From: Fibrobacter intestinalis
GTDB lineage: Bacteria > Fibrobacterota > Fibrobacteria > Fibrobacterales > Fibrobacteraceae
Direction of reading: 5' to 3'
Length of the DNA: 64,000 bases
Assembly (NCBI RefSeq): GCF_900167415.1
Contig: NZ_FUWU01000005.1
Location: 1-64,000, forward strand
The position numbers and the translations under genes are program-made. A model generated the notes under the pieces. It was not told where the DNA came from and made no database searches. It saw only the letters and a program-made list of their open reading frames with translations. Positions 1 through 64,000 of this stretch are shown here, piece by piece (within the stretch, counting starts at the first letter, position 1; every line of letters begins with the position of its first letter).

Positions 1-179
1 AGACGGATCGGCTTGTTTGGCGCACCCATCTTTTCGTCGAACAATTTGGAAAACTCGGTCTCGAACTTGTTCCAGTCAATCTTGTTCGCGAGAACGTAGA
101 GGGGGTGCTTGTGGTTCAACTGCTCCTCAAGGGAGCAGAAAAGGCTTGTCTGTGCGTGGGATTTTGGCGGTCTGTACAT
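1..179 (-). CDS. IS5/IS1182-like transposase, N-terminal part (cut by window edge)
   Basis: Reading the minus strand from an ATG at 179 gives an open frame that runs off the window start. It begins MYRPPKSHAQ and continues with HPLYVLANKIDW and then MGAPNKPIR. The pattern 'HPLY.LA..IDW..FE..F..L....MG.P.KPIR' is the N-terminal (InsH/DUF772-type) domain of IS5/IS1182 family DDE transposases, which cut and paste insertion sequences. Only the first 59 residues are visible, so the catalytic DDE core cannot be judged. Upstream (180-285) lies the presumed left end of the element, next to a truncated restriction-type gene in the same orientation. Family assignment is from motif memory and is fairly secure. 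Confidence 0.8.
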   Translation of the reverse strand, partial: MYRPPKSHAQTSLFCSLEEQLNHKHPLYVLANKIDWNKFETEFSKLFDEKMGAPNKPIR

Positions 180-285
180 AAAAAATGCAAGGTTTTCAAT
201 CATATTTTAGAAATCCTTGCAATATTTTCACAGGGTAGAAATCAGTTTTTCCCAATAGTTATGCGGGCTGGACGAGATTTTAAGG
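1..285 (-). mobile_element. Insertion sequence end (IS5/IS1182-like), partial
   Basis: The transposase start at 179 is followed on its upstream side by about 100 bases with no gene, after which a coding frame (280-603) ends abruptly. The simplest reading is an IS inserted into that gene, with its left terminus near 280-290. A small inverted repeat (GCAAGG at about 187, CCTTGC at about 215) lies in the untranslated leader. I cannot define the terminal inverted repeat or a target duplication because the other end is outside the window, so the right boundary is approximate. Confidence 0.45.
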
Positions 286-603
286 GAGGACTATATATAT
301 TTTGGCTTTGACTTTTTTTGCTACAGATAATTCCTGCCCTATTGCTTTTTTCTTTTTAGGGGATGAAGTAAATTCCTTGGGTGTTTTCATTTCGATAAAC
401 ACGATTATTTCTTTATTCTGATTCAAAACAAGAACGTCAGGTTTCTTAGCGGATATTTTCTCACATTGTTTTATATTTAGTCCTGTAACTTCTTTTGATT
501 GGACTAAATCCTTTATTGTGGTGGCACCAAGGCTCCTACATGTAAATTTCCCAAATTGTACGGGATTTGAGTATAGCTCGTTTTGAATCGTTTGTTCAGA
601 CAT
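280..603 (-). pseudogene. Truncated restriction-type protein with PD-(D/E)xK core
   Basis: This is a 107-residue minus-strand frame. It contains KKPDVLVLNQNKEIIVFIEMK, in which PD followed by E-x-K after two strands matches the PD-(D/E)xK nuclease fold seen at the N-terminus of HsdR-type and some N-6 methylase restriction proteins. The frame stops just after AKIYIV, where such proteins normally continue for hundreds of residues, and IS-like sequence begins there. I therefore read it as the 5' stub of a restriction-modification gene interrupted by the insertion sequence. Whether the stub is translated or active is unknown. It could alternatively be a small stand-alone nuclease-like protein. 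Confidence 0.55.
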
Positions 604-1108
604 TTAAAGAATACTCGCTTTTTTTAACTCAGAGGAAGCGAGATTCGGCATTATTCCAAAAGCTTTGGCTCTACTCGATTTCAAAAAAAAAGGCGTGGAG
701 TCGCATTGCTTATTGAGTCAGTTGAAAGTGGTAGTTTCAGTAACGAGAATAAGAGACGAATCTCAAAATTTCCGGTCGCTCCGCACCATTCGGTACGGGG
801 CTATGTCATAGGGAAATGTAGATTATTTTGTCACTTCGGCAAGCTCAGTGACCTTATACGAAGTTAAAAAAGGAGATGCCCGCCTACGCGGGCATGACAA
901 ATTAGGGGTTGGATTTCTTCGCTTCGTTCGCATCTCCGTTCATTTTCGGTGGTTCGTGTCGTAATACTTGTTGAAAAACGGTGTTCTGGCATATTCTGGG
1001 AGTTCTCCGCCCCAGGCACAGCTGACTTCTAAAATTTTGTCCTTCAAGCAAATATTGTCTTTTGTTGCTAGATGGGCTGAAAATTTGAGTTCGTATCTTT
1101 ATGCGTTC
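604..1108. other. Gene-free stretch with dispersed short repeats
   Basis: No convincing coding frame is visible. Two common dispersed repeat types occur: a TTCGGCAAGCTCAGTGACC-type element at about 835-854, and a hairpin CCCGCCTACGCGGG followed by CATGAC at about 879-898. The remainder is AT-rich with no recognisable gene remnant. Confidence 0.5.
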
Positions 1109-1144
1109 GTATTTGTCGCATAGTGATTGTATATTGCAGTGAGA
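1109..1144 (+). promoter_or_regulatory. Promoter-like block, copy 1 (repeated at 1722-1757)
   Basis: A 36-base block with TATATT at 1130-1135 lies just upstream of the ATG at 1153. Nearly the same block recurs at 1722-1757, upstream of the Fic unit, differing at only a few positions. A TATATT -10 hexamer fits, but no good -35 is present at 16-18 bases. The duplication suggests shared regulation, perhaps by a bound factor. Confidence 0.45.
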
Positions 1145-1152
1145 GGTAAATT

Positions 1153-1719
1153 ATGTGGAGCGAATATCTATGGCAGCATGCAACAAATGACAATGAGAAA
1201 GTGATGTCTCGCTTTTATGGCGTGTTTGCGAATGAATACAAGCCGATTTATTTGATTTTGACGAACAAGGAAGTTGTTTTCGAAAGGTATGGAAAGCAGG
1301 GATGCGCAATCATTCCCGCTTTGTTCTCTTTTAAGGAAGAAATAGATTGTGATGAATTGGTGAAAAATTTCATAAAAATATTGCAGAAGAGTAAGTATAG
1401 ATTCTTGCCCCTGTATAAATTTTTGCGTGATGATTCTGGATTTGAAGGCTTTTTCCCATTCTTTGCGGTCTTTCCACGAATCAATACAGGGAATGCAATC
1501 AAGGAAGACTATGACAACTTTCAGAATTTTAGCGAATTCATCTTAGAACGGTGCAGCGAATTCAGCCTGACTCCATTTTTAACGAAGTCGCAAGAATGTG
1601 GTTTGAACCACCTTAAGAAAGAAACTTATTTTGCAAATCCGTTTCCAACCACATATAGCGAACTCATGCGGCGCACTTTGTCGGGCGAAATTATGCTTCT
1701 GCCTAAGTTTTCTATATGA
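1153..1719 (+). CDS. Hypothetical protein, 188 residues
   Basis: I do not recognise this protein. It is a soluble, acidic-aromatic sequence without a signal peptide or membrane segment, starting MWSEYLWQHA, with a Phe-rich centre (GFEGFFPFFAVFPR) and ending LLPKFSI. The ATG at 1153 is preceded by GAGAGG, a plausible ribosome-binding site, and by the promoter-like block also found before the Fic unit. The frame is long and uninterrupted with ordinary codon use for the window. Its setting beside an interrupted restriction gene and toxin-like genes makes it an accessory gene, but no function can be assigned. Confidence 0.6.
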   Translation: MWSEYLWQHATNDNEKVMSRFYGVFANEYKPIYLILTNKEVVFERYGKQGCAIIPALFSFKEEIDCDELVKNFIKILQKSKYRFLPLYKFLRDDSGFEGFFPFFAVFPRINTGNAIKEDYDNFQNFSEFILERCSEFSLTPFLTKSQECGLNHLKKETYFANPFPTTYSELMRRTLSGEIMLLPKFSI

Positions 1720-1721
1720 CT

Positions 1722-1757
1722 GTATTTGTCGTATATGGATTGTATATTGTAGTGAGA
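1722..1757 (+). promoter_or_regulatory. Promoter-like block, copy 2
   Basis: Second copy of the 36-base block at 1109-1144, again with TATATT followed by a GTAGTGAGA tail. It precedes the short ORFs and the Fic gene. Conservation of the block while the surrounding sequence differs points to a regulatory role or a recent duplication. Confidence 0.45.
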
Positions 1758-1806
1758 AAAAAGGAACTTTTTGTGAGAATTGGATTCTTGGAGTGGTTGC
1801 AATAAC

Positions 1807-1920
1807 ATGGGCAAGTGCGGCGTGTCGATGGCAACTAAAGATATAATGAATGAACTCGGTTTTCACAAAACCTGTGAAAAAGTAAGAGATAAAATTAAAG
1901 GAGCGAACCATGACTCTTGA
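1807..1920 (+). CDS. Possible small ORF, 37 residues
   Basis: A frame starting MGKCGVSMATKDIMNELGF and ending at 1920 overlaps the start of the next small gene by 11 bases. It is rich in charged residues and could be a leader or part of an antitoxin, but it has no clear ribosome-binding site. I list it as tentative only. Confidence 0.25.
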   Translation: MGKCGVSMATKDIMNELGFHKTCEKVRDKIKGANHDS

Positions 1921-2074
1921 TGAAAAAATGCATGAACTGTATTATGAACTAAAGCCGAAGTGCGAAAAGGAAGGGCTGAATCTGGCTTGGGAAGTACACA
2001 AGGCTATAAGGAAGTTTCGTAAAGAAAATCCTGATTTGGATGAACAATGGTCTAGGGAGGCAGAATGTTTATAA
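1910..2074 (+). CDS. Small charged protein upstream of Fic (candidate antitoxin)
   Basis: This 54-residue frame begins MTLDEKMHELYYELKPKC and ends WSREAECL. The ATG at 1910 follows AAAGGAGCG, a strong ribosome-binding site. It is predicted to be mostly helical and is highly charged. Its 3' end overlaps the Fic-domain gene by 10 bases, the arrangement typical of translationally coupled toxin-antitoxin pairs in which the antitoxin comes first. I see no inhibitory (S/T)xxxE(G/N) Fic motif in it, so the antitoxin role is inferred only from position and size. Confidence 0.55.
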   Translation: MTLDEKMHELYYELKPKCEKEGLNLAWEVHKAIRKFRKENPDLDEQWSREAECL

Positions 2075-2604
2075 ATGAATCTTTGGATTCGGATACTCGT
2101 TCGCTTGTGGATGTAGTTTCGGACTACTCGTTTGCACTTAATACTCTTGACGATTACGATCACCAGCGGCTTGTGTTCCCGAAATCGCAAAAGCAGGAGC
2201 GTTTCAAGGCTACTTATGAAAATGCGATGGCGGCGATTCAGGGACTCAAGGAAAAGTTTGGCGGCAGAGATTTGTTCGGTCACGAAAAAGACAATTCATT
2301 CAGGAGTAGCATTGGACAAATTTACCAGACTTTCGACGGCGTGGAGCTTTATTCGTCCGTAGAACAAAAAGCGGCGATGCTCCTTTATCTAGTCGTGAAA
2401 AATCATTCGTTCAGCGACGGAAACAAGCGTATTGCGGCAACGTTGTTTTTGTGGTTCATGCAGAACAACGGAATCTTGTATAATAGTAATGGCTGCAAAC
2501 GAATTGCGGATGCGTCTCTTGTGGCGATAACACTGATGATTGCCGAAAGCCGACCTGAAGATATGGAAATGATGGTAAAAGTGGTGGTGAATCTGATGGG
2601 GTAA
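2065..2604 (+). CDS. Fic/DOC-domain protein (RhuM C-terminal type)
   Basis: Fic proteins transfer AMP or another phosphate-containing group to target hydroxyls. The active-site motif HxFx(D/E)GNKR is intact as HSFSDGNKR at residues 114-122. The downstream stretch ALFLWFMQNN-type helix and 'LVAITLMIAES' resemble the C-terminal Fic part of RhuM-family proteins, but the RhuM N-terminal domain is absent: at 179 residues this is a stand-alone Fic domain with about 80 residues in front. It overlaps a small upstream gene and is followed two bases later by a phosphoesterase. A toxin or modifying enzyme is likely, and the partner and target are unknown. The ATG at 2065 is preceded by TAGGGAGG. Confidence 0.85.
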   Translation: MFINESLDSDTRSLVDVVSDYSFALNTLDDYDHQRLVFPKSQKQERFKATYENAMAAIQGLKEKFGGRDLFGHEKDNSFRSSIGQIYQTFDGVELYSSVEQKAAMLLYLVVKNHSFSDGNKRIAATLFLWFMQNNGILYNSNGCKRIADASLVAITLMIAESRPEDMEMMVKVVVNLMG

Positions 2605-2606
2605 TA

Positions 2607-3335
2607 ATGTGCACTAAACATCATCTTTGGATTTGTGGGGATATTCATGGCGAGTTGTCTAATCTCGTTTGGAAGGCCTCGCATCAATTAAAAATCAGGA
2701 ATGCCGATATTTTGGTTGTCGGTGATTTTGGTGCTGGTTTTGGTCGCCCCAAATCCATGGATGTTGCTTATGCTAAGATTTGTACAACTCTTGTAGAAAA
2801 TGATATTTGTTTGTACACAATTCGTGGCAATCATGATGACCCGTCGTTTTTCGATGGTTCGCACGATTACGAACGTCTTCATTTTTTGCCGGACCATCGG
2901 ATCGTAGAGCTTTGTGGCAAGAAAATTTATCCCATCGGTGGGGCGGTTTCTACGGATATTGATTTGGTCGATCCGTTGACTCGAAAATCACGCCGGATGC
3001 AGAATGATGCTCTTGTCAAATTTGGTTCGTCAAAACGAATTTGGTGGCCGGACGAAGCTCCTTCTAAGGCTCTTGAAAATATTCCCAAAACCACTGACAT
3101 CATTGTTTCTCATGAGGCGCCGCTATCGTTTGAACCTTCGCTTACGCGGGAAGCCCATGTTCGTGATGATACATGGCAAAAGGTCGTTGAATCCCGCCGC
3201 TACCTTGATGATGTTTTGAAGGCGGTCTTGCCTCCACGATGGTTTTACGGGCATTATCATTGTCATTTCGAAGGCAATTTTCAAGGAACGCACTATCGCT
3301 GCCTAGATATTGCAGAAATGACGCAGATTTGTTGA
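2607..3335 (+). CDS. Calcineurin-like metallophosphoesterase
   Basis: All five blocks of the family are present in order: GDIHG (11-15), GDFG (39-42, with G-D retained), GNHD (74-77), SHEAP (about 168) and GHYH (about 215), which together bind a two-metal centre that hydrolyses phosphomono- or diesters. There is no signal peptide, so it is cytoplasmic. The start lies two bases after the Fic stop codon, so the two genes are almost certainly co-transcribed and coupled. Family members in this size range act on nucleotides or phosphoproteins. A role reversing or limiting the Fic modification is an inference from the coupling only. Confidence 0.85.
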   Translation: MCTKHHLWICGDIHGELSNLVWKASHQLKIRNADILVVGDFGAGFGRPKSMDVAYAKICTTLVENDICLYTIRGNHDDPSFFDGSHDYERLHFLPDHRIVELCGKKIYPIGGAVSTDIDLVDPLTRKSRRMQNDALVKFGSSKRIWWPDEAPSKALENIPKTTDIIVSHEAPLSFEPSLTREAHVRDDTWQKVVESRRYLDDVLKAVLPPRWFYGHYHCHFEGNFQGTHYRCLDIAEMTQIC

Positions 3336-3422
3336 GTATGTACGGGAAAGCCCAAAAAAAATGGCGGACAGTCTGCCAGTATTCCCATTTTCATCCTCAA
3401 AACAGCGAAAACATAACAAGTA

Positions 3423-3451
3423 TTGACTCCGATTAGAGTTTTGGTTATATT
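3423..3451 (+). promoter_or_regulatory. Sigma-70-type promoter
   Basis: TTGACT at 3423-3428 and TATATT at 3446-3451 are separated by exactly 17 bases, ahead of TAGGAG and the ATG at 3483. This is one of the clearest promoter matches in the window. Confidence 0.65.
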
Positions 3452-3482
3452 AGGATAAAGTATTGTAGGAGCGAAGTTTTCA

Positions 3483-3722
3483 ATGGTTTTGTTGGACGAA
3501 TTGACTTATCTTGGCAATCTCTTAAAAGCTGCCGACATTAAAACGCGAATGTGCGACGGCTCAAACTCGAAAATGTCGGTAGAATGCGATGGTCGTTCCT
3601 ATTTGATAACGCTGGATCCTATTATGGATTCTTTGAAATTTCTTGACGTAAAAGCGTCTGTAGAAGTTGATTCCTTAACTCCCGAACAATCTTTTTTCCG
3701 TATAACAGGGAAGAATATATAG
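3483..3722 (+). CDS. Hypothetical protein, 79 residues
   Basis: A small soluble protein (MVLLDELTYLGNLLKAADIK...) with its own promoter and a GGAG box 11 bases before the ATG. I do not recognise it. It ends at 3722, a few bases from the end of a convergent 51-residue ORF. Composition is mixed alpha/beta with no signal peptide. The context (toxin-like pairs on both sides) suggests an accessory-region gene. Confidence 0.55.
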   Translation: MVLLDELTYLGNLLKAADIKTRMCDGSNSKMSVECDGRSYLITLDPIMDSLKFLDVKASVEVDSLTPEQSFFRITGKNI

Positions 3723-3727
3723 GGAGG

Positions 3728-3883
3728 TTAGGCTAAATACGGTGTTCGCCAATGCTCCTTGCCAATTTGCTCAATAGCGTCAGCTCCTAATACGCCGCTT
3801 TCCCACAACGCGTCAGCTTCTTTCTGGACGTCATCTTCAGGTTGAGTGCTTGTCGTCAAAGTTTTTTTGCTTTTATTGGTCAT
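3728..3883 (-). CDS. Small hypothetical protein, 51 residues
   Basis: The minus-strand frame runs from ATG at 3883 (MTNKSKKTLTTSTQPEDD...) to a stop at 3728 (...GKEHWRTPYLA). It has a basic, disordered-looking N-terminus and an acidic helical centre. It is convergent with the 79-residue gene, with five bases between their ends. I do not recognise it; small proteins of this kind are often antitoxin-like or regulators. No strong ribosome-binding site is visible, so confidence is moderate. Confidence 0.4.
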   Translation of the reverse strand: MTNKSKKTLTTSTQPEDDVQKEADALWESGVLGADAIEQIGKEHWRTPYLA

Positions 3884-3972
3884 ATGGGATTTGTCGCTAT
3901 GAAAATGGCGGGACAGTTTGCCCGCCTGATTAGGTTGAACCTGGGTCTTTCGACCAGCTCACGATAATATGT

Positions 3973-4401
3973 TTAGGCTTCGAACCAATTCTCCAATTTT
4001 AGGGGAGTGATTTTTGCGATAGGTTCGAAATCTTTTGAATTCCGCGTTACAAGGATCAAATCGTTAGTCAAGGCTGTTGCTGCGATTTGAGAGTCGCATA
4101 TCGGTCTTGGTTGCCCGGCCTTGTTGCATTTGGCGACTACTTCGGCGTAATAAGCCGCCGCAGTTGCGTCATACGGAAAGACATCAAATTTCTGTTTTAC
4201 GATTTCAACATATTCCTTCAGTTTATTCTTTCGAGAGCCGTCTGGCAGAAGTTCAATGCCAAAGAGAGCCTCTTGCAAGGTTATTGCCGAGATTGCACAC
4301 AAAGGCTCAAATCTTTGTATGTTTGTTAAAACGTTGGTATTTGGCTGTGGTTTGGAAAGTTCGGAAATAAGGTTGGAATCCAGCAAGAATCTCTTGTCCA
4401 T
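3973..4401 (-). CDS. PIN-domain RNase toxin (VapC-like)
   Basis: PIN-domain toxins are Mg-dependent ribonucleases. The start MDKRFLLDSNLISEL carries the first catalytic Asp (D8 in LLDSN), an E in LQEALFG-type context follows, and ICDSQIAATAL plus LVTRNSKDFEP supply the later acidic residues (D-S-Q and RNxxDF). Length is 142 residues, usual for VapC. I chose the ATG at 4401 because it lies one base after the stop of the antitoxin gene and puts the LLDSN motif at the N-terminus; an in-frame ATG at 4431 would overlap the antitoxin by 29 bases. With the 90-residue partner it forms a toxin-antitoxin operon. Confidence 0.85.
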   Translation of the reverse strand: MDKRFLLDSNLISELSKPQPNTNVLTNIQRFEPLCAISAITLQEALFGIELLPDGSRKNKLKEYVEIVKQKFDVFPYDATAAAYYAEVVAKCNKAGQPRPICDSQIAATALTNDLILVTRNSKDFEPIAKITPLKLENWFEA

Positions 4402-4402
4402 C

Positions 4403-4675
4403 TTACCCCCAGATATTAGCCTTGCTTGCATCGGGATATTCTACGACACGTCCAGCCTCAAGGTCCTTGGAAAAATCGTCATCAGGCGAACAACCCTGAC
4501 GCCAGCCTTTGAGTGCGTCAAGAAAAGACTCTTTGCGGTTGAGAGTCTCGTTCATATCGCGCTCAATCTTCCCAAATTCCATTTTTAGTTTCAGGTAGAG
4601 AACAAACTTCTCTACCTGCGAAATGTACTCGCTAGGCAGGGCTCGAATTTCTTTATTCAAAACATCCGTAGTCAT
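4403..4675 (-). CDS. VapB-like antitoxin
   Basis: This 90-residue protein directly precedes the PIN toxin, with one base between the stop and the toxin ATG. Its N-terminal part, ALPSEYISQVEKFVLYLKLK, resembles the DUF2281-type antitoxin helix, and the acidic C-terminus (SPDDDFSKDLEAGRVVEYPD) is the kind that wraps and inhibits a PIN toxin. The ATG at 4675 has AAAGAGGACA upstream. Role as antitoxin follows from gene order and shape; no DNA-binding fold is evident by eye. Confidence 0.7.
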   Translation of the reverse strand: MTTDVLNKEIRALPSEYISQVEKFVLYLKLKMEFGKIERDMNETLNRKESFLDALKGWRQGCSPDDDFSKDLEAGRVVEYPDASKANIWG

Positions 4676-4739
4676 TTTTTTGTCCTCTTTTCCAATAATC
4701 TATCTTTTTTGAGTAAAAAAAGCAAGCCTAGCCGCATTC

Positions 4740-4840
4740 GCGTTAGGGATAGTGACCCCTTGGGGCGGCACTATGGTGCCGTTTTAGGCGGCGGTCGACG
4801 AGCGGAGCGATGGCGACTGCCCCTAAAATATAGCCCGACC
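4740..4840 (+). repeat. Dispersed repeat, family C, copy 1
   Basis: The element starts GCGTTAGGGATAGTGACCC and ends AATATAGCCCGACC-like. The same ends bracket 41398-41518, with a different interior. Inside this copy is a perfect hairpin CGGCAC-TATG-GTGCCG, and immediately after it a palindrome CGCACATATATGTGCG (4840-4856). It leads directly into a carB fragment. Confidence 0.6.
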
Positions 4841-4879
4841 GCACATATATGTGCGGGAACGCCCAAACGATTAGGCTGC

Positions 4880-4912
4880 GTGCTCCAGATTTACCACAAG
4901 GAAAAGCCTGCA
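4880..4912 (+). pseudogene. carB: carB fragment (VLQIYHKEKPA)
   Basis: Eleven codons encode VLQIYHKEKPA, matching the CarB stretch that precedes the conserved GVIVQ(F/Y)GGQTP of the second ATP-grasp half. It is followed at once by repeat sequence, and a second, different version of the same CarB position (LETPAGVIV) begins at 5104. This is the first recognisable piece of the broken carB. Confidence 0.55.
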
Positions 4913-5040
4913 AGCCGAGTGTCGCAAAAATATGCTTGCATATTTTTCCTCAAAGAGGATAACTCAACAACGAAACTAAAGTTTCGAGTTTCGTATATAT
5001 GACCGAGGCGAAGCGGCGGACGCCGAAGGCGTCAAAACTT
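4913..5040 (+). repeat. Composite repeat (families B and E)
   Basis: Begins with the family B head (GCAAG..CGAGTGTCGC), then a perfect hairpin AAAAATATGC-TT-GCATATTTTT. Next comes a family E hairpin CGAAACT-AA-AGTTTCG at 4971-4986, flanked by GGATAACTC and TCGTATA, and then the family B tail ATGACCGAG...GACGCCGAAGGCGTCAAAA. One module appears nested in the other. Confidence 0.65.
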
Positions 5041-5103
5041 TGTAAGGCGAGTGATGCGAACGTCAAACTTGTTTGAACGGTCATATCCGAGCCGCAAAGG
5101 TTT
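5041..5103 (+). repeat. Family B repeat, short copy
   Basis: Contains the head GTAAGGCGAGTGATGCG, a hairpin TCAAAC-TT-GTTTGA, and then ACGGTCATATCCGAGCCGC. It separates the two overlapping versions of the CarB stretch at 4880-4912 and 5104-5130. Confidence 0.55.
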
Positions 5104-5130
5104 CTGGAAACGCCGGCTGGCGTGATCGTG

Positions 5131-5232
5131 GCCAGACTAAAGGCTGGCATCGTTCCACTGGAATTGATTCAGCCCGTTGGGCTTTATCGTTCAAATAGGA
5201 ATGCACGCCAGCATAGCTGGCGAGTGTCACGA
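5131..5232 (+). repeat. Insertion 1 in carB (102 bases, in frame, no stop)
   Basis: Lies between GVIV and QFGGQ codons. It is 34 codons long, keeps the frame and has no stop. Imperfect hairpins mark its ends (GCCAGACT-AA-AGGCTGGC at the left, GCCAGCATAGCTGGC at the right), with AGCCC-GTT-GGGCT inside. It ends in the GAGTGTC head typical of family B. Confidence 0.7.
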
Positions 5233-5559
5233 CAGTTCGGTGGCCAGACCCCGCTGAACATCGCCCGCGCCCTCTCCGACGAAGGCGTCAAGATTCTCGG
5301 CACGAGCATCGACTCCATCGACATCGCCGAAGACCGCGACCTGTTCCGCAAGATGATGGATAACCTCGGCATCCCGATGCCGGAAAGCGGCATGGCCACG
5401 AACATCGACGAAGCCCTCGCTTGCGTCAAGCAGATTGGCGGCTACCCGGTGATGATCCGCCCGAGCTTCGTTCTCGGTGGCCGCGGCATGGAAGTCATCT
5501 ACGACGAGAACATGCTCCGCGAATACGTTGCCAAGGCTGTCGGCGTGACCCCGGACCGT

Positions 5560-5640
5560 CATTCACAAGACCGTTCGGCTTTACAAGCCTCACTCTCGCA
5601 AACGCACTCAGCTTGCGCTTGAGTGCTTCTTTGTTCACGG
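5560..5640 (-). repeat. Insertion 2 in carB (81 bases, family A, inverted)
   Basis: Read on the minus strand it is CCGTGA, a hairpin with arms GCACTC and GAGTGC, then GCGAGAGTGAGGC and GAACGGTC, the same layout as insertions 3 and 5 but with a different hairpin stem. Its length is a multiple of three, but it brings a stop at 5620-5622. Confidence 0.65.
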
Positions 5641-5670
5641 CTCATCGACCGCTTCCTCCACAACGCTCTC

Positions 5671-5747
5671 CTGTGAGCCGTAGGCGACTCGTCATAACTA
5701 GTCGTCGAAGGCGAGAGTGGAGCGTGAGCGGAACGGTCTCCATAGGC
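5671..5747 (+). repeat. Insertion 3 in carB (77 bases, family A)
   Basis: GTGAGCCGTAGGCGACTCGT opens an almost identical copy of insertion 5 (6171-6246); both end GCGGAACGGTC..CATA. It lies between HNAL and EADAL codons; the expected Glu-Cys pair is missing, suggesting a small loss at the junction. Confidence 0.7.
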
Positions 5748-5873
5748 GAAGCTGACGCCCTCTCTGACGGCGAACACGTTTACATCCCGTCCGTGATGGA
5801 ACACGTGGAACTTGCCGGTGTCCACTCCGGTGACTCCGCCTGCATTATCCCGCCGGTGACCATCACTAAGGAA

Positions 5874-6002
5874 TAGCGTGCAAGCGAGTGTCGCGACGAA
5901 ATGCTCGCATTTCGGCATGACCGAGCGCCGCCGCGGACGCCTATACGAAACTAGCCACTTTAGTGGCTTAGTTGAGTATCCCCTTTGGGGAAAAGGCGTC
6001 AA
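5874..6002 (+). repeat. Insertion 4 in carB (129 bases, families B and E)
   Basis: Family B head GTGCAAGCGAGTGTCGC, hairpin CGAAATGC-TC-GCATTTCG, then ATGACCGAG; a family E module with hairpin AGCCACT-TT-AGTGGCT at 5953-5968; and the tail GGCGTCAAA. It sits between the ITKE and NLATIK codons, and the flanking carB frame is the same on both sides. Confidence 0.7.
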
Positions 6003-6170
6003 AACCTCGCCACCATCAAAGATTACACGCGCAAGATCGCTGAAGCCCTCCACGTGTGCGGCCTCATGAACATGCAGTATGCCATCGAAGACGGCAAGGT
6101 GTTCGTCCTCGAAGCCAACCCGCGCGCAAGCCGCACGGTGCCGCTGGTCTCCAAGGTTTGTAACACGCCC

Positions 6171-6246
6171 GTGAGCCGTAGGCGACTCGTCATAACGAGT
6201 CGTCGGAGGCGAGAGTGAGGCTGTAAGCGGAACGGTCGTCATAATC
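6171..6246 (+). repeat. Insertion 5 in carB (76 bases, family A)
   Basis: Nearly identical to insertion 3, with a perfect hairpin CGACTCGT-CATA-ACGAGTCG. About 50-55 CarB codons are missing at this site, so it marks an insertion plus deletion, or recombination between two repeats. Confidence 0.7.
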
Positions 6247-6588
6247 GAAGTCCTCGGCCTCTCCGACGACTACGCCCTCGCTTACTACAAGAGCCAGGAA
6301 GCCGCCGATTCCTTCCTCCCGAACGAAGGCGCTGTGCTCATCAGCCTTTCCGACAAGGTGAACCTCTCCGAACAGGCTATCGAAATCGGTAAGGAATTCC
6401 AGAAGCTCGGCTTCAAGATCTACGCTACCGAAGGCACCGCCAAGTTCTATGAGAAGGCCGACGTGAAGTGCGAAGTGGTGAACAAGATTGCTGAAGGCCG
6501 CCCGAACGTCCTCGACATCATCCTGAACAAGCAGGTGAACCTCATCATCAACACGCCGTGGGCAAAGCGCGACGCCATCAAGGACGAC

Positions 6589-6665
6589 AAATGCCAAGGG
6601 CGAGTGAAGCAGGATTGCTTGCAAGCCTATTTCCGAACCCAGCATTTGGGAGCCGAAGGATCCAA
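6589..6665 (+). repeat. Insertion 6 in carB (77 bases, family B-like)
   Basis: Contains GGGCGAGTGAAGC and the hairpin TTGC-TT-GCAA with AGG/CCT outer arms, then CCGA and GAGCCGAAGG. It shifts the frame of the nine-codon carB piece that follows, but the next insertion restores it (77 + 79 = 156). Confidence 0.6.
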
Positions 6666-6692
6666 AGTGCCATCCGCAAGGCCGCCATCAAA

Positions 6693-6771
6693 AGTGTGCA
6701 AGGTGAGTGTCGCACAAAAATGCTTGCATTTTTGTATGACCGAACCGAAGCCACGGACGCGAAGCGTCAAC
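6693..6771 (+). repeat. Insertion 7 in carB (79 bases, family B)
   Basis: GTGCAAGGTGAGTGTCGC head, perfect hairpin ACAAAAATGC-TT-GCATTTTTGT, then ATGACCGAACCGAAGCC and the GACGCGAAGCGTC tail hairpin. The reading frame from 6334 stays open through it. Confidence 0.7.
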
Positions 6772-6900
6772 TACAAGGTTCCCTACATCACGACCCTCGC
6801 CGGTGCCTACAACACTGTCAAGGGAATCGCCGCCGCAAGGAACGGACATGGTGCTGTGAAGAGCCTCCAGGAATACCATGCGACCATTGAAGAGATTTAA

Positions 6901-7023
6901 CAGGAAGTCTCTGCAGGTATGGCTTGCAAGGCGAATGGCGTGTCAGAGAGTTCTCTGGCATGGCTGAGCCGGAGCCGCTGACGCCGTAGGCATCAATATC
7001 ACGCGACGATTGAAAAGGTGTAA
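6901..7023 (+). repeat. Family B repeat followed by a second carB 3' end
   Basis: Directly after the carB stop lies a family B copy (GCAAGGCGAATGGCGTG, hairpin TGTCAGAG-AGTT-CTCTGGCA, CTGAGCCGGAGCC, GACGCCGTAGGCATCAA). It is followed by codons for YHATIEKV and a stop at 7021-7023, a variant of the YHATIEEI that ended the gene at 6900. The last codons of carB are therefore present twice, one on each side of a repeat. Confidence 0.65.
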
Positions 7024-7140
7024 GCGCTGAAGGTCCCTGAGCCGTTTGTCGAACTAGCCGAACCGCTTTACCAAGGTCATTTTTAGAGGTGGTTTGGCTT
7101 TTACATTTAGCGAAATGAACAAATTCTATTTCCAAAATTC

Positions 7141-7168
7141 TTGACATTTTTTGGGATTTTTCTATTTT
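7141..7168 (+). promoter_or_regulatory. Promoter for the DUF2798-like gene
   Basis: TTGACA at 7141-7146 and TATTTT at 7163-7168 are 16 bases apart. A TATAAT at 7191-7196 without a matching -35 could be an alternative -10. Confidence 0.5.
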
Positions 7169-7264
7169 GCGAAGCACAATTTTCACTGCGTATAATAGTT
7201 CAGCGTGAAATCCACCGGGTTTTGCGCTTTATTTTTTGCGAAGCCCACAACAAAGAGGTCCACT

Positions 7265-7771
7265 ATGGATTTTTATATGAAGCTTCCGCGCAGAAAACGC
7301 GAATTCACTTTATTTTTATTCGTGCTTTCTTTGATTTCCATGAATATCATCGCGCCGCTGATCACTTGTTTTGAAGTGAATTTCAGTCTGCAAACTTGGG
7401 CGCATACGTTTCGGATTATGCCGATGCTTTGGCCGTGTGTGGTGGCGACGGTTTTGATAACTTATAAGCCCGCTGGATTTTTAACTCAAAAATTGACGGT
7501 ACGCGGCGACAGCTTTCGGGCCGAGGTAACGCTGAACATTCTTTGTACTGTATTTTTGATGTCCATCATTTTGACGGTTGTCGGTTCCTGGGTGGGCGCA
7601 CAGCAAATTTCGATGGATCCCATTTCTCGATTTTTTTACAAGTGGCCGCGCAATTTTGCGATTTCCTTGGCCGTAGAAATTTTTATTGCGCAGCCGATTG
7701 CGCGCCAAGTGATGTTTATGTTGCATAAGCATCTGGATGCGAGAAAAGCACTTTCGGCTTCAGCCGCTTGA
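7265..7771 (+). CDS. DUF2798-like membrane protein
   Basis: From MDFYMKLPRRKREF the protein has about four hydrophobic segments (LFLFVLSLISMNIIAPLIT, MLWPCVVATVLITY, LCTVFLMSIILTVVG, FAISLAVEIFIAQPIAR). The two-unit pattern with a basic start, a 'SxxM...' helix and a C-terminal 'EIF.AQPIAR' segment resembles DUF2798 inner-membrane proteins of unknown function. I chose the ATG at 7265 because AAAGAGG lies just upstream; an earlier in-frame start at 7205 would add residues with no such signal. It stands alone, convergent with the next gene. Confidence 0.65.
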   Translation: MDFYMKLPRRKREFTLFLFVLSLISMNIIAPLITCFEVNFSLQTWAHTFRIMPMLWPCVVATVLITYKPAGFLTQKLTVRGDSFRAEVTLNILCTVFLMSIILTVVGSWVGAQQISMDPISRFFYKWPRNFAISLAVEIFIAQPIARQVMFMLHKHLDARKALSASAA

Positions 7772-7772
7772 T

Positions 7773-9314
7773 TTACTTGAGTTTATTGCCCAGTAAATCA
7801 AAACGCATGCCATTCTTTTCGGCTATCACAGAATGGCCGTCAAAGCGGATTTTTTCTTTGTATTCCAAAACGCTTTTTTGCGAAATAATGCGATAACCAA
7901 TTGACGCGCTTTCTTGTGTGATATTCGCTTTCAATTCTGGTAGCGCAAGTACATAATTTGCAAGTACGGCGGAATCGCCTTCGAGTGTCAAACCGGAAAG
8001 AATGATCTTCTTGTTCGTTCCCACTTCTGCGTTTTCAAACTTGGCCGTAAGGGATCCCTTCAGAGTCACATTGTCGTCTTTACAAATCCCTTCTATGTTG
8101 GGCTCGCCAGAAATTACCGCATCGTCTGTGCCATCGTACTTCTTGTCTGCTGCGGTAAGGCCTGTTACGTTCAAAGTTATGGGCTTAATTGGAATATCAA
8201 GCGTATCGCTGACAAATGCATAGCCATTCTGGTTCAGCGCATAGACCTCGGAAAAATCAACTACCATCTTGTCTCCGATTTCTACCACGTTGAAAATTCC
8301 ATCGTAGTTCCGTTCATCCAATCCTTCCGGCATCAGCGCCATGCCGATACCTAAAACCTTGCCCGTGCAATATTCCTTTGCATACCAAACAGGCTTCACT
8401 CCCTTGACGACCGTTAAGTTGGCTTTCAAGAACGGAGTTGTTTCTCCTTCAGCAATCCCCCATGTTTTTTCAAAGTCAAAACCGACAAAAAAATCCTTCG
8501 CTTTCATGCCGCCATTATAATTATAGTCAAAGCATTTGACCGATGCGCTGTTTGTATCAATGAATCCAAGATTTGAACCTATCACCTTGTTTTCATAGCA
8601 GTCGGCGAAGGACATTCCGTACGAATTTTCGACAGAACCCGTGGCTTCGTTTACGCCGACAACGGTCCCCACATTATATTTGTATTTGTATGTACCTTGC
8701 AGCGAGCCTTCATTGATGGCGTAACTCGTTTTAACGGTTCCTTGATTCTTGCCGATGATGCCGCCGACGTTATAATTTTCGCCGATTTTACCAACAAAGT
8801 AGCAGTTCTCGATTGTCCCGCCAAACACTCCGGCAATGCCGCCAATGTAGGATTCTTCGGGTTTGTGACCCATATACAGGACTTTACCGGTAACATAAAC
8901 GTTTCGGATGATTCCCGAATCGCCTTGTCCGACAACGGCTCCCGTATAATAACCACCATTGACAAAAATGTCTTCAAGACCGAGGCTATCGACCAGCCCA
9001 TTCATGTCCCGCCCAAACAGGCCTTCAAAATTGTCGTTGAAAAGTTCCAAGTTCTTTATTTTGTGCCCCGCACCGTGGAATTCGCCCGAAAAATCGTTAA
9101 TAGGTGCAAAACCATGCCATTCGTCATCACTTTCGGGTGCGACGATGTCGGCTGTCAAACGGTATTTCGCATCCAATGCACAACCCTCGATTCCCACCTT
9201 GGTTAAATCTTCAAAGGATTTTACTTCGTATTCGCTCGCCTCATTCAACACGAGGTCACAGGCTGCATGTACTGCAAAAGGCAACACTAACAGTAACGGA
9301 AATAAATTTTTCAT
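7773..9314 (-). CDS. Secreted protein with GLUG repeats and a YDG domain
   Basis: The signal peptide KNLFPLLLVLPFAVHA is followed by a region of GLUG-type repeats (IGGIAGVFGGTIENCYFVG, VGGIIGKNQGTVKTSY), a beta-solenoid surface motif. A YDG-type domain follows (KKYDGTDDAVISGEP...), common in secreted adhesin-like proteins of Fibrobacter and Bacteroidota. The C-terminus (YRIISQKSVLEYKEKIRF...DLLGNKLK) resembles the short sorting or anchor-type tails of Fibrobacter secreted proteins. The ATG at 9314 has GGAG eight bases upstream; another ATG lies at 9320. Likely cell surface or extracellular; ligand unknown. Confidence 0.75.
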   Translation of the reverse strand: MKNLFPLLLVLPFAVHAACDLVLNEASEYEVKSFEDLTKVGIEGCALDAKYRLTADIVAPESDDEWHGFAPINDFSGEFHGAGHKIKNLELFNDNFEGLFGRDMNGLVDSLGLEDIFVNGGYYTGAVVGQGDSGIIRNVYVTGKVLYMGHKPEESYIGGIAGVFGGTIENCYFVGKIGENYNVGGIIGKNQGTVKTSYAINEGSLQGTYKYKYNVGTVVGVNEATGSVENSYGMSFADCYENKVIGSNLGFIDTNSASVKCFDYNYNGGMKAKDFFVGFDFEKTWGIAEGETTPFLKANLTVVKGVKPVWYAKEYCTGKVLGIGMALMPEGLDERNYDGIFNVVEIGDKMVVDFSEVYALNQNGYAFVSDTLDIPIKPITLNVTGLTAADKKYDGTDDAVISGEPNIEGICKDDNVTLKGSLTAKFENAEVGTNKKIILSGLTLEGDSAVLANYVLALPELKANITQESASIGYRIISQKSVLEYKEKIRFDGHSVIAEKNGMRFDLLGNKLK

Positions 9315-10212
9315 CGTCATTCTCCATATAAAATTTGCTTCCAAATGTAATTATTTTGCAAAAGTCGTCGGTGCTTGTGGTACGATGCGGCGTACAAATC
9401 GCACAAAACCGCAGTCAGCTTACGCCTAGAATACTGTGATCTCGCTGCTTTATAAAATGATGCAGTGCGCCTCGGTTAAATTTTAGGGGATTATATACAA
9501 AATTCCACCCGATTGGCTCGTAATCGATTTCTCCAAAGCTTTCAAAGTCCAGCGGAGTGAGCAGAAGAAATATTTGCTTTTGTTCTTACTGCGAAAAAGG
9601 ATTGCTTCGTTGCACTCGCAATGACGGGAAAAGATCCATTTCCAAGCGTGTGCATTGTCATTGCGAGGAGCAAAGCCCTATGAGTCTTGGGAACTTGTTC
9701 CCTTAGACGAATTGTCCCTTGCAGGGATACTTCAACTATGGAATCGGAGATTCCAAGTTTCAGGGATGCGCAGCCCCATCATAAATTGTAATTCGCTTCG
9801 TCTATGCGCTTTGGAATGTTCCCAAAGCCCATTTTGGCATCGTGCCGAATGCCAACCAGTGAAAAAAGCAAGCGATATAATGCCAACGGTCCGTCCGAGA
9901 ACCTCCTTTCGACATCTTCTGCAAGGAAAAATCATTCCTTTTTGAAAGCGACCGTCATTGCGAGCGTTAGCGCGGCAATCTTTTACGGAACAAGTCTCCA
10001 AGGCTCATGAGGCTTTGCACAATTCGTCTAAAGGAGCAAAGCTCCTAAGACTCATGAGGCGAGCATTTCACAATCTGCGAGAAGAAATTCACCGTGCGTC
10101 TCACTTTGAAAAAAATTTTAAGTGAGAGTATTTGGTGGAAGATTGTATATGATTTTCAAATTTTACTGTACATTTAAGCACTGAAAAGAGATGTTTTGCT
10201 ATATTTGCAGCA
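9315..10212. other. Intergenic repeat-rich region
   Basis: About 900 bases without a supported gene. It holds one full family D repeat (9671-9775), a partial inverted family D copy around 9990-10065 with hairpin GGAGC-AAA-GCTCC at 10033-10045, and several CATTGCGAG...GGCAATC-type dispersed repeats (about 9600, 9655, 9955). The last 70 bases are AT-rich and presumably contain the promoter of the helicase gene. Confidence 0.5.
9671..9775 (+). repeat. Family D repeat, dispersed copy
   Basis: ATGAGTCTTGGGAACTTGTT opens the motif, with hairpin GGGAAC-TT-GTTCCC at 9689-9702 and a second hairpin GGAATC-GGA-GATTCC. The same unit occurs three times in tandem at 24601-24894 and again near 40.8 and 41.2 kb. 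Confidence 0.7.
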
Positions 10213-13200
10213 ATGTCCGCGGATTCGATAAAACATTCCTTGTGGGGCGATAAGTGGAGAGCCGCTGTAGAGCAGTCTTTTCCGGTGTATTCGCGTTCTC
10301 AGGCTCGCGCTGCCGATATTAAAATTTCGGGCAGAACTGTTGAAGCGCGTATTGTCGATGGCTCGTGGAGTACGCAAAAAACGGTTCTTCTTCTTTCCCG
10401 CTTTTCGGAAGAGGAAGAATCGGCGTTGATGGATTCCTTCAAAAAAAATCCCCAGTTGGCAGAAGCGCTTGCGCATCATCTGGAACCGAAAGAAGCTTTG
10501 GAACTCGCCGAAGGCTCGGGAATAAAGCTTTTTCCCGAACGCGGGGTGAAGTTCTCGGTAAAATGCAGCTGTGGAATGCGGGGAATGTGCCATCACGCTT
10601 ACGCAGCGATTTACGGGGTAGGGAAAAAAGTGGACCGCGATCCGTTTATCCTTTTTAAAATTCGAGGGATGAATGTGGGAATGCTGGCGGAGCAGTGTAC
10701 GCAGGCTTCTTGGGAAGAAGATCTGCCTGTTTTGGAAGGCGCAGACTCGCTTCCGCTTTTTGCCGGTAAATTTACGCTGGTTCCAAAGGCGGGAGCAGAA
10801 GAAATTTCCGAAGTCCCGGAATACGAATCGGCGGATATTGTGGATGTTCGGAAAGCGGTTGTGCATCTGGTTTCGCCGAATGCTGTTTTCCATGCCGATT
10901 TTGTGGACGCTTACAGGGAATGCCTTTTGGAAATGTTCGCCAAAAATTTTGAACGCTATCCCGAGAAGTCGGTAGATTTGGCTGTTCCGGGAATTGTCCG
11001 TTATCGGGGCGGTTCTTGCTGGATGTTTGGGAATGTTCCGTTGGAATGGGCATTGGATGCCGTTTCGGTGGAAGGTTCTGTGGGGATGGAAAAAGCGGAT
11101 GTTTCTTTTCGGCTTTTGGATTATGCCCGAAGAACAGCTTTGGAAATTCTGCATCGGGGCGCCGTTTTTCCGAAGCCTTTTGCTATCGATAAAAAGGATG
11201 CTCAATTTTTTTGGCAGCCGATGGATTTTATTCCCGAAGTTCACGGGGCGATAGAACGTTTGCAGGCTTGGCTTCCGGCAAAATTTGTACGGAGCGATAT
11301 GGAACCGCCTCATTTGATGACGCAGAATGCGGCAGAGATGCTTGTGCTGGCGATACTGAATACGTATCTTCGTGTGGGTTCGGAAAAAATTTTCCGGGAT
11401 GAACGTTTGTACGCTTTTTTTGGCGATGTGACTTTGGCGTATTCCGGGAAAAACGATGGAATAGAAGAATTTGAAAAATGGCTTTCGGGTTATAATTTGC
11501 CGTATGCGCCGTATTTGCCGGTGATAAATGGGGTGGATGCCGGGTTTGGAAAAGTGGATGTGGATTTGGATTTTTTGGACAAATCGACCGGAGAAATCAA
11601 TTCCTATTCCAAATTGTGGATTCGCGATTTTCCTAGCGAAAAACGGGCCAGGATTTTGCGTTCTTTGCAGCCGTTGCAGAATTTTCTTCCGGGCTACGAC
11701 GATTACGTTTCGGCAAAGGCTATGGACAATATCCATTTGTCCGGTGAAAACCTGATTCGCTTTTTGAACGAGTCCGTTCCGCTTTTCCGCGCTTTGAATC
11801 TCGAAATGGATTTGCCACAAGGAATTGAACGTGTTGTCCGAGGAGTTCCGCATCCGCAAATCGTGCGCTCCGACGAAAAGAAACAGGCGGGATTTTGCCG
11901 ACTAGAAAATCTGTTGCAGATGAACTGGTCTTTGGAAATTGCCGGCAAATGGATGGACGGAAAAAAATTTTTGGAACTTTATGCGGAATCCAAGGATTTG
12001 CTGTATTACGAAGGCCAGTATTTTTATGTGCTTCCGGAAGATGTGAAAACGATAAAGGAAGGACTTCGCGACCGATTTAAAATTCCGGCGATCAAGGTTT
12101 TGCAGATTGCGCTTGCGGGTGAATTTGAAGGGCTTTCGGTAGATATTGCCCCTGAAGCGTTGGAAGAAATCCACAAGTTGAAGTCGGAAAACGAATCGGA
12201 CATTCCTGTCCCGCCGCAAATTCGGGCATCGCTTCGCCCTTACCAGAAACGCGGATTTGCTTGGATGCTTGGCAATTCCAAACTCGGATTTGGGAGCATC
12301 ATCGCCGACGATATGGGACTCGGAAAAACGTTGCAGGTGATTACGCTTTTGCAGCAGATGAAAAATGACGGCGCATTGGAAAACGAGAAGGCCATCGTCA
12401 TCGTTCCTACCGGACTTTTGCAAAACTGGAAAAAGGAACTTTCCAAATTTGCTCCAGAGTTGAATGTTCGGATTTATCACGGTTCCCATCGTCAGTTGGA
12501 GATGACGGATCAAGACGTTCTTGTGACGACTTATGGCGTTCTCCGATCGGACAAGGATAAATTGACAGAAAAGCGCTGGCAAGTCGCCGTGATTGACGAG
12601 GCGCAGAACATCAAGAATGCGGGGACTTCGCAGAGCAGGGTGGTGCGCTCTGTTTCGGCAAAGATTAAAATTGCGATGAGCGGAACGCCGGTGGAAAATC
12701 GCCTGTTGGAATTCTGGAGCATCATGGACTTTTGCAATCGCGGTTTTTTGGGAAGCGCAAAAGCCTTTCATGAAGAATTTGAATTTCCCATTCAGGGTCG
12801 CGGAAATAAACATCGGGCGGAGCTTTTCAAAAAAATTTCAGCACCGTTTTTGCTTCGCCGCCTGAAAACAGACAAGTCCATTATCGCCGACCTTCCCGAA
12901 AAATTGGAGCAGAACGACTGGGCGACCCTCTCTCCTGAGCAGGAGACGCTGTACAAAAAGACATTTGATGAGTGCATGTCGAAACTTGCCGATTTCGATG
13001 TGGAAAATGCCGAGGAAAAATTTGAACGTAGTGCCGCCGTGCTTCGGCTGATCGTCGCTTTGAAACAAATCTGCAATCACCCGGTGCAATATTTAAAAGA
13101 AGGAAAACCGGATCCTGCGCAGTCGGGTAAAATGCAGCTCTTTTTGGATATTGTCGGGGGAATTCTGGAGACGGACGAAAAGGTGCTCGTCTTTACGCAG

Positions 13201-13650
13201 TTTACGGAAATGGGCGAAATTTTACAGGATGTCCTCAAAAAGGAACTGAAAGCGGAATCTCTTTTCTATCACGGCGGATTGTCGGTTTCTGCGCGGGAAC
13301 AGATCATTTCTGAATTTGAAACCTCTCCGGAAAAAAGAATTTTGATTCTTTCTTTGAAAGCGGGCGGAACGGGATTGAATTTGACGGTCGCATCTCAAGT
13401 GATTCACTACGATTTGTGGTGGAATCCGGCTGTAGAAGCGCAGGCGACGGATCGCGCGTATCGCATTGGCCAAAACCGTCGCGTGGTCGTGCACCGCTTG
13501 ATTACGAAGGACACGTTTGAAGAAAAAATCAACGATATGCTCGAAAGCAAAAAGAAAATTTCCGAGATGACGGTGGCTTCGGGCGAAAACTGGATTACGA
13601 AACTCTCTGATGATGAACTTCGTCAGGTCTTCACTTTGGGAAAAAATTGA
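10213..13650 (+). CDS. SWIM zinc-finger SNF2-family helicase
   Basis: This 1145-residue DNA-dependent ATPase has a SWIM zinc finger (C118-S-C120...C126-H-H128), a long linker domain, then a SNF2 motor. Motor motifs are DDMGLGKT (Walker A, about 700), DEAQ (about 795), SGTPVENRL, LSLKAGGTGLN and the R-x-x-R-I-GQ of motif VI (AYRIGQNRRV), followed by the HRLITKDTFEEKI signature. Bacterial SNF2 proteins of this type (RapA/HepA or SWIM-SNF2 class) remodel protein-DNA complexes in transcription or repair. All motor residues look intact. The ATG at 10213 has little upstream ribosome-binding signal. It is monocistronic, with a hairpin after it. Confidence 0.9.
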   Translation: MSADSIKHSLWGDKWRAAVEQSFPVYSRSQARAADIKISGRTVEARIVDGSWSTQKTVLLLSRFSEEEESALMDSFKKNPQLAEALAHHLEPKEALELAEGSGIKLFPERGVKFSVKCSCGMRGMCHHAYAAIYGVGKKVDRDPFILFKIRGMNVGMLAEQCTQASWEEDLPVLEGADSLPLFAGKFTLVPKAGAEEISEVPEYESADIVDVRKAVVHLVSPNAVFHADFVDAYRECLLEMFAKNFERYPEKSVDLAVPGIVRYRGGSCWMFGNVPLEWALDAVSVEGSVGMEKADVSFRLLDYARRTALEILHRGAVFPKPFAIDKKDAQFFWQPMDFIPEVHGAIERLQAWLPAKFVRSDMEPPHLMTQNAAEMLVLAILNTYLRVGSEKIFRDERLYAFFGDVTLAYSGKNDGIEEFEKWLSGYNLPYAPYLPVINGVDAGFGKVDVDLDFLDKSTGEINSYSKLWIRDFPSEKRARILRSLQPLQNFLPGYDDYVSAKAMDNIHLSGENLIRFLNESVPLFRALNLEMDLPQGIERVVRGVPHPQIVRSDEKKQAGFCRLENLLQMNWSLEIAGKWMDGKKFLELYAESKDLLYYEGQYFYVLPEDVKTIKEGLRDRFKIPAIKVLQIALAGEFEGLSVDIAPEALEEIHKLKSENESDIPVPPQIRASLRPYQKRGFAWMLGNSKLGFGSIIADDMGLGKTLQVITLLQQMKNDGALENEKAIVIVPTGLLQNWKKELSKFAPELNVRIYHGSHRQLEMTDQDVLVTTYGVLRSDKDKLTEKRWQVAVIDEAQNIKNAGTSQSRVVRSVSAKIKIAMSGTPVENRLLEFWSIMDFCNRGFLGSAKAFHEEFEFPIQGRGNKHRAELFKKISAPFLLRRLKTDKSIIADLPEKLEQNDWATLSPEQETLYKKTFDECMSKLADFDVENAEEKFERSAAVLRLIVALKQICNHPVQYLKEGKPDPAQSGKMQLFLDIVGGILETDEKVLVFTQFTEMGEILQDVLKKELKAESLFYHGGLSVSAREQIISEFETSPEKRILILSLKAGGTGLNLTVASQVIHYDLWWNPAVEAQATDRAYRIGQNRRVVVHRLITKDTFEEKINDMLESKKKISEMTVASGENWITKLSDDELRQVFTLGKN

Positions 13651-13660
13651 TTTCTCTGAA

Positions 13661-13688
13661 AGCCCGCAAAATGGCGGCGGGATTCTTT
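13661..13688 (+). terminator. Likely terminator after the SNF2 gene
   Basis: CCCGC at 13663-13667 pairs with GCGGG at 13677-13681, followed by ATTCTTTT. The T-run is interrupted, so this is a moderate call. Confidence 0.45.
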
Positions 13689-13761
13689 TCTGAATACGGA
13701 ATGGTAACGGACACCTCGGAGAAATTTTTTAAATTGCGGAAAAATTAACTGAGGATGTTCC

Positions 13762-15297
13762 ATGATGACGATGGTCGTTTTTATTCTTTATTTGCTGCTG
13801 ATGCTCGGCGTGGGATTTTATTTTTCGAAAAAGGCGAATAGCTTGAATTCCTACTATCTCGGCAACCGAAACATGAACAAGTGGGTCGTGGCGATGTCCG
13901 CGCAGGCGTCCGACATGAGCGGCTGGCTTTTGATGGGGCTTCCCGGAGCCATTTACCTTTCGGGGCTTTCGGAGGCGTGGATTGGCGTGGGGCTCGCCAT
14001 CGGTACTTACATCAACTGGAAAATTGTCGGTCGTCGGCTGCGCAAGTACACCTATTTTTGCAACGATTCAATAACCTTGCCCGATTTTTTTGCCAATCGC
14101 TTCCGCGATAAGCGGGGAATTATCCGCGTAATTTCGGCTCTGTTTATTCTGGCATTTTTCCTGTTTTATACGACTTCCGGATTTGTCAGCTGCGGAAAAC
14201 TCTTCTCGACGATTTTCGGCTGGGAATATACGACCGCATTGCTCGTCGGCGTTGTCGTCGTGGTTTCTTACACCTTCTTGGGCGGTTTTCTGGCGGTCAG
14301 CTGGACGGATTTTGTGCAGGGCATTTTAATGCTCATCGCCGTGCTGATGATTCCCATCACGATTTGTACGCTAAACGATGGATTTGCTCCGACCATCGAC
14401 GCAATGAATAAGGTGAATCCCTATCTGATGAACATTTTTACGAATGCTTCGACTGGGAAAGCGATTACGGTGATTTCGCTCCTCTCTTCGCTTGCCTGGG
14501 GACTCGGCTATTTTGGAATGCCGCATATTTTAGTGCGCTTTATGTCGATTAAAAACCCCGACGAGATTACGCATTCTCGCCGCATTGCCATGACTTGGGT
14601 GATTTTGTCGCTCGGCGCATCCATTTTGATTGCGGTTTTTGGACGCTATTATCTGTTGCAGCATAACATCGCGCTGGATGACCCCGAAAAAGTCTTTATG
14701 GTCTTGGCGACAAATCTTTTCCCGACGGTGATTGCGGCGATCATTATGGCGGCGGTACTGGCAGCGATTATGAGTACGGCGGATTCGCAGCTTCTTGTTT
14801 CGGCTTCGGCATTTAGCAACGATCTTTATAAACGCCTGATTCACAAAAAGGCTTCGAACAAGGAATTGATGCTTGTGAGCCGAGCCATTGTGCTTGTGAT
14901 TGCGCTTGTCGCTGGATTTTTGGCTTATCAAGGACGACCGAACGCTTCTCACGGATTTTTAGACGTGGTGATGAGTCTGGTGAGTTTTGCCTGGGCGGGA
15001 TTCGGCGCCACATTCGGCCCCGTCGTTCTGCTCTCGCTCTTTTGGAAGCGGACGAATTTGCCCGGCGCGATTTGCGGAATGCTTTCGGGTGGAATCCTCG
15101 CCTTTGTCTGGAAGTTTTACCTTTCGGGCTTTGCGGATTCCTATGCGATATTCGGTCTTTACGAACTGGTCCCTGGTTTCGTCGTCAGCTTTGTGACGAT
15201 TGTCGTCGTGAGCCTTTGCACGCGGAAGCCTTCGGACGAAATCATCCGGGAATTCGAACAGGTCGATTCCAGCCGTTTGAGCGATTTGATCCATTGA
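13762..15297 (+). CDS. putP: Sodium/proline symporter PutP
   Basis: A 511-residue sodium:solute symporter with about 13 membrane helices. The N-terminal block YYLGNRNMNKWVVAMSAQAS and DMSGWLLMGLPGAIYLSGL match PutP closely, including the S-x-x-A-S-D-M-S-G-W stretch of the sodium and proline site. The IMSTADSQLLV segment of helix 8-9 is the family signature. It imports proline with sodium across the inner membrane. The ATG at 13762 follows GAGGATG; ATGATG gives a second possible start three bases on. It stands alone between the helicase and the metal-transport group. Confidence 0.9.
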   Translation: MMTMVVFILYLLLMLGVGFYFSKKANSLNSYYLGNRNMNKWVVAMSAQASDMSGWLLMGLPGAIYLSGLSEAWIGVGLAIGTYINWKIVGRRLRKYTYFCNDSITLPDFFANRFRDKRGIIRVISALFILAFFLFYTTSGFVSCGKLFSTIFGWEYTTALLVGVVVVVSYTFLGGFLAVSWTDFVQGILMLIAVLMIPITICTLNDGFAPTIDAMNKVNPYLMNIFTNASTGKAITVISLLSSLAWGLGYFGMPHILVRFMSIKNPDEITHSRRIAMTWVILSLGASILIAVFGRYYLLQHNIALDDPEKVFMVLATNLFPTVIAAIIMAAVLAAIMSTADSQLLVSASAFSNDLYKRLIHKKASNKELMLVSRAIVLVIALVAGFLAYQGRPNASHGFLDVVMSLVSFAWAGFGATFGPVVLLSLFWKRTNLPGAICGMLSGGILAFVWKFYLSGFADSYAIFGLYELVPGFVVSFVTIVVVSLCTRKPSDEIIREFEQVDSSRLSDLIH

Positions 15298-15526
15298 TGT
15301 TTTGAAATCGTGCGTTTTGGGGAAGCTTCGGAAAATCGGAAATGGGAAGCTTCCTATAAAAAAATCACAGGTCGTAAACATGGAGGGGAAAATTACCGGG
15401 CGAGCCCTGCCTTTGGCAGGTCGGCGATTTCCGGGCTACAGCTTCGCAAGGCTCAAAGGATCGCCTTGCTTTTGCACATCTGTTGGTAGCCTTTGATCGG
15501 TGCTGCGCTCTGGCCTTGGAACAATT

Positions 15527-16267
15527 CTATCCGAGTGCCACGTCCAGCGCAAGCATCAGGCTGAATCCCAATGCAAAAAAGAGCGTTCCCAAATCGGAAT
15601 GTTCGCCCGCTGCCGAACTGGGAACCAGTTCTTCAACAACGACATAAATCATGGCGCCCGCGGCAAAGCTCAAGAGATAAGGCATCGCCGGGGAAATGGA
15701 GGATGCCAAAAGCAGCATGGCGACTCCGGCGATGGGTTCCACGATTCCCGACAGCATTCCATATACAAACGCTTTTGAAGATTTGAATCCCGCGCTTTTC
15801 AAAGGCATGGAAACGATGAGTCCCTCGGGAATGTTTTGAATGGCGATGCCGATGGCCAGAATCCATGCGCCTTGTGCCGCACCGAGCGCCATTCCTTCGG
15901 GGATGTTGTGCAGTGTGACGGCGAGGACAAGCATGGTGGAACGTTGCAAATGGGAATGAAGCCCTTCGGGTTTGTTGGCGAATTGATGCAAATGCGGAAT
16001 GACGTGGTCGAGGAGCAGCAAAAAGAGAATGCCCGCCCAAAAGCCGACGACTGCGGGAACGAAGGAGAACTTTTGCAGATACGCCGAATTTTCAATGGCG
16101 GGAATCAGCAGGCTCCAGATGGATGCCGCAATCATCACGCCGCCGGCAAAGCCTGTCAGCATCCGTTCGGCGGAACGGTTGAGCTTTTCTTTTAAAAAGA
16201 AAACCAAAAAGGCTCCGAGAGTTGTGCCTAAAAAAGGAATGAGCAGGGCGAGAAAAATCGATGTCAT
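15527..16267 (-). CDS. ZIP-family divalent metal transporter
   Basis: A 246-residue inner-membrane protein with eight predicted helices. The two metal-site helices carry VTLHNIPEGMALG and IQNIPEGLIV (H-N-x-P-E-G), the core of the ZIP (ZupT-like) zinc and iron uptake family. The variable loop has DHVIPHLHQF, a His-rich metal-binding stretch. It is separated by 30 bases from the end of a NicO-like efflux gene in the same direction, so the group probably handles transition metals together. Confidence 0.85.
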   Translation of the reverse strand: MTSIFLALLIPFLGTTLGAFLVFFLKEKLNRSAERMLTGFAGGVMIAASIWSLLIPAIENSAYLQKFSFVPAVVGFWAGILFLLLLDHVIPHLHQFANKPEGLHSHLQRSTMLVLAVTLHNIPEGMALGAAQGAWILAIGIAIQNIPEGLIVSMPLKSAGFKSSKAFVYGMLSGIVEPIAGVAMLLLASSISPAMPYLLSFAAGAMIYVVVEELVPSSAAGEHSDLGTLFFALGFSLMLALDVALG

Positions 16268-16297
16268 ATTTAACCCGGGTAAAAGGATGCGGAAACG

Positions 16298-17256
16298 TTA
16301 TGCTCCGAGCAAAAGAAAGATGCCAAATAGAAAAATGCACAGTCCGCCGATAAGAGCGATGCACGAATGGATGGAAACCGCATAGCGTTCCAGTTGCTTT
16401 GCTCGCTGGATTCCTTTGTCGATTCCTCGCCGTGTAGCGATAGCAAGGAATCCGAATGCGGTATTGGTGATAGCCATGCCAAGACAAATGCCGAAGGCTC
16501 CCAGCAAGGCAAGTCCGGGAAGGTCGTTGAGCAGGCAGAAAAAGACGATCAGGGCGACCGCAGGGCAGGGGACGATTCCGGTTATCAGCGCAAGCCAAAG
16601 CAGCTCTTTCCAACTGGCGTGCATATTCGCCGGGGCGTTCTTGCGACCGTGAATCCACTCTCGAACGGCGATGAAAATCAAAAGGATTCCGGTGAAAGCG
16701 ATAAGGATGTAGCTGACCTTTTCGATGTTGATTCGGTTGGCGTCAAAAATAGGGAACAGCGCGGTTTTAGCAATGCCGTAAAGAATGAACAGAAGAATAA
16801 CCGCTGAAAGGGTATGAATCGTGGTGATGGCGGTTCCAAGCCCGATGCCTTGCGCCACATTTCCTCGCCTTGCCAAAAAATAACTGACGACAATCGTTTT
16901 TCCGTGGCCGGGCCCTATCGCATGAATGAAGCCGTAAGCAAAGCAGATGAGCAGAAAGAGGAAGACGCTTCCCGAATGTCCCGCTTTCAATTTGCGGATT
17001 TGGCCGGAGATATTTTCTCGAAGGCTTTTTTGCCATTCCGTCAATTGCTGCAACATTTTATCGGAACCGAAAAAAATCTGGCGTTTGGATGTTTTCACCG
17101 TTGCCGTGTCCGCATCGGATGCGATCTCTTGTGTAGGTTCTGCCTTTTTAAATTCAAATTTTTGATGCTGGCGTCGGCAAAGGAAAAAGAAATTCCACCG
17201 CAAAAACAAAGGAACAGAATGGACAAAATTTTAATTTGTTTTTTTATAGCGAACAT
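16298..17256 (-). CDS. NicO-like nickel/cobalt transporter, split by a frame change
   Basis: The main frame encodes a six-helix protein with HAIGPGHGKT and TIHTLSAVILLF, hallmarks of the NicO/RcnA metal-efflux family. The frame lacks a sensible start (TTG at 17209 reads through basic residues). In the +1 frame an ATG at 17256 gives MFAIKKQIKILSILFLCF, a textbook signal peptide ending ...SFSFADASIK, which then runs into a stop. The two frames join perfectly by a -1 shift at T-TTA-AAA near 17140, giving ...NLNLKKAEPTQEIA. This is either a programmed -1 frameshift, an inactivating deletion of one A, or a sequence error. The start overlaps the DUF1007 gene by 26 bases. Confidence 0.7.
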
Positions 17257-17821
17257 AAACCCCTTTGACTTGTCGAGAAAAATTTTTGAATTGGGTTAAA
17301 CCGTCCAGAGCGTCCACAAAATATTCGACGTCCATTTCTTTGGGCGATTGGACTGTACTTTTTTCCATATCGATCGTGATGGATATATAATTCGACGGAT
17401 CATTGACAACCAGTACCAGCATCGTGTAATCGTTGGAGATTCCCGGAATGTGGAAAGCATTTAAAAATTCAAGAACGAGTTTGCCTTCTGCGGAAATGGA
17501 TGCTTTCAGGTTTTGAATTTCTTTGGGATTGTAAAATTGATTGCCGTCGCCTAAGTAATTGAATCGGCTGAATGCTAGGTATGGTTTGATGTTTTTTTCT
17601 TCCAAAAAGTCCAGTTCGTTTTTTTCAAAATGACCGTTTTGATTTTTATCCGCGGAAGCAATCATCGCTTGGCTGTAGATGAGGTCAAATTCCCAACGAT
17701 TTTGTACGCCGACAAATTCATCGGCGTTAAAAATCAGACTGGCTTGGGCGTCAACGAAAATATGCGGGTGCGCATAGAGGGCGATAGCGGCGATGAGAAT
17801 AAAGAATATCAAACGTGCCAT
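17231..17821 (-). CDS. DUF1007 periplasmic protein
   Basis: A signal peptide (MARLIFFILIAAIALYA) is followed directly by HPHIFVDAQ, the conserved start of the DUF1007 family. The middle has DKNQNGHFEKNEL, an EF-hand-like calcium loop. DUF1007 proteins are periplasmic and are regularly encoded next to NicO-type metal transporters, as here, where the NicO-like gene overlaps its 3' end. They are thought to help metal handling, but the mechanism is unknown. Length (196 residues) is normal. Confidence 0.8.
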   Translation of the reverse strand: MARLIFFILIAAIALYAHPHIFVDAQASLIFNADEFVGVQNRWEFDLIYSQAMIASADKNQNGHFEKNELDFLEEKNIKPYLAFSRFNYLGDGNQFYNPKEIQNLKASISAEGKLVLEFLNAFHIPGISNDYTMLVLVVNDPSNYISITIDMEKSTVQSPKEMDVEYFVDALDGLTQFKNFSRQVKGVYVRYKKTN

Positions 17822-17905
17822 TGCCTGTAATATAAATTATTTCGACGTTAGGACTGGAAAAATGGACGGCGATTTTTTTTGTATTTGGGCGGACGAATGC
17901 CATGC

Positions 17906-17930
17906 AAAAAAGCCGCCTTGCGACGGCTTT
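17906..17930 (-). terminator. Terminator of serS
   Basis: Read on the minus strand, AAAGCCG-TCGCAAGG-CGGCTTT is followed by TTT, 20 bases after the serS stop. A strong rho-independent terminator. Confidence 0.75.
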
Positions 17931-17949
17931 CTGAAATTTTCCGAGAAAA

Positions 17950-19236
17950 TTATTTTTTGGGCTCGATGACTTCAAGTCCGCCCATATAAGGCCGCAGAAC
18001 TTTTGGAATGAGCAAAGAACCATCTTTTTGTTGATAATTGTCGCAAATGCCAACCATAACGCGGGGCGTCGCCAGTCCGGAACCGTTCAGGGTGTGGACA
18101 AAAACATTCTTGCCGTCGATCTTGGTTTTAATCCCTGCGCGGCGCGCCTGGAAATCTTCAAAGTTGCTGCAAGAGCTGACTTCCAACCATTTCTGCTCTA
18201 CGGGCGCATAGACTTCGAGGTCGTAACACTTGGCGGCGCCAAAGCCCAAATCCCCCTTGCAAAGGCAAAGGCGATGATACGGAAGTTCAAGTTTTTCGAG
18301 CAGGGATTCTCCAAAGCGGGTCAGTTCTTCGTGCATCTCGTAACTGTTGTCCGGACGAGAGAAATACACCATTTCCACTTTGTTGAATTGGTGCAGCCGC
18401 AAAAGGCCTCGGGTATCTTTGCCGTAGGAGCCGGCTTCACGGCGGAAACAGGCGGAATAAGCGCAAATGCGTTTGGGAAGCTGGTCAGCGGAAATGACTT
18501 CGTTCGAATACAGATTCGTCAGTGGAACTTCGGCGGTGGGAATCAGGAACAGGTCATCGTCCTTGTCGCAGCGATACATGTCTTCTTCAAATTTGGGAAG
18601 CTGTCCAGTGCCGCGCATCGTATTGCGGGATACCAGATAGGGCGGCGTAAACTCTTCAAAGCCGTTCGCCATGTGTTCATCGAGGAACCATTGGATCAGG
18701 GCGCGTTCCAGGCGGGAGCCGAGTCCGCGGTAAACAGGGAAGCCGTTGCCGGAAATTTTGGCGCCGCGTTCAAAATCAAAAATGCCCAGGCGTTCGCCGA
18801 GAGTCTTGTGATCGACGGCTTGAAAATCCCGATTTTTGGCGTAGAAATCAAAGGGAATCGGCCCGTCTTTTTCGACCACGTTGTCGCTAGAGTCTTTGCC
18901 TTCCGGAGCTTGGGGGGCGATGTTCGGAACGTGCATCAGCATTTCTGTCTGCTTGTAATCCAGTTCCTTGAGCTTTTTATCGAGACCGTCAATTTTGTCG
19001 CCGAGATCCCGCATGGCTTTTACCGCTTCGTCGGCATTTTCGCCTTTCTTTTTCAGTTCGCCAATCCGCTTGGATTCTGCATTGCGCTCGCTTTTCAGTT
19101 TTTCCACTTCAGTAAGAAGCGGGCGGCGTTCCGTATCTACCGCAAGAACGTCTTTCAAACTGACTGTCGTGTACTTTTTCTCGGTTTCTGCAATGTAGTA
19201 GTCCGGATTTTCACGGATTTTGCGAATGTCAAGCAT
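17950..19236 (-). CDS. serS: Seryl-tRNA synthetase
   Basis: Class II aminoacyl-tRNA synthetase that charges tRNA-Ser. The N-terminal two-helix coiled-coil arm (LTEVEKLKSERNAESKRIGELKKKGE...) is followed by the catalytic domain with TGQLPKFEEDMY (motif 1 area), LIPTAEVPLTNLY, FRREAGSYGKDTRGLLRLHQFNKVE (motif 2), ...SCSNFEDFQARR and a C-terminal LNGSGLATPR (motif 3). I start at the ATG at 19236 (MLDIRKIRENPDYY) because GAGG lies upstream and SerRS proteins begin 'MLDI..IR'. Length 428 is typical. Single gene with its own terminator. Confidence 0.95.
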   Translation of the reverse strand: MLDIRKIRENPDYYIAETEKKYTTVSLKDVLAVDTERRPLLTEVEKLKSERNAESKRIGELKKKGENADEAVKAMRDLGDKIDGLDKKLKELDYKQTEMLMHVPNIAPQAPEGKDSSDNVVEKDGPIPFDFYAKNRDFQAVDHKTLGERLGIFDFERGAKISGNGFPVYRGLGSRLERALIQWFLDEHMANGFEEFTPPYLVSRNTMRGTGQLPKFEEDMYRCDKDDDLFLIPTAEVPLTNLYSNEVISADQLPKRICAYSACFRREAGSYGKDTRGLLRLHQFNKVEMVYFSRPDNSYEMHEELTRFGESLLEKLELPYHRLCLCKGDLGFGAAKCYDLEVYAPVEQKWLEVSSCSNFEDFQARRAGIKTKIDGKNVFVHTLNGSGLATPRVMVGICDNYQQKDGSLLIPKVLRPYMGGLEVIEPKK

Positions 19237-19356
19237 GATGTGCCTCGTTGAAATAATACGCAACAAATATAGGAAAAAAGTGGGAAAATTTTCGTGCCTA
19301 GAGGTCAGAAGTCCGGGAAGTTGGCTCTTGCTGACATCCCCTTTTCTTGTGCCGTT

Positions 19357-20634
19357 TCACAGGCTCCAGTGATATTCAAAACCGAGTTGGATAAAACAGT
19401 CTATCGTGGAACCGCCGATTTCCGTGGGTTCCGCCACTGCATCGACAGAAGGTTCTCTGTCCAAAATGCGCCCGCGCCCGGCCAAACCCGCCCGCAAATC
19501 AATGCCGTAGTGGTCATAAAAAATGCTTTTGGCTCCAATGGACAGAACGGCACCCTTGTAAAAATTGGCAAATTCGATTCGGGATTTGTAAGCGCCCGAA
19601 GGCTTGTAACCGCTTTTGGTATCGATAGATTCCGAAAAGAAGCTGTATAAGAATCCGACGGAAGCGTGAGGAATCAGCGTCACGTTCTTGTGCAGGGGAA
19701 TCCGGTGGGAAAGCATCAGGCTGATGCCGATTTCAAAACGGTAGAACTTCCAGTAATCCAGTTCGTTGTAGATGGTGTCCCGCTCGTCGATTTTGGCATC
19801 GTGCTCCGAAAAACGGAAGAAAATTTCGGCTCCGATAAAATCATACCAAGTGCCGCCGACATAGACGTTCAAAAGCGGAGAGCCGTCTTCCAAAAAATTC
19901 CAGGCGGAAAGCGAGTCGCGGGTGTTGCGGTAATTTTTGATTTCGCTATTCAGTTTGCGGCGATACCAGCTGTATGGCGTGAAAGGAACCCGCGCCTGCG
20001 TGTAACCGCCGGCAATGCCGACCCATGCCCGGAATTTCGGGAGTTCGGAATAGTATTCGTTGGGCTCAACGGCTTTCTTTTTGCGTTCTTCGGCGGTCAA
20101 TCGTCGCTGGGTGCCGCCTTCAAAAAGCATTTCCGCAATGGCGTCGCCTAGGGCGACTTTGTCGGCGGTGTAAGGGACGGTTCCCGCTGCTTTGGGCGAG
20201 TAGCTGCTTTCATCAAAGAGTGCGAATGTCAAGGTGTTGCCGTCTTTGTTCAAGTAAAGCAGATATTTGTCTTCAAGTCCGGCGATTTTTTTTTGTACTT
20301 CTTGTGCGCGGGCTTTTAAAAGTTCCGCAGGAATTTCTGGCAGCAAATTATTCCGTAGCCACGCTCCGTAAAGGGCTGCGCTGGAATCCCGTTCCCATTC
20401 TCCGGCGATTCGCACTGAGGGATTTCCTATGCCTCCGTTGGTGCGCTTTAACGATAGTGCAAATTCCCGTGAATCCATCGGAGCTGCGGAATCTGGCGAC
20501 CAGACTAGAATTTCCGGATCTTGCCAAAGAATATAGGGCGAACGGAAGAACATTTTTCCGGCGGCAAAAGCGTAGACAGCAAAAGCGTTGGCGACAAAAA
20601 ATGCCCATAGAAAAGTTCGCGAGAAAATTTTCAT
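19357..20634 (-). CDS. Probable outer-membrane beta-barrel protein
   Basis: Signal peptide (MKIFSRTFLWAFFVANAFAVYAFA), then an N-terminal domain of about 180 residues with a helical segment, and a C-terminal half of alternating hydrophobic strands (NVYVGGTWYDFIGAEIFFRF, FEIGISLMLSHR, LIPHASVGFLYS) ending in ...LGFEYHWSL. Aromatic-rich strands and a terminal aromatic pattern fit an outer-membrane barrel. I do not recognise a family. It is last in an operon with a lipoprotein whose stop overlaps its start by four bases (ATGA), suggesting joint work in the envelope. Confidence 0.65.
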   Translation of the reverse strand: MKIFSRTFLWAFFVANAFAVYAFAAGKMFFRSPYILWQDPEILVWSPDSAAPMDSREFALSLKRTNGGIGNPSVRIAGEWERDSSAALYGAWLRNNLLPEIPAELLKARAQEVQKKIAGLEDKYLLYLNKDGNTLTFALFDESSYSPKAAGTVPYTADKVALGDAIAEMLFEGGTQRRLTAEERKKKAVEPNEYYSELPKFRAWVGIAGGYTQARVPFTPYSWYRRKLNSEIKNYRNTRDSLSAWNFLEDGSPLLNVYVGGTWYDFIGAEIFFRFSEHDAKIDERDTIYNELDYWKFYRFEIGISLMLSHRIPLHKNVTLIPHASVGFLYSFFSESIDTKSGYKPSGAYKSRIEFANFYKGAVLSIGAKSIFYDHYGIDLRAGLAGRGRILDREPSVDAVAEPTEIGGSTIDCFIQLGFEYHWSL

Positions 20635-21317
20635 CTGCGGCCTCCGTCTATACCGGCTACCAGGCTGTCGGCGGCTAAGGCAGAAATTTTTAGAATATCG
20701 TCCGGTTGAATGCCCTGAGGAATGGCGTGCGGAATTTCAGCGACTGCACTAAAAAGGGCGCGTTGTTTTTCGTTGTCCCATAAAGTATAGGAAAGAAGAA
20801 TCGTCAGTTTTTCGGCGGTCTTTTTTTCGGAAGCTTCGTTTCCTGTAAGCGCATAATCGTAAAAATTGTCTTTTTGCAAGTCGAGTCCGAAAGTGCACTC
20901 GTGAATCAGAATCAAGTGCTTCGGATGTTTTCCGTCAGGCCCTGCGAGCGCTTTTCCCTGGAGGGGGAAGTGCCCTTTGATGTAGATGCGTTCATCGAGT
21001 TTTTGCGATTCTTCCGGCTGCTTTTCATAGAGCGAATCCGGCCAGATCACAAGTTTTGGATAGCGGGTTTGCAAAAGTTCCTGCGTAAAGGAATTCTCGA
21101 TTTGCTTTCCTAAAATCCGATAGACGGAATCCCGCGGGATGCCCAAATTTTTAGCGAACCATTTGTCCCGGGTAACGACAATCGCATTCTGGAGCCCGAG
21201 CATGGCGATTTCTTCGTTTGCGGCGGGGGATTCGCGATAATACGGATGGCTGGCGCTCCACTGCTTTCCCGAACAGGCCGCAAGGACCAGCGTTAAAAGC
21301 AAAAGCGCCGTTTTCAT
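20631..21317 (-). CDS. Lipoprotein of unknown function
   Basis: Signal II peptide with lipobox LAAC (MKTALLLLTLVLAACSGKQW), so it is anchored by Cys15. The mature part has no motif I recognise; it contains a repeated 'AEKLTILLSYTLWDNEK' style and could form a beta-sandwich domain. It follows pyrE with no gap and overlaps the downstream barrel gene by four bases. Probably envelope-associated, with its partner being the barrel protein. Confidence 0.7.
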   Translation of the reverse strand: MKTALLLLTLVLAACSGKQWSASHPYYRESPAANEEIAMLGLQNAIVVTRDKWFAKNLGIPRDSVYRILGKQIENSFTQELLQTRYPKLVIWPDSLYEKQPEESQKLDERIYIKGHFPLQGKALAGPDGKHPKHLILIHECTFGLDLQKDNFYDYALTGNEASEKKTAEKLTILLSYTLWDNEKQRALFSAVAEIPHAIPQGIQPDDILKISALAADSLVAGIDGGRR

Positions 21318-21986
21318 TTAGGCTCCCCACTCTTGTCGGTAAGCGCGAACCTTTTCCAAAATGTTTTCGGGAGCTCCGATTTTTTGGCGATTCTCTTCGC
21401 TTTCCAAGAAGGCGATAATGTCGTCGATGCTGATGATGGAATGGGCTTCGATGCCGTAGGTTTCTTCGACAGTCGCCAGGGCGGATTTCCCGTTTTCTAG
21501 GCGTTCGCGGCGATCCACGGAAATCAGGAGGCCTTTGATTTTCGCATGGGGAAACGCTTTCATCGTCTGCATCGTTTCATTGACGGAAGTGCCCGCCGTA
21601 ATGACGTCTTCGATAATGACGACGTTGCGGAGTTCCTTGTAAGTATCGCCGACAAGATTGCCGCCTTCGCCGTGATCCTTTGCCTCTTTGCGGTTGTAGG
21701 TAAAGCTCAGGTCCATTCCGTGATGTTGAAACAGTGCCATAGCGGTAGCTGCGCAAAGGGGAATTCCCTTGTAAGCGGGGCCGAAAAGGTTGGATGCCTT
21801 GTCTTTAAAATGTTCGACAAAGGCTTGGGCGTAAAATTCGGCGAGGCGGGAGAGCGCTTGGCCTGTGCGAAATTCTCCCGTGTTGATAAAATACGGTGTG
21901 TGACGTCCGCTTTTGGTGACGAACTCTCCGAATTTGAGTGCGCCTGTCTGCACGAGAAAATGAACAAATTCATCTTTTTGAATCAT
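21318..21986 (-). CDS. pyrE: Orotate phosphoribosyltransferase
   Basis: Transfers phosphoribose from PRPP to orotate, the fifth step of pyrimidine synthesis. The PRPP-binding loop is VVIIEDVITAGTSVNETM, and the substrate region KFGEFVTKSGRHTPYFINTG is typical PyrE (F-x-L-x-S-G-R-x-S-P-Y-F). I take the ATG at 21986 because GGGAGG precedes it; a longer frame upstream adds an unconserved tail. The upstream gene ends one base before it. Here pyrE is intact while carB nearby is broken, so the pathway must use another carB. Confidence 0.95.
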   Translation of the reverse strand: MIQKDEFVHFLVQTGALKFGEFVTKSGRHTPYFINTGEFRTGQALSRLAEFYAQAFVEHFKDKASNLFGPAYKGIPLCAATAMALFQHHGMDLSFTYNRKEAKDHGEGGNLVGDTYKELRNVVIIEDVITAGTSVNETMQTMKAFPHAKIKGLLISVDRRERLENGKSALATVEETYGIEAHSIISIDDIIAFLESEENRQKIGAPENILEKVRAYRQEWGA

Positions 21987-21987
21987 A

Positions 21988-22518
21988 TCAGTTGGAACCT
22001 CCCAAAAGGAGTGCGAAAATTTTTGCCCAGACATTGGCGCTCGTTGCGACAGAGATGGCCGTCAAAATGATGGTCACGATGACGCAAAGCCCGATATACC
22101 ACAGGAAAGATTTTTTGAAACCTTTGATTTTGAGCTTGAAGATAAGCCAGACGATGACCGAAAGGATGGTCCCGAAAATCCAGGCGATCGGAGCCGTGAT
22201 GGCGGCGATGCAGCTGACCAAATACACGACGGTAATGCCCGGAATGAAAAAGAACACAATCGCAAGAACGGTCAGCAGGACAAAGCCCACATAGTGCGCA
22301 AGTCCGCGTTCCTTTTGAATGATGACTTGAGGCTGCGGGGCTGGTGCTTCGGCTTTTTCGGATTCTTTGGGCGGGTTCTTTTCCGCAGGGCTTTCCTGTT
22401 TGGCGGGCTCTTGTTCGGGTTTCGCTTGGGCGACTTCCGCTCCGTCGGTTTCGATTTTATTCGCCGCTTCGGGAGTTGCCGAAACGATTTCGGCGTCCTG
22501 GATTTTTTCTTCTTCCAT
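21988..22518 (-). CDS. Membrane protein with an acidic, Pro-rich N-terminus
   Basis: The N-terminal 95 residues are low complexity, rich in E, K, P and A (EPAKQESPAEKNPPKES...), likely a disordered cytoplasmic tail. About four hydrophobic segments follow (HYVGFVLLTVLAIVFFFIPG, VVYLVSCIAAITAPIAWIFG, ILSVIVWLIFKL, FLWYIGLCVIVTIILTA). No family recognised. The ATG at 22518 has AAGGA upstream. It sits between purU and pyrE with gaps of 10 and 1 bases, so it is transcribed with nucleotide-metabolism genes although its composition suggests an envelope or stress role. Confidence 0.6.
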   Translation of the reverse strand: MEEEKIQDAEIVSATPEAANKIETDGAEVAQAKPEQEPAKQESPAEKNPPKESEKAEAPAPQPQVIIQKERGLAHYVGFVLLTVLAIVFFFIPGITVVYLVSCIAAITAPIAWIFGTILSVIVWLIFKLKIKGFKKSFLWYIGLCVIVTIILTAISVATSANVWAKIFALLLGGSN

Positions 22519-22528
22519 AAATTTGTCC

Positions 22529-23374
22529 TTATAAAATAAAGGTTCGCCCTTCGTAAACAAAAACGCGGTGCTCCAGCCAAAGTTTGATGGCCGAAGAAAG
22601 CGTGCGTTTTTCAATGTCTTTGCCCAGCTCGACGAGTTCGTCGATGGAAGCGGTCTCGGGAACGCGCTGGACATCTTGACAGATGATGGGCCCCTGGTCC
22701 AAATCTTCGGTAGCGAAATGCGCGGTTGCCCCGATGATTTTCACGCCCTTGTGCCATGCCTGGTGATAGGGCTTGGCGCCTTTGAATGCGGGCAGGAATC
22801 CGTGATGGATATTGACGATTTTGTATTTGAACTCTTCTGTAAATTCCGCCGACAGGATTTGCATATACCGGGCGAGGACGATGCCGTCCGTTTTGGTTTC
22901 CTGGATGATTTCGCGAAAGCGGTTTTCGGAAACGGACTTGGCTTGCGTGCTGGGAACGTAATAGAAGGGAACGCCAAAGGTGCCGCCGACTGGCCCCAAT
23001 TCCGTGTGATTGCTGACGATGCAGCTAAATTCGCAGGGAAGGTCGCCGTCGCGGTGTTTTAAAAGCAGGTCGTAAAGGCAATGGTCGGTTTTGGAAACGA
23101 ACAACGCCAGCCGCTTGACTTTGGATGTGTCGTAAAGTTTCCAGGTGAGGGAAAGGTGCGGCCCGATGGATTCCAAATGGCTTGAAATCTCTTCTGCCGC
23201 TTCCGGTTCGCATTCAAAAACGGCGCGGAGAAAAAACGTTCCGATATCTTTTGCCGTGTGCTGCGTCAAGTCGATGATATTGGCTCCCGCTTTGGCCAGA
23301 ACTTGGGTGGTTCCGGCGATAAGTCCTTTCTGGTCGGGGCAATGAATTTGTAAAATGTAACGAGTTATAGCCAT
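22529..23374 (-). CDS. purU: Formyltetrahydrofolate deformylase
   Basis: Hydrolyses 10-formyl-THF to formate and THF, supplying formate for purine synthesis and adjusting one-carbon pools. An N-terminal ACT domain (ILQIHCPDQKGLIAGTTQVL) is followed by the formyltransferase-like catalytic domain with NIHHGFLPAFKGAKPYHQA and GATAHFATEDLDQGPII, holding the catalytic His and Asp. Length 281 is normal. It heads the run with pyrE and the membrane protein. Confidence 0.95.
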   Translation of the reverse strand: MAITRYILQIHCPDQKGLIAGTTQVLAKAGANIIDLTQHTAKDIGTFFLRAVFECEPEAAEEISSHLESIGPHLSLTWKLYDTSKVKRLALFVSKTDHCLYDLLLKHRDGDLPCEFSCIVSNHTELGPVGGTFGVPFYYVPSTQAKSVSENRFREIIQETKTDGIVLARYMQILSAEFTEEFKYKIVNIHHGFLPAFKGAKPYHQAWHKGVKIIGATAHFATEDLDQGPIICQDVQRVPETASIDELVELGKDIEKRTLSSAIKLWLEHRVFVYEGRTFIL

Positions 23375-23407
23375 GCCCTAAATATACAAATCTTGTATCG
23401 TGGGGTC

Positions 23408-24313
23408 TTATTCGGCACTCGCTACTTGGTTTCTTCCGTGTTCTTTAGCAAAGTAAAGAGCCTTGTCGGCTGCGGCGATCATCGTTTCGATGGTCGGGAT
23501 GTCTTTTCCCCTGTAACTGGAAACGCCAAGAGAAATGGTAATGGGAATCATCTTGTCGTCAATGGAAAACTTGTAACTTTCGACGGCTTTACGCAAGCGT
23601 TCCGCACTTTTAATGGCGTCCGCTTTGGACATTTCGGGGAGCAAAAAGACAAATTCTTCGCCACCGTAGCGCGCAAAAAGGTCGCTTTCGCGCTTGTTCC
23701 GGGTAAAAATCTGGGCGATGTTTTTTAAAATCATATCGCCGGCGGGGTGTCCCCATTCGTCGTTCACCTTTTTAAAATGGTCCACGTCGCACATAAAGGC
23801 GTGCATATATAGATTTTTGCGTCTGGCGGCGGCGAGTTCCCCCACGGAACGATCCATAAATGTTCTGCGGTTCGGCACCTTGGTGAGCGGGTCGGTCGTT
23901 GCGGCTTCAAAAAGTTCCCGGTCAAAGGCCTCTTCGCAGGGATCCTTAAAGTCGATTTTCAGAACCATTTTCCCGATTTGCAGCCGATTGTCGGATTCAA
24001 TCGCTTTCGGGTGGGCGGTGACGGTAACTCCGTCCAGAAACGTCCCGTTCGTGGAGTCCAGATCGCGGACCGTCATACGGTTGCCGTCCCAGGAAAGTTC
24101 GCAATGCTTTCGGGAAATCATGTCGTCTTCCAAGCGGATGTCGGCGTCGGTTCCCCGACCGATAACCGTTTTCCCCTGCATCACGGGAATCTGGCGGAAA
24201 GACGCCTGCGGATAAAGTACAATCAGATGGGGCCGCGGCTCGGCGGCGGGCATCGGGCGGGTAAGGCCGCTGGCGACAATAGTTTTTTCAAGATGGGAGC
24301 CTAAATCGGACAT
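23408..24313 (-). CDS. FHA-GGDEF diguanylate cyclase
   Basis: An N-terminal FHA domain (VIGRGTDADIRLEDDMISRKH, with the R-x-x-S-x-x-H and N-G-T-F elements) binds phosphothreonine peptides. It is joined to a GGDEF domain with GGEEF in FARYGGEEFVFLLP and the DVDHFKKVND substrate site, which makes c-di-GMP from two GTP. No RxxD inhibitory site is obvious upstream of GGEEF. The combination suggests that a Ser/Thr kinase signal controls c-di-GMP. It has no membrane segment. It lies 33 bases upstream of purU in the same direction. Confidence 0.9.
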   Translation of the reverse strand: MSDLGSHLEKTIVASGLTRPMPAAEPRPHLIVLYPQASFRQIPVMQGKTVIGRGTDADIRLEDDMISRKHCELSWDGNRMTVRDLDSTNGTFLDGVTVTAHPKAIESDNRLQIGKMVLKIDFKDPCEEAFDRELFEAATTDPLTKVPNRRTFMDRSVGELAAARRKNLYMHAFMCDVDHFKKVNDEWGHPAGDMILKNIAQIFTRNKRESDLFARYGGEEFVFLLPEMSKADAIKSAERLRKAVESYKFSIDDKMIPITISLGVSSYRGKDIPTIETMIAAADKALYFAKEHGRNQVASAE

Positions 24314-25283
24314 TTCGCTTTAAATATTAGTTTTTTTCATCAAAACAGGGAACTTGGCAAAAGCAAAAAGCCGAAAATGCCTGAAAAACCGTCATTGCGA
24401 ATCTGCCAAGGAGAAAATCCGTCACATTTGAACGCGACCGTCACCCCGAACCCCAAAGGGGTTATACGACACTTGTCAATTTATTGACTTAGTGGAGTTA
24501 TACTCGAAGTGTAGAAGCAATCCTTTTTCCGCAGATAGGATTGCCACGGCGCTATCGCGCCTCGCAATGACGAGATGCCAGACAAGATTGCTTCGGCTTT
24601 GCATCCCTGAAACTAGGAATCTCCGATTCCGTAGTTGAAGTATCCCTGGAAGGGACAATTCGTCTAAGGGAACAAGTTCCCAAGACTCATGGGGCTTTGC
24701 ATCCCTGAAACTAGGAATCTCCGATTCCATAGTTGAAGTATCCCTGGAAGGGACAATTCGTCTAAGGGAACAAGTTCCCAAGACTCATGGGGCTTTGCAT
24801 CCCTGAAACTTGGAATCTCCGATTCCATAGTTGAAGTATCCCTGGAAGGGACAATTCGCCTAAAGGAAGCAGAACTTCCAAGGCTCATGGGGCCTTGCTC
24901 GCAATGACGAGGTGCCTGCCAAGATTGCCACGTCGCTCTGCTCCTCGCAATGACGGACCGCTGACGATGACTTGCGCTCCATTTGACGAAGACCGATATT
25001 GCTTCGAAATAGGCTTTTTTCATTTACTTGAAGCCCGAAAACGAGAAAAACGGCTGGCAGCTGATAACTACCAACTCCCCACTCCGCCCCTTTTTTGCTA
25101 AAAAAGGCGTTTGGTATCACATGTAAACGCAAAAATAGGGGGTAAGCGAATAAAAAACTACCCTTTCCCCAAAAAAAAGGATAGTTTTCAAGCGAATAAA
25201 AGCGACTTTTGGCAAAAGCCGTTTTTTGGCTGTCATTTGCGGACTCCTGTGCACGGGATGATGCGATTGGTTTTGGAGATGTT
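24314..25283. other. Intergenic region with repeats, upstream of the fibro-slime gene
   Basis: Roughly 970 bases without a supported gene. It contains a family E copy (24465-24500, hairpin GTCAAT-TT-ATTGAC), a tandem array of family D (24601-24894) and CATTGCGA...-type repeats at about 24392, 24540 and 24890. The last 150 bases hold AT-rich stretches, including an A-run after CCCTTTCCCC, and presumably the promoter of the next gene. Confidence 0.55.
24601..24894 (-). repeat. Family D tandem array, three copies of 98 bases
   Basis: Copies start at 24601, 24699 and 24797, exactly 98 bases apart, each beginning GCATCCCTGAAACT on the plus strand. In copies 1 and 2 the first hairpin is GGGAAC-AA-GTTCCC; in copy 3 it is GGAAG-CAGAA-CTTCC (24865-24879), with base changes on both arms. 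The second hairpin GGAATC-TCC-GATTCC is constant. Confidence 0.85.
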
Positions 25284-28200
25284 ATGAAAGAAAATGGAAA
25301 ACACGTCAAGTCCTGGCTCGCGAAAGCGGTTTTCGGCTGTTCGCTTTTGCTGGGGGCGGCTCAGACTTGGGCTCTTAGCTGTTCGGGTAATATATATGTC
25401 GCTGATCCGGGGTGGTCATCGTTTCAAATGGTGGTGGATGGTGGTTTTAATTTAATTCCAAGCACGTCGCTTTCGGATGGATGGTATGTGATAAAAGCCA
25501 ATTCCGTGGGGTCTCAATATGCCAAGGATTTTTTCTTTGCCGCTTCGGATTGGAACGGCTTTGGAATTACGAAATCCCAATATAATGTAACAGGCTGGAA
25601 TCAGAGCGATAAAATCAGTTGTTCGGACTTCGGTACTTCCGAAAGCCTTTATATTTACGAAGATCCGACGACGGCGGGAAAGACCGTTATTTCCTCTGAT
25701 CCTCCCAATGCCAAGTACTTTTATTTCCTTCCCCCGGACGATCAGCTTTGGAACAGCTCCATTCCCATGCTGAGTACAGACGGCGGGAAAACCGGGGTCG
25801 CTATGTCTACGGACCCGACCCGTTGCGGCTGGTTCTATTATGTATGGTTCAATCAGGAAGTTCCCGCATCGATCACGATTTACAGGGATTCCGACACGGA
25901 ACGCGGCGAACTGATCGGCTGGGATGGTTACGATGGGGCAGGAGATGCGCCGACAGCCATCCCGATGAATGATTTGTTCTCTTCTTTCAGCACGAACATG
26001 ATTTTCTTTATGTCGGATCCGAGTATGTGGCCGGACGATTTCCCGGAAGCGGACAAGGGATTTGCCGTTACAGATCCGATGGTGGACGGCAATTGCGAAT
26101 ACCATTTGGCGGCGATTATTTATGATTCCGATGCGAGTTTGCATCCGGCGTTTAGCTGTTACTCCGCTGGGGGCGAGGGATGCCAGTATGGTGCGCAGGG
26201 AGTGTCTGCTGTTCAGGCTCAGGCAGCGGTAAATGCCTGTATCGGCGTTACGCATGGGATCGTCCAAGATACGCTTGGACCGGACAAAAAGCCTCTCCTG
26301 AAAACGACGGCGATGGGGGGTATGGGTGAAACGTGCTTTATTAGCGAAGCATTTTTCAATCAGCTTTTCCATCCGACTACGGGTGTGAACGAAATGACGT
26401 GCTTTGACCTTCCGTTTAATCGTGATTCTTATGGTAAATGGGAATTCAATTCCGATTACTATACGAGCAAAGGTTTGACGGCCCAAGGCGGATTTTATCC
26501 GACGGAACAGACGACAGACGCGGATGTTTTGACGAGTTACGGATCCTCCCCGCTTCCTGCAGCAAGAACGAAACGCGGCGCCGAAGGCCCCGTATTTGTG
26601 GGACCGCTGCTTCGTGAAGTGGACCCTGTGGAAAATGCGCAAAAATTTGATTTGCTTTGCAACGGAGCAGGTTGGCTCGGAGGAATGGATGATTGTTCCG
26701 GTCGTTTTGCCAACGGGGATGACGATATTGCTGCCGTCAACTCTTGGTTGGGGGCTACGGATGCGTGCATGTGGGGTTGGTCTTGCCAGGACAGCAGACC
26801 GGCAGGTTGGCCGAGCTTTAAGGACGGAACGGATACTCCGCTTGAAGGAGGAACGTATCGTTGGACGAGTACGCGCAACCAGCAATTCTGTTTTGAAAGC
26901 CATGCGCAATTCGTTTATAAGCCGGGGCTTCGCTTCAACTTCCGCGGCGACGATGACATTTGGGTCTTCATTGGTGGCAAACTGGCTGTGGACTTGGGCG
27001 GAACGCACCTTGCCGCTCCAGGCTACGCCGTGCTGGACAACTTGACCGACAAGAACGGCAATCCGTTTGTCGAAGGCGAAACCTACGATTTGGACATCTT
27101 CTTCTGCGACCGCAGAACCACGATGAGTAATGTCCGCATTAACACGAACATGTATATCCAGCAGAATACGGGTATCAATCGCACGAAGGATACCTCTTAT
27201 GTGGGTGAAGGCGACCGTTATAATATCTGCTACGAGGAAACCGGTGCGGGCGATTGCGCTGCGGCGCTTTCCGGTGCTTCGGGAACGGAAACAAAGGTTT
27301 ATTGCAATGACGCAATGGCGGGAATCGTCACTTTGACCTATGCGCTTTACAAGGGAAGTTCCCCTTATACGACGGCAAGCGGAACGACTTTGGACGAATC
27401 CTATTTCGCTTCTGCTTATGCGAGTGGGCAAAAGGTATTCTTTGGTGCTATCGATTTCTCTTCAAGCTGGTATCAGCCGGTGATTAACAAAGCCGCTGTT
27501 GCGGGCCTTCCTTCCGGCACTTACAAACTTATCGCTTCGGTCAATAACAAGAAGACGACGATAGCCACAATTCGTGTTGCTGGAACTCTGGACGTTCTGA
27601 CCGAAAATGGCCAGGATTCGACGGGGCATGTTTACAAGGTGGTCACCTCGGCAATGGCCGGCGTTCGCATTCCTGTGTTTGTCGGAGCCATTGGCGATGC
27701 TCTGGAAAACGGCAATCTGGATGTGGACTTGGAAGGTGCTGTAGATGAACGCTATACGCCGTCTTTTGATGATGGATTGATGGTCTTTGCAGACAGCTCG
27801 TCTCAGACTCCGCTGACATCGAGCGATATCCAGACAGTCGGTGCGCGTGGCATAGATACGCTGTGGGCGACGGTTCCTCTTGCGGCGATGACGAGTTCGT
27901 CCATTACCAAGTCAATTTGGGTGCGCAATAAAAAGCTGGCTTTGACGTTTACGCTCCCGGCAATTGCGTTTGTGGATTCCACTTACTCGGAACAAATCAA
28001 TCCGCCCTATGGCAACTGGAATATCAGCGAGGATTCCATTTTGTATCGCGGTGCGGAATACAAAGCTTATATCATTATGTTCGATCCGACGACAGGAACC
28101 CCTTGCACCAGTTGCTCCTATGGCTTGGTGGTGGATCCGGCACAATCTTCGGAAGGCCTGACGGGAACTTCTCTGGAAATGGTGGAAGGCAAGGCCGAAA

Positions 28201-29609
28201 TCCGCTTCCGCTCGTCGAAACGCTATCCGGATGATTTGACTTTGGACAGTGCGTTTATCACGGTGACGACCACGGAGAACTCTCTGATTTTTGCGACCTA
28301 CCGCGGCTTGGTCTTTAGTGAACCTCCGGTACCTCTGCCCGATTCCGTGATGGTATTTGACGCCAAGGGCGAGCCGAAAACCTATGCGGGTCTAGATCAG
28401 AACTTTACGCGGGACGAATATCTGGACGGCATTGCGGATTCGCTTTGGATTAGTTACCATCGTCCTTTCAAATTGGACTCTTTGCCGGATTCCATTATTG
28501 TAACCTGGTCGCTGGATTCTACAGAAGCGGTAACGCTCTCCCGCTCCCAGATTGAAGCGGCGGCAAAATTGCTGCCGAGCGGAGACCTTTATGACTCGGT
28601 GCTGGCTTTTAGTGGGCTTTCGCTTTCGTCCGAAGTGCAGACCACGCATTCCGGAGCTATGGTTCATTCGTGGGCGAGCTTCAAAAAGAACGGCGTTGTC
28701 GCTCACCAGGGATTCAGCAAAACGGCTGAAGACAAGGTTGCTCCGATTATTACCCGCGGAACGATTTCGGAAATGTCCGAAGGCCTTTTCCAAGTTCGGG
28801 TAACTTTCTCGGAACCGGTCGTTTCGGCGGAATCCGATCTCAAGTCGCTCTTCATGTATTATTTGCGCTCGGCTACCGATTTGGTGGGTTCAGCAAAATA
28901 TACGGAAGTCACTGCGACCAATGCCAATATCGTGGATTCGAATGTGACGATGTTCTTTAATGCTTCTCTTGGTTCTATTCCGCAGTCGGGTGATTTTGTC
29001 CGAGCCAAACCCGGAATCCTGACAGATGCTAACGGAAACGGTCTTACGGATTACGATGTCGTTGTGCCGTCGCCGTGGATGCTTCTGGAAGGTGACGCCC
29101 AATCGACGATAGCGAGCATCAAGATGGGAACGGTCAATTCCGAAGCGGACTTGAAGGCTCCTCCGGTTCAGACCTATTTCTTGGGCATTTACGATTCTGT
29201 AGGAACGCTGCTTGAAAAATATCCGAACACTCTCGGTTATATTATCAAAACGGATATGGGCAACATTCTTACCGATCCGAAATTGGATTCCTTGATTGCA
29301 GCCGGAAAGGTCAGCATTGACGATGTGAAATTGCATTATGAACTGGATATTTTCACCAATTTGGGCACTTTTGTGGTGCATAAGAAGGGTTCCATCGCTT
29401 GTTCTGATCAGGAATTCTTTGGCGGAGACTGCCGTAACAATCGCGGATATGTTTATGTCGCCTGGGATATGGTGACTTCCAAAGGACGTCTTGCTGGAAC
29501 AGGAGCCTATATTGCAAAACTCAGTACTCATGCGACTATTCCGGTTTTGGGCAAGAAAGGCAAACACAATGTAACGGAAATTTGGGGCGTTCGCCGCACG
29601 ACAAAATAG
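25284..29609 (+). CDS. Fibro-slime domain surface protein
   Basis: A very large (1441-residue) secreted protein. Signal peptide MKENGKHVKSWLAKAVFGCS...AQTWA, then an N-terminal domain of about 500 residues with many Cys and Trp. The fibro-slime domain lies near residues 535-630, with the signature FRGDDDIWVFIGGKLAVDLGG followed by YDLDIFFCDRRT. Beyond are beta-rich repeats of immunoglobulin-like type and a C-terminal part. Fibro-slime proteins are typical of Fibrobacter and are linked to cellulose adhesion. I start at the ATG at 25284 because GGAG lies upstream and a signal peptide follows; an earlier in-frame start at 25209 lacks both. It is monocistronic and has a strong terminator. Confidence 0.9.
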   Translation: MKENGKHVKSWLAKAVFGCSLLLGAAQTWALSCSGNIYVADPGWSSFQMVVDGGFNLIPSTSLSDGWYVIKANSVGSQYAKDFFFAASDWNGFGITKSQYNVTGWNQSDKISCSDFGTSESLYIYEDPTTAGKTVISSDPPNAKYFYFLPPDDQLWNSSIPMLSTDGGKTGVAMSTDPTRCGWFYYVWFNQEVPASITIYRDSDTERGELIGWDGYDGAGDAPTAIPMNDLFSSFSTNMIFFMSDPSMWPDDFPEADKGFAVTDPMVDGNCEYHLAAIIYDSDASLHPAFSCYSAGGEGCQYGAQGVSAVQAQAAVNACIGVTHGIVQDTLGPDKKPLLKTTAMGGMGETCFISEAFFNQLFHPTTGVNEMTCFDLPFNRDSYGKWEFNSDYYTSKGLTAQGGFYPTEQTTDADVLTSYGSSPLPAARTKRGAEGPVFVGPLLREVDPVENAQKFDLLCNGAGWLGGMDDCSGRFANGDDDIAAVNSWLGATDACMWGWSCQDSRPAGWPSFKDGTDTPLEGGTYRWTSTRNQQFCFESHAQFVYKPGLRFNFRGDDDIWVFIGGKLAVDLGGTHLAAPGYAVLDNLTDKNGNPFVEGETYDLDIFFCDRRTTMSNVRINTNMYIQQNTGINRTKDTSYVGEGDRYNICYEETGAGDCAAALSGASGTETKVYCNDAMAGIVTLTYALYKGSSPYTTASGTTLDESYFASAYASGQKVFFGAIDFSSSWYQPVINKAAVAGLPSGTYKLIASVNNKKTTIATIRVAGTLDVLTENGQDSTGHVYKVVTSAMAGVRIPVFVGAIGDALENGNLDVDLEGAVDERYTPSFDDGLMVFADSSSQTPLTSSDIQTVGARGIDTLWATVPLAAMTSSSITKSIWVRNKKLALTFTLPAIAFVDSTYSEQINPPYGNWNISEDSILYRGAEYKAYIIMFDPTTGTPCTSCSYGLVVDPAQSSEGLTGTSLEMVEGKAEIRFRSSKRYPDDLTLDSAFITVTTTENSLIFATYRGLVFSEPPVPLPDSVMVFDAKGEPKTYAGLDQNFTRDEYLDGIADSLWISYHRPFKLDSLPDSIIVTWSLDSTEAVTLSRSQIEAAAKLLPSGDLYDSVLAFSGLSLSSEVQTTHSGAMVHSWASFKKNGVVAHQGFSKTAEDKVAPIITRGTISEMSEGLFQVRVTFSEPVVSAESDLKSLFMYYLRSATDLVGSAKYTEVTATNANIVDSNVTMFFNASLGSIPQSGDFVRAKPGILTDANGNGLTDYDVVVPSPWMLLEGDAQSTIASIKMGTVNSEADLKAPPVQTYFLGIYDSVGTLLEKYPNTLGYIIKTDMGNILTDPKLDSLIAAGKVSIDDVKLHYELDIFTNLGTFVVHKKGSIACSDQEFFGGDCRNNRGYVYVAWDMVTSKGRLAGTGAYIAKLSTHATIPVLGKKGKHNVTEIWGVRRTTK

Positions 29610-29639
29610 GTTCGTTAACACCGAGTTCTTGCAATCAAA

Positions 29640-29669
29640 GGTTCCGCTCTACTGGGGCGGAATTTTTTT
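29640..29669 (+). terminator. Terminator of the fibro-slime gene
   Basis: TTCCGC (29642-29647) pairs with GCGGAA (29657-29662) around a nine-base loop, followed by seven T (29663-29669). Clear rho-independent form. Confidence 0.8.
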
Positions 29670-29928
29670 ATGAGCAGTGGCGCTACATCTTGCGAGGAGT
29701 TTTTTCGCTCTGTCATTGCGAGCCGTAGGCGCGGCAATCCTGACGCGCATGAAGATTGCTTCACCCTAAAGGGTTCGCAATGACGATGTAGCACGGTTCG
29801 GGGTGACGATGTAGCACGGTTCGCAATGTTTAATATAAAATGACGGGAAAGCGGGGATACGGGGGGACGGAACACCGTTCACTCTTGGTGAACCCGTTGG
29901 ACCACTAAAGCCATTTTTAGAGAAGGCC

Positions 29929-32900
29929 TTAAAGCAGCCCTAGAGTTTCTTTGATTGTCTGTTCGTCTGTTCCGGGCGGGAAAAGTTCTTTCTCTTCGGG
30001 AGAGACGAAAACCAGTTTGCGCTCCTCTTCGGGGAGGGCACTGCGGTCGCGCAAAACAACGGGCTTGTTATTGGTCGTATAGAAGAATTGACCCGTTTTG
30101 ATGAACGCTTTTTTGGCGAGACCTTGGACGATGGCGTTTTTAATCGCCCGGACGACGACGGGGCCCGCTCTGTGCAGACCGTGCAAATGCAAAACTCGGC
30201 GGATGAGACTTTTTTCGTGAATCGGCGATTCCGCGTCGATATAAAATTTCATTTGCAAAATCAAAAGTTTGGCTGCAAGCTCCGGAATAGGGACGTCGTG
30301 CACGCTTCCTTCAATTTTGGGATTGATGATTTTATAAGGTTCGACGTGAAATTCGGGTTCCTCTTCTTCTCTGCTTTTTTCGCGCGGAGGCGGGGCGACG
30401 CTCTGTTCAACGGCAATCGTTGTCAGGACGTGTTCGCATTCGTCATGGGTAGAGCGGAACCAGTTGGGGCACCAGAGCCGAATGATTTTCCAGCCCAGAT
30501 GTTCCAAAATTTTATTTCGCAAGTAAAGCCTGTCTTCTACCGATTCCCGCAGATAACCATTTGAAGAATCGGTTTCCACGCCCAGCAGAAAATGTTCCGG
30601 ATTGTTGCTGTCATGGACCGCGAATTGAATCGATGCGCCGTTGTATCCCCAATTTTTTTCAATTTGGCATTGGTCGGAATCCAAATTTTGGAAAATGTGT
30701 TCTTCGAGAGTTGCCAAAAGGGGATTTGCTTTGAACAAGGGAATTTCTTTTGCTGTCTGTACAAAGGACAGGAAATCCGCATAGGCGCGAACGCCTGCAT
30801 TTGCCGAGGAACTTTTTTCAAAGGGTTCGCTGGTAAAGATGCGCAGGCACGAAAGCGCGTGAGTTGCGCAGACATGGACGGATTTGGCGTTGAATCCTTG
30901 ATTGGCGATAGCCGCAACGGGTTCTGCGCAAATAAAAAGAACATCGCGAAAATTTCCGGAAGCTTCTTCGGGCAACCTGACGTAAGGGTCGCGCAGGGCG
31001 TCTTTCGGGGAAAGGAAAAATCCTAAATCGGGATGCTCATGGATTTTTTTCTGAATGGCCTGGAAGACGCTTTTGCGACGTTCTTCGGTGAATACAATGA
31101 TGCCGAGAGATTGCATCGGGTGCTGTTCGACGTGCTTTGCCGCTGCATCGGCGATTGCCAGCGAAGTATCTTGAACCATCGAGACCTGAATGTCGTTTGG
31201 AATTTCGGCATTAGGCGGCGGCAGCTTTTTGATTTTTTGGTTGTAGATGTTTCGGTTGGCGTAATCGATAAGGATAGGGTGCTTGTGCAAACTATTTAAA
31301 GCTAAAAACGAAAGTTTGGCACCTTTGTATAAAGAATAGGAGAGGATGCTTTCAAATTGTGAAGCGATAAAAGGAGGCAGGCGTTCCTCGCCTAGAACAT
31401 TGGGAAACGGCGGTGTCGGTAAATTGGAATCGCCAAAAAGAATAGCGCGTTGGGAACGAAGAAGCGCAGGGATCGCCTGGTTGGGCGGAATGGCTTCGGC
31501 ATCGAGAATGACGGCGACATCGAATTGCCTAGCTTCTTTAGAAAGGTTGCTTGCGACCTGCCCGATGGGAAGAATGGTCAGCAGCTTTGGATTTTTTTGA
31601 ACGACGTTTTTGGCAAAACGCAGGTTCATGGTGCAAAGATCGTCGGAGGCTTCTCGAAAATCGCGTGCGTGTTTGGTATGGATTTTGGGCGTCGATGAAA
31701 AAAGTTCCGGGAATATGTTGCACGCTCTTTGAATTTGCAGGGAATGCCAGAATCTGGAAAATTCGGCAGCCAGAAATTCTTTGCCCGGATGCGAAGAGAC
31801 AATGGCTTTTTCCAGTTCGTCCAGCTTTTGCTCTCGCAATTCTTTGCGCTTGGATTGGATTTGGGTAAAGATGGGTAAAAGCGGAAGGGCGGCTTCCCAT
31901 TTTTGAAGAAGTTCCGCTTGCTCGGTGACGCTTTTGTAGTCGTCCGCTTTCTGGAATTGAAATTCGCGGCAAAGATCGTCAAAATCTTCTTGCGCTTGGC
32001 GGCACAATTTCCGCAGAGCCTGGGCATCGCTAATTTGATTTTTAATCTGGCTGTATTTTGAGAGAATCGCATAAGCGAGAGAGGCGTTCTCGGATTTTTC
32101 GGCCTTTTGCCGAAAATTGTAGAACCAGCGGATTTTGGCGTCGAGAACAATCCAGTTGGTGTGTTCAAATTGCCAATCCTTTCCGAAAAGCCGACCGGCA
32201 AGAGCCGAAGTGTTCGTGTAGAGTTTTTTGCTGTCTTGCAGCTGGATGAGCTTGTCTGTAAGAGCGAGCAGGTCGGCGTCGTTGCGGCCTTGTTTCGGGT
32301 CTTTCAGCGTGCGCAGCAGGGTTTTCCGCGCATTGTGATAGTATTCGGAGAAAGCTTTAAACGTGCGGTCTAAATTGTCCTTGAGAATTTCCCGGGCAAC
32401 GCCAAGTTGCATGTCAATGGCGCCATCTACATAAATGGGCGAGCCTGTTCTGCGAAATTCCGACCAGATGGTTCCGGCGTTGGGAAGAGCTTGCAAGGAA
32501 TCTTTGAAAGTCGTCCAGTCTTTGGATTCCAAAGCCCAGCCGTCAAAAGAAGGAGTGGAATTGTTGAAATCCGGGGAAATGGCGTTTCCTAAATCCGAAA
32601 GGGTTTGAATGTCGATATTCTGATTGAAAAAGAGAACGTTGGAGACGCTTTCCGCCAAAGTGGATAGAGTGGAAAATTTTTCGTTCGCCCTTTTTAATTT
32701 TTCGGCAAGCCTTTTCTTTTGCAGTTCGTTTGTGGAATCCAAAAGACCGCCGTCGTAGGCTTCCAGGGCTTTTTGGGAATTGTCGCGATCCAGAATTTCC
32801 AGAAGATCTTGCAGGTTGCTTTGCGCGGAATGAAATTGTTCTTTGCTTAAATTTTCGGAGCCGCTGAATGTGGAATCGGGCCAGTTTTTTTTGCGGTTGG

Positions 32901-34038
32901 TATTTTGGGCAAGTGCCGCCAGAGCGTCTGCCAAGGAGCAGCCTCCGATGGGAATCGGCTGGTTTATCGCCTTGTCGTAATTGACGACCGCAGCCCTTGC
33001 TTGGGATAGAGCTTCGCGCGCTTTTTCCAAAGTCGTGTCTTTGTACTCGGGCCTTTGCGGGTTCCACGTTTTTTCAAAGCGGGCAAAGGAGGTTTTTCTT
33101 TTGTAGGTCAGCAACACCTTTTTTCCGGTGGAGACGCTTTCGGAAATATAATTGGCCAAAAATTCTTCCCCAGAAGAACCGGGAGGCGTTTCGACAACGC
33201 AAAGATCGTTTGCGGGAGAAAGGGACTCCAATAAGGCCGTGTTCGCTTCGGAATCCAGAATGTGCGTGAAAAAATGCTCGGTTGGGTTGAAAATGTCGTT
33301 GGGATTGCTGGAATCCAAATCGGATTCGACGACGTGGAAACCTTCGGAAGAAAGCAGCTGGGATAAAAGATGACCGGTCAAATCAAATTGTTTCCAGCTT
33401 TCGGATTCCATATCGTTGAATGCGTAAAGGCTTGCGGAATCGTAAAAGCCGATAAATAGCCCGCGGGAAGTACTGCGCCATTCCGGGAAAGGGGCGATTG
33501 CTTCTTGAACAGCGTCAAAGTAGTTCCGAATCTGGAACGTTCCGCCTATGACAAAATTTTTTGCCACGGGAAATTTTAGCGTTTCTTTGTTCTTGACGCG
33601 GAGGGGAATGTTTTCTATGGGTGGGTTCGCCGAAAGGGAGACCGTCAGATTTTTCGTGTCGATTTGGACGGGGACGAGCAGGAGCGGGGCCAACCCTTGG
33701 GATTTCAAAAAGCCGATGCATAAAAACGCATTCTGTTCCCCGGTGCCCTCTTCCAAAGAACGAATGGCGTATCGGATGTCGGCAAAGAGATTGCTCTGGC
33801 TTGTATCCGAAAAAGCCGCAGTCACCGGAGCGAACAAAGACAATGGGAGTGCGACGGGTTTGCGCATCCATTTTTCCAAAAAGGCAATGCCGTCTTCGGA
33901 CATCAGCGGCGTCTGGAATTTTGCCTGGGGGACAAAATTCAAAAGTCGGCTCTGATGATTCAAATCGAAAGAGGGTTCGCGAAGATTTAAGAGTTTATGA
34001 AACAGGTCGTCCGCCATATATACCGGAATATATTTCAA
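29929..34038 (-). CDS. Large helicase-like protein (DUF4011/DUF3320 type) with degenerate motifs
   Basis: This 1369-residue protein has the layout of SF1-like DUF4011 helicases: N-terminal helicase part, middle coiled region, C-terminal MTES_1575/Vsr-like nuclease and a DUF3320 domain (VHDVPIPELAAKLLILQMKF). Where Walker A should read GPPGTGKS, it has ETPPGSSGEEFL (about 283-291), lacking the Lys. Where motif II should have DEA, it has VILDAEAIPP (about 844). The nuclease motif, normally R-I-D-L-A-V, is SIQFAV (about 1136), losing the catalytic Asp, while GVETD (about 1154) keeps the Glu. It is thus probably an inactive scaffold or a diverged homologue. It overlaps gluQ by four bases. Confidence 0.7.
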   Translation of the reverse strand: MKYIPVYMADDLFHKLLNLREPSFDLNHQSRLLNFVPQAKFQTPLMSEDGIAFLEKWMRKPVALPLSLFAPVTAAFSDTSQSNLFADIRYAIRSLEEGTGEQNAFLCIGFLKSQGLAPLLLVPVQIDTKNLTVSLSANPPIENIPLRVKNKETLKFPVAKNFVIGGTFQIRNYFDAVQEAIAPFPEWRSTSRGLFIGFYDSASLYAFNDMESESWKQFDLTGHLLSQLLSSEGFHVVESDLDSSNPNDIFNPTEHFFTHILDSEANTALLESLSPANDLCVVETPPGSSGEEFLANYISESVSTGKKVLLTYKRKTSFARFEKTWNPQRPEYKDTTLEKAREALSQARAAVVNYDKAINQPIPIGGCSLADALAALAQNTNRKKNWPDSTFSGSENLSKEQFHSAQSNLQDLLEILDRDNSQKALEAYDGGLLDSTNELQKKRLAEKLKRANEKFSTLSTLAESVSNVLFFNQNIDIQTLSDLGNAISPDFNNSTPSFDGWALESKDWTTFKDSLQALPNAGTIWSEFRRTGSPIYVDGAIDMQLGVAREILKDNLDRTFKAFSEYYHNARKTLLRTLKDPKQGRNDADLLALTDKLIQLQDSKKLYTNTSALAGRLFGKDWQFEHTNWIVLDAKIRWFYNFRQKAEKSENASLAYAILSKYSQIKNQISDAQALRKLCRQAQEDFDDLCREFQFQKADDYKSVTEQAELLQKWEAALPLLPIFTQIQSKRKELREQKLDELEKAIVSSHPGKEFLAAEFSRFWHSLQIQRACNIFPELFSSTPKIHTKHARDFREASDDLCTMNLRFAKNVVQKNPKLLTILPIGQVASNLSKEARQFDVAVILDAEAIPPNQAIPALLRSQRAILFGDSNLPTPPFPNVLGEERLPPFIASQFESILSYSLYKGAKLSFLALNSLHKHPILIDYANRNIYNQKIKKLPPPNAEIPNDIQVSMVQDTSLAIADAAAKHVEQHPMQSLGIIVFTEERRKSVFQAIQKKIHEHPDLGFFLSPKDALRDPYVRLPEEASGNFRDVLFICAEPVAAIANQGFNAKSVHVCATHALSCLRIFTSEPFEKSSSANAGVRAYADFLSFVQTAKEIPLFKANPLLATLEEHIFQNLDSDQCQIEKNWGYNGASIQFAVHDSNNPEHFLLGVETDSSNGYLRESVEDRLYLRNKILEHLGWKIIRLWCPNWFRSTHDECEHVLTTIAVEQSVAPPPREKSREEEEPEFHVEPYKIINPKIEGSVHDVPIPELAAKLLILQMKFYIDAESPIHEKSLIRRVLHLHGLHRAGPVVVRAIKNAIVQGLAKKAFIKTGQFFYTTNNKPVVLRDRSALPEEERKLVFVSPEEKELFPPGTDEQTIKETLGLL

Positions 34039-34913
34039 ATTTTGGAAAATAGATGCTTTTTTGCCAGCAGAATGGATTCGTTAACAGAAAGTAACCTGAA
34101 CGAGGAAAGCAGTCCGGCTTGAACGCAGACTTCTCCCAGAAGCTTTTCGGGGGAAATGCCGAGTTCCCGCTCGCCCCGGATGCTTGCGGCGTGCTCTCTT
34201 TTGGAAAGTTTTTTCCCCGATTCGGCGCAGATGAGCGGATGGTGCAAAAAAAGAGGCGGCGTTTTTCTGCCGAGGGCTTGGCTCAGGGCGATTTGGCGTG
34301 CGGTAGAGGCGCGCAGGTCTTCTCCGCGGACGACAAGGCCGATTCCTTCTTCCAGGTCGTCGGCGACGACGGCGAATTGGTAAGTCCATTGCCCCGCCCT
34401 GTCTTTGATGGCAAAGTCGCCGCATTGCTCGGCGGGATTTTCGAAAAATTTTCCCAGTCGCAGATCGTTCCATTCGATGGTGGCGCTCGGGGTTTTAAAT
34501 CGGACGGCATTTTTTTCCGTAAAGGGCAAATCTAGATGGCGGCAGTGGCCTTGGTAAATGGCTTCGCCTTCGCTGTTGGTGGGATTCGTCTCGAATGTAA
34601 ATTTTCGGGAACAATCGCAGGCGTAAATGCGGTTTTCCTCCTTCAGTTTTTGGAAAAATCGAAGGTAGCGGTTTTCGTTGGCGCTTTGGATCGATTCCGC
34701 TTCCCAGGAAAATCCCAACCATTCCAGATCTTCGCGGATGGCGTCGATGTAAGCTTGCCGAGCCCGGCTTTTGTCGTGGTCTTCGATGCGCAGGCGAATC
34801 GGGTATCCGAAATGTTCGGCGGCGGCGTACACGAATAAAGCCGAAAGGACGTGCCCTCGATGCAAATAACCGGTGGGACTGGGGGCAAAGCGTGTAAAGG
34901 GGAACGGGTTCAT
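34035..34913 (-). CDS. gluQ: Glutamyl-Q tRNA(Asp) synthetase
   Basis: A GluRS-like protein lacking the anticodon domain; it attaches glutamate to the queuosine base of tRNA-Asp. HIGH-like motif is TGYLHRGHVLSAL, KMSKS-like is KKLSKREHA, and a zinc site sits in YACDCSRKF...GHCRHL (C-x-C...C). Length 292 is typical (usually 290-310). The ATG at 34913 is fitting as it starts with PFTRFAPSPTGYLH. It overlaps the downstream helicase-like gene by four bases, so they are co-transcribed. Confidence 0.9.
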   Translation of the reverse strand: MNPFPFTRFAPSPTGYLHRGHVLSALFVYAAAEHFGYPIRLRIEDHDKSRARQAYIDAIREDLEWLGFSWEAESIQSANENRYLRFFQKLKEENRIYACDCSRKFTFETNPTNSEGEAIYQGHCRHLDLPFTEKNAVRFKTPSATIEWNDLRLGKFFENPAEQCGDFAIKDRAGQWTYQFAVVADDLEEGIGLVVRGEDLRASTARQIALSQALGRKTPPLFLHHPLICAESGKKLSKREHAASIRGERELGISPEKLLGEVCVQAGLLSSFRLLSVNESILLAKKHLFSKI

Positions 34914-35026
34914 AGAAAAATGCGCTATGAAAATAATAAAAATTTTTATATCAGACCTCTTTTTATGCTCTACAATATTTTTACCGGATGCCGATAGCTT
35001 TTCAAAAACTTTTTACTATTTAGGCG

Positions 35027-35916
35027 ATGTATCGCTATGAATTAAAAACCTTTGTCGCTGTCGTGGAACAGCAGAGTTTTACCCAGGCGGCGGAAGTGCT
35101 TTATTTGACGCCGACGGCGGTGATGAAACAGATGAACCAGTTGGAAGTCCAGTTGGGGATTCCCTTGTTTGAGCGCAACCGGCAGGGGGTGAAAGCGACG
35201 GAAAGCGGCAAAGCTTTATATCAAGAAGCAAAGTTCATCATCGACTATGCCGATAAGGCGTTGGCCAAAATCCGCGGCAAGCTGAAAAATGGTGAAGAGA
35301 CGATACGCATCGGTTCTTCGATTTTAAATCCCTGCAAGGCGTTTATGGAATTGTGGCCGCGAGTCAGCGCGCAATTTCCTTCTTTCAAAATCAGCATCGT
35401 TCCTTTTGAAGACGCAAACCAGAATATCCTTTCTGTGATAAGCGGCCTCGGACGGCATTTTGATTTTTTGTCGGCGCCTGCGATTCTCGAGAATGGCTTT
35501 CCCGGGCGAATTTTTACAAACTGGGGACTTGTAAGAAATGCGTCGCTGTTCCTGTGACGCACAAGCTGGCGGCAAAAAAAGAGTTGAAGCTTTCCGATCT
35601 TTATGGGGAAACTCTGGTGATGGTCAGTCGGGGAGATTCGCCGACGAACGATCGCCTGCACGAAGAACTCGAAAAGAAGCATCCGCAAATCCACCTGAAA
35701 GAAATCGGTTATTTTTACGACATTGACGTTTATAATCGCTGTGCGGAATCGGGAACCCTTCTTTTGAATCTGGATTGCTGGAAAGACGTGCATCCGGGAC
35801 TGGTGACGCTTCCCGTTGTGGACTTGCATTATGAAATCGACTACGGGCTTTGCTATTCCAAGTCGGCGGATGCCAGAACGCTTCGCTTTTTGGATGCTGT
35901 AAAAAAAATCGTGTGA
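35027..35916 (+). pseudogene. LysR-family regulator, frameshifted
   Basis: The first 169 residues give the winged-helix N-terminus (FTQAAEVLYLTPTAVMKQMNQLE...) and half of the effector domain, then drift into SLFL and stop at 35557. A second frame from about 35535 supplies CVAVPVTHKLAAKKELKLSD and the rest of the effector domain. One added A near 35535 (GTA AGA AAA TGC) would restore the LysR sequence GLVRKCVAVPVTH. It could be a decaying gene or a sequencing error. It is divergent-to-convergent with the flavodoxin/aldo-keto genes and presumably once controlled them. Confidence 0.75.
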
Positions 35917-35925
35917 AATGGCAGA

Positions 35926-36506
35926 CTACTTTTTGCCCAGCCATTCGCGGACTTTTTTCTCTGCTGTTTTCGGGTCGTTTTGCGCTGTGGAACCGTGCAT
36001 TTCCAATCCTTTTTCCACTTTTGCTTGGGGACAGGTTTTTTGAATATTTTGCACGGTGCCCGATAATCCGCTGCCTTCATGTGTGCAGAACGGGTAGATT
36101 TTTTTGCCCGAAAAATCGTGGCTTTCCAAAAAATGATACACGATCATCGGCATGTCGCCCCACCAGTTCGGATATCCCAAATAAATCGTTTCATATTTTG
36201 AAAGATCGGCGATGTCGCCTTTATACGCCGGACGAGCTTTGTCGAGTTGTTCTTTTTTGGCGAGATTTACGCATTCGTCGTACTTTTCGGAATAGGGCTT
36301 TTCCGGTTCGATTTTGAACAGGTTGCTGCCGGTTTCCTTGGCGATGATTTCGGCAAGGATTTCGGTGTTGCCTTTTTTTACGTTGCCGACGCGTAGTTTT
36401 CTCCCGCACGGAAAAAATAGATGACGGCCACTTTTGTCTGAATGCCTTCGGGCTCTGCGGCAAAAAGAATTCCGCAGAAAATCCATAGAAGAAATCCGAA
36501 TGCCAT
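35926..36506 (-). pseudogene. Secreted flavodoxin-like protein, frameshifted
   Basis: Start at the ATG at 36506 (MAFGFLLWIFCGILFAAEPE), a signal peptide, then VAVIYFFRAGENY, where the frame breaks near 36395. The second frame carries RVGNVKKGNTEILAEIIAKETG (phosphate-binding-loop region), YLGYPNWWGDMPMIVYHFLE and THEGSGLSGTVQNI, all typical of Flavodoxin_4. One added base at the TAC/CGC junction restores it. Flavodoxins carry FMN for one- or two-electron transfer. It lies 11 bases downstream of the aldo/keto reductase gene. Confidence 0.75.
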
Positions 36507-36517
36507 TTTTGCAATTT

Positions 36518-37369
36518 TCACGATTTGCCTTTGCTGAATGCAATCAGCCATTCTACGGTGTTCGGATCGTAATGCGAAAAGAATGCGCTTTCCTTTTCGT
36601 CTAGTGCGGCGATTGTCCTGCATATCTTGCTCGCTCAACGAAAAATCGAAGACGCTGAAGTTTTCTTCCATGCGTTCGGCGTGCGTGGATTTGGGAATCA
36701 CGATAACTCTGCTTTGGATTAAAAAACGGAGTGCCGTTTGGGCAACGCTTTTTCCGTATTTTTCACCGATGGATTTTAATACGGGATTGGAAAAGAAGTC
36801 TTTGCGGCCTTCGGCAAACGGGCCCCAGCTTTCATGCCGGACATTGTATTTGTTCAAAAATTTCCGCGCTTCCTTTTGCTGCTGGAAAACGTGGGTTTCA
36901 ATCTGGTTTACCGCGGGCATTACGTCGGCAAAGTTGCAAATGTCGATGAGCCTGTCGGAGTAAAAATTGGACACGCCGATAGCGCGGATTTTTCCGCTTT
37001 TGTAAGCTTCTTCCATTGCCCGGTAAGATCCATAGTAATCGTTGAAAGGCTGGTGGATAAGCATCAAGTCCAGATAGCTTGTGCGCAATTTGCGAAGCGA
37101 TTCTTCAATGGAAGCTTTCGCTTTTTCATAGCCGCCGTTTGAAATCCAGATTTTGGACGTGACGAAAAGCTCTTCACGGGGGACGCCGCTTTTTTGAATG
37201 GCCGCGCCGACGCCTTCTTCGTTGCCGTAAGCCTGCGCCGTATCGATGGAACGATAGCCGAGAGCGATGGCGTCCAGAACGCAGCGCTCGGTTTCTTCGG
37301 GCGGAGTCTGGTAAACGCCGTAACCCAGGATGGGCATTTTTACATGATTGTTTAATTCCACGTATCCAT
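36518..37369 (-). pseudogene. Aldo/keto reductase, frameshifted twice
   Basis: An AKR-family TIM barrel: VKMPILGYGVYQTP, D-T-A-Q-A-Y-G-N-E (DTAQAYGNEEGVG, catalytic Asp and Tyr), LIHQPFNDYYG, VNQIETHVFQQ and VIVIPKSTHAER. The likely start is the ATG at 37369, which has AAGGA upstream but reads ATG GAT ACG TGG; one extra A after GA gives MEYVELNNHVKMP, the usual start. Near 36617 an extra G breaks the C-terminus, which in the other frame continues IAALDEKESAFFSHYDPN to a stop at 36518. NADPH-dependent carbonyl reduction would be expected if repaired. Confidence 0.8.
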
Positions 37370-37398
37370 ATTGAGTCCTTTTTTTGTTGGGCCTTTGC

Positions 37399-38670
37399 TT
37401 ATTTCAGTTTGGCGTATTCTGCATCGCTAACGGGTTCCAGCCATTCGTTGCTCGGATTTTCGGCGGGAATTTCAAAAGCCAGATGGCTGAACCACGAATT
37501 GGCTTTTGCGCCGTGCCAGTGCTTGACATTGGCGGGAATTTCCACGATGTCGCCCGGGTTCAGGGATTGCGGATCTTTGCCTTCTTCTTGATACCACCCG
37601 CTTCCCGCTGTGACGATTAAAATTTGTCCGCCGCCTTTTGTCGCATGGTGAATGTGCCAGTTGTTTCGGCATCCCGGTTCAAAAGTGACATTGGAAATTG
37701 AAATGGGTTCGCCCGCCTTCGTTACCGGATTCAGGAAGGAATTGCCGATGAAGTATTTGGCGTAGGCGGTGTTGGGCTTTCCTTTTCCAAAAATGTTCTG
37801 CTTGTCAAATTCCGCCCGGTTTGCCATTTGATCGTTTTCTTTGTTTTGATTTTCGGCTTTTTCAAAGGACTTTGCCGCTTCTTGAATCCCGCGAAGAGCA
37901 TTCAATGTTCTGGGATAACCCATATAGGGGATATTCAAAGAGATGATGTTTATCAGGAATTGTTTGGAGCGTCCCATCCGTAAATTCGCCGCCGCATGGG
38001 AAATGAACTGCGGTTCTGCATCGCCCTGTGCGTAAAGATAGCAGAAAGTCAAAAGTTCCCGCATTTTGGCATCGAGTGCTGCGCGCGTGTAGTAATCGCC
38101 GAAGCAGTTGGCGGCAAGCAGATAATTGATGTGCCGACTTTCTTCCGGTCCGGATTTGTAAAATTCACGCATCCGTTCGCCGAAAATTTCTACCTGTTTT
38201 TGGGTGCCGCTTTCTTGCCGACTGACATGGACCGCATCTTTGTTTGGTTCCGGAATGGAAATGCCCATGCTTTCAAATACTTCGTTTTTGGCATAAATGA
38301 AGGGCAGCACACGCCCGATTCCCAAGTAGGGGACACCCTGATAAACCAGTTCGCGAACTTCCTCTGGAGTTGTCGATGTCCCTAAAGCCGCCCGGAGTTC
38401 CGCTTTGAAAAGTTCTACGCTTTGTGAACCCATGAGCACCGCCAGTTTGGAAAGCGAGGCTTCTTTGGCTGTCGGTATATCCGCCGGGTTTTCGGCGGGC
38501 AAGAGCGGCTGAATTTCGGAATCGGCGACATGGGAAAGGATTTCAAAAAGTTCCGGGTCTGTTTTTTTGAACGAGTCAAAATGCTTGGCGCTATTTTTTT
38601 TTTCTCCGTTTTGCGGGGAGCACGCGACAATTCCTGCAAAAATTCCAGGCAAGATTTTTTTCATCAGCAT
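37399..38670 (-). CDS. Carboxymuconolactone decarboxylase-cupin fusion lipoprotein
   Basis: Signal II-like start (MLMKKILPGIFAGIVACSPQ) with Cys17 following IVA. Two CMD-like helical domains follow (first near 55-140, second near 175-275 with TRAALDAKMRELLTFCYLYAQGD). A C-terminal cupin has NWHIHHATKGGGQILIVTAGSGWYQ and PANVKHWHGA, with His metal ligands. CMD domains act as AhpD-like peroxidase or decarboxylase folds; the AhpD CxxC is absent. The combination is often found beside AKR and flavodoxin genes in aldehyde or quinone stress clusters. GGAG lies six bases before the ATG. Confidence 0.8.
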   Translation of the reverse strand: MLMKKILPGIFAGIVACSPQNGEKKNSAKHFDSFKKTDPELFEILSHVADSEIQPLLPAENPADIPTAKEASLSKLAVLMGSQSVELFKAELRAALGTSTTPEEVRELVYQGVPYLGIGRVLPFIYAKNEVFESMGISIPEPNKDAVHVSRQESGTQKQVEIFGERMREFYKSGPEESRHINYLLAANCFGDYYTRAALDAKMRELLTFCYLYAQGDAEPQFISHAAANLRMGRSKQFLINIISLNIPYMGYPRTLNALRGIQEAAKSFEKAENQNKENDQMANRAEFDKQNIFGKGKPNTAYAKYFIGNSFLNPVTKAGEPISISNVTFEPGCRNNWHIHHATKGGGQILIVTAGSGWYQEEGKDPQSLNPGDIVEIPANVKHWHGAKANSWFSHLAFEIPAENPSNEWLEPVSDAEYAKLK

Positions 38671-38986
38671 AAATTCTCCGTAATAATGGTTAAAGGCCTC
38701 ATTGGTGCCCTTCGACAGGCTCAGGGACCACCCTTCGACTAGTTCGGCAGGCGGTTACCGCCCTTCGATAAACTCAGGGACCGAAGCATGGTTGCTGAGC
38801 TTGCCGAAGCGTTCGCCAAAGCCTTTTTAGATGGCGGCTTCAAAAAATATATCAAAGCCCGTGTTTTTTGAGAATCTTGAATCGGTTGTCATTGTATGAA
38901 CGAAAAGTTTATACGTCTCGGTGGCTTTGTTGCGGTTGGAACGCAAAATTTCTCCGTTTTTGCATAAAAAAGACTAGATTCTGGAT
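38671..38986. other. Intergenic repeats
   Basis: Holds two or three copies of the widespread TTCGACAGGCTCAGGGACC-type element (38705-38800 in both orientations), and otherwise unstructured AT-rich sequence with no supported gene. Confidence 0.5.
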
Positions 38987-39541
38987 ATGATGAAAAAATG
39001 GATTTTTGGAGTGCTCTCGCTCGCACTTGCGGCATTTGCAGAAGATGTGACCGCGACGACGTCGGGCGGGAGAATCGTGATTTTGCACGATAATGGCCGT
39101 TGGGAGTATTACCAGAACAATTCCCGCGTCCGTGACATTCGGGAATCGGCGATCCCGAAAGATATGCAGACGAATGTTTCCATTGAATACGAACCTTTGG
39201 ATAAATTGGAAGGGGATATGCGGATGCGCATGGAAGCGAACGACGAGCCCGAAGATAAAATTCGGGACAGTTTGCGTACTCTTCCTGTGGGAGGCATCGT
39301 CCATTTTTGTGCGGACGAAAGCCAGGTGCATCGCGGCAATCCCAGAACTTTCACCTATACGATTTGGGTCGGGAAAAAGCAGGTCTATAAGGCATCGGTT
39401 TCGGAATCGGAAGCGCAACTTTCCGATGTCGCCAACGTGACTTACCTTTTGTCGGTACCTTTGCAAATGAAAGTGAAAGGGCAAAAGATCAAGGCTCGGA
39501 TTGAAAACGGCTACAGTTCCGTGGATTTTGATGTCCGCTGA
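38987..39541 (+). CDS. Periplasmic hypothetical protein, 184 residues
   Basis: Signal peptide (MMKKWIFGVLSLALAAFAED), then VTATTSGGRIVILHDNGRWEYY, a small beta motif common to secreted proteins of unknown function. The C-terminal 60 residues (FTYTIWVGKKQVYKASVSES...) look like a separate beta-sandwich. No family assigned. The gene ends 12 bases before the exonuclease gene, so they may be co-transcribed. Confidence 0.6.
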   Translation: MMKKWIFGVLSLALAAFAEDVTATTSGGRIVILHDNGRWEYYQNNSRVRDIRESAIPKDMQTNVSIEYEPLDKLEGDMRMRMEANDEPEDKIRDSLRTLPVGGIVHFCADESQVHRGNPRTFTYTIWVGKKQVYKASVSESEAQLSDVANVTYLLSVPLQMKVKGQKIKARIENGYSSVDFDVR

Positions 39542-39553
39542 CGGGAATGGGCC

Positions 39554-40645
39554 ATGGAAAAAGCTCCCCATTTTGCGGTTGTCGATGTAGAAACGACGGG
39601 CGGTAAACCGGAATATGCCCGCATTGTCGAAATAGGAATTGTCCTTGTCGATGATTGGAAAATAACGGATTCGTTCAGCTCGTTTGTGCATACGGACGGA
39701 GAACTGTCGCCTTTTATTCAGAATTTAACGGGAATTACGCCGCAAAAACTGAAGAATGCGCCGGAGTTTGAACAAATCGCGGAAAAGGTCGATGCGCTTT
39801 TGGATGGGCGCGTCTTTGTCGCGCATAATGTGGCTTCGGATTATGGAGTTCTTGAAGCGGAAATGAAACGGGCGGGGTTGGATTTTTCGCCGGAACGACT
39901 TTGTACGGTCAAATTGTCCCGCCGGGTTTTCCCGGGACTTGCCAAATACAGCCTGCATGAACTGGTCGCCGAATTGGGGCTTCCGGATTTTGACCAGCAC
40001 CACGCTTTGAACGATGCGATGGCTGCGGCGCGGGTTTTGATACATGCGAATGAAAGCGGGGGATTTGCGCAAATAGAAGAGTTGTTGCGCGGCGGGAAAA
40101 AGCCCTTGTTTTATCCGAAGAATTGGACGGAAGAGCGTGTGATGCAGATTTCGCGGCATCCGGGAATTCTTTATTTTATGGGGAAAAGCGGGGTCTTGTA
40201 TGCGACGGCGGCGCGGAATCTTCGCAGTCGGGCATTGGAACTGCTTTCCAATACGCGGAGGTCGCCCCTTAAAGGATTGACGGATGGAATTTGGGATATT
40301 CGGGTGAAGGAACTCGGCTCGGAAATTTTGTCCAAACTGTATTTGGAATCGGAATTGGCGAAAACGCGTTTCCCGTGCAATGCGGTAGTGCGTAAATTGC
40401 CGGATGTCGGCGCTCCCTTGCCCGACTTGGCGATGTTTTTGCCGGGGCGCTCCCATGGGGAATGTGGCGTGGTGATTGTGCAGGGCGGCAAGGTTTGCGG
40501 CTTCACGTTTGTGCGGGAAGAATGCGAGGTGCGGCTTTTTGACATTTTGGAAAATCTGATCCCGTTTGAACAAACGGAAAATCTGGTGCCGATTCTTCGG
40601 CAGGCGTTGCTTCGCAGGGGTGTGCGGGTGCAATTCTTGCCGTGA
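39554..40645 (+). CDS. DnaQ-type exonuclease with GIY-YIG-like domain
   Basis: N-terminal DEDDh 3'-5' exonuclease: FAVVDVETTGG (motif I, D and E), VAHNVASDYGVLE (motif II) and HHALNDAMAA (H and D of motif III). After about residue 200 a GIY-YIG/UvrC-N-like domain follows: PGILYFMGKSGVLYATAARNL (GIY degenerate as GIL-YF) and LYLESELAK, which in UvrC is LLLESELIK with the catalytic Glu (retained). Such DnaQ-UvrC-like fusions occur as Cho/ExoIII-type repair proteins. The Tyr of the second YIG is changed (LYAT), so nuclease activity there is uncertain. Likely a DNA repair protein. Confidence 0.8.
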   Translation: MEKAPHFAVVDVETTGGKPEYARIVEIGIVLVDDWKITDSFSSFVHTDGELSPFIQNLTGITPQKLKNAPEFEQIAEKVDALLDGRVFVAHNVASDYGVLEAEMKRAGLDFSPERLCTVKLSRRVFPGLAKYSLHELVAELGLPDFDQHHALNDAMAAARVLIHANESGGFAQIEELLRGGKKPLFYPKNWTEERVMQISRHPGILYFMGKSGVLYATAARNLRSRALELLSNTRRSPLKGLTDGIWDIRVKELGSEILSKLYLESELAKTRFPCNAVVRKLPDVGAPLPDLAMFLPGRSHGECGVVIVQGGKVCGFTFVREECEVRLFDILENLIPFEQTENLVPILRQALLRRGVRVQFLP

Positions 40646-40796
40646 ATGCTGCGTTTTTTCAGGCCGCGCAGGAAAGAATTGTATGTATCTTCCATTCGAT
40701 ATTCGCAATTGAAAAATTTTTCAAAGGGTGAACTTTTTTTCAAAGAGGGAACTTTCTTTCACAAGATGAATTTCTTCTCGCAGACTGCGAGGTGCT

Positions 40797-40903
40797 CGCC
40801 CCATGAGCCTTGGAAGCTCTGCTTCCTTTAGGCGAATTGTCTCTTCCAGAGATACTTCAACTATGGAATCGGAGATTCCCAGTTTCAGGGATGCGCAGCC
40901 GTG
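40797..40903 (+). repeat. Family D repeat, dispersed copy
   Basis: Same unit as at 9671 and 24601, with the first hairpin changed on both arms to GGAAGC-TCT-GCTTCC (40812-40826). The second hairpin GGAATC-GGA-GATTCC is kept. Confidence 0.7.
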
Positions 40904-40980
40904 GCAATCCTTGTGGGCATCCCGTCATTGCGAGCAAGGCGAAGCAATCTTGGCTGCGTGAAAAGGATTGCTTCTACACT

Positions 40981-41090
40981 TCGAGTATAACTCCACTAAG
41001 GTAACAAAGTTACCAAGTGTCGTATATCCACATAGAGGATAACTCCACTAAGTCAATAAATTGACAAGTGTCGTATAACCCCTTTGGGGT
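40981..41090 (+). repeat. Family E repeat, two modules
   Basis: Two modules with flanks ATAACTCCACTAAG and CAAGTGTCGTATA enclose different hairpins: GTAAC-AAA-GTTAC (41001-41013) and TCAAT-AA-ATTGA (41053-41064). The second also occurs inverted at 24475-24488. Confidence 0.7.
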
Positions 41091-41176
41091 TCGGGGTGAC
41101 GTAAAAACAACCGCCAGCTCAAGGAACGCAAGCGAGCAGACTCCTGTACACAATCCGTCCCAGCGAGGAACAAAGC

Positions 41177-41260
41177 GACCCATGAGTCTTGGGAACTTGT
41201 TCCCTTAGACGAATTGTGCAAAGCCCCATGAGTCTTGGGAGCTTCGCTCCTTTAGGCGAA
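41177..41260 (+). repeat. Family D repeat, partial copies
   Basis: Two partial units in a row, with hairpins GGGAAC-TT-GTTCCC and GGAGC-TTC-GCTCC (41238-41250). Confidence 0.6.
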
Positions 41261-41397
41261 TTGTCCCTTCCAACTATCCGCTAATTACGGCCTTGCTTTA
41301 GGGATGCCTTATCACGCTCTTTGGGAGACGCGAAGTGTCAAAACTCGACTGCCTTGGAAAAACGATTAGGGGCGAATTGGGAGGAATTTTGGAAATG

Positions 41398-41518
41398 GCG
41401 TGAGGGATAGTGACCCGAACGGGCGGAGACGCGGCTTGCGCGGCTCCGTTGCTCTTGGCGGCAAAGCTGCTTCGCTCTTATTTTGCGGCTTTGCAGCCTA
41501 GTGCAATATAGCCCGACC
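41398..41518 (+). repeat. Dispersed repeat, family C, copy 2
   Basis: Opens GCGTGAGGGATAGTGACCC and closes ATATAGCCCGACC, like 4740-4840, but with a different interior containing GGAG..CGCGGCTTGCGCGGCTCC-type hairpins. Confidence 0.6.
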
Positions 41519-41567
41519 CGGCGAAAATTCTTTTTGGCGTTGCCGTTTAGCCGGGGCACGCTCGCCG

Positions 41568-44045
41568 TTAAGCGGTTTCTTCTTTTTTCTTTTTGAAGAA
41601 TCGCTTACCTTTGCCGGGCACGCGCGGCGGGAAGTCGAATTTGATTTTTCCCGTTTTGGGTTCGAGCATGAGATAGGCGTCGAAGAGGCGGCGTGTTTTG
41701 GCGGAACGGAACCCTTGGATGAGCGTCGTTTTTTCACCGGTGAGCAGTCGCTTTAGATTGTCCGTGGAGATTTCTTTGCCGAGGATGATTTTGTTCAAGT
41801 GAAATCCGGATTCTTTTTTATCGACGTAGCTTTGCGAAACGTAGGCGGTCAAGGTGTCGAAAACAGGGCTGCCGTCGATGGGCGATTTGCCGAGTTCTTC
41901 GCCTAATTCGATTTCTTCGTTTTCGGCGTTGTCAAAGACGAATTTGACTTTGCCTTCTTCGATGGCGAGTCCTGCTGAAAATTCCATGCCTCGTTTGGAG
42001 CGGAATCCGGTCAAGGGCCCGATTTTGTGCTGGGTCAAAAGTTCCACGGCTTCTTCGTCGCTCATTTTACGTCCGCTTAGGATTTTGCGGATGAGAATGC
42101 CGTCTTCGGTTTCAAAGCGGGAAACGCTTTCGTACACTTTTTTGCCGTTCACCGGGCTGAAAGCCGCTTCTTTTCGCGTGTCCTCTTCCTTGAAGCTGCG
42201 GATGTTGTGCACCATTTTGGTCGTCAGCTCTTCGATTCCCTGCATAAAAGCGGAACGGGTTTCCTTGCCTTTTTCAATTTGGGAAAGCTGGTATTCCCAT
42301 TCGCCGGTAAGTTCCGGACTGGTCAGGTTCTCGATTTTCATCGCGCGGGCGATTTGAATCAGGCCAAACGCCTTGCTGGTCGGAATCAGTTCTTTGCCGT
42401 CCCGAACCATGTATTTGTCCGAGATGAGCTTTTCGATGATGGCCGCCCGAGTCGCTGGAGTTCCCATGCCACGGTCTTTCATCGCATCGGCGAGTTCGTC
42501 GTCTTTGACGAATTTTCCCGCATTCTCCATCATGGAGAGCAATGTGCTTTCGGTGTAGCGCGGCGGCGGATTGGTGTGCTCTGCGGAAATTTCGAATTCC
42601 TTGGCTTGCGCCTTGCCGCTCGAATCGATGGGCGAGATGTTCGCTTCGTCGTCCGATGTTTTTCCATAGACTTCTTTGAATCCCGGATTTTTGAGGATTT
42701 TGCCTTCGGTCAGGAATTTTTCGCCTTCGATTTCCGTGATGCGGGTCGTGTTCAGGTATTCCGCGGGCGGGTAGAATACGGCGATGAAACGCTGGCAAAT
42801 CATCGTGTATATTTTAAGTTCCGCTTCGGAGAGCGATTTCATTTTATTTCCCGTCGGGATGATGGCGAAGTGATCCGAAATTTTGGCATTGTTGAAAATG
42901 CGCGGATCTTTTTTTACCCAGTTGTTGTCGAGCGCTTTGTGTGCAAAGGAAGCGAGATTCCCTTCCATCGTGGTGAGGGTCTTTTTGACGGTGCCGACGT
43001 AATCTTCGGGGAGGGCGCGGCTGTCGGTTCGCGGATAAGAGGTGAGCTTGTGCCGCTCGTAAAGCGCCTGGGCGATGGAAAGCGTCGTTTTGGCGCTGAA
43101 TCCGAAGCGATTGTTCGCTTCTCGTTGGAGAGTTGTCAAGTCGTAAAGCGGTCCGCATTTTTGAAAGCTGGGTTTGGTCGTTTCGGAAACGGTTCCCGTT
43201 TTTTTCTGGCATTTTTGGACGATTTCTTGCGCCCGATCTTCTTCCCAGATTCGATCTTTGTCCGCTTTCAGTTCCGGGTCAATCCATTTGCCCTTATATT
43301 CCGATTTCCCTGACAGAAACGTTCCTTCGATTGTCCAATAGGGCCTGGAAACAAAGTTGTTCCGTTCTTCTTCCCGGTTTACAATCATTGCAAGGGTCGG
43401 CGTTTGAACGCGACCGCAGGGAGTCAGCTGGAATCCGCCAAAGCGGTTGTTGTAGGCCGTCAGTCCGCGCGAACCGTTGATGCCCACGAGCCAATCCGCT
43501 TCGGAACGGGAAAGGGCGGCGTCGAGCAGGTTCCGCATTTCCTCTTGGGTCCGCAGATGCTCGAAGGCGTCTCGGATGGAAGCCTGGGTCATACTTTGCA
43601 TCCATAGGCGCAGAATATTTTTCCCTTTGAGTCCGGTCTTTCCTTTTTCAAATTCCAGAATATAATGGAAAATCAGTTCGCCTTCCCGACCCGCATCGCA
43701 AGCGTTGATGATGGTGCCGACGTCTTTGCGGCGGATGAGTTTGCCAAGTGCGGTCAGCTGGGATTTGGATTCGGGAATCGCTTTAAGCGCAAATTCCTTT
43801 GGCAAAATGGGAAGGGTTTCCATTGCCCAGCTTTTGTATTTGTCGCTAATTTCTTTCGGGTCGCAGAGAGTGACCAGATGACCCAACGCCCAGGAAATGA
43901 TATAGCAGTCGTTTTCGTAGTAGTTCTTTTCTTTTTTGAATTTACCACCGGCGGGGATTGCTCGTGCCAAATCGGCGGCGACGCTCGGTTTTTCGGCGAT
44001 GACCAGAATTAATTTATTTTCGTCTGTTGCTGTTTTTTTGACCAT
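41568..44045 (-). CDS. topB: DNA topoisomerase III
   Basis: Type IA topoisomerase that decatenates DNA by single-strand passage. Toprim: LVIAEKPSVAADLA and NACDAGREGELIF (catalytic Glu and acidic residues). Active-site Tyr in SYPRTDSRALP. The GRVQTPTLAMIV motif follows. The C-terminus has two Toprim-Crpt-like repeats (PVNGKKVYESVSRFET and PIDGSPVFDTLTAYV) with a basic KKKK tail, in place of zinc fingers. I start at the ATG at 44045 because GGAAAGG precedes it; a GTG lies upstream at 44063. The glycosyltransferase gene ends five bases before it. Confidence 0.95.
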   Translation of the reverse strand: MVKKTATDENKLILVIAEKPSVAADLARAIPAGGKFKKEKNYYENDCYIISWALGHLVTLCDPKEISDKYKSWAMETLPILPKEFALKAIPESKSQLTALGKLIRRKDVGTIINACDAGREGELIFHYILEFEKGKTGLKGKNILRLWMQSMTQASIRDAFEHLRTQEEMRNLLDAALSRSEADWLVGINGSRGLTAYNNRFGGFQLTPCGRVQTPTLAMIVNREEERNNFVSRPYWTIEGTFLSGKSEYKGKWIDPELKADKDRIWEEDRAQEIVQKCQKKTGTVSETTKPSFQKCGPLYDLTTLQREANNRFGFSAKTTLSIAQALYERHKLTSYPRTDSRALPEDYVGTVKKTLTTMEGNLASFAHKALDNNWVKKDPRIFNNAKISDHFAIIPTGNKMKSLSEAELKIYTMICQRFIAVFYPPAEYLNTTRITEIEGEKFLTEGKILKNPGFKEVYGKTSDDEANISPIDSSGKAQAKEFEISAEHTNPPPRYTESTLLSMMENAGKFVKDDELADAMKDRGMGTPATRAAIIEKLISDKYMVRDGKELIPTSKAFGLIQIARAMKIENLTSPELTGEWEYQLSQIEKGKETRSAFMQGIEELTTKMVHNIRSFKEEDTRKEAAFSPVNGKKVYESVSRFETEDGILIRKILSGRKMSDEEAVELLTQHKIGPLTGFRSKRGMEFSAGLAIEEGKVKFVFDNAENEEIELGEELGKSPIDGSPVFDTLTAYVSQSYVDKKESGFHLNKIILGKEISTDNLKRLLTGEKTTLIQGFRSAKTRRLFDAYLMLEPKTGKIKFDFPPRVPGKGKRFFKKKKEETA

Positions 44046-44050
44046 GGAGT

Positions 44051-45190
44051 TCAACCTTTCCACTTAAAATGACCGGCTATTCCAAAAAGCACGGCGAATA
44101 CAGTAAATGGGGCGTGAATGATTTCTACGGGGAGGAACCATTTGAAAAGTTCTTGCTGCTGGAAGATGCGGAGTCCGCGGAGTTCCACGCAGGTGTCGCC
44201 GACCAGTTTGATCAGGAAACCGAAAAGGGTGGCGAGAAAAATGGGAAAACTGAAAAAGGAAAGAATGTAGCCGGCAAAGAGCAGGCAGAAAAAGAGAAAG
44301 ACCATTGTCAAAATGGCAACCGTTTTGGGAGCGTAATAAGTGGTTTTGGACGCCCAGCGTTTGCGCTGTTCCCAAAGTTCGGGGAAAGTTTCTTTGCCTT
44401 GCGTTGAAACAAAGGCTTCCGGGTCGATGGAATAATGCGCTTTCCAGGGGGCTTCGCGGGCGAGTTTCTGCAGCAGCAGGTCATCGTCGCCGCTCTGGAT
44501 TTTAGAGACGCCTTCAAACCCGTGCACTTCTTCAAAAAAGCGACGGCGATATGCCAGATTGTTTCCGGTGCTGGTGATCGGCGTTCCCATGGCGAGGGCC
44601 GCGGTTCCGGCAATGCGATAGGCCATCGTTTCGACGGCTTGCATATTTAAAAGCCAGTTGAATCGGTCTTTTGGAAGTTCAATATAGGAGTGGCCGGCGA
44701 CAAAGTCGATTCCCGGCTCGAACTCTTGCATCATTGCGCGGATCCAGGTCGGCGGAACAATGCAGTCGGCGTCGGTCAAAAGGAGAATTTCCCCGGCGGA
44801 AGCTTTGACCAGTTTGGCGATGGCGTTCTTTTTGGCGCTTTCTCCCGGCGAAAGTTCCGAAATGGTCAAAATATGAATGCGATCGGGATATTTTTCGGCG
44901 TATTCGGCGAGAATCTGTGGGGTGCGGTCCGTAGAACGGTCGTCGGCCACCCAAATGTCCCATCGCCCTTTATAAAGCTGCTTCATCAGCGAATCAAGGG
45001 TTTGCGAAATTCCCGCTTCTTCGTTCCGGGCAGAAACGAGGATGCTGACGGATGGCAACGGATTTCGGATGGAATGACCGATATGGACTTTCCCTAAAGC
45101 GCGGAACATTCGCCATTCAAATAGCGCGTAAAAAAACGCCGTGACGACGAGTAGCGAAACAAAGGCGGTTTCCAAAAGGGTCAAAATCAT
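44051..45190 (-). CDS. Family 2 glycosyltransferase, membrane-bound
   Basis: GT-A fold GT2 enzyme: SVSILVSARNEEAGI, WVADDRSTDRT (DDxSTD), LLTDADC (DxD-like), GDDDLLLQKL and QRKRWASKTTYY (QxxRW), the processive/hexosyltransferase motif. N- and C-terminal membrane helices (LLVVTAFFYALFEW; VFLFFCLLFAGYILSFF) place it in the inner membrane. The substrate is unknown; likely a cell-surface polysaccharide or glycolipid. ATG at 45190 chosen; an upstream in-frame start would add a charged tail. It is in an operon with topB. Confidence 0.85.
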   Translation of the reverse strand: MILTLLETAFVSLLVVTAFFYALFEWRMFRALGKVHIGHSIRNPLPSVSILVSARNEEAGISQTLDSLMKQLYKGRWDIWVADDRSTDRTPQILAEYAEKYPDRIHILTISELSPGESAKKNAIAKLVKASAGEILLLTDADCIVPPTWIRAMMQEFEPGIDFVAGHSYIELPKDRFNWLLNMQAVETMAYRIAGTAALAMGTPITSTGNNLAYRRRFFEEVHGFEGVSKIQSGDDDLLLQKLAREAPWKAHYSIDPEAFVSTQGKETFPELWEQRKRWASKTTYYAPKTVAILTMVFLFFCLLFAGYILSFFSFPIFLATLFGFLIKLVGDTCVELRGLRIFQQQELFKWFLPVEIIHAPFTVFAVLFGIAGHFKWKG

Positions 45191-45397
45191 GCTCCGTAAA
45201 TGTAATTCAAGATTCTTTTGACGGTTATCCGTCTGTCGGGAAAAAGGCCGCCTTTTCAAAAAATCAAATATGGAGAAGATTGTTCCCATTTTGCTTGCTT
45301 TGGGAATTTTCTTCCCGAAAAACGAAAACTGTAAATGCCGCTTTTACGAAAAAAGAAAGGATTCGGCATCTATTTTTTTCCAAAAAAGGAGTCCTCT

Positions 45398-47578
45398 ATG
45401 AAATCTTTTTTCCAAAAAATCGGTTTCCCGCTGCTTTGCACGGGGTCGGTGGTCCTTTTCGGCTGTAGCGACAGCGATTCTTCGAGCGGGCCCGAAGAGG
45501 CGGATATCCTGGAACCGGTGAATTCGGTTTGCGGCGATTATCAACCTTTAGAAGACGGTTTAGGCAACACCTATTGTTTGGACGATTTTGGCAATCTCGT
45601 TTATTTCGTTGCAGCGGATGGGACGATTCTTTATCCGGAAACGCCGGCGGTTTCTAGCAGTTCGGTGGAGGGCGACTCCCTGCTTCCGGCACTTTCTTCT
45701 TCGAGCGGAGAGATTGAAACTTACATTTGCGGTGAGACGACGGCACCTTTGAACGTTTTGGGTAGCAAGTATTTCTATCGCGATGCCTTGGGCATGTATT
45801 ATTATGATATTAACGATGCCAGCTGCACCAAGATTTATCTTAGCGCCGCGGTTTCTTCCAGTTCCTCTGTAGAACTTCCATCGGATACGGTTTTCGCTTC
45901 TTCCTCTTCGGCAGAAAATCCTCTGAACTCCTCGTCAAGCTTTGCCGATGTCTTGAGAAGCTCCTCTTCGGTGGAAGTGATTATTTCAAATGGTTCCGCA
46001 CCCCTTCTCTCTTTTAACGGCAGCGCGCTGACGGTGGAGAATAACAATAATTGCGTGGACACGGCGGGAACATTGGTGAAAATTCTTTGCGCCGGAGAAT
46101 ACACTTTGACGGGAACGACTTCGAATTATGAAATTTTCGTGAGCGCAGATACTTCCGCCAAGGTTTATCTCTATTTGAACAACCTTTCTTTGACAAGCCC
46201 GGACGATGCCGCCATTTATGCGCAAAATGCAGACAAAGTATTTCTAATGCTCGTCGACGGGACAAGCAATACTTTGGGCGATGCCAGTTCCCGGACCAAA
46301 ACGTGGAGCTATACCGATGATGGCGAATACAAGACAGATACCACCAAAGCGGCCGTCTATTCCAAAAAGGATTTAACCATCAAGGGTTCGGGAGCATTGA
46401 CGGTCACCGCTTCCTGCGCAGATACGAGTTATTGCGGAAACGGCATCCATACGACCAAGGATTTGAAAATCAAGGATGCTCCGAACATTACGATTTCGGC
46501 GAAAAAGCACGCCATCAAGGGAAAGCGTTCTGTGGAAGTCGAGGGCGGAACCTTGAATTTGACAGCGGGCGGTGACGGCATTAAGGCGGATGAAGATGAT
46601 GCGACAAAACTCGCTGAAGGCAAGGGCTATATTGCGATTCTCGGCGGAACGATTACTATCACTTCCAAAGATGATGGCATCCAGGCTTCCAATTACATCG
46701 TGATCGCCGATAGCGCAACGACTCCTTCGATTACGGTCAACGCATCCGCAGGGAAGGGCATCGTTTCGGATTCGATGCTGTTTATTCATGCGGGCATCCT
46801 GAACGTGACTTCAACGAGCGATGACGGCATCCATTCCAATTTAAGCATTGTGTTCAATGGTGGGCAAACGACTGTTTCCGCTGGCGATGACGGTATTCAT
46901 GCGGATTCGGCTCTCCATGTGAATAACGGCTATATCAATGTTGTCAAAGCAGTCGAAGGAATGGAAGCCGGATATATGTACTTCGACGGTGGTGTGACAT
47001 CGACTTATGGGACAGACGACGGCTGGAATGCGGCGGGTCTGACTTCGGGTTCTACGAATACCGGGGGTTGGGGCGGTCCGGGTGGGGGAATGCAGTCTAA
47101 TTCAACCGGATATCTTTGCATTCGTGGGGGCTATCACTATGTGAGCGCTTCGGGAGGTGATATCGACGTATTAGATGCGAACGGCACCGCAACGCAAACG
47201 GGCGGCGTTCTGATTCTGGAAATCCCGACGAGCAGCTCTGGGGGCGGTTCTATGCCTTTTGCCGGGCCGGGTGGCGGAAGCTCCAGCGGAGGATGTTCTA
47301 CAAATGTTACCGGCGGTCTTATTGACACGGATAACGGCTATACGATTTCAGGCGGCGTGATGCTGGCGTTCGGCAGCCAGACTGAGGAATACCCGAATTG
47401 CACGGCGACTTCTTACACGAATACGAATTATTACGGTTCGTCAAATGCGGCATTCAAACCGCAGGGTTCTGGCAGCATGATTCTTTATGGTGGATCGATT
47501 TCTTCCGTTTCGACGGTGGATGTTTCGGGAATGAATTCAGTGACGTTCCTGAACGGTCTCAGCTACTATTACAAATAA
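45398..47578 (+). CDS. Carbohydrate-binding lipoprotein (Cthe_2159-like)
   Basis: Lipoprotein signal with Cys24 (...VVLFGCSDSDS). It has an N-terminal Ser-rich linker region (SSSVEGDS, SSSSVELPS) between short domains, then a beta-helix domain with repeats such as IKGSGALTV, GNGIHTTKDLKIKDAPNI, ...GDGIKADEDDA... and SKDDGIQAS, typical of the Cthe_2159 (DUF4353) family that binds cellulose and pectin. Length is 727 residues. GGAG lies upstream of the ATG at 45398. A paralogue follows 380 bases later. Cell-surface exposure is likely. Confidence 0.85.
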   Translation: MKSFFQKIGFPLLCTGSVVLFGCSDSDSSSGPEEADILEPVNSVCGDYQPLEDGLGNTYCLDDFGNLVYFVAADGTILYPETPAVSSSSVEGDSLLPALSSSSGEIETYICGETTAPLNVLGSKYFYRDALGMYYYDINDASCTKIYLSAAVSSSSSVELPSDTVFASSSSAENPLNSSSSFADVLRSSSSVEVIISNGSAPLLSFNGSALTVENNNNCVDTAGTLVKILCAGEYTLTGTTSNYEIFVSADTSAKVYLYLNNLSLTSPDDAAIYAQNADKVFLMLVDGTSNTLGDASSRTKTWSYTDDGEYKTDTTKAAVYSKKDLTIKGSGALTVTASCADTSYCGNGIHTTKDLKIKDAPNITISAKKHAIKGKRSVEVEGGTLNLTAGGDGIKADEDDATKLAEGKGYIAILGGTITITSKDDGIQASNYIVIADSATTPSITVNASAGKGIVSDSMLFIHAGILNVTSTSDDGIHSNLSIVFNGGQTTVSAGDDGIHADSALHVNNGYINVVKAVEGMEAGYMYFDGGVTSTYGTDDGWNAAGLTSGSTNTGGWGGPGGGMQSNSTGYLCIRGGYHYVSASGGDIDVLDANGTATQTGGVLILEIPTSSSGGGSMPFAGPGGGSSSGGCSTNVTGGLIDTDNGYTISGGVMLAFGSQTEEYPNCTATSYTNTNYYGSSNAAFKPQGSGSMILYGGSISSVSTVDVSGMNSVTFLNGLSYYYK

Positions 47579-47602
47579 CTGTATCCTCCAAACCAAAACA
47601 GG

Positions 47603-47630
47603 GAGTCCCGCTTTTCGGCGGGACTTCTTT
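47603..47630 (+). terminator. Terminator of the first carbohydrate-binding gene
   Basis: AGTCCCGC-TTTTCG-GCGGGACT followed by TCTTTT, 25 bases after the stop. Strong hairpin. Confidence 0.75.
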
Positions 47631-47964
47631 TGCCGGAAATGGCGATAAATTTGCAATTAAAATTTTTTCAAAGTGCGAACTTTTTTCGTGACTGAGAACT
47701 CTTTTTCTCAAGATGAACTCGGTTATCAGTTATCAGTTATTAGTTCTCAGTTCCAACTTCCAACCGGTTGCTGAGCCTGTCGAAGCACAGCAGCCGTTTG
47801 CCGAACTAATCGAAGGGTACTCGCCACTAGTCGCTAATCACTAATAGCAGGGATTCTGCGAATAAGAAACATGGGTTGCAAAAACAGTCCCCCCCCCTTG
47901 TGAGTTTTTTTTTGCAAATGGAATTGAATCGTTTAATATATATTCAAAACGTTGAGGTTGATTG
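47631..47964. other. Intergenic repeats upstream of the second lipoprotein
   Basis: Contains TTATCAGTTATCAG-type tandem and TTGCTGAGCCTGTCGAAGC repeats (47710-47820), a poly-C run (47890), and an AT-rich promoter-like stretch near 47935. No gene supported. Confidence 0.5.
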
Positions 47965-49470
47965 ATGAAACATTCTACGTTTACTTTAAAATGGTTTTGT
48001 GTAGTGGCTGCGATTTTTGTCGCTTGTTCCTCGGATTCTTCTTCAAATGCGTCGGAAACGGATTCCAGCAGTTCGGAATTTTCTGGGATTTCTTCCGAAA
48101 ATTTGGCGGAAAGCTCTTCCTCTCAATTTAGCACGCTTTCTTCTTCGGAATCGGGAGATTTGGACGGCGATAATCCGGATGTCGAAAATACCGACACCGA
48201 TACGTTGAGCACAAGTACTTGGCTTTCGTGGGAAGTTCCCGAGGCGCCTTCGGCGGGTGTGTATGCGGCTCCGGATTCGGCAGTGCTGGTGACTTTTAGC
48301 GATGCGGGAATTTCGGTTTTGAACGCGGGAACCAAATCCGTTTCGGTCTCGGAAAATATTCTTGTCATCGGAAGTGCCGGGCTTTATGTGATGAGCGGTT
48401 CTTGCTCGGATGCGCAGATTTTGATTAATGTGCCGGAAACGGCAACTGTGGAATTGGTTCTCAATGGCGTGAAATTGCACCATTCCGAAAATGCGCCGCT
48501 TTTCTTTGTCGCTGGCGACAAGATGAAAATCCATCTGGCTGATGGTTCGACAAACATCTTTTCGGATGCCCGAAAATATGCGTTTATGACTGTCGGCACT
48601 TATACGGAATTGGATTCGGTTCCCAAAGCTTGCCTGTATGCTCGTGAAGATTTGACGATTGAAGGAAATGGTACTTTGTATGTTACGGGAAATTACAATA
48701 ACGGAATCCATACAAAAGCGGACCTTGTGATTAAAGATTCGCCGACGATTTATGTGAATGCGCTGAACAACGCGCTTAAAGGCAAAGGTTCCGTCCGAGT
48801 GAAAGATGGCGGCAATTACTACTTGCGCACGGGGGACGGGTCGGGAATTTCTTCGGATAAGGCAACGCGTCCGTTGGACAAAGGCAGGGTCGCCATTTCG
48901 GCGGGGACATTTACTATGGATGTAGGGAATGCGGGAGTCAAAGCGGCTTATGTCGATTCCATTGCTGGCGGAAATTTTAAAATTCGGACGGTGAACGGGG
49001 ATGCTTTCCATGCGGCTACTCTCCAAGTCTTTGACGGCAATTTTGAAATTCTCGCTGGGGATGAAGGCTTTTGCGCGACGGAAAAATTGCAGCTGATAAA
49101 TGGAAATGCGAAAATAACCAAAAGCTCCAAACCGTTTATAGGAACGCAGGAACTGTCGGTTTCCGGTGGAACTTGGGTAGGACTGGGTGGAGGGCATGAT
49201 TCCACCATGGTTCCCCGAAATGCGGATATTTATGCGGTTGTAACAATTCTTCCGACAGAAATCATCGAAGGTTCGATGGTGTCCATTCGCAATGCCGAAG
49301 GTTCTTCGGTGTTCTCATTGGAAGCGGAAAAAAATATCCAGTCGCTATTTGCAGCGTCTCCTGATTTTTCCGCAGGAATTTACACGGTTTATGCCGGAGA
49401 AAGTGCTGTATGTTCGTTCAGCTGGGATTCCGCAAATAAAATCGCAACGTCTTGCGAAGCTGTTCAGTAA
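47965..49470 (+). CDS. Carbohydrate-binding lipoprotein, paralogue
   Basis: Lipobox FVACSSDSS, a Ser-rich linker (SSSSEFSGISS...), then a beta-helix with KIHLADGSTNIF, NNGIHTKADLVIKDSPTIYV and ALKGKGSVRV, the same family as the preceding gene but with a shorter linker and a distinct C-terminal domain (AAKxx... SIRNAEGSSVF...). The ATG at 47965 follows TTGAGG. Duplication and divergence within this locus is apparent. Confidence 0.8.
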   Translation: MKHSTFTLKWFCVVAAIFVACSSDSSSNASETDSSSSEFSGISSENLAESSSSQFSTLSSSESGDLDGDNPDVENTDTDTLSTSTWLSWEVPEAPSAGVYAAPDSAVLVTFSDAGISVLNAGTKSVSVSENILVIGSAGLYVMSGSCSDAQILINVPETATVELVLNGVKLHHSENAPLFFVAGDKMKIHLADGSTNIFSDARKYAFMTVGTYTELDSVPKACLYAREDLTIEGNGTLYVTGNYNNGIHTKADLVIKDSPTIYVNALNNALKGKGSVRVKDGGNYYLRTGDGSGISSDKATRPLDKGRVAISAGTFTMDVGNAGVKAAYVDSIAGGNFKIRTVNGDAFHAATLQVFDGNFEILAGDEGFCATEKLQLINGNAKITKSSKPFIGTQELSVSGGTWVGLGGGHDSTMVPRNADIYAVVTILPTEIIEGSMVSIRNAEGSSVFSLEAEKNIQSLFAASPDFSAGIYTVYAGESAVCSFSWDSANKIATSCEAVQ

Positions 49471-49479
49471 AAGCTTTGT

Positions 49480-50343
49480 TCAGAAAATGGCGACGTGGAC
49501 GGGAATGGTTTCTCGGATTTTTTGAGCGACCATTTCAAAGAATTCTTTTTCCAGTGGAAATACTTCGGGAATAGCCGTTCGCCGGATTACGCCATAAAGT
49601 TGAACGCCCAAAAAGTTGCTGGGATTTTGAACGTAAATTTTTTGCAGACGCTGGATATACAAACGGATTTCTTCTTCATCGGGAAATTCGTTTTGTATTT
49701 TGCACAGCATGGTCTGTATGCGCAGAGGAAATTTTTGAACGGCGCTTTCCAGATTTTTTTGAATCTGTTCCAACGAAATTCGGGAACGGTCGATTTTTTG
49801 AAACCAGCGTTCGCTTCCGGCATCGAGCTTCGCCCAGATTTCGCCTCGCTTTTCTGTCAGAGCTTCCAGTCCTTTTTGCACGTTGGGACGGTTCAAGCAA
49901 GTGGCATTTGTGATCAAGGTCAGCTGCAATAGATAGCGAGAGTATCTGTCTTGTAAACGGCGCATCATTTGGCAAATTTCGGCAAAGGGTGTGGCAAGAG
50001 TACTTTCGCCGTCGCCAGAAAGGCAAATGTCTTTGATCCGGCGTTTTTCGGGAGCGACATCTCGAAATAAGGCAAAATCGGAAAGCCCATTTTTTTCGTA
50101 AGCAGCAAAAATCCGTACGATTTCCGCTTCGATAGTATTTACATCGATTTCTTGCGGGGAACCGGGAATGGTACGATCGACTTGACAATAGGCGCAGTTG
50201 AACGTGCACTTTTTATCGGGATTCAAATTGATGCCGATGGAAAGACCGCCGGCACGGCGGCTGATAACGGGATAGACCCAAAGGTTTTTGTCCCAGAGCA
50301 AGGAATGCTCGCTCCAGGCTTTTTCCAAAGCGTTCTGATTCAT
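49480..50343 (-). CDS. Radical SAM protein
   Basis: The [4Fe-4S] motif CTFNCAYC (CxxxCxxC) lies after LNPDKKC, followed by SGDGESTL, LITNAT and other strands of the SAM TIM barrel. There is no C-terminal extra cluster. Family members act in cofactor or peptide modification; this one resembles small stand-alone members of unknown substrate. It is divergent from folC with 30 bases between, and convergent with the lipoprotein gene. Confidence 0.8.
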   Translation of the reverse strand: MNQNALEKAWSEHSLLWDKNLWVYPVISRRAGGLSIGINLNPDKKCTFNCAYCQVDRTIPGSPQEIDVNTIEAEIVRIFAAYEKNGLSDFALFRDVAPEKRRIKDICLSGDGESTLATPFAEICQMMRRLQDRYSRYLLQLTLITNATCLNRPNVQKGLEALTEKRGEIWAKLDAGSERWFQKIDRSRISLEQIQKNLESAVQKFPLRIQTMLCKIQNEFPDEEEIRLYIQRLQKIYVQNPSNFLGVQLYGVIRRTAIPEVFPLEKEFFEMVAQKIRETIPVHVAIF

Positions 50344-50373
50344 AGGCAGGGAAATATTAACTAATTTAGAAGC

Positions 50374-51657
50374 ATGAATTGCGCCGGTTTAAAATACCTG
50401 CAAGCTCTCGCTCCCTTTGGGATGACGGGAGATTTGAAGAATATGGAACGTCTGCTGGATGTGTTCGAACATCCCGAGCGAAAATTTCAAACCATTCATA
50501 TTGTCGGAACGGATGGAAAGGGATCGACGGCTTTTTACCTTTCTCGGATTCTTTCTGCGCATGGCATTTCGGCGGGGCTTTACACGAGCCCGCATTTGGT
50601 GAATGTGCGGGAACGCATCCGGTTGGATAATGCGCCCATTTCTGAAGAGGATTTGAACCGCTTGCTGTTGCAGGTAAGGGATGTCGCCGAACAAACGCAA
50701 ACCCGGATTTCTTTTTTTGAAGCCCTGACTCTGGCTAGCTTTCTGTATTTTGCCGAAAAAAATGTGGGAGTCGCGGTAATAGAAGCGGGGCTTGGCGGAC
50801 GTCTGGATTCGACTCGGACGGCTTGCGGCAAAAGGGCTGTGCTGACGAGCATCGGGATGGAGCATACGGAAATTTTGGGAAACACGGAACGGGAAATTCT
50901 CCATGAAAAAATGGGAATCCTTTCTGCGGGGGCGACTTTGTTTGCCGGCGGAATTTCTCCAGAACTTGTGCGGGATGCCGAGAATTTTTCAAAATCGCTT
51001 TCTGCCAAAGTTGTGTTTCCCCCGGTTGTCGAAAATTTGGAAGTCCCGAATGTCGGGCATCATTATGCGGAAAATGCTTCTCTTTCTTTGGCTGTTGCCT
51101 GCGATTTTTTAGGCATCGCTTTTGATGAAGAAAAGGCTCGCGATGCGCTTCGCCATGCGCTTTGGGTTGGCAGAATGCAAAAATTGCGGACGCTAGAGGG
51201 AAAGCTGCGCTGGATTTTGGATGGGGCGCACAATCCCCATGCGGTAAAACGGCTAGCGGAAACTTTGGAACTGGAATTCCCGAAGCAGAAACTCGCTTGC
51301 GTTTTCGGTGCTCTCCGCGATAAAGACTTGGATGAAATGCTGAATTTGCTTGCTCCCCATATTTCTGTTTGGCACGTTACCAGAACGCCATACGAAAGAT
51401 TTCGCGAAGTAGGGGATATATCGTCGGAATTGCAAACCCGAGGCTGCCAAGTGGGATATTCGGGAGAGATGTCCCGTCCTTTTTTGGACAAGGTACAAGA
51501 AATTTCAGATGGGCCCGTTTTAATCACGGGATCGCTTTATATGATTGGAAGTGCAATATATCAACTCAGGGATGATTTTGAAGATCTTTCCTTTTTTCGG
51601 GGAATGGAACTGACCGAAAGCGAAGCGCATGGAAAACAAAAAACGAAAGCACTTTGA
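50374..51657 (+). CDS. folC: Folylpolyglutamate/dihydrofolate synthase
   Basis: Mur-ligase-fold enzyme that adds Glu to dihydropteroate or folates. IVGTDGKGSTAFYL is the P-loop, GLYTSPHLVNVRERIR and IEAGLGGRLDSTR are FolC signatures, and GMEHTEILG and LDGAHNPHA complete the core. Length 427 is usual. pth follows after 12 bases. Confidence 0.95.
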   Translation: MNCAGLKYLQALAPFGMTGDLKNMERLLDVFEHPERKFQTIHIVGTDGKGSTAFYLSRILSAHGISAGLYTSPHLVNVRERIRLDNAPISEEDLNRLLLQVRDVAEQTQTRISFFEALTLASFLYFAEKNVGVAVIEAGLGGRLDSTRTACGKRAVLTSIGMEHTEILGNTEREILHEKMGILSAGATLFAGGISPELVRDAENFSKSLSAKVVFPPVVENLEVPNVGHHYAENASLSLAVACDFLGIAFDEEKARDALRHALWVGRMQKLRTLEGKLRWILDGAHNPHAVKRLAETLELEFPKQKLACVFGALRDKDLDEMLNLLAPHISVWHVTRTPYERFREVGDISSELQTRGCQVGYSGEMSRPFLDKVQEISDGPVLITGSLYMIGSAIYQLRDDFEDLSFFRGMELTESEAHGKQKTKAL

Positions 51658-51669
51658 AAAGGATTTGAT

Positions 51670-52224
51670 ATGTATCTGATTTTAGGATTAGGAAACCCGG
51701 GAACGCAATACTTGAATACGCATCACAATGCGGGCTTCACCGCTGTTGAAAAATTGGCCGATGCCAGCAGGGAATGGAAATCGGAACATAAATCACTGAC
51801 GCAAAAAGTGCTCGTGGCGGGGGAAGAGGTCATCCTTGCCAAGCCGCAGACGTTTATGAATCTATCGGGAGAAGCGGTGCAGGCTTTGATGACTTGGTAT
51901 AAAATCAAGCCCGAAAATCTGCTGGTCTTTAGCGATGACGTGAACTTGGATGTGGGGCGGATTCGGATTCGCGCGAATGGCAGCCATGGCGGGCAAAACG
52001 GACTGCGAAATATCATTGAACATATTGGCGACAAGTTTCCGCGAGTGCGTTTTGGAGTGGGCAAGTGTCCGCCCAAATGGGATTTGGCGAATTGGGTGCT
52101 CTCTAAATTTCCTCCCGAAGATAAACCGATTTTTGAAGAAGCGATTTCAAAAGTTCCCGCTCTTGTGGAATGCTATTTCCGTTTCGGCATGGGAAAGTGC
52201 ATGGAACGCTATAACGGAAAGTGA
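51670..52224 (+). CDS. pth: Peptidyl-tRNA hydrolase
   Basis: Frees tRNA from stalled peptidyl-tRNA. GLGNPGTQYLNTHHNAGF (catalytic His in HHN), KPQTFMNLSGEAV and NGSHGGQNGL are diagnostic. Length 184 is normal. AAGGA lies upstream of the ATG. Confidence 0.95.
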   Translation: MYLILGLGNPGTQYLNTHHNAGFTAVEKLADASREWKSEHKSLTQKVLVAGEEVILAKPQTFMNLSGEAVQALMTWYKIKPENLLVFSDDVNLDVGRIRIRANGSHGGQNGLRNIIEHIGDKFPRVRFGVGKCPPKWDLANWVLSKFPPEDKPIFEEAISKVPALVECYFRFGMGKCMERYNGK

Positions 52225-52311
52225 TTTTTTTGTGCTATTTGTCCTTTTTTGTCAAAAAGGATGTATGCTTATAAATACGGATGAGGACGAACTTTAAAAA
52301 GGAGAATCTTC

Positions 52312-53034
52312 ATGGAAATTTATAAGCTTTTGCCGAATAAGGACGGACTTATCGCTTTCCAGAAAGACGGACAGACGATTTTGGTTGATATGGGTTTGGC
52401 GGATTCTTTTGGCGGAGCGAATGCGCCGCTGGAAATTTGCGGTGTGACGGTTCCTTTTCAACGTGATTTTTCGGAATTGCCGCTTTGTGGAAGGAATCCG
52501 GAAATCGTTTCTCGGATTTTAGACGGTGTGGCGGTAGATCGAATTTTGGGACTTTCTGGGCTTTCTCCTTTTAAAATCATTGTCGATGCATCGGCGCATC
52601 GCATTCAATTTGATACCGAAGAAATATCGCTTTCCCACGACTGGCATTCTGTGGAAATAGAAATGGTGGGAGGATGCCTATTTGTTTCGATTTGGCTGAA
52701 TGGAGTTCCTCGTAAACTTCTTCTGGATTCGGGAACGCCGACTTCTTTTGCGGATTCTTTATGGTTGGACGCTTGTGTACGCAAAGCGGATCGTCAGGAT
52801 TTTCATTTGCTGTCTGGCGATGAAACGGCTTCCGTTTATCGGGCTCTTTCAAAAATCGCGGGATTTACATTTCCCATTCGCTACAGCGTATTGTCCGATG
52901 CCTTGCGGAAAAAAATCGAAAGCCTGAATCATTTGCCGGCAGGAACGGTAAACGGCATTTTGGGCTCTGCGCTTTTGGAGAATCATCGTGGCTATCTCGA
53001 TGTGGCTTCGGGCATTTTCAAAGTGATGCAGTAA
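52312..53034 (+). CDS. Retropepsin-like hypothetical protein
   Basis: A 240-residue protein with a strong AAAAAGGAG ribosome-binding site. The second half has LLLDSGTPTSF, like the D-(S/T)-G site of retroviral-type aspartic proteases, but only one such motif is seen and no clear second flap. It may be an aspartyl-protease-like fold without proof of activity. No signal peptide. Confidence 0.5.
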   Translation: MEIYKLLPNKDGLIAFQKDGQTILVDMGLADSFGGANAPLEICGVTVPFQRDFSELPLCGRNPEIVSRILDGVAVDRILGLSGLSPFKIIVDASAHRIQFDTEEISLSHDWHSVEIEMVGGCLFVSIWLNGVPRKLLLDSGTPTSFADSLWLDACVRKADRQDFHLLSGDETASVYRALSKIAGFTFPIRYSVLSDALRKKIESLNHLPAGTVNGILGSALLENHRGYLDVASGIFKVMQ

Positions 53035-54594
<1,560 letters not shown>

Positions 54595-54618
54595 TCAGCG
54601 GGAAGCTGCCGGGATTTA

Positions 54619-54649
54619 AAACAGTTCGCAGCAATGCGGGCTGTTTTTG
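54619..54649 (+). terminator. Terminator of guaB
   Basis: ACAGTTCGCA pairs imperfectly with TGCGGGCTGT, followed by TTTTTG. Starts 25 bases after the stop. Confidence 0.65.
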
Positions 54650-54829
54650 TTTGTATGAAATGGCATAGTCATCGTAAGTTTTTTTCAATGCGGGAATTTT
54701 TTTCACAAGGGGAATTCAGTTATCAGTTTTCAGTTCTGACTAATCACGCTTCGACAAGCTCAGCGACCGCCGGTTAGTGTGCTTCGACAACCGGTCCCTG
54801 AGTTTATCGAAGGGCTCTAATCCCTAACA

Positions 54830-55726
54830 TCACCCCCGCGGGTGCGCCTTTTTAAAGCTTTCCTTGAGTCGTTCTGCGGAAATATGCGTATAAATTTGCG
54901 TGGTGGCAAGGCTTTCGTGCCCGAGCATCTCCTTGACGCTCATCAGGTCGGCTCCGTTTTCGAGCAGGTGCGTAGCAAAGCTGTGGCGCAGTACATGAGG
55001 ACTCGCTTTTCCCTCCCAACCGATGCTCCGAAGTAAATCGTGAATGTCCCGACGCAGAGTGCGGACATTGTGCGCTTCTCCCTGCTCATTCAAAAATACG
55101 GCTCCTTTTGCGGAAACAAGGCGACCCGCTTCGGCAAGTTTTAATTTGTACGTATTAAACCAGTCGATGGATTCTCGCGTCAGGGGAACTTCCCGCTCTT
55201 TGTTGCCTTTTCCGATAACCCGGACGGTGCGATTTTGAAAATCCAAGCGCAACCAAGTAAGGCTCTGGCATTCCGAAATGCGCAGTCCGGAACCGTAGAT
55301 AAGTTCCAGCAGAACGCGCGCCCTGATTATCGGTAGTGGTGGATTTTCAATCTCCTGAAAGTTGATTTTGGCCAAATCTTTTTGAGAAAGGAAAGAAACC
55401 AGTCGCTTGGGCTGCTTGGGCATGGGAACGGATTCTGCCGGATTGCTGTCGAAAAGATGCTTGCGCACCAGATAGTGCCCAAAGCTCTTCAGGCAGGCGA
55501 TGTGCAAATCGATGCTGGAAATTTTCAGAGCTTCCTGTTGCCGCAGATTCCAAACATAAGTGCGGATTGCATGGGCTGTGAAGGAATGCAAATCGGCATT
55601 GGGGGGCAATGTCACAAGAAATTTGGCGAGGGATTCCCGATAGGTGTTTGCCGTGCGAGGGGAAAACCGGCGTTCGAGCAAAATATACCGGATGAAATTT
55701 TCTGCGTGTTCCGAAAGCAATGCCAT
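54830..55726 (-). CDS. Tyrosine recombinase, XerC/XerD type
   Basis: Phage-integrase-family recombinase. N-terminal SAM-like core-binding domain (HAENFIRYILLERRFSPRTANTYRESL), then catalytic Arg in GSGLRISE, Lys in the beta-hairpin, HVLRHSFATHLLENGADL (H-x-x-R) and the Tyr in TTQIYTH. Length 298 fits XerC/D; which of the two is not clear. I start at the ATG at 55726; a longer frame upstream is not conserved. It probably resolves chromosome dimers, though a dif site is not visible here. Confidence 0.9.
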   Translation of the reverse strand: MALLSEHAENFIRYILLERRFSPRTANTYRESLAKFLVTLPPNADLHSFTAHAIRTYVWNLRQQEALKISSIDLHIACLKSFGHYLVRKHLFDSNPAESVPMPKQPKRLVSFLSQKDLAKINFQEIENPPLPIIRARVLLELIYGSGLRISECQSLTWLRLDFQNRTVRVIGKGNKEREVPLTRESIDWFNTYKLKLAEAGRLVSAKGAVFLNEQGEAHNVRTLRRDIHDLLRSIGWEGKASPHVLRHSFATHLLENGADLMSVKEMLGHESLATTQIYTHISAERLKESFKKAHPRG

Positions 55727-55786
55727 TCCGTTTAAATCTACAAGTTTTTTCACTCCATGTTTAACGAAAATTTTATCTTGTGGAAG

Positions 55787-56938
55787 ATGTTCCGCAAAAT
55801 TTTGAAAACGGTTTTGCTTGCTTGCCTGTTCGCTGTTTTGGATGCGTGGTCCATGGATCGTGTCGTTGGAGCGAATGCTTCTTTGGACATTCATGCGGGC
55901 GCGCGTTCTGCCGCTTTGGGTGGGGCTTCCATCGCTTTGGAAGAGGATTTGCTGGAACTGACGTCGAATCCGCAGCAGCTCTCGAATGCGGAAAATTCCT
56001 GGGTAGCGTTTAGCCACGTTGCTTACTATGAAGATACTCGCTATGATTATGGAGCGGTGCAATTTCCTTTAGGGGAGTTGGGCGGCTTGGGCATCGCGTT
56101 TTCCCGATTCGGGGCGGACGATATTCCTTGGATTGCGGAAGGCGATCCGATTCCCGAAGGTTCGGACTATAAGACGCTTTCGATTGCCGATTATGTTTTT
56201 TCGCTGGCGTGGGGACGGCATTTTTTGAATGGACGCTTGAATGTCGGCGTGGGCTTTCACGGGCTCTATCGGGAACTGGATCAAAGCGGTTGGGGCTTTC
56301 GTGGAGATTTGGGCGCAAGCTATCGCATTTTACCGAGATTTGTCGTTTCGTCTTTTTTGAAAGGCTGGACCTCGTCGGCAACGACCTGGGAAGAAGGAAC
56401 GTTTGAATACAGCTCCCCCGAATGGTATTTGGGCTTGCGCTTTGAGCAGCCCGTCTCCTATTTTTACGGGACTTTTGGTGCTTATTGGCAAAGTGCCGGC
56501 ATTTTGCATCGGGAAAATCGGGACGAGGATTGGGATGGCGGCGTTCGCGGCGGAAGATTTTGGGAACATCCGTTGGATTGGTTGGGCGGAGGGCGTGCCG
56601 GTTTGGAATTCCGGTTTGATTTTGGTTTGTCGCTTCGCGCAGGGCTTTCAAGCCTTTCGGAATGGGAAAGTTGGACTGCAGGCGCTGGATTTGCTTTGTC
56701 GAACTGGCTCCGCGTAGATTATGCGTTTGAATCCCATCCGACACTTTCCGCGGTGCATCGCGTCAGTTTGGAAGTTTCTCCGGGACTGTTTCTTTTCCCC
56801 AAGAAAAAAACGGCGAAAGCGCCTGTTCAAGAAGAAAAGTCGATGGAAGAAAAGGAAGCGATTTCGGAATTGGAACCGATTCCCGAAGAGGAAACGCCAG
56901 AAGAAGATTCCGCTGGTGGAATTTATTGGGAAGAATAG
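55787..56938 (+). CDS. PorV/PorQ-like outer-membrane protein
   Basis: Signal peptide (MFRKILKTVLLACLFAVLDAWS), then a domain resembling PorV/PorQ of type IX secretion: GARSAALGGASIALEEDLLELTSNP..L near the start and strands to the end. The C-terminus ends in an acidic low-complexity tail (EEKSMEEKEAISELEPIPEEE). Fibrobacter uses T9SS-like secretion, so a role there is possible. The start could be 55757, but 55787 has a GGAAG just upstream. Four more genes follow closely in the same direction. Confidence 0.65.
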   Translation: MFRKILKTVLLACLFAVLDAWSMDRVVGANASLDIHAGARSAALGGASIALEEDLLELTSNPQQLSNAENSWVAFSHVAYYEDTRYDYGAVQFPLGELGGLGIAFSRFGADDIPWIAEGDPIPEGSDYKTLSIADYVFSLAWGRHFLNGRLNVGVGFHGLYRELDQSGWGFRGDLGASYRILPRFVVSSFLKGWTSSATTWEEGTFEYSSPEWYLGLRFEQPVSYFYGTFGAYWQSAGILHRENRDEDWDGGVRGGRFWEHPLDWLGGGRAGLEFRFDFGLSLRAGLSSLSEWESWTAGAGFALSNWLRVDYAFESHPTLSAVHRVSLEVSPGLFLFPKKKTAKAPVQEEKSMEEKEAISELEPIPEEETPEEDSAGGIYWEE

Positions 56939-56953
56939 AGGTATATTAGAACT

Positions 56954-57568
56954 ATGAGCGAATTGAATAATTATCGTGCTGCCGGTCTATTTGATCTGCT
57001 TTCTGCGCCTGTTACGCCTATCGGCGCTTTTGATGCGGAACAATTCAAGAAAGATGTGGAGCCTTTATTGGAAAAAGGATCGGCTTTTATTGCCGTTGAT
57101 TTGAGCGGCCTGGATTTTCTTTACAGCGACGCTTGCAGTGCATTTAACATTGTCCGTCAGGAACTTGCCAAAAAAAACGGCGTTTTTGCGGTTCTTACCG
57201 ATCACGATATTGTGGAAGATTGCTTGCGAAAAGCCGGTTTGGACAAGACTTTGACCATCTTTCGGAAAGAGGCCGACATGATGGCGTTCTCGATGAAAGA
57301 GGATATGTTGAAAAATGAGGAAGGCGAAGTGAAGATGGCTGCGGAGGTCAAGAGCGAAAATCGTCGTCCTTCCGGATCGATGCATTCGGTTCGTCGCCGT
57401 GTGACGGGACGCTTCACCAAAAGTTTCAATGCGATTCATAAGGATACGACCATCAAGGGTATGGACAATCCGTTCAAAGAAGAAAAACGCGGTTCTTCTG
57501 TGTGGACTTGGACTTTGCTGGGAATTGCGGCTGTTGCTGCCGTTGTTGTTTATATCGTTCTGCGCTAA
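56954..57568 (+). CDS. STAS-domain protein with C-terminal membrane anchor
   Basis: An N-terminal STAS (anti-sigma antagonist) domain has VDLSGLDFLYSDACSAF with the conserved Ser. A basic linker (RRPSGSMHSVRRRVTGRF) leads to a C-terminal hydrophobic helix (TWTLLGIAAVAAVVVYIVL), making it tail-anchored. Such an arrangement is unusual for SpoIIAA-like proteins, which are soluble. It may link partner-switching to the membrane. It begins 15 bases after the PorV-like gene. Confidence 0.7.
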   Translation: MSELNNYRAAGLFDLLSAPVTPIGAFDAEQFKKDVEPLLEKGSAFIAVDLSGLDFLYSDACSAFNIVRQELAKKNGVFAVLTDHDIVEDCLRKAGLDKTLTIFRKEADMMAFSMKEDMLKNEEGEVKMAAEVKSENRRPSGSMHSVRRRVTGRFTKSFNAIHKDTTIKGMDNPFKEEKRGSSVWTWTLLGIAAVAAVVVYIVLR

Positions 57569-58503
57569 TGGATTCGTTTCGCGAATACAAATCTTTTAAG
57601 TCGGAATGGAAGTCGAAAAAACGGATCCCTATTTTGCGGGTTCTTTTCGTCTTGATTTTGCTTTATGCGGGCTATGCCAGCGGAACATTTTATAAAGCCT
57701 ATTCGGCTGTCGAAAATTTTTTTCGGCATGAAGAAGAAAAGGAATATATGGATGTTTCCTGGCGGGAAGGCTGCTCCATGACGACAGGAGAGGCGTTTGT
57801 CATCAAGAAAAAGTTTTGGGGAGGTTGTGCTTGGACGGTGCCTTCTTCGCGAGCGTCGGTTTATTTGCCGGACAACCCCTTTCTTCGGTATTTGGCCAGC
57901 GTTCCCGGGACTTCGTATCCGTTGAAGATTTACTGGATTGCGGACACTTCGGATTTTTGGAATCCGGGCATGGTTGGAGTGAAACGGGATTCTCTTTTGT
58001 CTTGGTATTATCATTTCAGGATGGAAGATTCTTCTTTTGCTTGGGTGACGGCGGATGGTTGCCGTTATCCTGGCGCTTGTCCGCGAAATCCGCTTTCTGG
58101 CGGTGCGCTGCCGATTCCCGATGATTTTGATTTTCACGGGCGAGAGAATCTGCTTTTGAAAGATCTTTTTATGGGAATTGGAGAAGCTCCGGTATTTCCG
58201 ATTCTTCCGGCCAGGGTTCTTTCGGTGTCCGAGGACTCGCTGGGATACAAGTTATTTTTGGATCATGGCGGAAATTTGTTTTCGCGGATTTCCGGGTTGC
58301 CGTATTTAAAACCGAATGTGGTTGTCGGCGCGCAGATTGAATCTTCCGAGCCGATAGGAAGCCTTTCGCCCAAAGACGAATCCTTTTTCTTTTTAGAAGT
58401 TTTGCGCAATGGCCGTTTTGTTCGCTGGGATGAGTTTTATAGGGAAACGCATCTGGTCGAGGAATGCGACGTGGAACGTTTTCGGATGGATTTAGGGATT
58501 TAG
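57568..58503 (+). CDS. Membrane-anchored degenerate LytM (M23-like) protein
   Basis: One N-terminal membrane helix (RVLFVLILLYAGYASGTFYKA) leads to a periplasmic domain. The C-terminal 90 residues resemble peptidase M23: LFLDHGGNLFSRISGL and FFFLEVLRNGRFV correspond to 'IDHGNGLYSRYSHL' and 'HLHFEVRKNGKPV', but the zinc-binding His residues of the second motif are lost (FFFLEV). It is likely a noncatalytic LytM factor, like EnvC-type regulators. It overlaps the STAS gene by one base (TAATG). Confidence 0.65.
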   Translation: MDSFREYKSFKSEWKSKKRIPILRVLFVLILLYAGYASGTFYKAYSAVENFFRHEEEKEYMDVSWREGCSMTTGEAFVIKKKFWGGCAWTVPSSRASVYLPDNPFLRYLASVPGTSYPLKIYWIADTSDFWNPGMVGVKRDSLLSWYYHFRMEDSSFAWVTADGCRYPGACPRNPLSGGALPIPDDFDFHGRENLLLKDLFMGIGEAPVFPILPARVLSVSEDSLGYKLFLDHGGNLFSRISGLPYLKPNVVVGAQIESSEPIGSLSPKDESFFFLEVLRNGRFVRWDEFYRETHLVEECDVERFRMDLGI

Positions 58504-58504
58504 C

Positions 58505-59632
58505 ATGAAACGTCTGCTGTTGCTTTCTTTATGGCTGTTGCTTTCCTGTTCTCAATCGGATGATGGGCCAATCAGCATTTATCCGGACGATTTTGAATTG
58601 AACGGTTACGGTTATGTTCTTTCTGCGCAGCTGGATTCCGGACGCCGTTTTCATCTTTACGGCGATTCTTTTGCGCTTTCTTTGGACAGTATGTGGACTT
58701 TTGGAAACTGCTTTCTGAAAAATATTGAACTGAATCTGCAATACCCGAATGATACGGTTGCGACAATTCAAGTGAAACTGGCTTTGGGAAATACGGGAAA
58801 AACGGATTGTCCGCAGCCGTTTTTTCGACCGGATACGGTGCTGCAAATCGCATTCCCCGATTCTTGGAAAGAAAGGAATATCCGGGAAATTCGGGTGGAA
58901 GGAAATGCGCACAATGAATTGTTTGCGGAAAATGTAGATACGTCGGCAGCGGCTTCGGCTACATTCAAGGATTCCATTTTGGTTCGGCGTGGAACTTTAC
59001 AGGCAGAAAGCCTTTCGGTGTATTTGGATTCGGCGTTTGACGATCCGTATGCTTTGCCGCGTCGAACATTTGATGAGAAAACAGGCGTGCTCGCGGTAAA
59101 CGATTCTATTCAAGTGGATTCTTTTGCGTATCGTTTTGTACAAGCGAAGTGCCTGGAAATTCATGACTCCTGCGAAACCATTCCCGATACCATTTGGAAT
59201 ATCTCTTGGCGACTAAAGGATACGAATGCGGTTTCGATTCGGGCTGTGTGCGCGGATACATCTTCGGATTCCCTGGTGTTTTGTCTTTCCAAAAATTGGG
59301 AGGTGGATTCATCGTCTTTTGAAGATTCCGTTCGGTTGCGACTGGATACGACGTGGTTCAATTCCAAATATTTTGTCCGGCAAATTTCTCGGTGCGCCGC
59401 TTTGCAGGAAGGCGATTTTTCGGGAAATGCGTCTGCCGGAAGATTTTTTAATGCGAAGTATGTTCTTTTTATTCCATCGGCGGAAGAATCGGGCTGCGGC
59501 CCAGCAGCCTTATCGGAATGGATTTTTTACAGTTTGACCCAGAACAAAGAAATGCTGGATTCGGCTCAAGCGGAAGGCTTGCGCTTGGCTTGGAAAAATG
59601 CTTCTATCGGACATGAAGAGGAAAAAGAATGA
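58505..59632 (+). CDS. Lipoprotein of unknown function
   Basis: Lipobox LLSCSQSDD (MKRLLLLSLWLLLSCS). Beta-rich mature domain of about 360 residues with no family recognised. It lies one base after the degenerate LytM gene and overlaps the Nudix gene by four bases. Likely outer-membrane or periplasmic partner in the same operon. Confidence 0.7.
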   Translation: MKRLLLLSLWLLLSCSQSDDGPISIYPDDFELNGYGYVLSAQLDSGRRFHLYGDSFALSLDSMWTFGNCFLKNIELNLQYPNDTVATIQVKLALGNTGKTDCPQPFFRPDTVLQIAFPDSWKERNIREIRVEGNAHNELFAENVDTSAAASATFKDSILVRRGTLQAESLSVYLDSAFDDPYALPRRTFDEKTGVLAVNDSIQVDSFAYRFVQAKCLEIHDSCETIPDTIWNISWRLKDTNAVSIRAVCADTSSDSLVFCLSKNWEVDSSSFEDSVRLRLDTTWFNSKYFVRQISRCAALQEGDFSGNASAGRFFNAKYVLFIPSAEESGCGPAALSEWIFYSLTQNKEMLDSAQAEGLRLAWKNASIGHEEEKE

Positions 59633-60357
59633 TGCCCATTGAATATACTTTTTCTCCGGAAATTTTGGAAGAAGATCGAACGGTGATTTTGGAGAGTTCG
59701 CTTTTTCAAACATGGCTTGCTCGTTCGCAAAAAAAATTTGTGGTTTCAAAAATCCATTTTTCTTCGGTGGATTTTCGACAGAAAAAACATTCGCCGCTGT
59801 TCATCAAATTGACGGCAACGGCCTCGCTGCCCGATGGAAAACCTGTCCATGGAATTGTTTTGATTCGCGGCAATGCGGTGGGAATTTTAGTCGTGCTGTG
59901 GTGCGAAGGCAAACCGTATTTGCTTTTGGTGCGTCAGCCTCGATTTGCCATCTCGGAACCGGAATCCTTGGAAATTCCCGCCGGCATTTTGGATTGGTCG
60001 AGCGATTATCGCCAAGTGGCTTTGTCGGAATTAAAAGAAGAAGCGATGATGGACGCCAAAGATGAAGAACTCATCGATTTGACGGGATTTTACACAGATG
60101 GAAAATTGGACGGTCATGCGGGCAGCTGTGGACTTTTGGACGAAAGAATCCGCTTGTTTGCGATTGAACGGACGGTTTCCTCTGAAGAATTGAAACGGTT
60201 GGATGGTCGAAAGCAAGAATATACGGATGAAAACGAGTGGATTCGCACTGTTGTCCTTCCATACGAAGAGGCGGGCAAGTCGTTTATCGATCACAAAAAT
60301 TTGCTGGCGATGTTCATGTATGAACGTTATTTGTCGGCGCAGGGCAGGCACTTGTAA
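59629..60357 (+). CDS. Nudix-fold hydrolase
   Basis: Nudix-like: GILDWSSDYRQVALSELKEEAMM aligns with the Nudix box but with changed Arg (S) and Gly (M), so activity is uncertain; the E-L-K-E-E core is kept. The N-terminal 70 residues are a separate strand-rich domain. Plant and bacterial members hydrolyse ADP-sugars. It overlaps the preceding lipoprotein gene by four bases (ATGA) and the 3' end of the convergent PHP gene by 44. Confidence 0.65.
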   Translation: MMPIEYTFSPEILEEDRTVILESSLFQTWLARSQKKFVVSKIHFSSVDFRQKKHSPLFIKLTATASLPDGKPVHGIVLIRGNAVGILVVLWCEGKPYLLLVRQPRFAISEPESLEIPAGILDWSSDYRQVALSELKEEAMMDAKDEELIDLTGFYTDGKLDGHAGSCGLLDERIRLFAIERTVSSEELKRLDGRKQEYTDENEWIRTVVLPYEEAGKSFIDHKNLLAMFMYERYLSAQGRHL

Positions 60358-61807
60358 GGGCAAACCGATTTATTTCGGTTTCGGCTTCCGCTCGGATGTA
60401 AGCGTAATCGCCAAAAGGAATTTCCGCAGAAAATTCAAAATCCGAAAAACGAGTGGCAGAGATGTCGATTTGGCGTTCTCGAATTTCCGTTTTCTTTTTT
60501 CCAAAAAAACATAGCGTTTTTAAAGCCCCAAAGTCCGTTGAACTTTTGAAGTAAAAAGTGGCTCCGCTTGGAGAAAGCTTCCACCAAAGTGCAGGACCGT
60601 TTGTTACATACAAATTCATCCCTCGATGGAGGCTTCTGGGCGATTCGCTTTGAATAACGGTGCGGACGTAACCGAAAACGTGGGCATGGGAACGCTTGAG
60701 CTTGAACAAAGGAATTTGAACGCCTGTGTATTCATTCAAATCGCCGTGGGCATCGTTTCCGCCAAAGGGAAGAATGTAATTCCCTTTTTCCAATTCGGAT
60801 ATCCAAAATTTTCGTCCAAGAATAAAACCCTTGTCTCGGGAACCATTCCAAAATTCCAATGCGACAATCGGATTCTTTGAATTTTTTTGCAGATCGCTTT
60901 CTTTCCATTCGCCTCGTCGAAAAATAAAGCGTTCCAGTCGTCCCATCGGTTCTTTGGGGTGGGCGGCAATGCAGGGAAGATCGACTTGAGAAACGATGTC
61001 GGCAATCGAAAGCGTGGGCGCGTTATTCAGCCATTTTCGCCCGCAGTCCCCTTCGCCGGGAAGGTAAAAAGCGTTTCCGGGAACTAAAAGATGGACGTTG
61101 CGATTTTCGGCATTTCCCGCGGAAATTTCTTCTCCCGCAATCATTTGGGGATAGGGAGGAAGTTCGGCAATTTTTTTTTGGAGGTTCTCGTAACGCGCGT
61201 TGGCATCGGTGCGTTGCATATAGTCGGATTCGCTAAAAGCAAAGTCGTAGGAATGGTCCGTGCAAAAAACAAAATCCAAACCGACGGCTTTTGCCGCTTG
61301 TTGTAAAACGGCAGGGGATGCGCCAAATTCAACGGGATCCGCGGATAGGCTGGTGTGAACGTGAGTGTCTCCCGCAAGATAATCCTTGGGTTTGGGGACG
61401 GGTTCTTTGAGTACGGTAATGCAAAGCGGCGAGGGATTTAATCCGGTGAGGTTGAACCGGCGAATGCGCTTTTCAGATTTGCCGAATTGCACATGGAGCA
61501 CGGCGTCCACTTCGTATTTCCCCGGAGGAATTTTCCCGCAATCTACGCTCCGAAAATAGAATGGCGAGCTGATGGATTCGCCGATGCGTTCCTCTTTTTG
61601 AAAACGTTCTTTGCCGCAAGAAAATGTCGCCGTTAAAGAGTGTACAAAAATGGGGTACCGGTTGGCTTCCCGGATGACGACGAAAAGCTTGACGGATTCA
61701 TCGGGAACGATTTGGAAAGGCGCGTCGATGAGGATTTCCGGCTCTTTCTTGTAAAGAAGGGACCAGGGAAGCTTGAACTTGTAATGGATTTCCGCATATT
61801 CCGGCAT
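60314..61807 (-). CDS. PHP-domain metallohydrolase (CehA/McbA-like)
   Basis: A strand-rich N-terminal domain of about 150 residues is followed by GDTHVHTSLSADP (PHP motif, metal-binding His), FCTDHSYDF, ACxxx-type loops with AHPKEP and GGNDAHGD, the third motif. PHP hydrolases use metals to cleave phosphoesters. The start MPEYAEIHYKFKLP (ATG 61807) was chosen; the longer frame in front is antisense-like. The gene follows the outer-membrane gene by 11 bases. Substrate unknown. Confidence 0.8.
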   Translation of the reverse strand: MPEYAEIHYKFKLPWSLLYKKEPEILIDAPFQIVPDESVKLFVVIREANRYPIFVHSLTATFSCGKERFQKEERIGESISSPFYFRSVDCGKIPPGKYEVDAVLHVQFGKSEKRIRRFNLTGLNPSPLCITVLKEPVPKPKDYLAGDTHVHTSLSADPVEFGASPAVLQQAAKAVGLDFVFCTDHSYDFAFSESDYMQRTDANARYENLQKKIAELPPYPQMIAGEEISAGNAENRNVHLLVPGNAFYLPGEGDCGRKWLNNAPTLSIADIVSQVDLPCIAAHPKEPMGRLERFIFRRGEWKESDLQKNSKNPIVALEFWNGSRDKGFILGRKFWISELEKGNYILPFGGNDAHGDLNEYTGVQIPLFKLKRSHAHVFGYVRTVIQSESPRSLHRGMNLYVTNGPALWWKLSPSGATFYFKSSTDFGALKTLCFFGKKKTEIRERQIDISATRFSDFEFSAEIPFGDYAYIRAEAETEINRFALTSACPAPTNNVHT

Positions 61808-61818
61808 GGCCGCTCTTG

Positions 61819-62634
61819 TTATTTCTGGTTGATGACGCCGAAACTGAATCGGAATTGCAGCATGAGACCGCCTAAATCCCATTTGGCTTTGTCGGTATCG
61901 GTGTCCGGGACTACTTTGGAAAACGGATCGTCCGACTGAACGATAATGCGGGAGTATCCGATATCGCCGTAGATGTTGATGCTTTTCCAGGTGGCGACGA
62001 GATAGCCCAAACTGACTCCGAATCCATTTCCCCACGGCTTTGTTTCGGCTTCGATATGCCCCCAGCTGGAATATATTTCTGTTCCGGGAAGCATCCAGTA
62101 CCAGCGTACGGCAATGCTAAAAAGGCTCGCGTTAGAAAGGCTGATCAGATGGGGAGAAAATGCCATACGGTATTCTAGATACAAGGGAAATCCTTGCAGC
62201 GTATAGCTGTAATCGTGGATTTTATCTTTGCGGTCGGTGACGATGACGGATTCGTTGTCGTAGATGAATCCGAAACCCGCGCTGATAAAATGCCCGGTTC
62301 GCCATTGCCATTGAATGCCTGCGGTAATCGGGAAGCAAAAATTCACGTTTTGAAAATCCTGCTTGGCGACGTAGGCGGATTCCGCTTCGGTCAAAGCATC
62401 TTCCCGAAATTTCTTGTAGATGGTGTCTATCTGGGATTGAAATTTATCGCGGTTGTCAAATCCCAAAAATGAAATGGACGGCTGAATGAAAAAAGAAAGA
62501 ATGCTTTTGTCGTCTCCGGATTTGGATGATGACGTTTCTTGGGAACGGGTGGAATCCACCGTGAACGCAATGGATGAATCCGCGGCGGAAAGGCTTGCGC
62601 AGAAAAATGCCAAGGCAAGCAGAAACTTTTTCAC
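61819..62634 (-). CDS. Outer-membrane beta-barrel-like protein
   Basis: Signal peptide (MKKFLLALAFFCASLSA), Ser-rich stretch, then amphipathic strands (ITAGIQWQWRTGHFISAGFG, LSNASLFSIAVRWYWML, LGYLVATWKSINIYGDIGYSR). Ends ...FRFSFGVINQK. Resembles small Fibrobacter outer-membrane proteins; function unknown. Starts four bases inside the BamD-like gene (ATGA). Confidence 0.6.
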   Translation of the reverse strand: MKKFLLALAFFCASLSAADSSIAFTVDSTRSQETSSSKSGDDKSILSFFIQPSISFLGFDNRDKFQSQIDTIYKKFREDALTEAESAYVAKQDFQNVNFCFPITAGIQWQWRTGHFISAGFGFIYDNESVIVTDRKDKIHDYSYTLQGFPLYLEYRMAFSPHLISLSNASLFSIAVRWYWMLPGTEIYSSWGHIEAETKPWGNGFGVSLGYLVATWKSINIYGDIGYSRIIVQSDDPFSKVVPDTDTDKAKWDLGGLMLQFRFSFGVINQK

Positions 62635-63518
62635 TCGTCGTCGTCCTCTTCTTCGTCATCCGGGTGGGCATCCGCTTCTTCTTTCGCTTCTTTTTTGGCG
62701 AGCAGTTTTTCGGCCTGTTCCTTTTGAATCCGTTTCTGGAATTTCTTTTCCAATTTGGCGATGTATTTCTCTTGGCTTTCTACCGATTCCAGGCGCTTTT
62801 GAATGCTGTCCGGAACAGTCGTGCGGTAATTTTCCAAATAGTAGCGTGCGGATTCAAATTGGTCGAGTTCCGCGTAGCTTTCCACGAGCAAATAGAGAGC
62901 TTCCGGTCTGCGCTTGCTCTGTGGGAAAAGATCCAGAAATTCTTTCATGTAGATGACGGTAGATTGGGGGTGGCCGAGTTTGCGATATAGGCGGGCTGTC
63001 CGAAAATCCCGTTCTGCACGGCGCTCCAGCAACAAGAGCATGTAATGATTCACGGAATCCAGCAGCGGAGATTCCGGATAGTTGGAAATGAATTTTTCAA
63101 AATCTTTCATGGCGAGGGTCGTGTTGGTTTCGTCCCGGTCGATGTTGTATTCGATATTGAACGAGGAGACCGCCTTGCGAAATTCTGCGGTTTCTATGAA
63201 CGGGGAACTGGGAAAATTGTTGATGAAACTGCCGTATTCCCCTCTTGCTTCGAGCCATTCTTCCAGATTGAAATAGCTTTCGGCAAGCAGAAATTGCGTC
63301 TGCTCCATGTAGCCCGTGCCAATGCAAAGGTTCAAAATTTCTTCGAGAGGTTCTTTTACCCGTCCGTAACGTCCGGCTTTAAAATCCTTGTCTGCGCTGT
63401 CGAAACGGTTCTTGCACATTTGCGTGCGGTCTCCGCCCCCTTCCGGGGCGCAAGCAGAAAAAAGAAACGCGAATATAGCGAAAAATCCTAAGAGCGAGAT
63501 GTATTTGTTTGTGCGCAT
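62631..63518 (-). CDS. bamD: BamD-like outer-membrane lipoprotein
   Basis: Lipoprotein (FLFSACAPEG, Cys23) with TPR helices (AESYFNLEEWLEARGEYGSFI, ...RLYRKLGHPQSTVIYMKEFLDLFPQSKRRPEALYLLVESY) as in BamD/YfiO, the outer-membrane protein assembly factor. C-terminal charged coiled coil ending DDEEEDDDE is unusual for BamD. Next gene overlaps four bases. It is divergent from the LptF/G-like gene, with 71 bases between. Confidence 0.8.
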   Translation of the reverse strand: MRTNKYISLLGFFAIFAFLFSACAPEGGGDRTQMCKNRFDSADKDFKAGRYGRVKEPLEEILNLCIGTGYMEQTQFLLAESYFNLEEWLEARGEYGSFINNFPSSPFIETAEFRKAVSSFNIEYNIDRDETNTTLAMKDFEKFISNYPESPLLDSVNHYMLLLLERRAERDFRTARLYRKLGHPQSTVIYMKEFLDLFPQSKRRPEALYLLVESYAELDQFESARYYLENYRTTVPDSIQKRLESVESQEKYIAKLEKKFQKRIQKEQAEKLLAKKEAKEEADAHPDDEEEDDDE

Positions 63519-63589
63519 TGGTCCGTCTTGGAAAGAATGGAACGGTTAACAAGTTACTAAATTAGCAAAAAAATGAGTTTAGAAATTTT

Positions 63590-64000
63590 ATGATTCTGGT
63601 TCGGTATGTGCTGAAAGAACATATAGCGCCCTTTTTGCTTGCGCTGTTTGTCATCACATTCCTTTTTGTCGTGGATTTTCTGGTGACTATTCTCGACAAT
63701 GTTCTGTCGAAAGGGCTGCCGATTTCTACCGTGCTGGAAATTTTTGCGCTGAATATCGTCTGGATGCTTTCCTTGTCGATTCCTATGGCGGTTCTTGTAG
63801 CCTGCTTGATGGCTTTCGGGAGGCTTTCTGGGGATCAGGAAATCACCGCGATGAAAGCGGCTGGGGTTTCGCCTTTGCGGATGATGCGACCCGTGTTGCT
63901 GGTGGGCGTTTTGATTTCGGAACTTTTGATCCTTTTTAACAATTGGATTTTGCCCGAAGCGAATCATAAATCGGTCGAATTGATGAGTGCCGTTTCGCGG
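63590..64000 (+). CDS. LptF/LptG-family permease (cut by window edge)
   Basis: The open frame begins MILVRYVLKEHIAPFLLALFV and continues with helices (VDFLVTILDNVLSKGLP, IFALNIVWMLSLSIPMAVLVACLMAFGRLSGDQEITAMKAAGVS) matching the YjgP/YjgQ family, inner-membrane subunits that extract lipopolysaccharide. The SGDQEITAMKAAG stretch is the coupling helix to LptB. It is an LptF- or LptG-type subunit; which one cannot be said from the 137 residues visible. An overlapping six-codon ORF from 63573 ends at the ATG. Confidence 0.85.
   Translation, partial: MILVRYVLKEHIAPFLLALFVITFLFVVDFLVTILDNVLSKGLPISTVLEIFALNIVWMLSLSIPMAVLVACLMAFGRLSGDQEITAMKAAGVSPLRMMRPVLLVGVLISELLILFNNWILPEANHKSVELMSAVSR

Follow-up and report, generated by a model that had tools for sequence, protein, structure and literature searches.

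A probable displaced 3' end of carB at the edge of an accessory island in Fibrobacter intestinalis, and a structured repeat that marks similar junctions in Fibrobacteraceae

In Fibrobacter intestinalis, the first 64,000 nucleotides of one contig (C45:1-64000 of a 3.29-Mb, 116-contig genome; here, the window) contain half of a carB gene that is chopped up by short palindromic elements. How did half of a housekeeping gene come to lie at this place, and why does it carry so many insertions? The original prediction read the locus as a pseudogene that had acted as a landing pad for such elements. To this end of the gene we aligned the intact carB of the same genome (C66, L010:5171-8401, 1076 aa); a second carB type adjoins carA on contig C25. 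The window fragment is 5'-truncated and extends from codon ~621 to codon ~1077, stop codon included. Its pieces are collinear with the intact gene at 91 to 94% nucleotide identity and are separated by eight insertions comprising nine palindromic elements (73 to 206 nt). Directly 5' of the fragment lies a structured junction repeat, termed J, which begins GCGTTAGGGATAGTGACCC and ends GGGAACGCCC. The features of this region are as follows, with carB pieces and insertions placed by the alignment.

4740-4869, + strand: J, structured junction repeat, 130 nt (GCGTTAGGGATAGTGACCC...ATATAGCCCGACC-hairpin-GGGAACGCCCAAA)
4881-4906, + strand: carB piece 1, codons ~621-629, 26 nt; the carB fragment on contig C100 of the same genome starts identically
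4907-5112, + strand: insertion, 206 nt; a stack of two palindromic elements, with a repeat nested in the first
5113-5131, + strand: carB piece, codons ~630-636
5132-5233, + strand: insertion, 102 nt
5234-5558, + strand: carB piece, codons ~636-743
5559-5642, + strand: insertion, ~84 nt, in place of a few gene bases
5643-5670, + strand: carB piece, codons ~748-757
5671-5743, + strand: family B element, 73 nt (GTGAGCCGTAGGCGAC...)
5744-5873, + strand: carB piece, codons ~759-801
5874-6004, + strand: family A element with nested repeat, ~131 nt, at codon 801; site also filled in the fragments of genomes G005, G052 and G056
6005-6168, + strand: carB piece, codons ~802-856
6169-6245, + strand: family B element, 77 nt, joined to the loss of codons 857-910
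6246-6586, + strand: carB piece, codons ~911-1024
6587-6663, + strand: element, 77 nt, at codon 1024; also in the G051 and G060 fragments
6664-6687, + strand: carB piece, codons ~1025-1032
6688-6766, + strand: family A element, 79 nt, at codon 1033; also in the G051, G052 and G005 fragments
6767-6900, + strand: carB 3' end with stop codon
6901-7023, + strand: another displaced carB tail of 36 nt, interrupted by an element of ~79 nt
10213-13650, + strand: SNF2-type helicase; follows the carB 3' end in congener G003
13762-15297, + strand: symporter; follows the SNF2 gene in congener G003 as well

The alignment agreed with the predicted order of the broken carB segments and, within alignment slack, with the predicted lengths of seven insertions (102, ~84, ~73, ~130, 77, 77 and 79 nt). 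That map had missed the 206-nt insertion with the 26-nt piece before it, which occupies the site of the sole insert in the C100 fragment, as well as the second tail at 6901-7023, a doubling also present in the carB fragment on contig C116. Its coordinates, 4880-7023, covered the fragment and left the decisive feature, the J element, just outside. The predicted loss of about 50 to 55 codons at the fifth insertion proved to be one of 54 codons (857-910) at the 6169-6245 element. Likewise, the reading frame at 6334-6900 (188 aa) does run open through two elements, because their lengths sum to a multiple of 3 (77 + 79 = 156 nt). A functional gene in this frame was rejected, since it has neither start nor promoter evidence and is open by the chance sum of two insert lengths; introns were rejected on the grounds that gene bases are lost at several insertions and that a 5' part is lacking from the fragment. 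Differences between the fragment and the intact gene fall mostly on third codon positions (12/6/77), so that the displaced allele may have been functional until recently or may have been converted by the intact gene. The C116 fragment (L011, ~500-1800) is only ~53% identical in amino acids to both carB genes of this genome and adjoins xseA and a DUF3368/UPF0175-like toxin-antitoxin pair; judged by this divergence, it probably derives from a carB type no longer present in the genome.

The surroundings of the window fragment bear on its origin. In G003, a member of the same genus (g1, six genomes), the 3' end of carB is followed by the SNF2 gene and then by the symporter gene; downstream of the window fragment, both genes recur with unchanged order and orientation. 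The fragment therefore occupies the former place of the carB 3' end. The predicted dead carB fragment was thus there, yet its context marks it as the native 3' end, displaced and now bounding an island. Contig breaks leave the join between C66, with the intact carB, and C45, with the fragment, unseen in this genome.

J is not confined to carB. Its start occurs 13 times in the same genome (up to 3 mismatches) and is present in 79 of 111 genomes of the family Fibrobacteraceae. In the window's genome J sits before 5'-truncated carB (C45, C100, C116), thrS (C32), ileS (C11) and nifJ (C34, C33), and in relatives before pieces of carB, thrS, leuS, ileS, nifJ, valS and the gene for V-ATPase subunit I. 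Among the 56 exact J matches in 18 near-complete genomes, a sample chosen in advance, half (28/56) lay directly 5' of 3' fragments of these seven genes, all on the same strand; next to the other 28, no fragment of the seven genes considered was recognised. Further J targets were noted at loci L242, L247, L252, L244, L246, L318 and L333, where they comprise valS, V-ATPase subunit I, a glycoside-hydrolase-like gene and one other gene.

Alignment of 21 J copies revealed a single fold of seven helices, with 95.9% of cells paired. Covariation amounted to 0.336, compared with 0.110 ± 0.010 in shuffled alignments (0/500), and sliding the alignment against the fold left at most 54% paired. Invariant blocks separate variable arms, which resemble exchangeable modules. 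A small set of discrete internal-arm versions (TTTTAACAGCG, TTCTGGGAGGTGAGCGG, TTGCAAGAGC, TTTTATGAGGTTGGG, TTTTAGGAGGCGG) is combined freely, as if arms had been swapped between copies. The terminal hairpin tends to track the target, with CCCACACGATAGTGCGGG at thrS, CCGCACATATATGTGCGG or CCCGTGCGGAGCGCGGG at carB and CCCACGAAGTGGG at ileS. A search of Rfam gave no family match to J (one sub-threshold hit, E 0.87, far below the gathering score), and J was not found in viral contigs or plasmids. J is a folded DNA/RNA element without an earlier description. A J-like variant (GCGTGAGGGATAGTGACCC) and a dispersed repeat of ~50 nt are also present in the window, at 41027-41077 and 41398-41416, without a gene fragment; these repeats belong to a second, intergenic J subfamily.

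Across Fibrobacteraceae, J forms part of a recurrent unit, [intact gene]-[cargo]-[J]-[3' fragment], often in tandem, at carB, thrS, ileS, leuS, nifJ, valS and V-ATPase subunit I. In the single-contig genome G005, intact carB, ileS, thrS and nifJ are each followed by their own 3' fragment on the same strand after 2 to 10 kb of accessory DNA, and the intact thrS and nifJ of the window's genome likewise have same-strand 3' fragments downstream. Three or four successive units lie behind the intact thrS of G058 and three in G054. The carB arrangement was also found in G052 (genus g6), G051 and G056, and the leuS arrangement in G061. Searches for fragments of leuS, thrS, nifJ and carB returned 3' parts only, save for one short N-terminal leuS-like match in G002. 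Fragment start points recur in carB, thrS and nifJ, and each gene has many different ones. One exception, in G005, has leuS fragments 291 kb from the intact leuS, and adjacency of gene and fragment is therefore not universal (the two loci are C1:1040883-1043743 and 1334991-1337663, the fragments lying with AbiE cargo). In G003, G004 and G002, contigs often break off within the 3' half of carB, thrS or nifJ, which repetition of these halves would lead one to expect.

For ileS, an empty site could be compared with a filled one. In the window's genome, ileS is followed directly by a gene whose product begins MKNLYC. Between ileS and this same neighbour (99% aa identity), G005 has a C5-methylase gene with its partner, then J, then a piece of ileS that starts at codon 873; the unit carries two genes only. 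The ileS proteins of the two genomes are 94 to 100% identical up to codon ~870 and 18 to 70% identical past it. The displaced fragment starts where the intact G005 gene diverges, with GAAGAACT at both boundaries, and it is 87% identical in nucleotides to the native end in the window's genome versus 67% to G005's own ileS. Fragments of ileS start at the same base (GAAGAACT) in G005, on contig C11 of the window's genome, in G061 and in G109, which represent three genera. Fibrobacter also has an alternative ileS end of this type, with the switch at codon ~993 and not at 873, so the insertion point and the crossover need not coincide. Displaced native ileS tails lay behind the intact gene in 7 of 12 genomes with the alternative 3' end versus none of 10 with the native end (one-sided Fisher test, ~0.005). 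Sharp replacement of the 3' end was seen for ileS only; carB and thrS are mosaic without a clean switch. Mosaicism in ileS, thrS and carB makes these flanking core genes candidates for raised recombination.

Upstream of J, positions 1-4739 of the window hold accessory cargo of toxin-antitoxin type, with Pfam matches given in brackets.

280-603, - strand: Shedu-C-like remnant (SduA_C, weak, below the Pfam cut-off)
2065-2604, + strand: Fic (3e-11)
2607-3335, + strand: metallophosphoesterase (Metallophos, 3e-11)
3973-4431, - strand: PIN/VapC (PIN, 5e-11)
4403-4675, - strand: small partner gene of PIN/VapC

Part of this DNA was found in another genus. Window positions 3336-4574 are 93.3% identical over 1253 nt to DNA beside J in G029, and 4541-4786 are 95.1% identical to G030 DNA abutting J and a carB fragment, whereas intact carB differs by ~17% between the two genera. 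The G030 fragment is 90% identical to carB of the window's genus versus 81% to carB of its own genus, and it shares with the window fragment both the element at 6169-6245 and the 54-codon deletion. Units therefore cross genera together with their fragments. Elsewhere, cargo identified with Pfam and PADLOC included methylases, Zorya-like ZorAB with HerA, Tiamat-like, PDC-M33, AbiEii, PIN toxins, Fic and zeta, as well as AAA_21 with DUF4276 and lipoproteins of the Fibrobacter major-domain type. Among 38 scanned cargo proteins there was no integrase or recombinase, and IS transposases were the only mobility proteins. At L188:11265-11828, a gene of the uracil-DNA-glycosylase family closes a Zorya-like/HerA cargo beside J.

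The inserts within displaced fragments are elements of 66 to 131 nt that form two main families plus a nested repeat, much as the original prediction had described several families with one repeat inside another. They also occur elsewhere in the genome, as the original prediction required, namely within the other displaced fragments of thrS (C32), nifJ (C33) and carB (C100, C116). Insert sites shared between the fragments of different genomes far exceeded expectation (25 versus 3.1 for carB, 17 versus 1.7 for thrS; 0/5000 randomisations each), orientation at shared sites was identical in 42/42 cases, and insert identity was 0.78 within a shared site versus 0.54 between sites. The 6169-6245 element and its 54-codon deletion, for instance, are common to the G051 and G030 fragments. 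At carB codon 801 and thrS codon 414, the inner stem is replaced wholesale between copies with pairing kept. Direct repeats between the element start and the right flank exceeded those in shuffles at one junction, which suggests insertion with duplication. Whole-unit transfer between genera explains the recurrence of insert sites only in part. Gene conversion as the sole source of shared inserts is awkward, as the 24 nt that separate two shared inserts have retained own-genus sequence.

Taken together, these results are best explained by serial displacement: the window carB half-gene is a displaced native 3' end, left behind by J-bounded islands that spread by homologous recombination through the housekeeping gene. 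We assign this reading a probability of about 0.8. An accessory block ending in J would enter behind a complete carB, whose 5' part is kept and whose 3' part is newly supplied. The old 3' end would stay downstream behind J, attached to its old neighbours, and repeats of the event could build tandem arrays of the form [intact gene]-[cargo]-[J]-[3' fragment]-[cargo]-[J]-[3' fragment]. Between strains and genera, units would spread by homologous recombination, with the gene on one side and the fragment or J on the other; we infer this route because gene and fragment offer homology at either end and the scanned cargo contained no integrase. The dead fragments would then gather palindromic repeats at recurrent sites and carry them along.

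Possible, if doubtful, is site-specific integration, with J as a folded recombination site (attC-like in spirit): a trans-acting recombinase would insert cargo-J cassettes at defined positions in these genes, the cassette supplying a new 3' end as e14 does at icd. The identical ileS start base in three genera, the recurrent starts in carB, thrS and nifJ, the occurrence of GAAGAACT at both G005 boundaries and the combination of invariant blocks with covarying arms in J all fit such a process. It is opposed by the 38 cargo proteins without integrase or recombinase, by the many different start points per gene and by the left crossover at codon ~993 in Fibrobacter ileS, and fixed starts may instead go back to a founder unit that homologous recombination has spread. 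A related and tentative proposal sees in J-bounded cassettes a new kind of mobile unit that lacks an integrase: a folded single-stranded DNA or RNA element, served by an enzyme in trans, would place defence cargo at set positions within essential genes, the 3' end being restored by the cassette. If so, a host could not lose the junction without losing an essential gene.

Serial displacement also fared better than explanations that start from the fragment itself. An ordinary pseudogene serving as a landing pad for transposing palindromes like those of Rickettsia, without any island context, would account for a dead fragment, for several element families and for the excess of direct repeats. It is improbable given that insert sites, orientation and site-specific sequence are the same across genomes (25 versus 3.1, 17 versus 1.7, 42/42), that J and cargo accompany every locus and that several fragments have the 54-codon deletion in common. 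The landing-pad view is incomplete because the fragment belongs to a recurrent class spanning seven housekeeping genes and its insert sites are common to other genera. Reverse transcription of abundant mRNAs into 5'-truncated copies would yield 3' fragments only, and the affected genes are long and presumably highly expressed; nevertheless, we consider it very unlikely, since fragments are found behind the intact gene or at the gene's original position, retain the native flank past the gene (ileS, carB) and, for ileS, resemble the native allele and not the current one. Many contigs end inside target genes, as an assembly artefact might produce, but the same architecture in single-contig G005 and in many independent genomes with identical boundaries leaves this hardly credible.

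With at least seven housekeeping genes affected, the J-marked arrangement has the look of an integrase-free route for gathering genes that are often anti-phage. J together with a 3' fragment of one of the seven genes provides a sequence handle for finding integrase-less defence islands and bears on how such hotspots form. Furthermore, C-terminal parts of aminoacyl-tRNA synthetases and other essential genes are swapped across genera along with anti-phage genes, and displaced 3' fragments explain why assemblies of these gut bacteria break inside the target genes. Our literature search found nothing specific on Fibrobacter repeats or displaced ends of essential genes.

Several known systems share parts of this arrangement. 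Integron gene cassettes carry cargo that ends in attC, a site with a conserved fold and variable arms, as the cargo of J units does. In contrast to attC with its complementary RYYYAAC/GTTRRRY cores, J has no such cores (the bases inside GCGTT/AACGC, AGGG versus GGGG, are not complementary); moreover, no IntI was seen in J-unit cargo, and fragments of essential genes are part of the J unit. MITE, REP and ERIC-type repeats are, like J, non-coding, structured, multi-copy and mostly intergenic (PMC10969869); J differs in that half of its sampled copies mark the points at which genes are truncated. Rickettsia palindromic elements are short palindromic repeats of ~100-150 nt that form several families and lie inside coding sequence (PMC10969869). 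The predicted resemblance to them held for size, palindromy and the presence of several families; unlike these in-frame, translated elements, the window inserts are mostly not multiples of three (206, 131, 73, 77, 77, 79) and lie in dead, 5'-truncated fragments, and inserts in Fibrobacteraceae have recurrent sites with site-specific sequence.

In the core defence hotspots of Pseudomonas aeruginosa (PMC10250203), accessory and defence genes turn over beside core genes without recognisable mobility genes, and so does J-unit cargo, in which no integrase was seen. For integrase-free hotspots, homologous recombination has been proposed (Oliveira et al., PMC5635113). J units differ in that they duplicate the core gene's own 3' fragment at the far side, always behind J; the available part of PMC5635113 does not mention such a fragment for hotspots. 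The prophage e14 of Escherichia coli integrates in the 3' part of icd and supplies a new 3' end, while the old one (163 bp) remains as a duplicated pseudogene at the other boundary (PMC6379469, citing Hill et al. 1989). Elements of this type encode an integrase; none was found among the 38 scanned cargo proteins of J units, which occur at at least seven genes, displace up to ~460 codons, form tandem arrays and have J at the boundary. Of the events described, e14 in icd (PMC6379469) is the closest to J units: as at icd, the 3' end of G005 ileS was replaced and the old one displaced.

Follow-up and report, generated by a model that had tools for sequence, protein, structure and literature searches.

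A two-hairpin repeat of about 51 nt in Fibrobacteraceae that enters the loops of other palindromic repeats, a probable structure-addressed mobile element

Here, we describe a small repeat, termed family E, that is most probably (a probability of roughly 0.6) a non-coding, non-autonomous mobile hairpin element of the Fibrobacteraceae, about 51 nt long, composed of two hairpins, addressed by its structure and entering the loops of palindromes. It was studied in a window of 64,000 nt, which is the whole stretch of Fibrobacter intestinalis DNA analysed (contig NZ_FUWU01000005.1, positions 1 to 64,000), from a genome of 3.29 Mb in 116 contigs (G000). A protein with a Fibro_Slime domain and the named relatives of TopB, which are distant Fibrobacterota, indicate that this genome belongs to the Fibrobacteraceae. 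The unit has a defined size, its stems covary, it is present or absent at orthologous sites with clean junctions, it is nested in many hosts and it forms tandem arrays. E enters other palindromic repeats at their loops, mostly loops of the TTCG type and without target duplication, and can amplify in head-to-tail order as well. Beyond insertion itself we infer the mechanism. Folded as single-stranded DNA, the acting strand would probably be the one opposite to that first read, and recognition would rely on shape and a few fixed unpaired letters (a tandem GA/GA, a T/TT bulge and a TT loop), so that the Watson-Crick letters of the stems would be free to change in pairs.

The family is real: every copy quoted in the preliminary description was recovered, and the pattern ACTCNAC..GTNTCGTA matched five times in the window, where 100 dinucleotide shuffles averaged 0.01 matches and never gave more than 1. 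The four settings named there are correct, but they hold five copies. Nesting of two of these within B-type repeats was also correctly seen; the two occupy different sites and point in opposite directions. Copy 1 (unit 4947-4997, core 4962-4995, plus strand) comprises a first hairpin, HP1, of TCCTC-AAA-GAGGA, the letters TA and a second hairpin, HP2, with the stem CGAAACT/AGTTTCG, and separates the first hairpin of its B-type repeat from the TATGACCGAGG part. Copy 2 (unit 5942-5991, core 5944-5977, minus strand; HP1 TCCCC-AAA-GGGGA, HP2 stem GCCACT/AGTGGC) sits in a B-type repeat within a carB fragment, in the loop of the GACGCC..GGCGTC palindrome of that repeat. The remaining three copies share a different host palindrome, GATTGCTTC^ACCCC..GGGGTTCG. 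Copy 3 is a single unit (24463-24513, core 24465-24498, minus strand) with the stem GTCAAT/ATTGAC, while copies 4 and 5 form a two-unit tandem array on the plus strand. The first unit of the array (40975-41026, 52 nt, core 40990-41024) has HP1 TACAC-TTC-GAGTA and the stem GGTAAC/GTTACC with an AAA loop, of which only GTAAC/GTTAC had been recognised; the second (41027-41077, 51 nt, core 41042-41075) has HP1 TCCAC-ATA-GAGGA and the stem GTCAAT/ATTGAC. Directly 5' of the array lies the left half of the host palindrome, GGATTGCTTC (40965-40974, plus strand), and directly 3' the right half, ACCCCTTTGGGGTTCGGGGTGACG (41078-41101, plus strand).

The flanks previously taken for enclosing sequence belong to a longer hairpin, in which the outer pair shows covariation (A:T, C:G, T:A, G:C), and a second small hairpin adjoins it upstream, so that the repeating unit grows from the smaller one first described to about 51 nt. 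It consists of HP1 (a 13-nt hairpin), TA, HP2 (a 34-nt hairpin core) and a further TA, begins with TCC.. and ends with ..TATA. Exactly 51 nt were found in 136 of 159 copies, and nearly all cores among the matches listed are exactly 34 nt long despite their differing inner stems. Pairing in HP2 reaches 97-99.7% (97.2% of cells across 57 different cores). Double-sided changes in this hairpin number 127; shuffles give 36, and sliding the pairing partner gives no more than 22. Its covariation score is 0.504 versus 0.144. The outer pair occurs as A:T, T:A and C:G, and as G:C in genome G102. HP1, directly upstream, has five pairs and a loop that is mostly AAA or ATA, and its 28 double-sided changes exceed both the mean (9.4) and the maximum (18) of the shuffles. 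Two adjacent hairpins, both covarying, thus make up the dispersed unit. Where HP1 is normal, 27 variants of HP1 and 17 of HP2 form 46 combinations, and therefore the choice of one hairpin does not fix the other. In a second subtype HP1 is replaced by GCTCCWTCGAACCTA. Tandem arrays have a period of 51-52 nt, the same as the unit, with two or three units in the window's genome. An array of five 51-nt units in G102 (L341, contig C1, around 211.5 kb) is perfect or near-perfect and carries the new G:C outer pair.

The copies in the window are not isolated cases. The same pattern matched 45 times in the window's genome versus 0-1 times for the reversed control, and a covariance model detected at least 49 copies there (E <= 1e-6). 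At E <= 1e-4, copies were found in 82 of the 168 genomes of the phylum, partly draft assemblies, and all 82 belong to four genera of Fibrobacteraceae; the possibility that only the few copies first seen exist is thereby dismissed. Relatives free of E include G031, G058 and the genus g4. No match to the full pattern was detected among the viral contigs of IMG/VR, and a phage origin was rejected on this ground. A search of largely open-access literature returned no description of the element in Fibrobacter.

Comparison of orthologous sites directly supports the earlier proposal that one small element was repeatedly inserted into others. In the spacer at around 149.8 kb of G061:C6, no palindrome is present in five relatives (G039, G081, G020, G054 and G026). 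Three others (G027, G071 and G096) have the palindrome GATCCCCGCCTTCGCGGGGATGACA without E, and in G061 itself this same palindrome holds E in its loop. This is the one site at which an orthologous gain of E alone was followed base by base. A second orthologous locus (L192) yielded no clean comparison of E alone among the matches listed, because the relatives differ across the entire spacer. In the window, GGATTGCTTC^ACCCC..GGGGTTCG is the host interrupted by the array at 40975-41077, and the window's genome also contains this host 13 times empty, with the exact junction. The spacer between the dnaQ-like gene and topB measures 60 nt in G102 and 80 nt in G101 between aligned gene ends, compared to more than 900 nt in the window; these two orthologues lack the whole composite of about 900 nt. 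Presence and absence at homologous sites are hence documented, as for double-hairpin elements, and the copies occupy many different host palindromes. Flanks around E are complementary to each other, with a mean longest run of 4.97 against 4.23 for mismatched flanks, the highest of 1000 control resamples being 4.51. Type II elements sit at N^TCG in 30 of 31 cases and type I elements mostly at TTC^G. Filled and empty junctions, compared at GGATTGCTTC^ACCCC and CCTTC^GCGGGG, revealed no target duplication, and no terminal inverted repeats of E were seen. E thus shows neither of the features expected of a classical MITE.

The two copies nested in B-type repeats likely stem from two insertions, since they differ in position within B, in orientation and in stem. 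The proposal of repeated insertion needs one amendment, namely that composites of B and E also travel whole. Each such composite of the window recurs in other species (L053, L118, L137 and L212), including other genera and G102: that of copy 1 in G018 (L053), and that of copy 2 in G102 (L118), G061, G095 and others. Composites therefore spread too, and not every nested copy represents a separate insertion. At the orthologous spacer of L254-L283, different species carry different palindromic repeats (GATCCCCGC.., GGCCCTTCGG.. and GATTGCTTC..), so the hosts are probably mobile and variable in their stems as well.

The carB sequence that surrounds copy 2 is a partial copy (5224-6900) split by several palindromic repeats, and its pieces are mostly 86-96% identical to the genome's own carB copies on contigs C66 and C100. 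Two full-length carB genes exist elsewhere (C25 and C66). Since the window holds a partial copy and the genome has these full-length genes besides, introns or programmed skipping in carB were rejected. A carB fragment of G102 contains the same nested B and E insertion in the corresponding place. A further gene fragment, named by eye as a putative threonyl-tRNA synthetase, is split by a composite of B and E at around 30.8 kb of G000:C32 (L030). The sole Rfam match in the window is the DUF3800-XI RNA (3911-3961, minus strand, 53 bits), itself a small hairpin motif.

Read on the strand opposite to that first described, the core of E takes the form GA-NNNN-T-stem-TT-stem'-TT-NNNN-GA, in which GA faces GA, the bulge is T/TT and the loop is TT. 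The unpaired letters TC/TC, equivalent to GA/GA on the opposite strand, are present in all 74 distinct full-length copies, against 18 different inner stems. The combination of fixed unpaired letters with freely varying paired letters suggests that the folded shape is recognised by something in the cell. RNA helices usually tolerate G-U pairs, whereas HP2 contains neither G-T nor A-C among 468 cells from 39 distinct cores, so we infer that selection or correction on HP2 operates at the level of DNA. DNA rather than RNA would be the folded form, and a structure-specific enzyme the mover. The acting strand is probably the GA strand. A weak indication in the same direction comes from HP1, where 20 A-C versus 6 G-T cells on the first-read strand correspond to wobble pairs on the GA strand, although this asymmetry concerns only 26 mutually dependent cells.

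The GA letters also brought out other hairpins of the window. When all 16 dinucleotides were scanned at the GA position, GA gave 15 hairpins, as did its complement TC, and each of the 14 remaining dinucleotides gave 0-1. The GA hairpins are E plus two further families, F and G, that differ from E in stems and flanks. Family F is represented by GA-GTCT-T-GGGAAC-TT-GTTCCC-TT-AGAC-GA at 24660-24688 (minus strand), with further hairpins at 24758-24786 (minus), 41184-41212 (plus), 9682-9710 (plus), 10024-10053 (minus) and 40805-40835 (plus). Family G is represented by GA-AACT-N-GGAATC-TCC-GATTCC-NT-AGTT-GA at 24609-24638 (plus strand), and further members lie at 24707-24736 (plus), 24805-24834 (plus), 40857-40886 (minus) and 9732-9761 (minus). 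At 24.6-24.8 kb the two families alternate with a tandem spacing of roughly 98 nt. In 20-kb stretches of the G102 and g6 genomes the scan yields mainly E and the GA position is not generally enriched beyond it; F, G and the class of shared design are therefore established for the window's genome only. E, F and G are unrelated in sequence and have an unpaired core in common (GA/GA, an asymmetric bulge and a short loop), from which one may tentatively propose that a single enzyme reads a fold of single-stranded DNA and inserts hairpins into hairpin loops. If true, elements of about 50 nt would be transposed by a system that is addressed by structure.

Other explanations have to be weighed against the mobile element. 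E might have spread passively without any dedicated enzyme, through template switching at hairpins and recombination between repeats, while correction of quasi-palindromes perfects the stems. The almost strictly Watson-Crick stems, the 51-nt tandem arrays and the movement of whole composites (B plus E, host plus E) fit such a process, as does the absence of a mobilising gene among the Y1 and IS110 genes surveyed, and the perfection of the stems could indeed stem from palindrome-correcting template switching without selection on shape. Correction would, however, erase unpaired letters such as the invariant TC/TC, and neither the precise 51-nt unit in many hosts nor the repeated choice of similar insertion sites (N^TCG, TTC^G) is readily accounted for, so we regard passive spread as rather unlikely. 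That E is kept as an RNA structure, be it a terminator, a stabiliser or a small RNA, seems improbable. Its strong covariation and its intergenic position, more often between convergent than divergent genes (30 versus 12, in the other genus), would agree with a function in transcripts, but HP2 has almost no pairs of the G-U type, close relatives differ in the presence of E, and no Rfam match covers it. Moreover, a fixed transcript is made less likely by the orientation of E in tandem gene pairs, which is opposite in two genera (30:14 versus 2:24; genes are simple ORFs, and for the own genome overlapping loci and array units were counted as well).

Two further explanations invoke known transposases. 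We surveyed Y1 and IS110 transposases in 111 genomes of the family and found no mobilising gene for E among them. As a short, intergenic, imperfect hairpin with a bulged T, a T-rich loop and many copies, E resembles a REP sequence mobilised by a Y1 (IS200/IS605-like) transposase, and Y1 genes (PF01797) do occur in 44 of these genomes, including that of the window. They are nevertheless absent from the complete and E-rich genomes G056 (28 copies) and G061 (25 copies), gene and element counts do not track each other, and none of the 30 Y1 gene neighbourhoods contains a hairpin of the E design. Nor does E have a 5' signature of the GTAG/GGAG type, the conserved 5' letters of HP2 being ATAACTC and those of the other strand TATACGA; a REP/RAYT-type origin is hence hardly credible. 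The Y1 genes at G000:C21, C30 and C50 each gave matches to two disjoint parts and look broken. E might alternatively be the remnant (MITE) of an insertion sequence that targets palindromes, for instance of the IS110 or IS3 family. REP hairpins are known targets of such elements, one of which lies at the symmetry axis, and some lack direct repeats (PMC1525189). With neither terminal inverted repeats nor target duplication seen, and with IS110 transposases in only 12 of the 111 genomes and none in the window's own genus, this origin is very improbable.

Compared with known systems, the mobile element E shares several traits and matches none fully. Like the REP, BIME and REPIN sequences associated with RAYT, it is a short, intergenic, imperfect palindrome that is non-autonomous and occurs in clusters; unlike them it has no linked Y1 transposase and no GTAG signature, its stems vary freely and it sits in palindrome loops. 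Integron attC sites are recognised as a folded single strand by their shape and unpaired bases and have a variable terminal stem. E may be likened to them in this mode of recognition, but it has no visible R and L boxes and no cassettes and is far shorter. The SDR sequences of cyanobacteria, from Elhai and colleagues, are reportedly very small repeats with compensatory changes that are found inside other repeats; by this account E is alike in tiny size, compensatory changes and nesting, and differs in phylum and sequence. To our knowledge, a two-hairpin unit with a GA/GA core has not been found among SDRs. Insertion sequences that target REP palindromes include IS621 (IS110 family), IS1397 (IS3 family) and ISPsy8, of which ISPsy8 inserts at the hairpin symmetry axis, and ISPa11 is without direct repeats (PMC1525189). 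These are complete insertion sequences that encode a transposase, whereas E has 51 nt and no gene. The DHE of fungal and the RHE of sponge mitochondria are non-coding hairpins or double hairpins of tens of bases, mostly intergenic, dispersed and mobile as judged by comparison (PMC2800124). E works alike as a small, dispersed, mobile, non-coding hairpin, a likeness of function, but it is located on bacterial chromosomes and has fixed unpaired letters; within the phylum its matches are confined to Fibrobacteraceae. It further differs from the mitochondrial elements in its preferred target, the loops of palindromes, and in a nested insertion that can be dated.

For the movement of very small hairpin elements such as DHE, RHE and SDR there is, as far as we know, no convenient bacterial model. 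The boundaries of E are known, as are empty sites and a preferred target; its unpaired core is fixed, and there are dozens of related genomes as well as cultured family members, so that its mobiliser can be hunted. From its naturally free stems and fixed mismatches one can read off which hairpin features matter for recognition.
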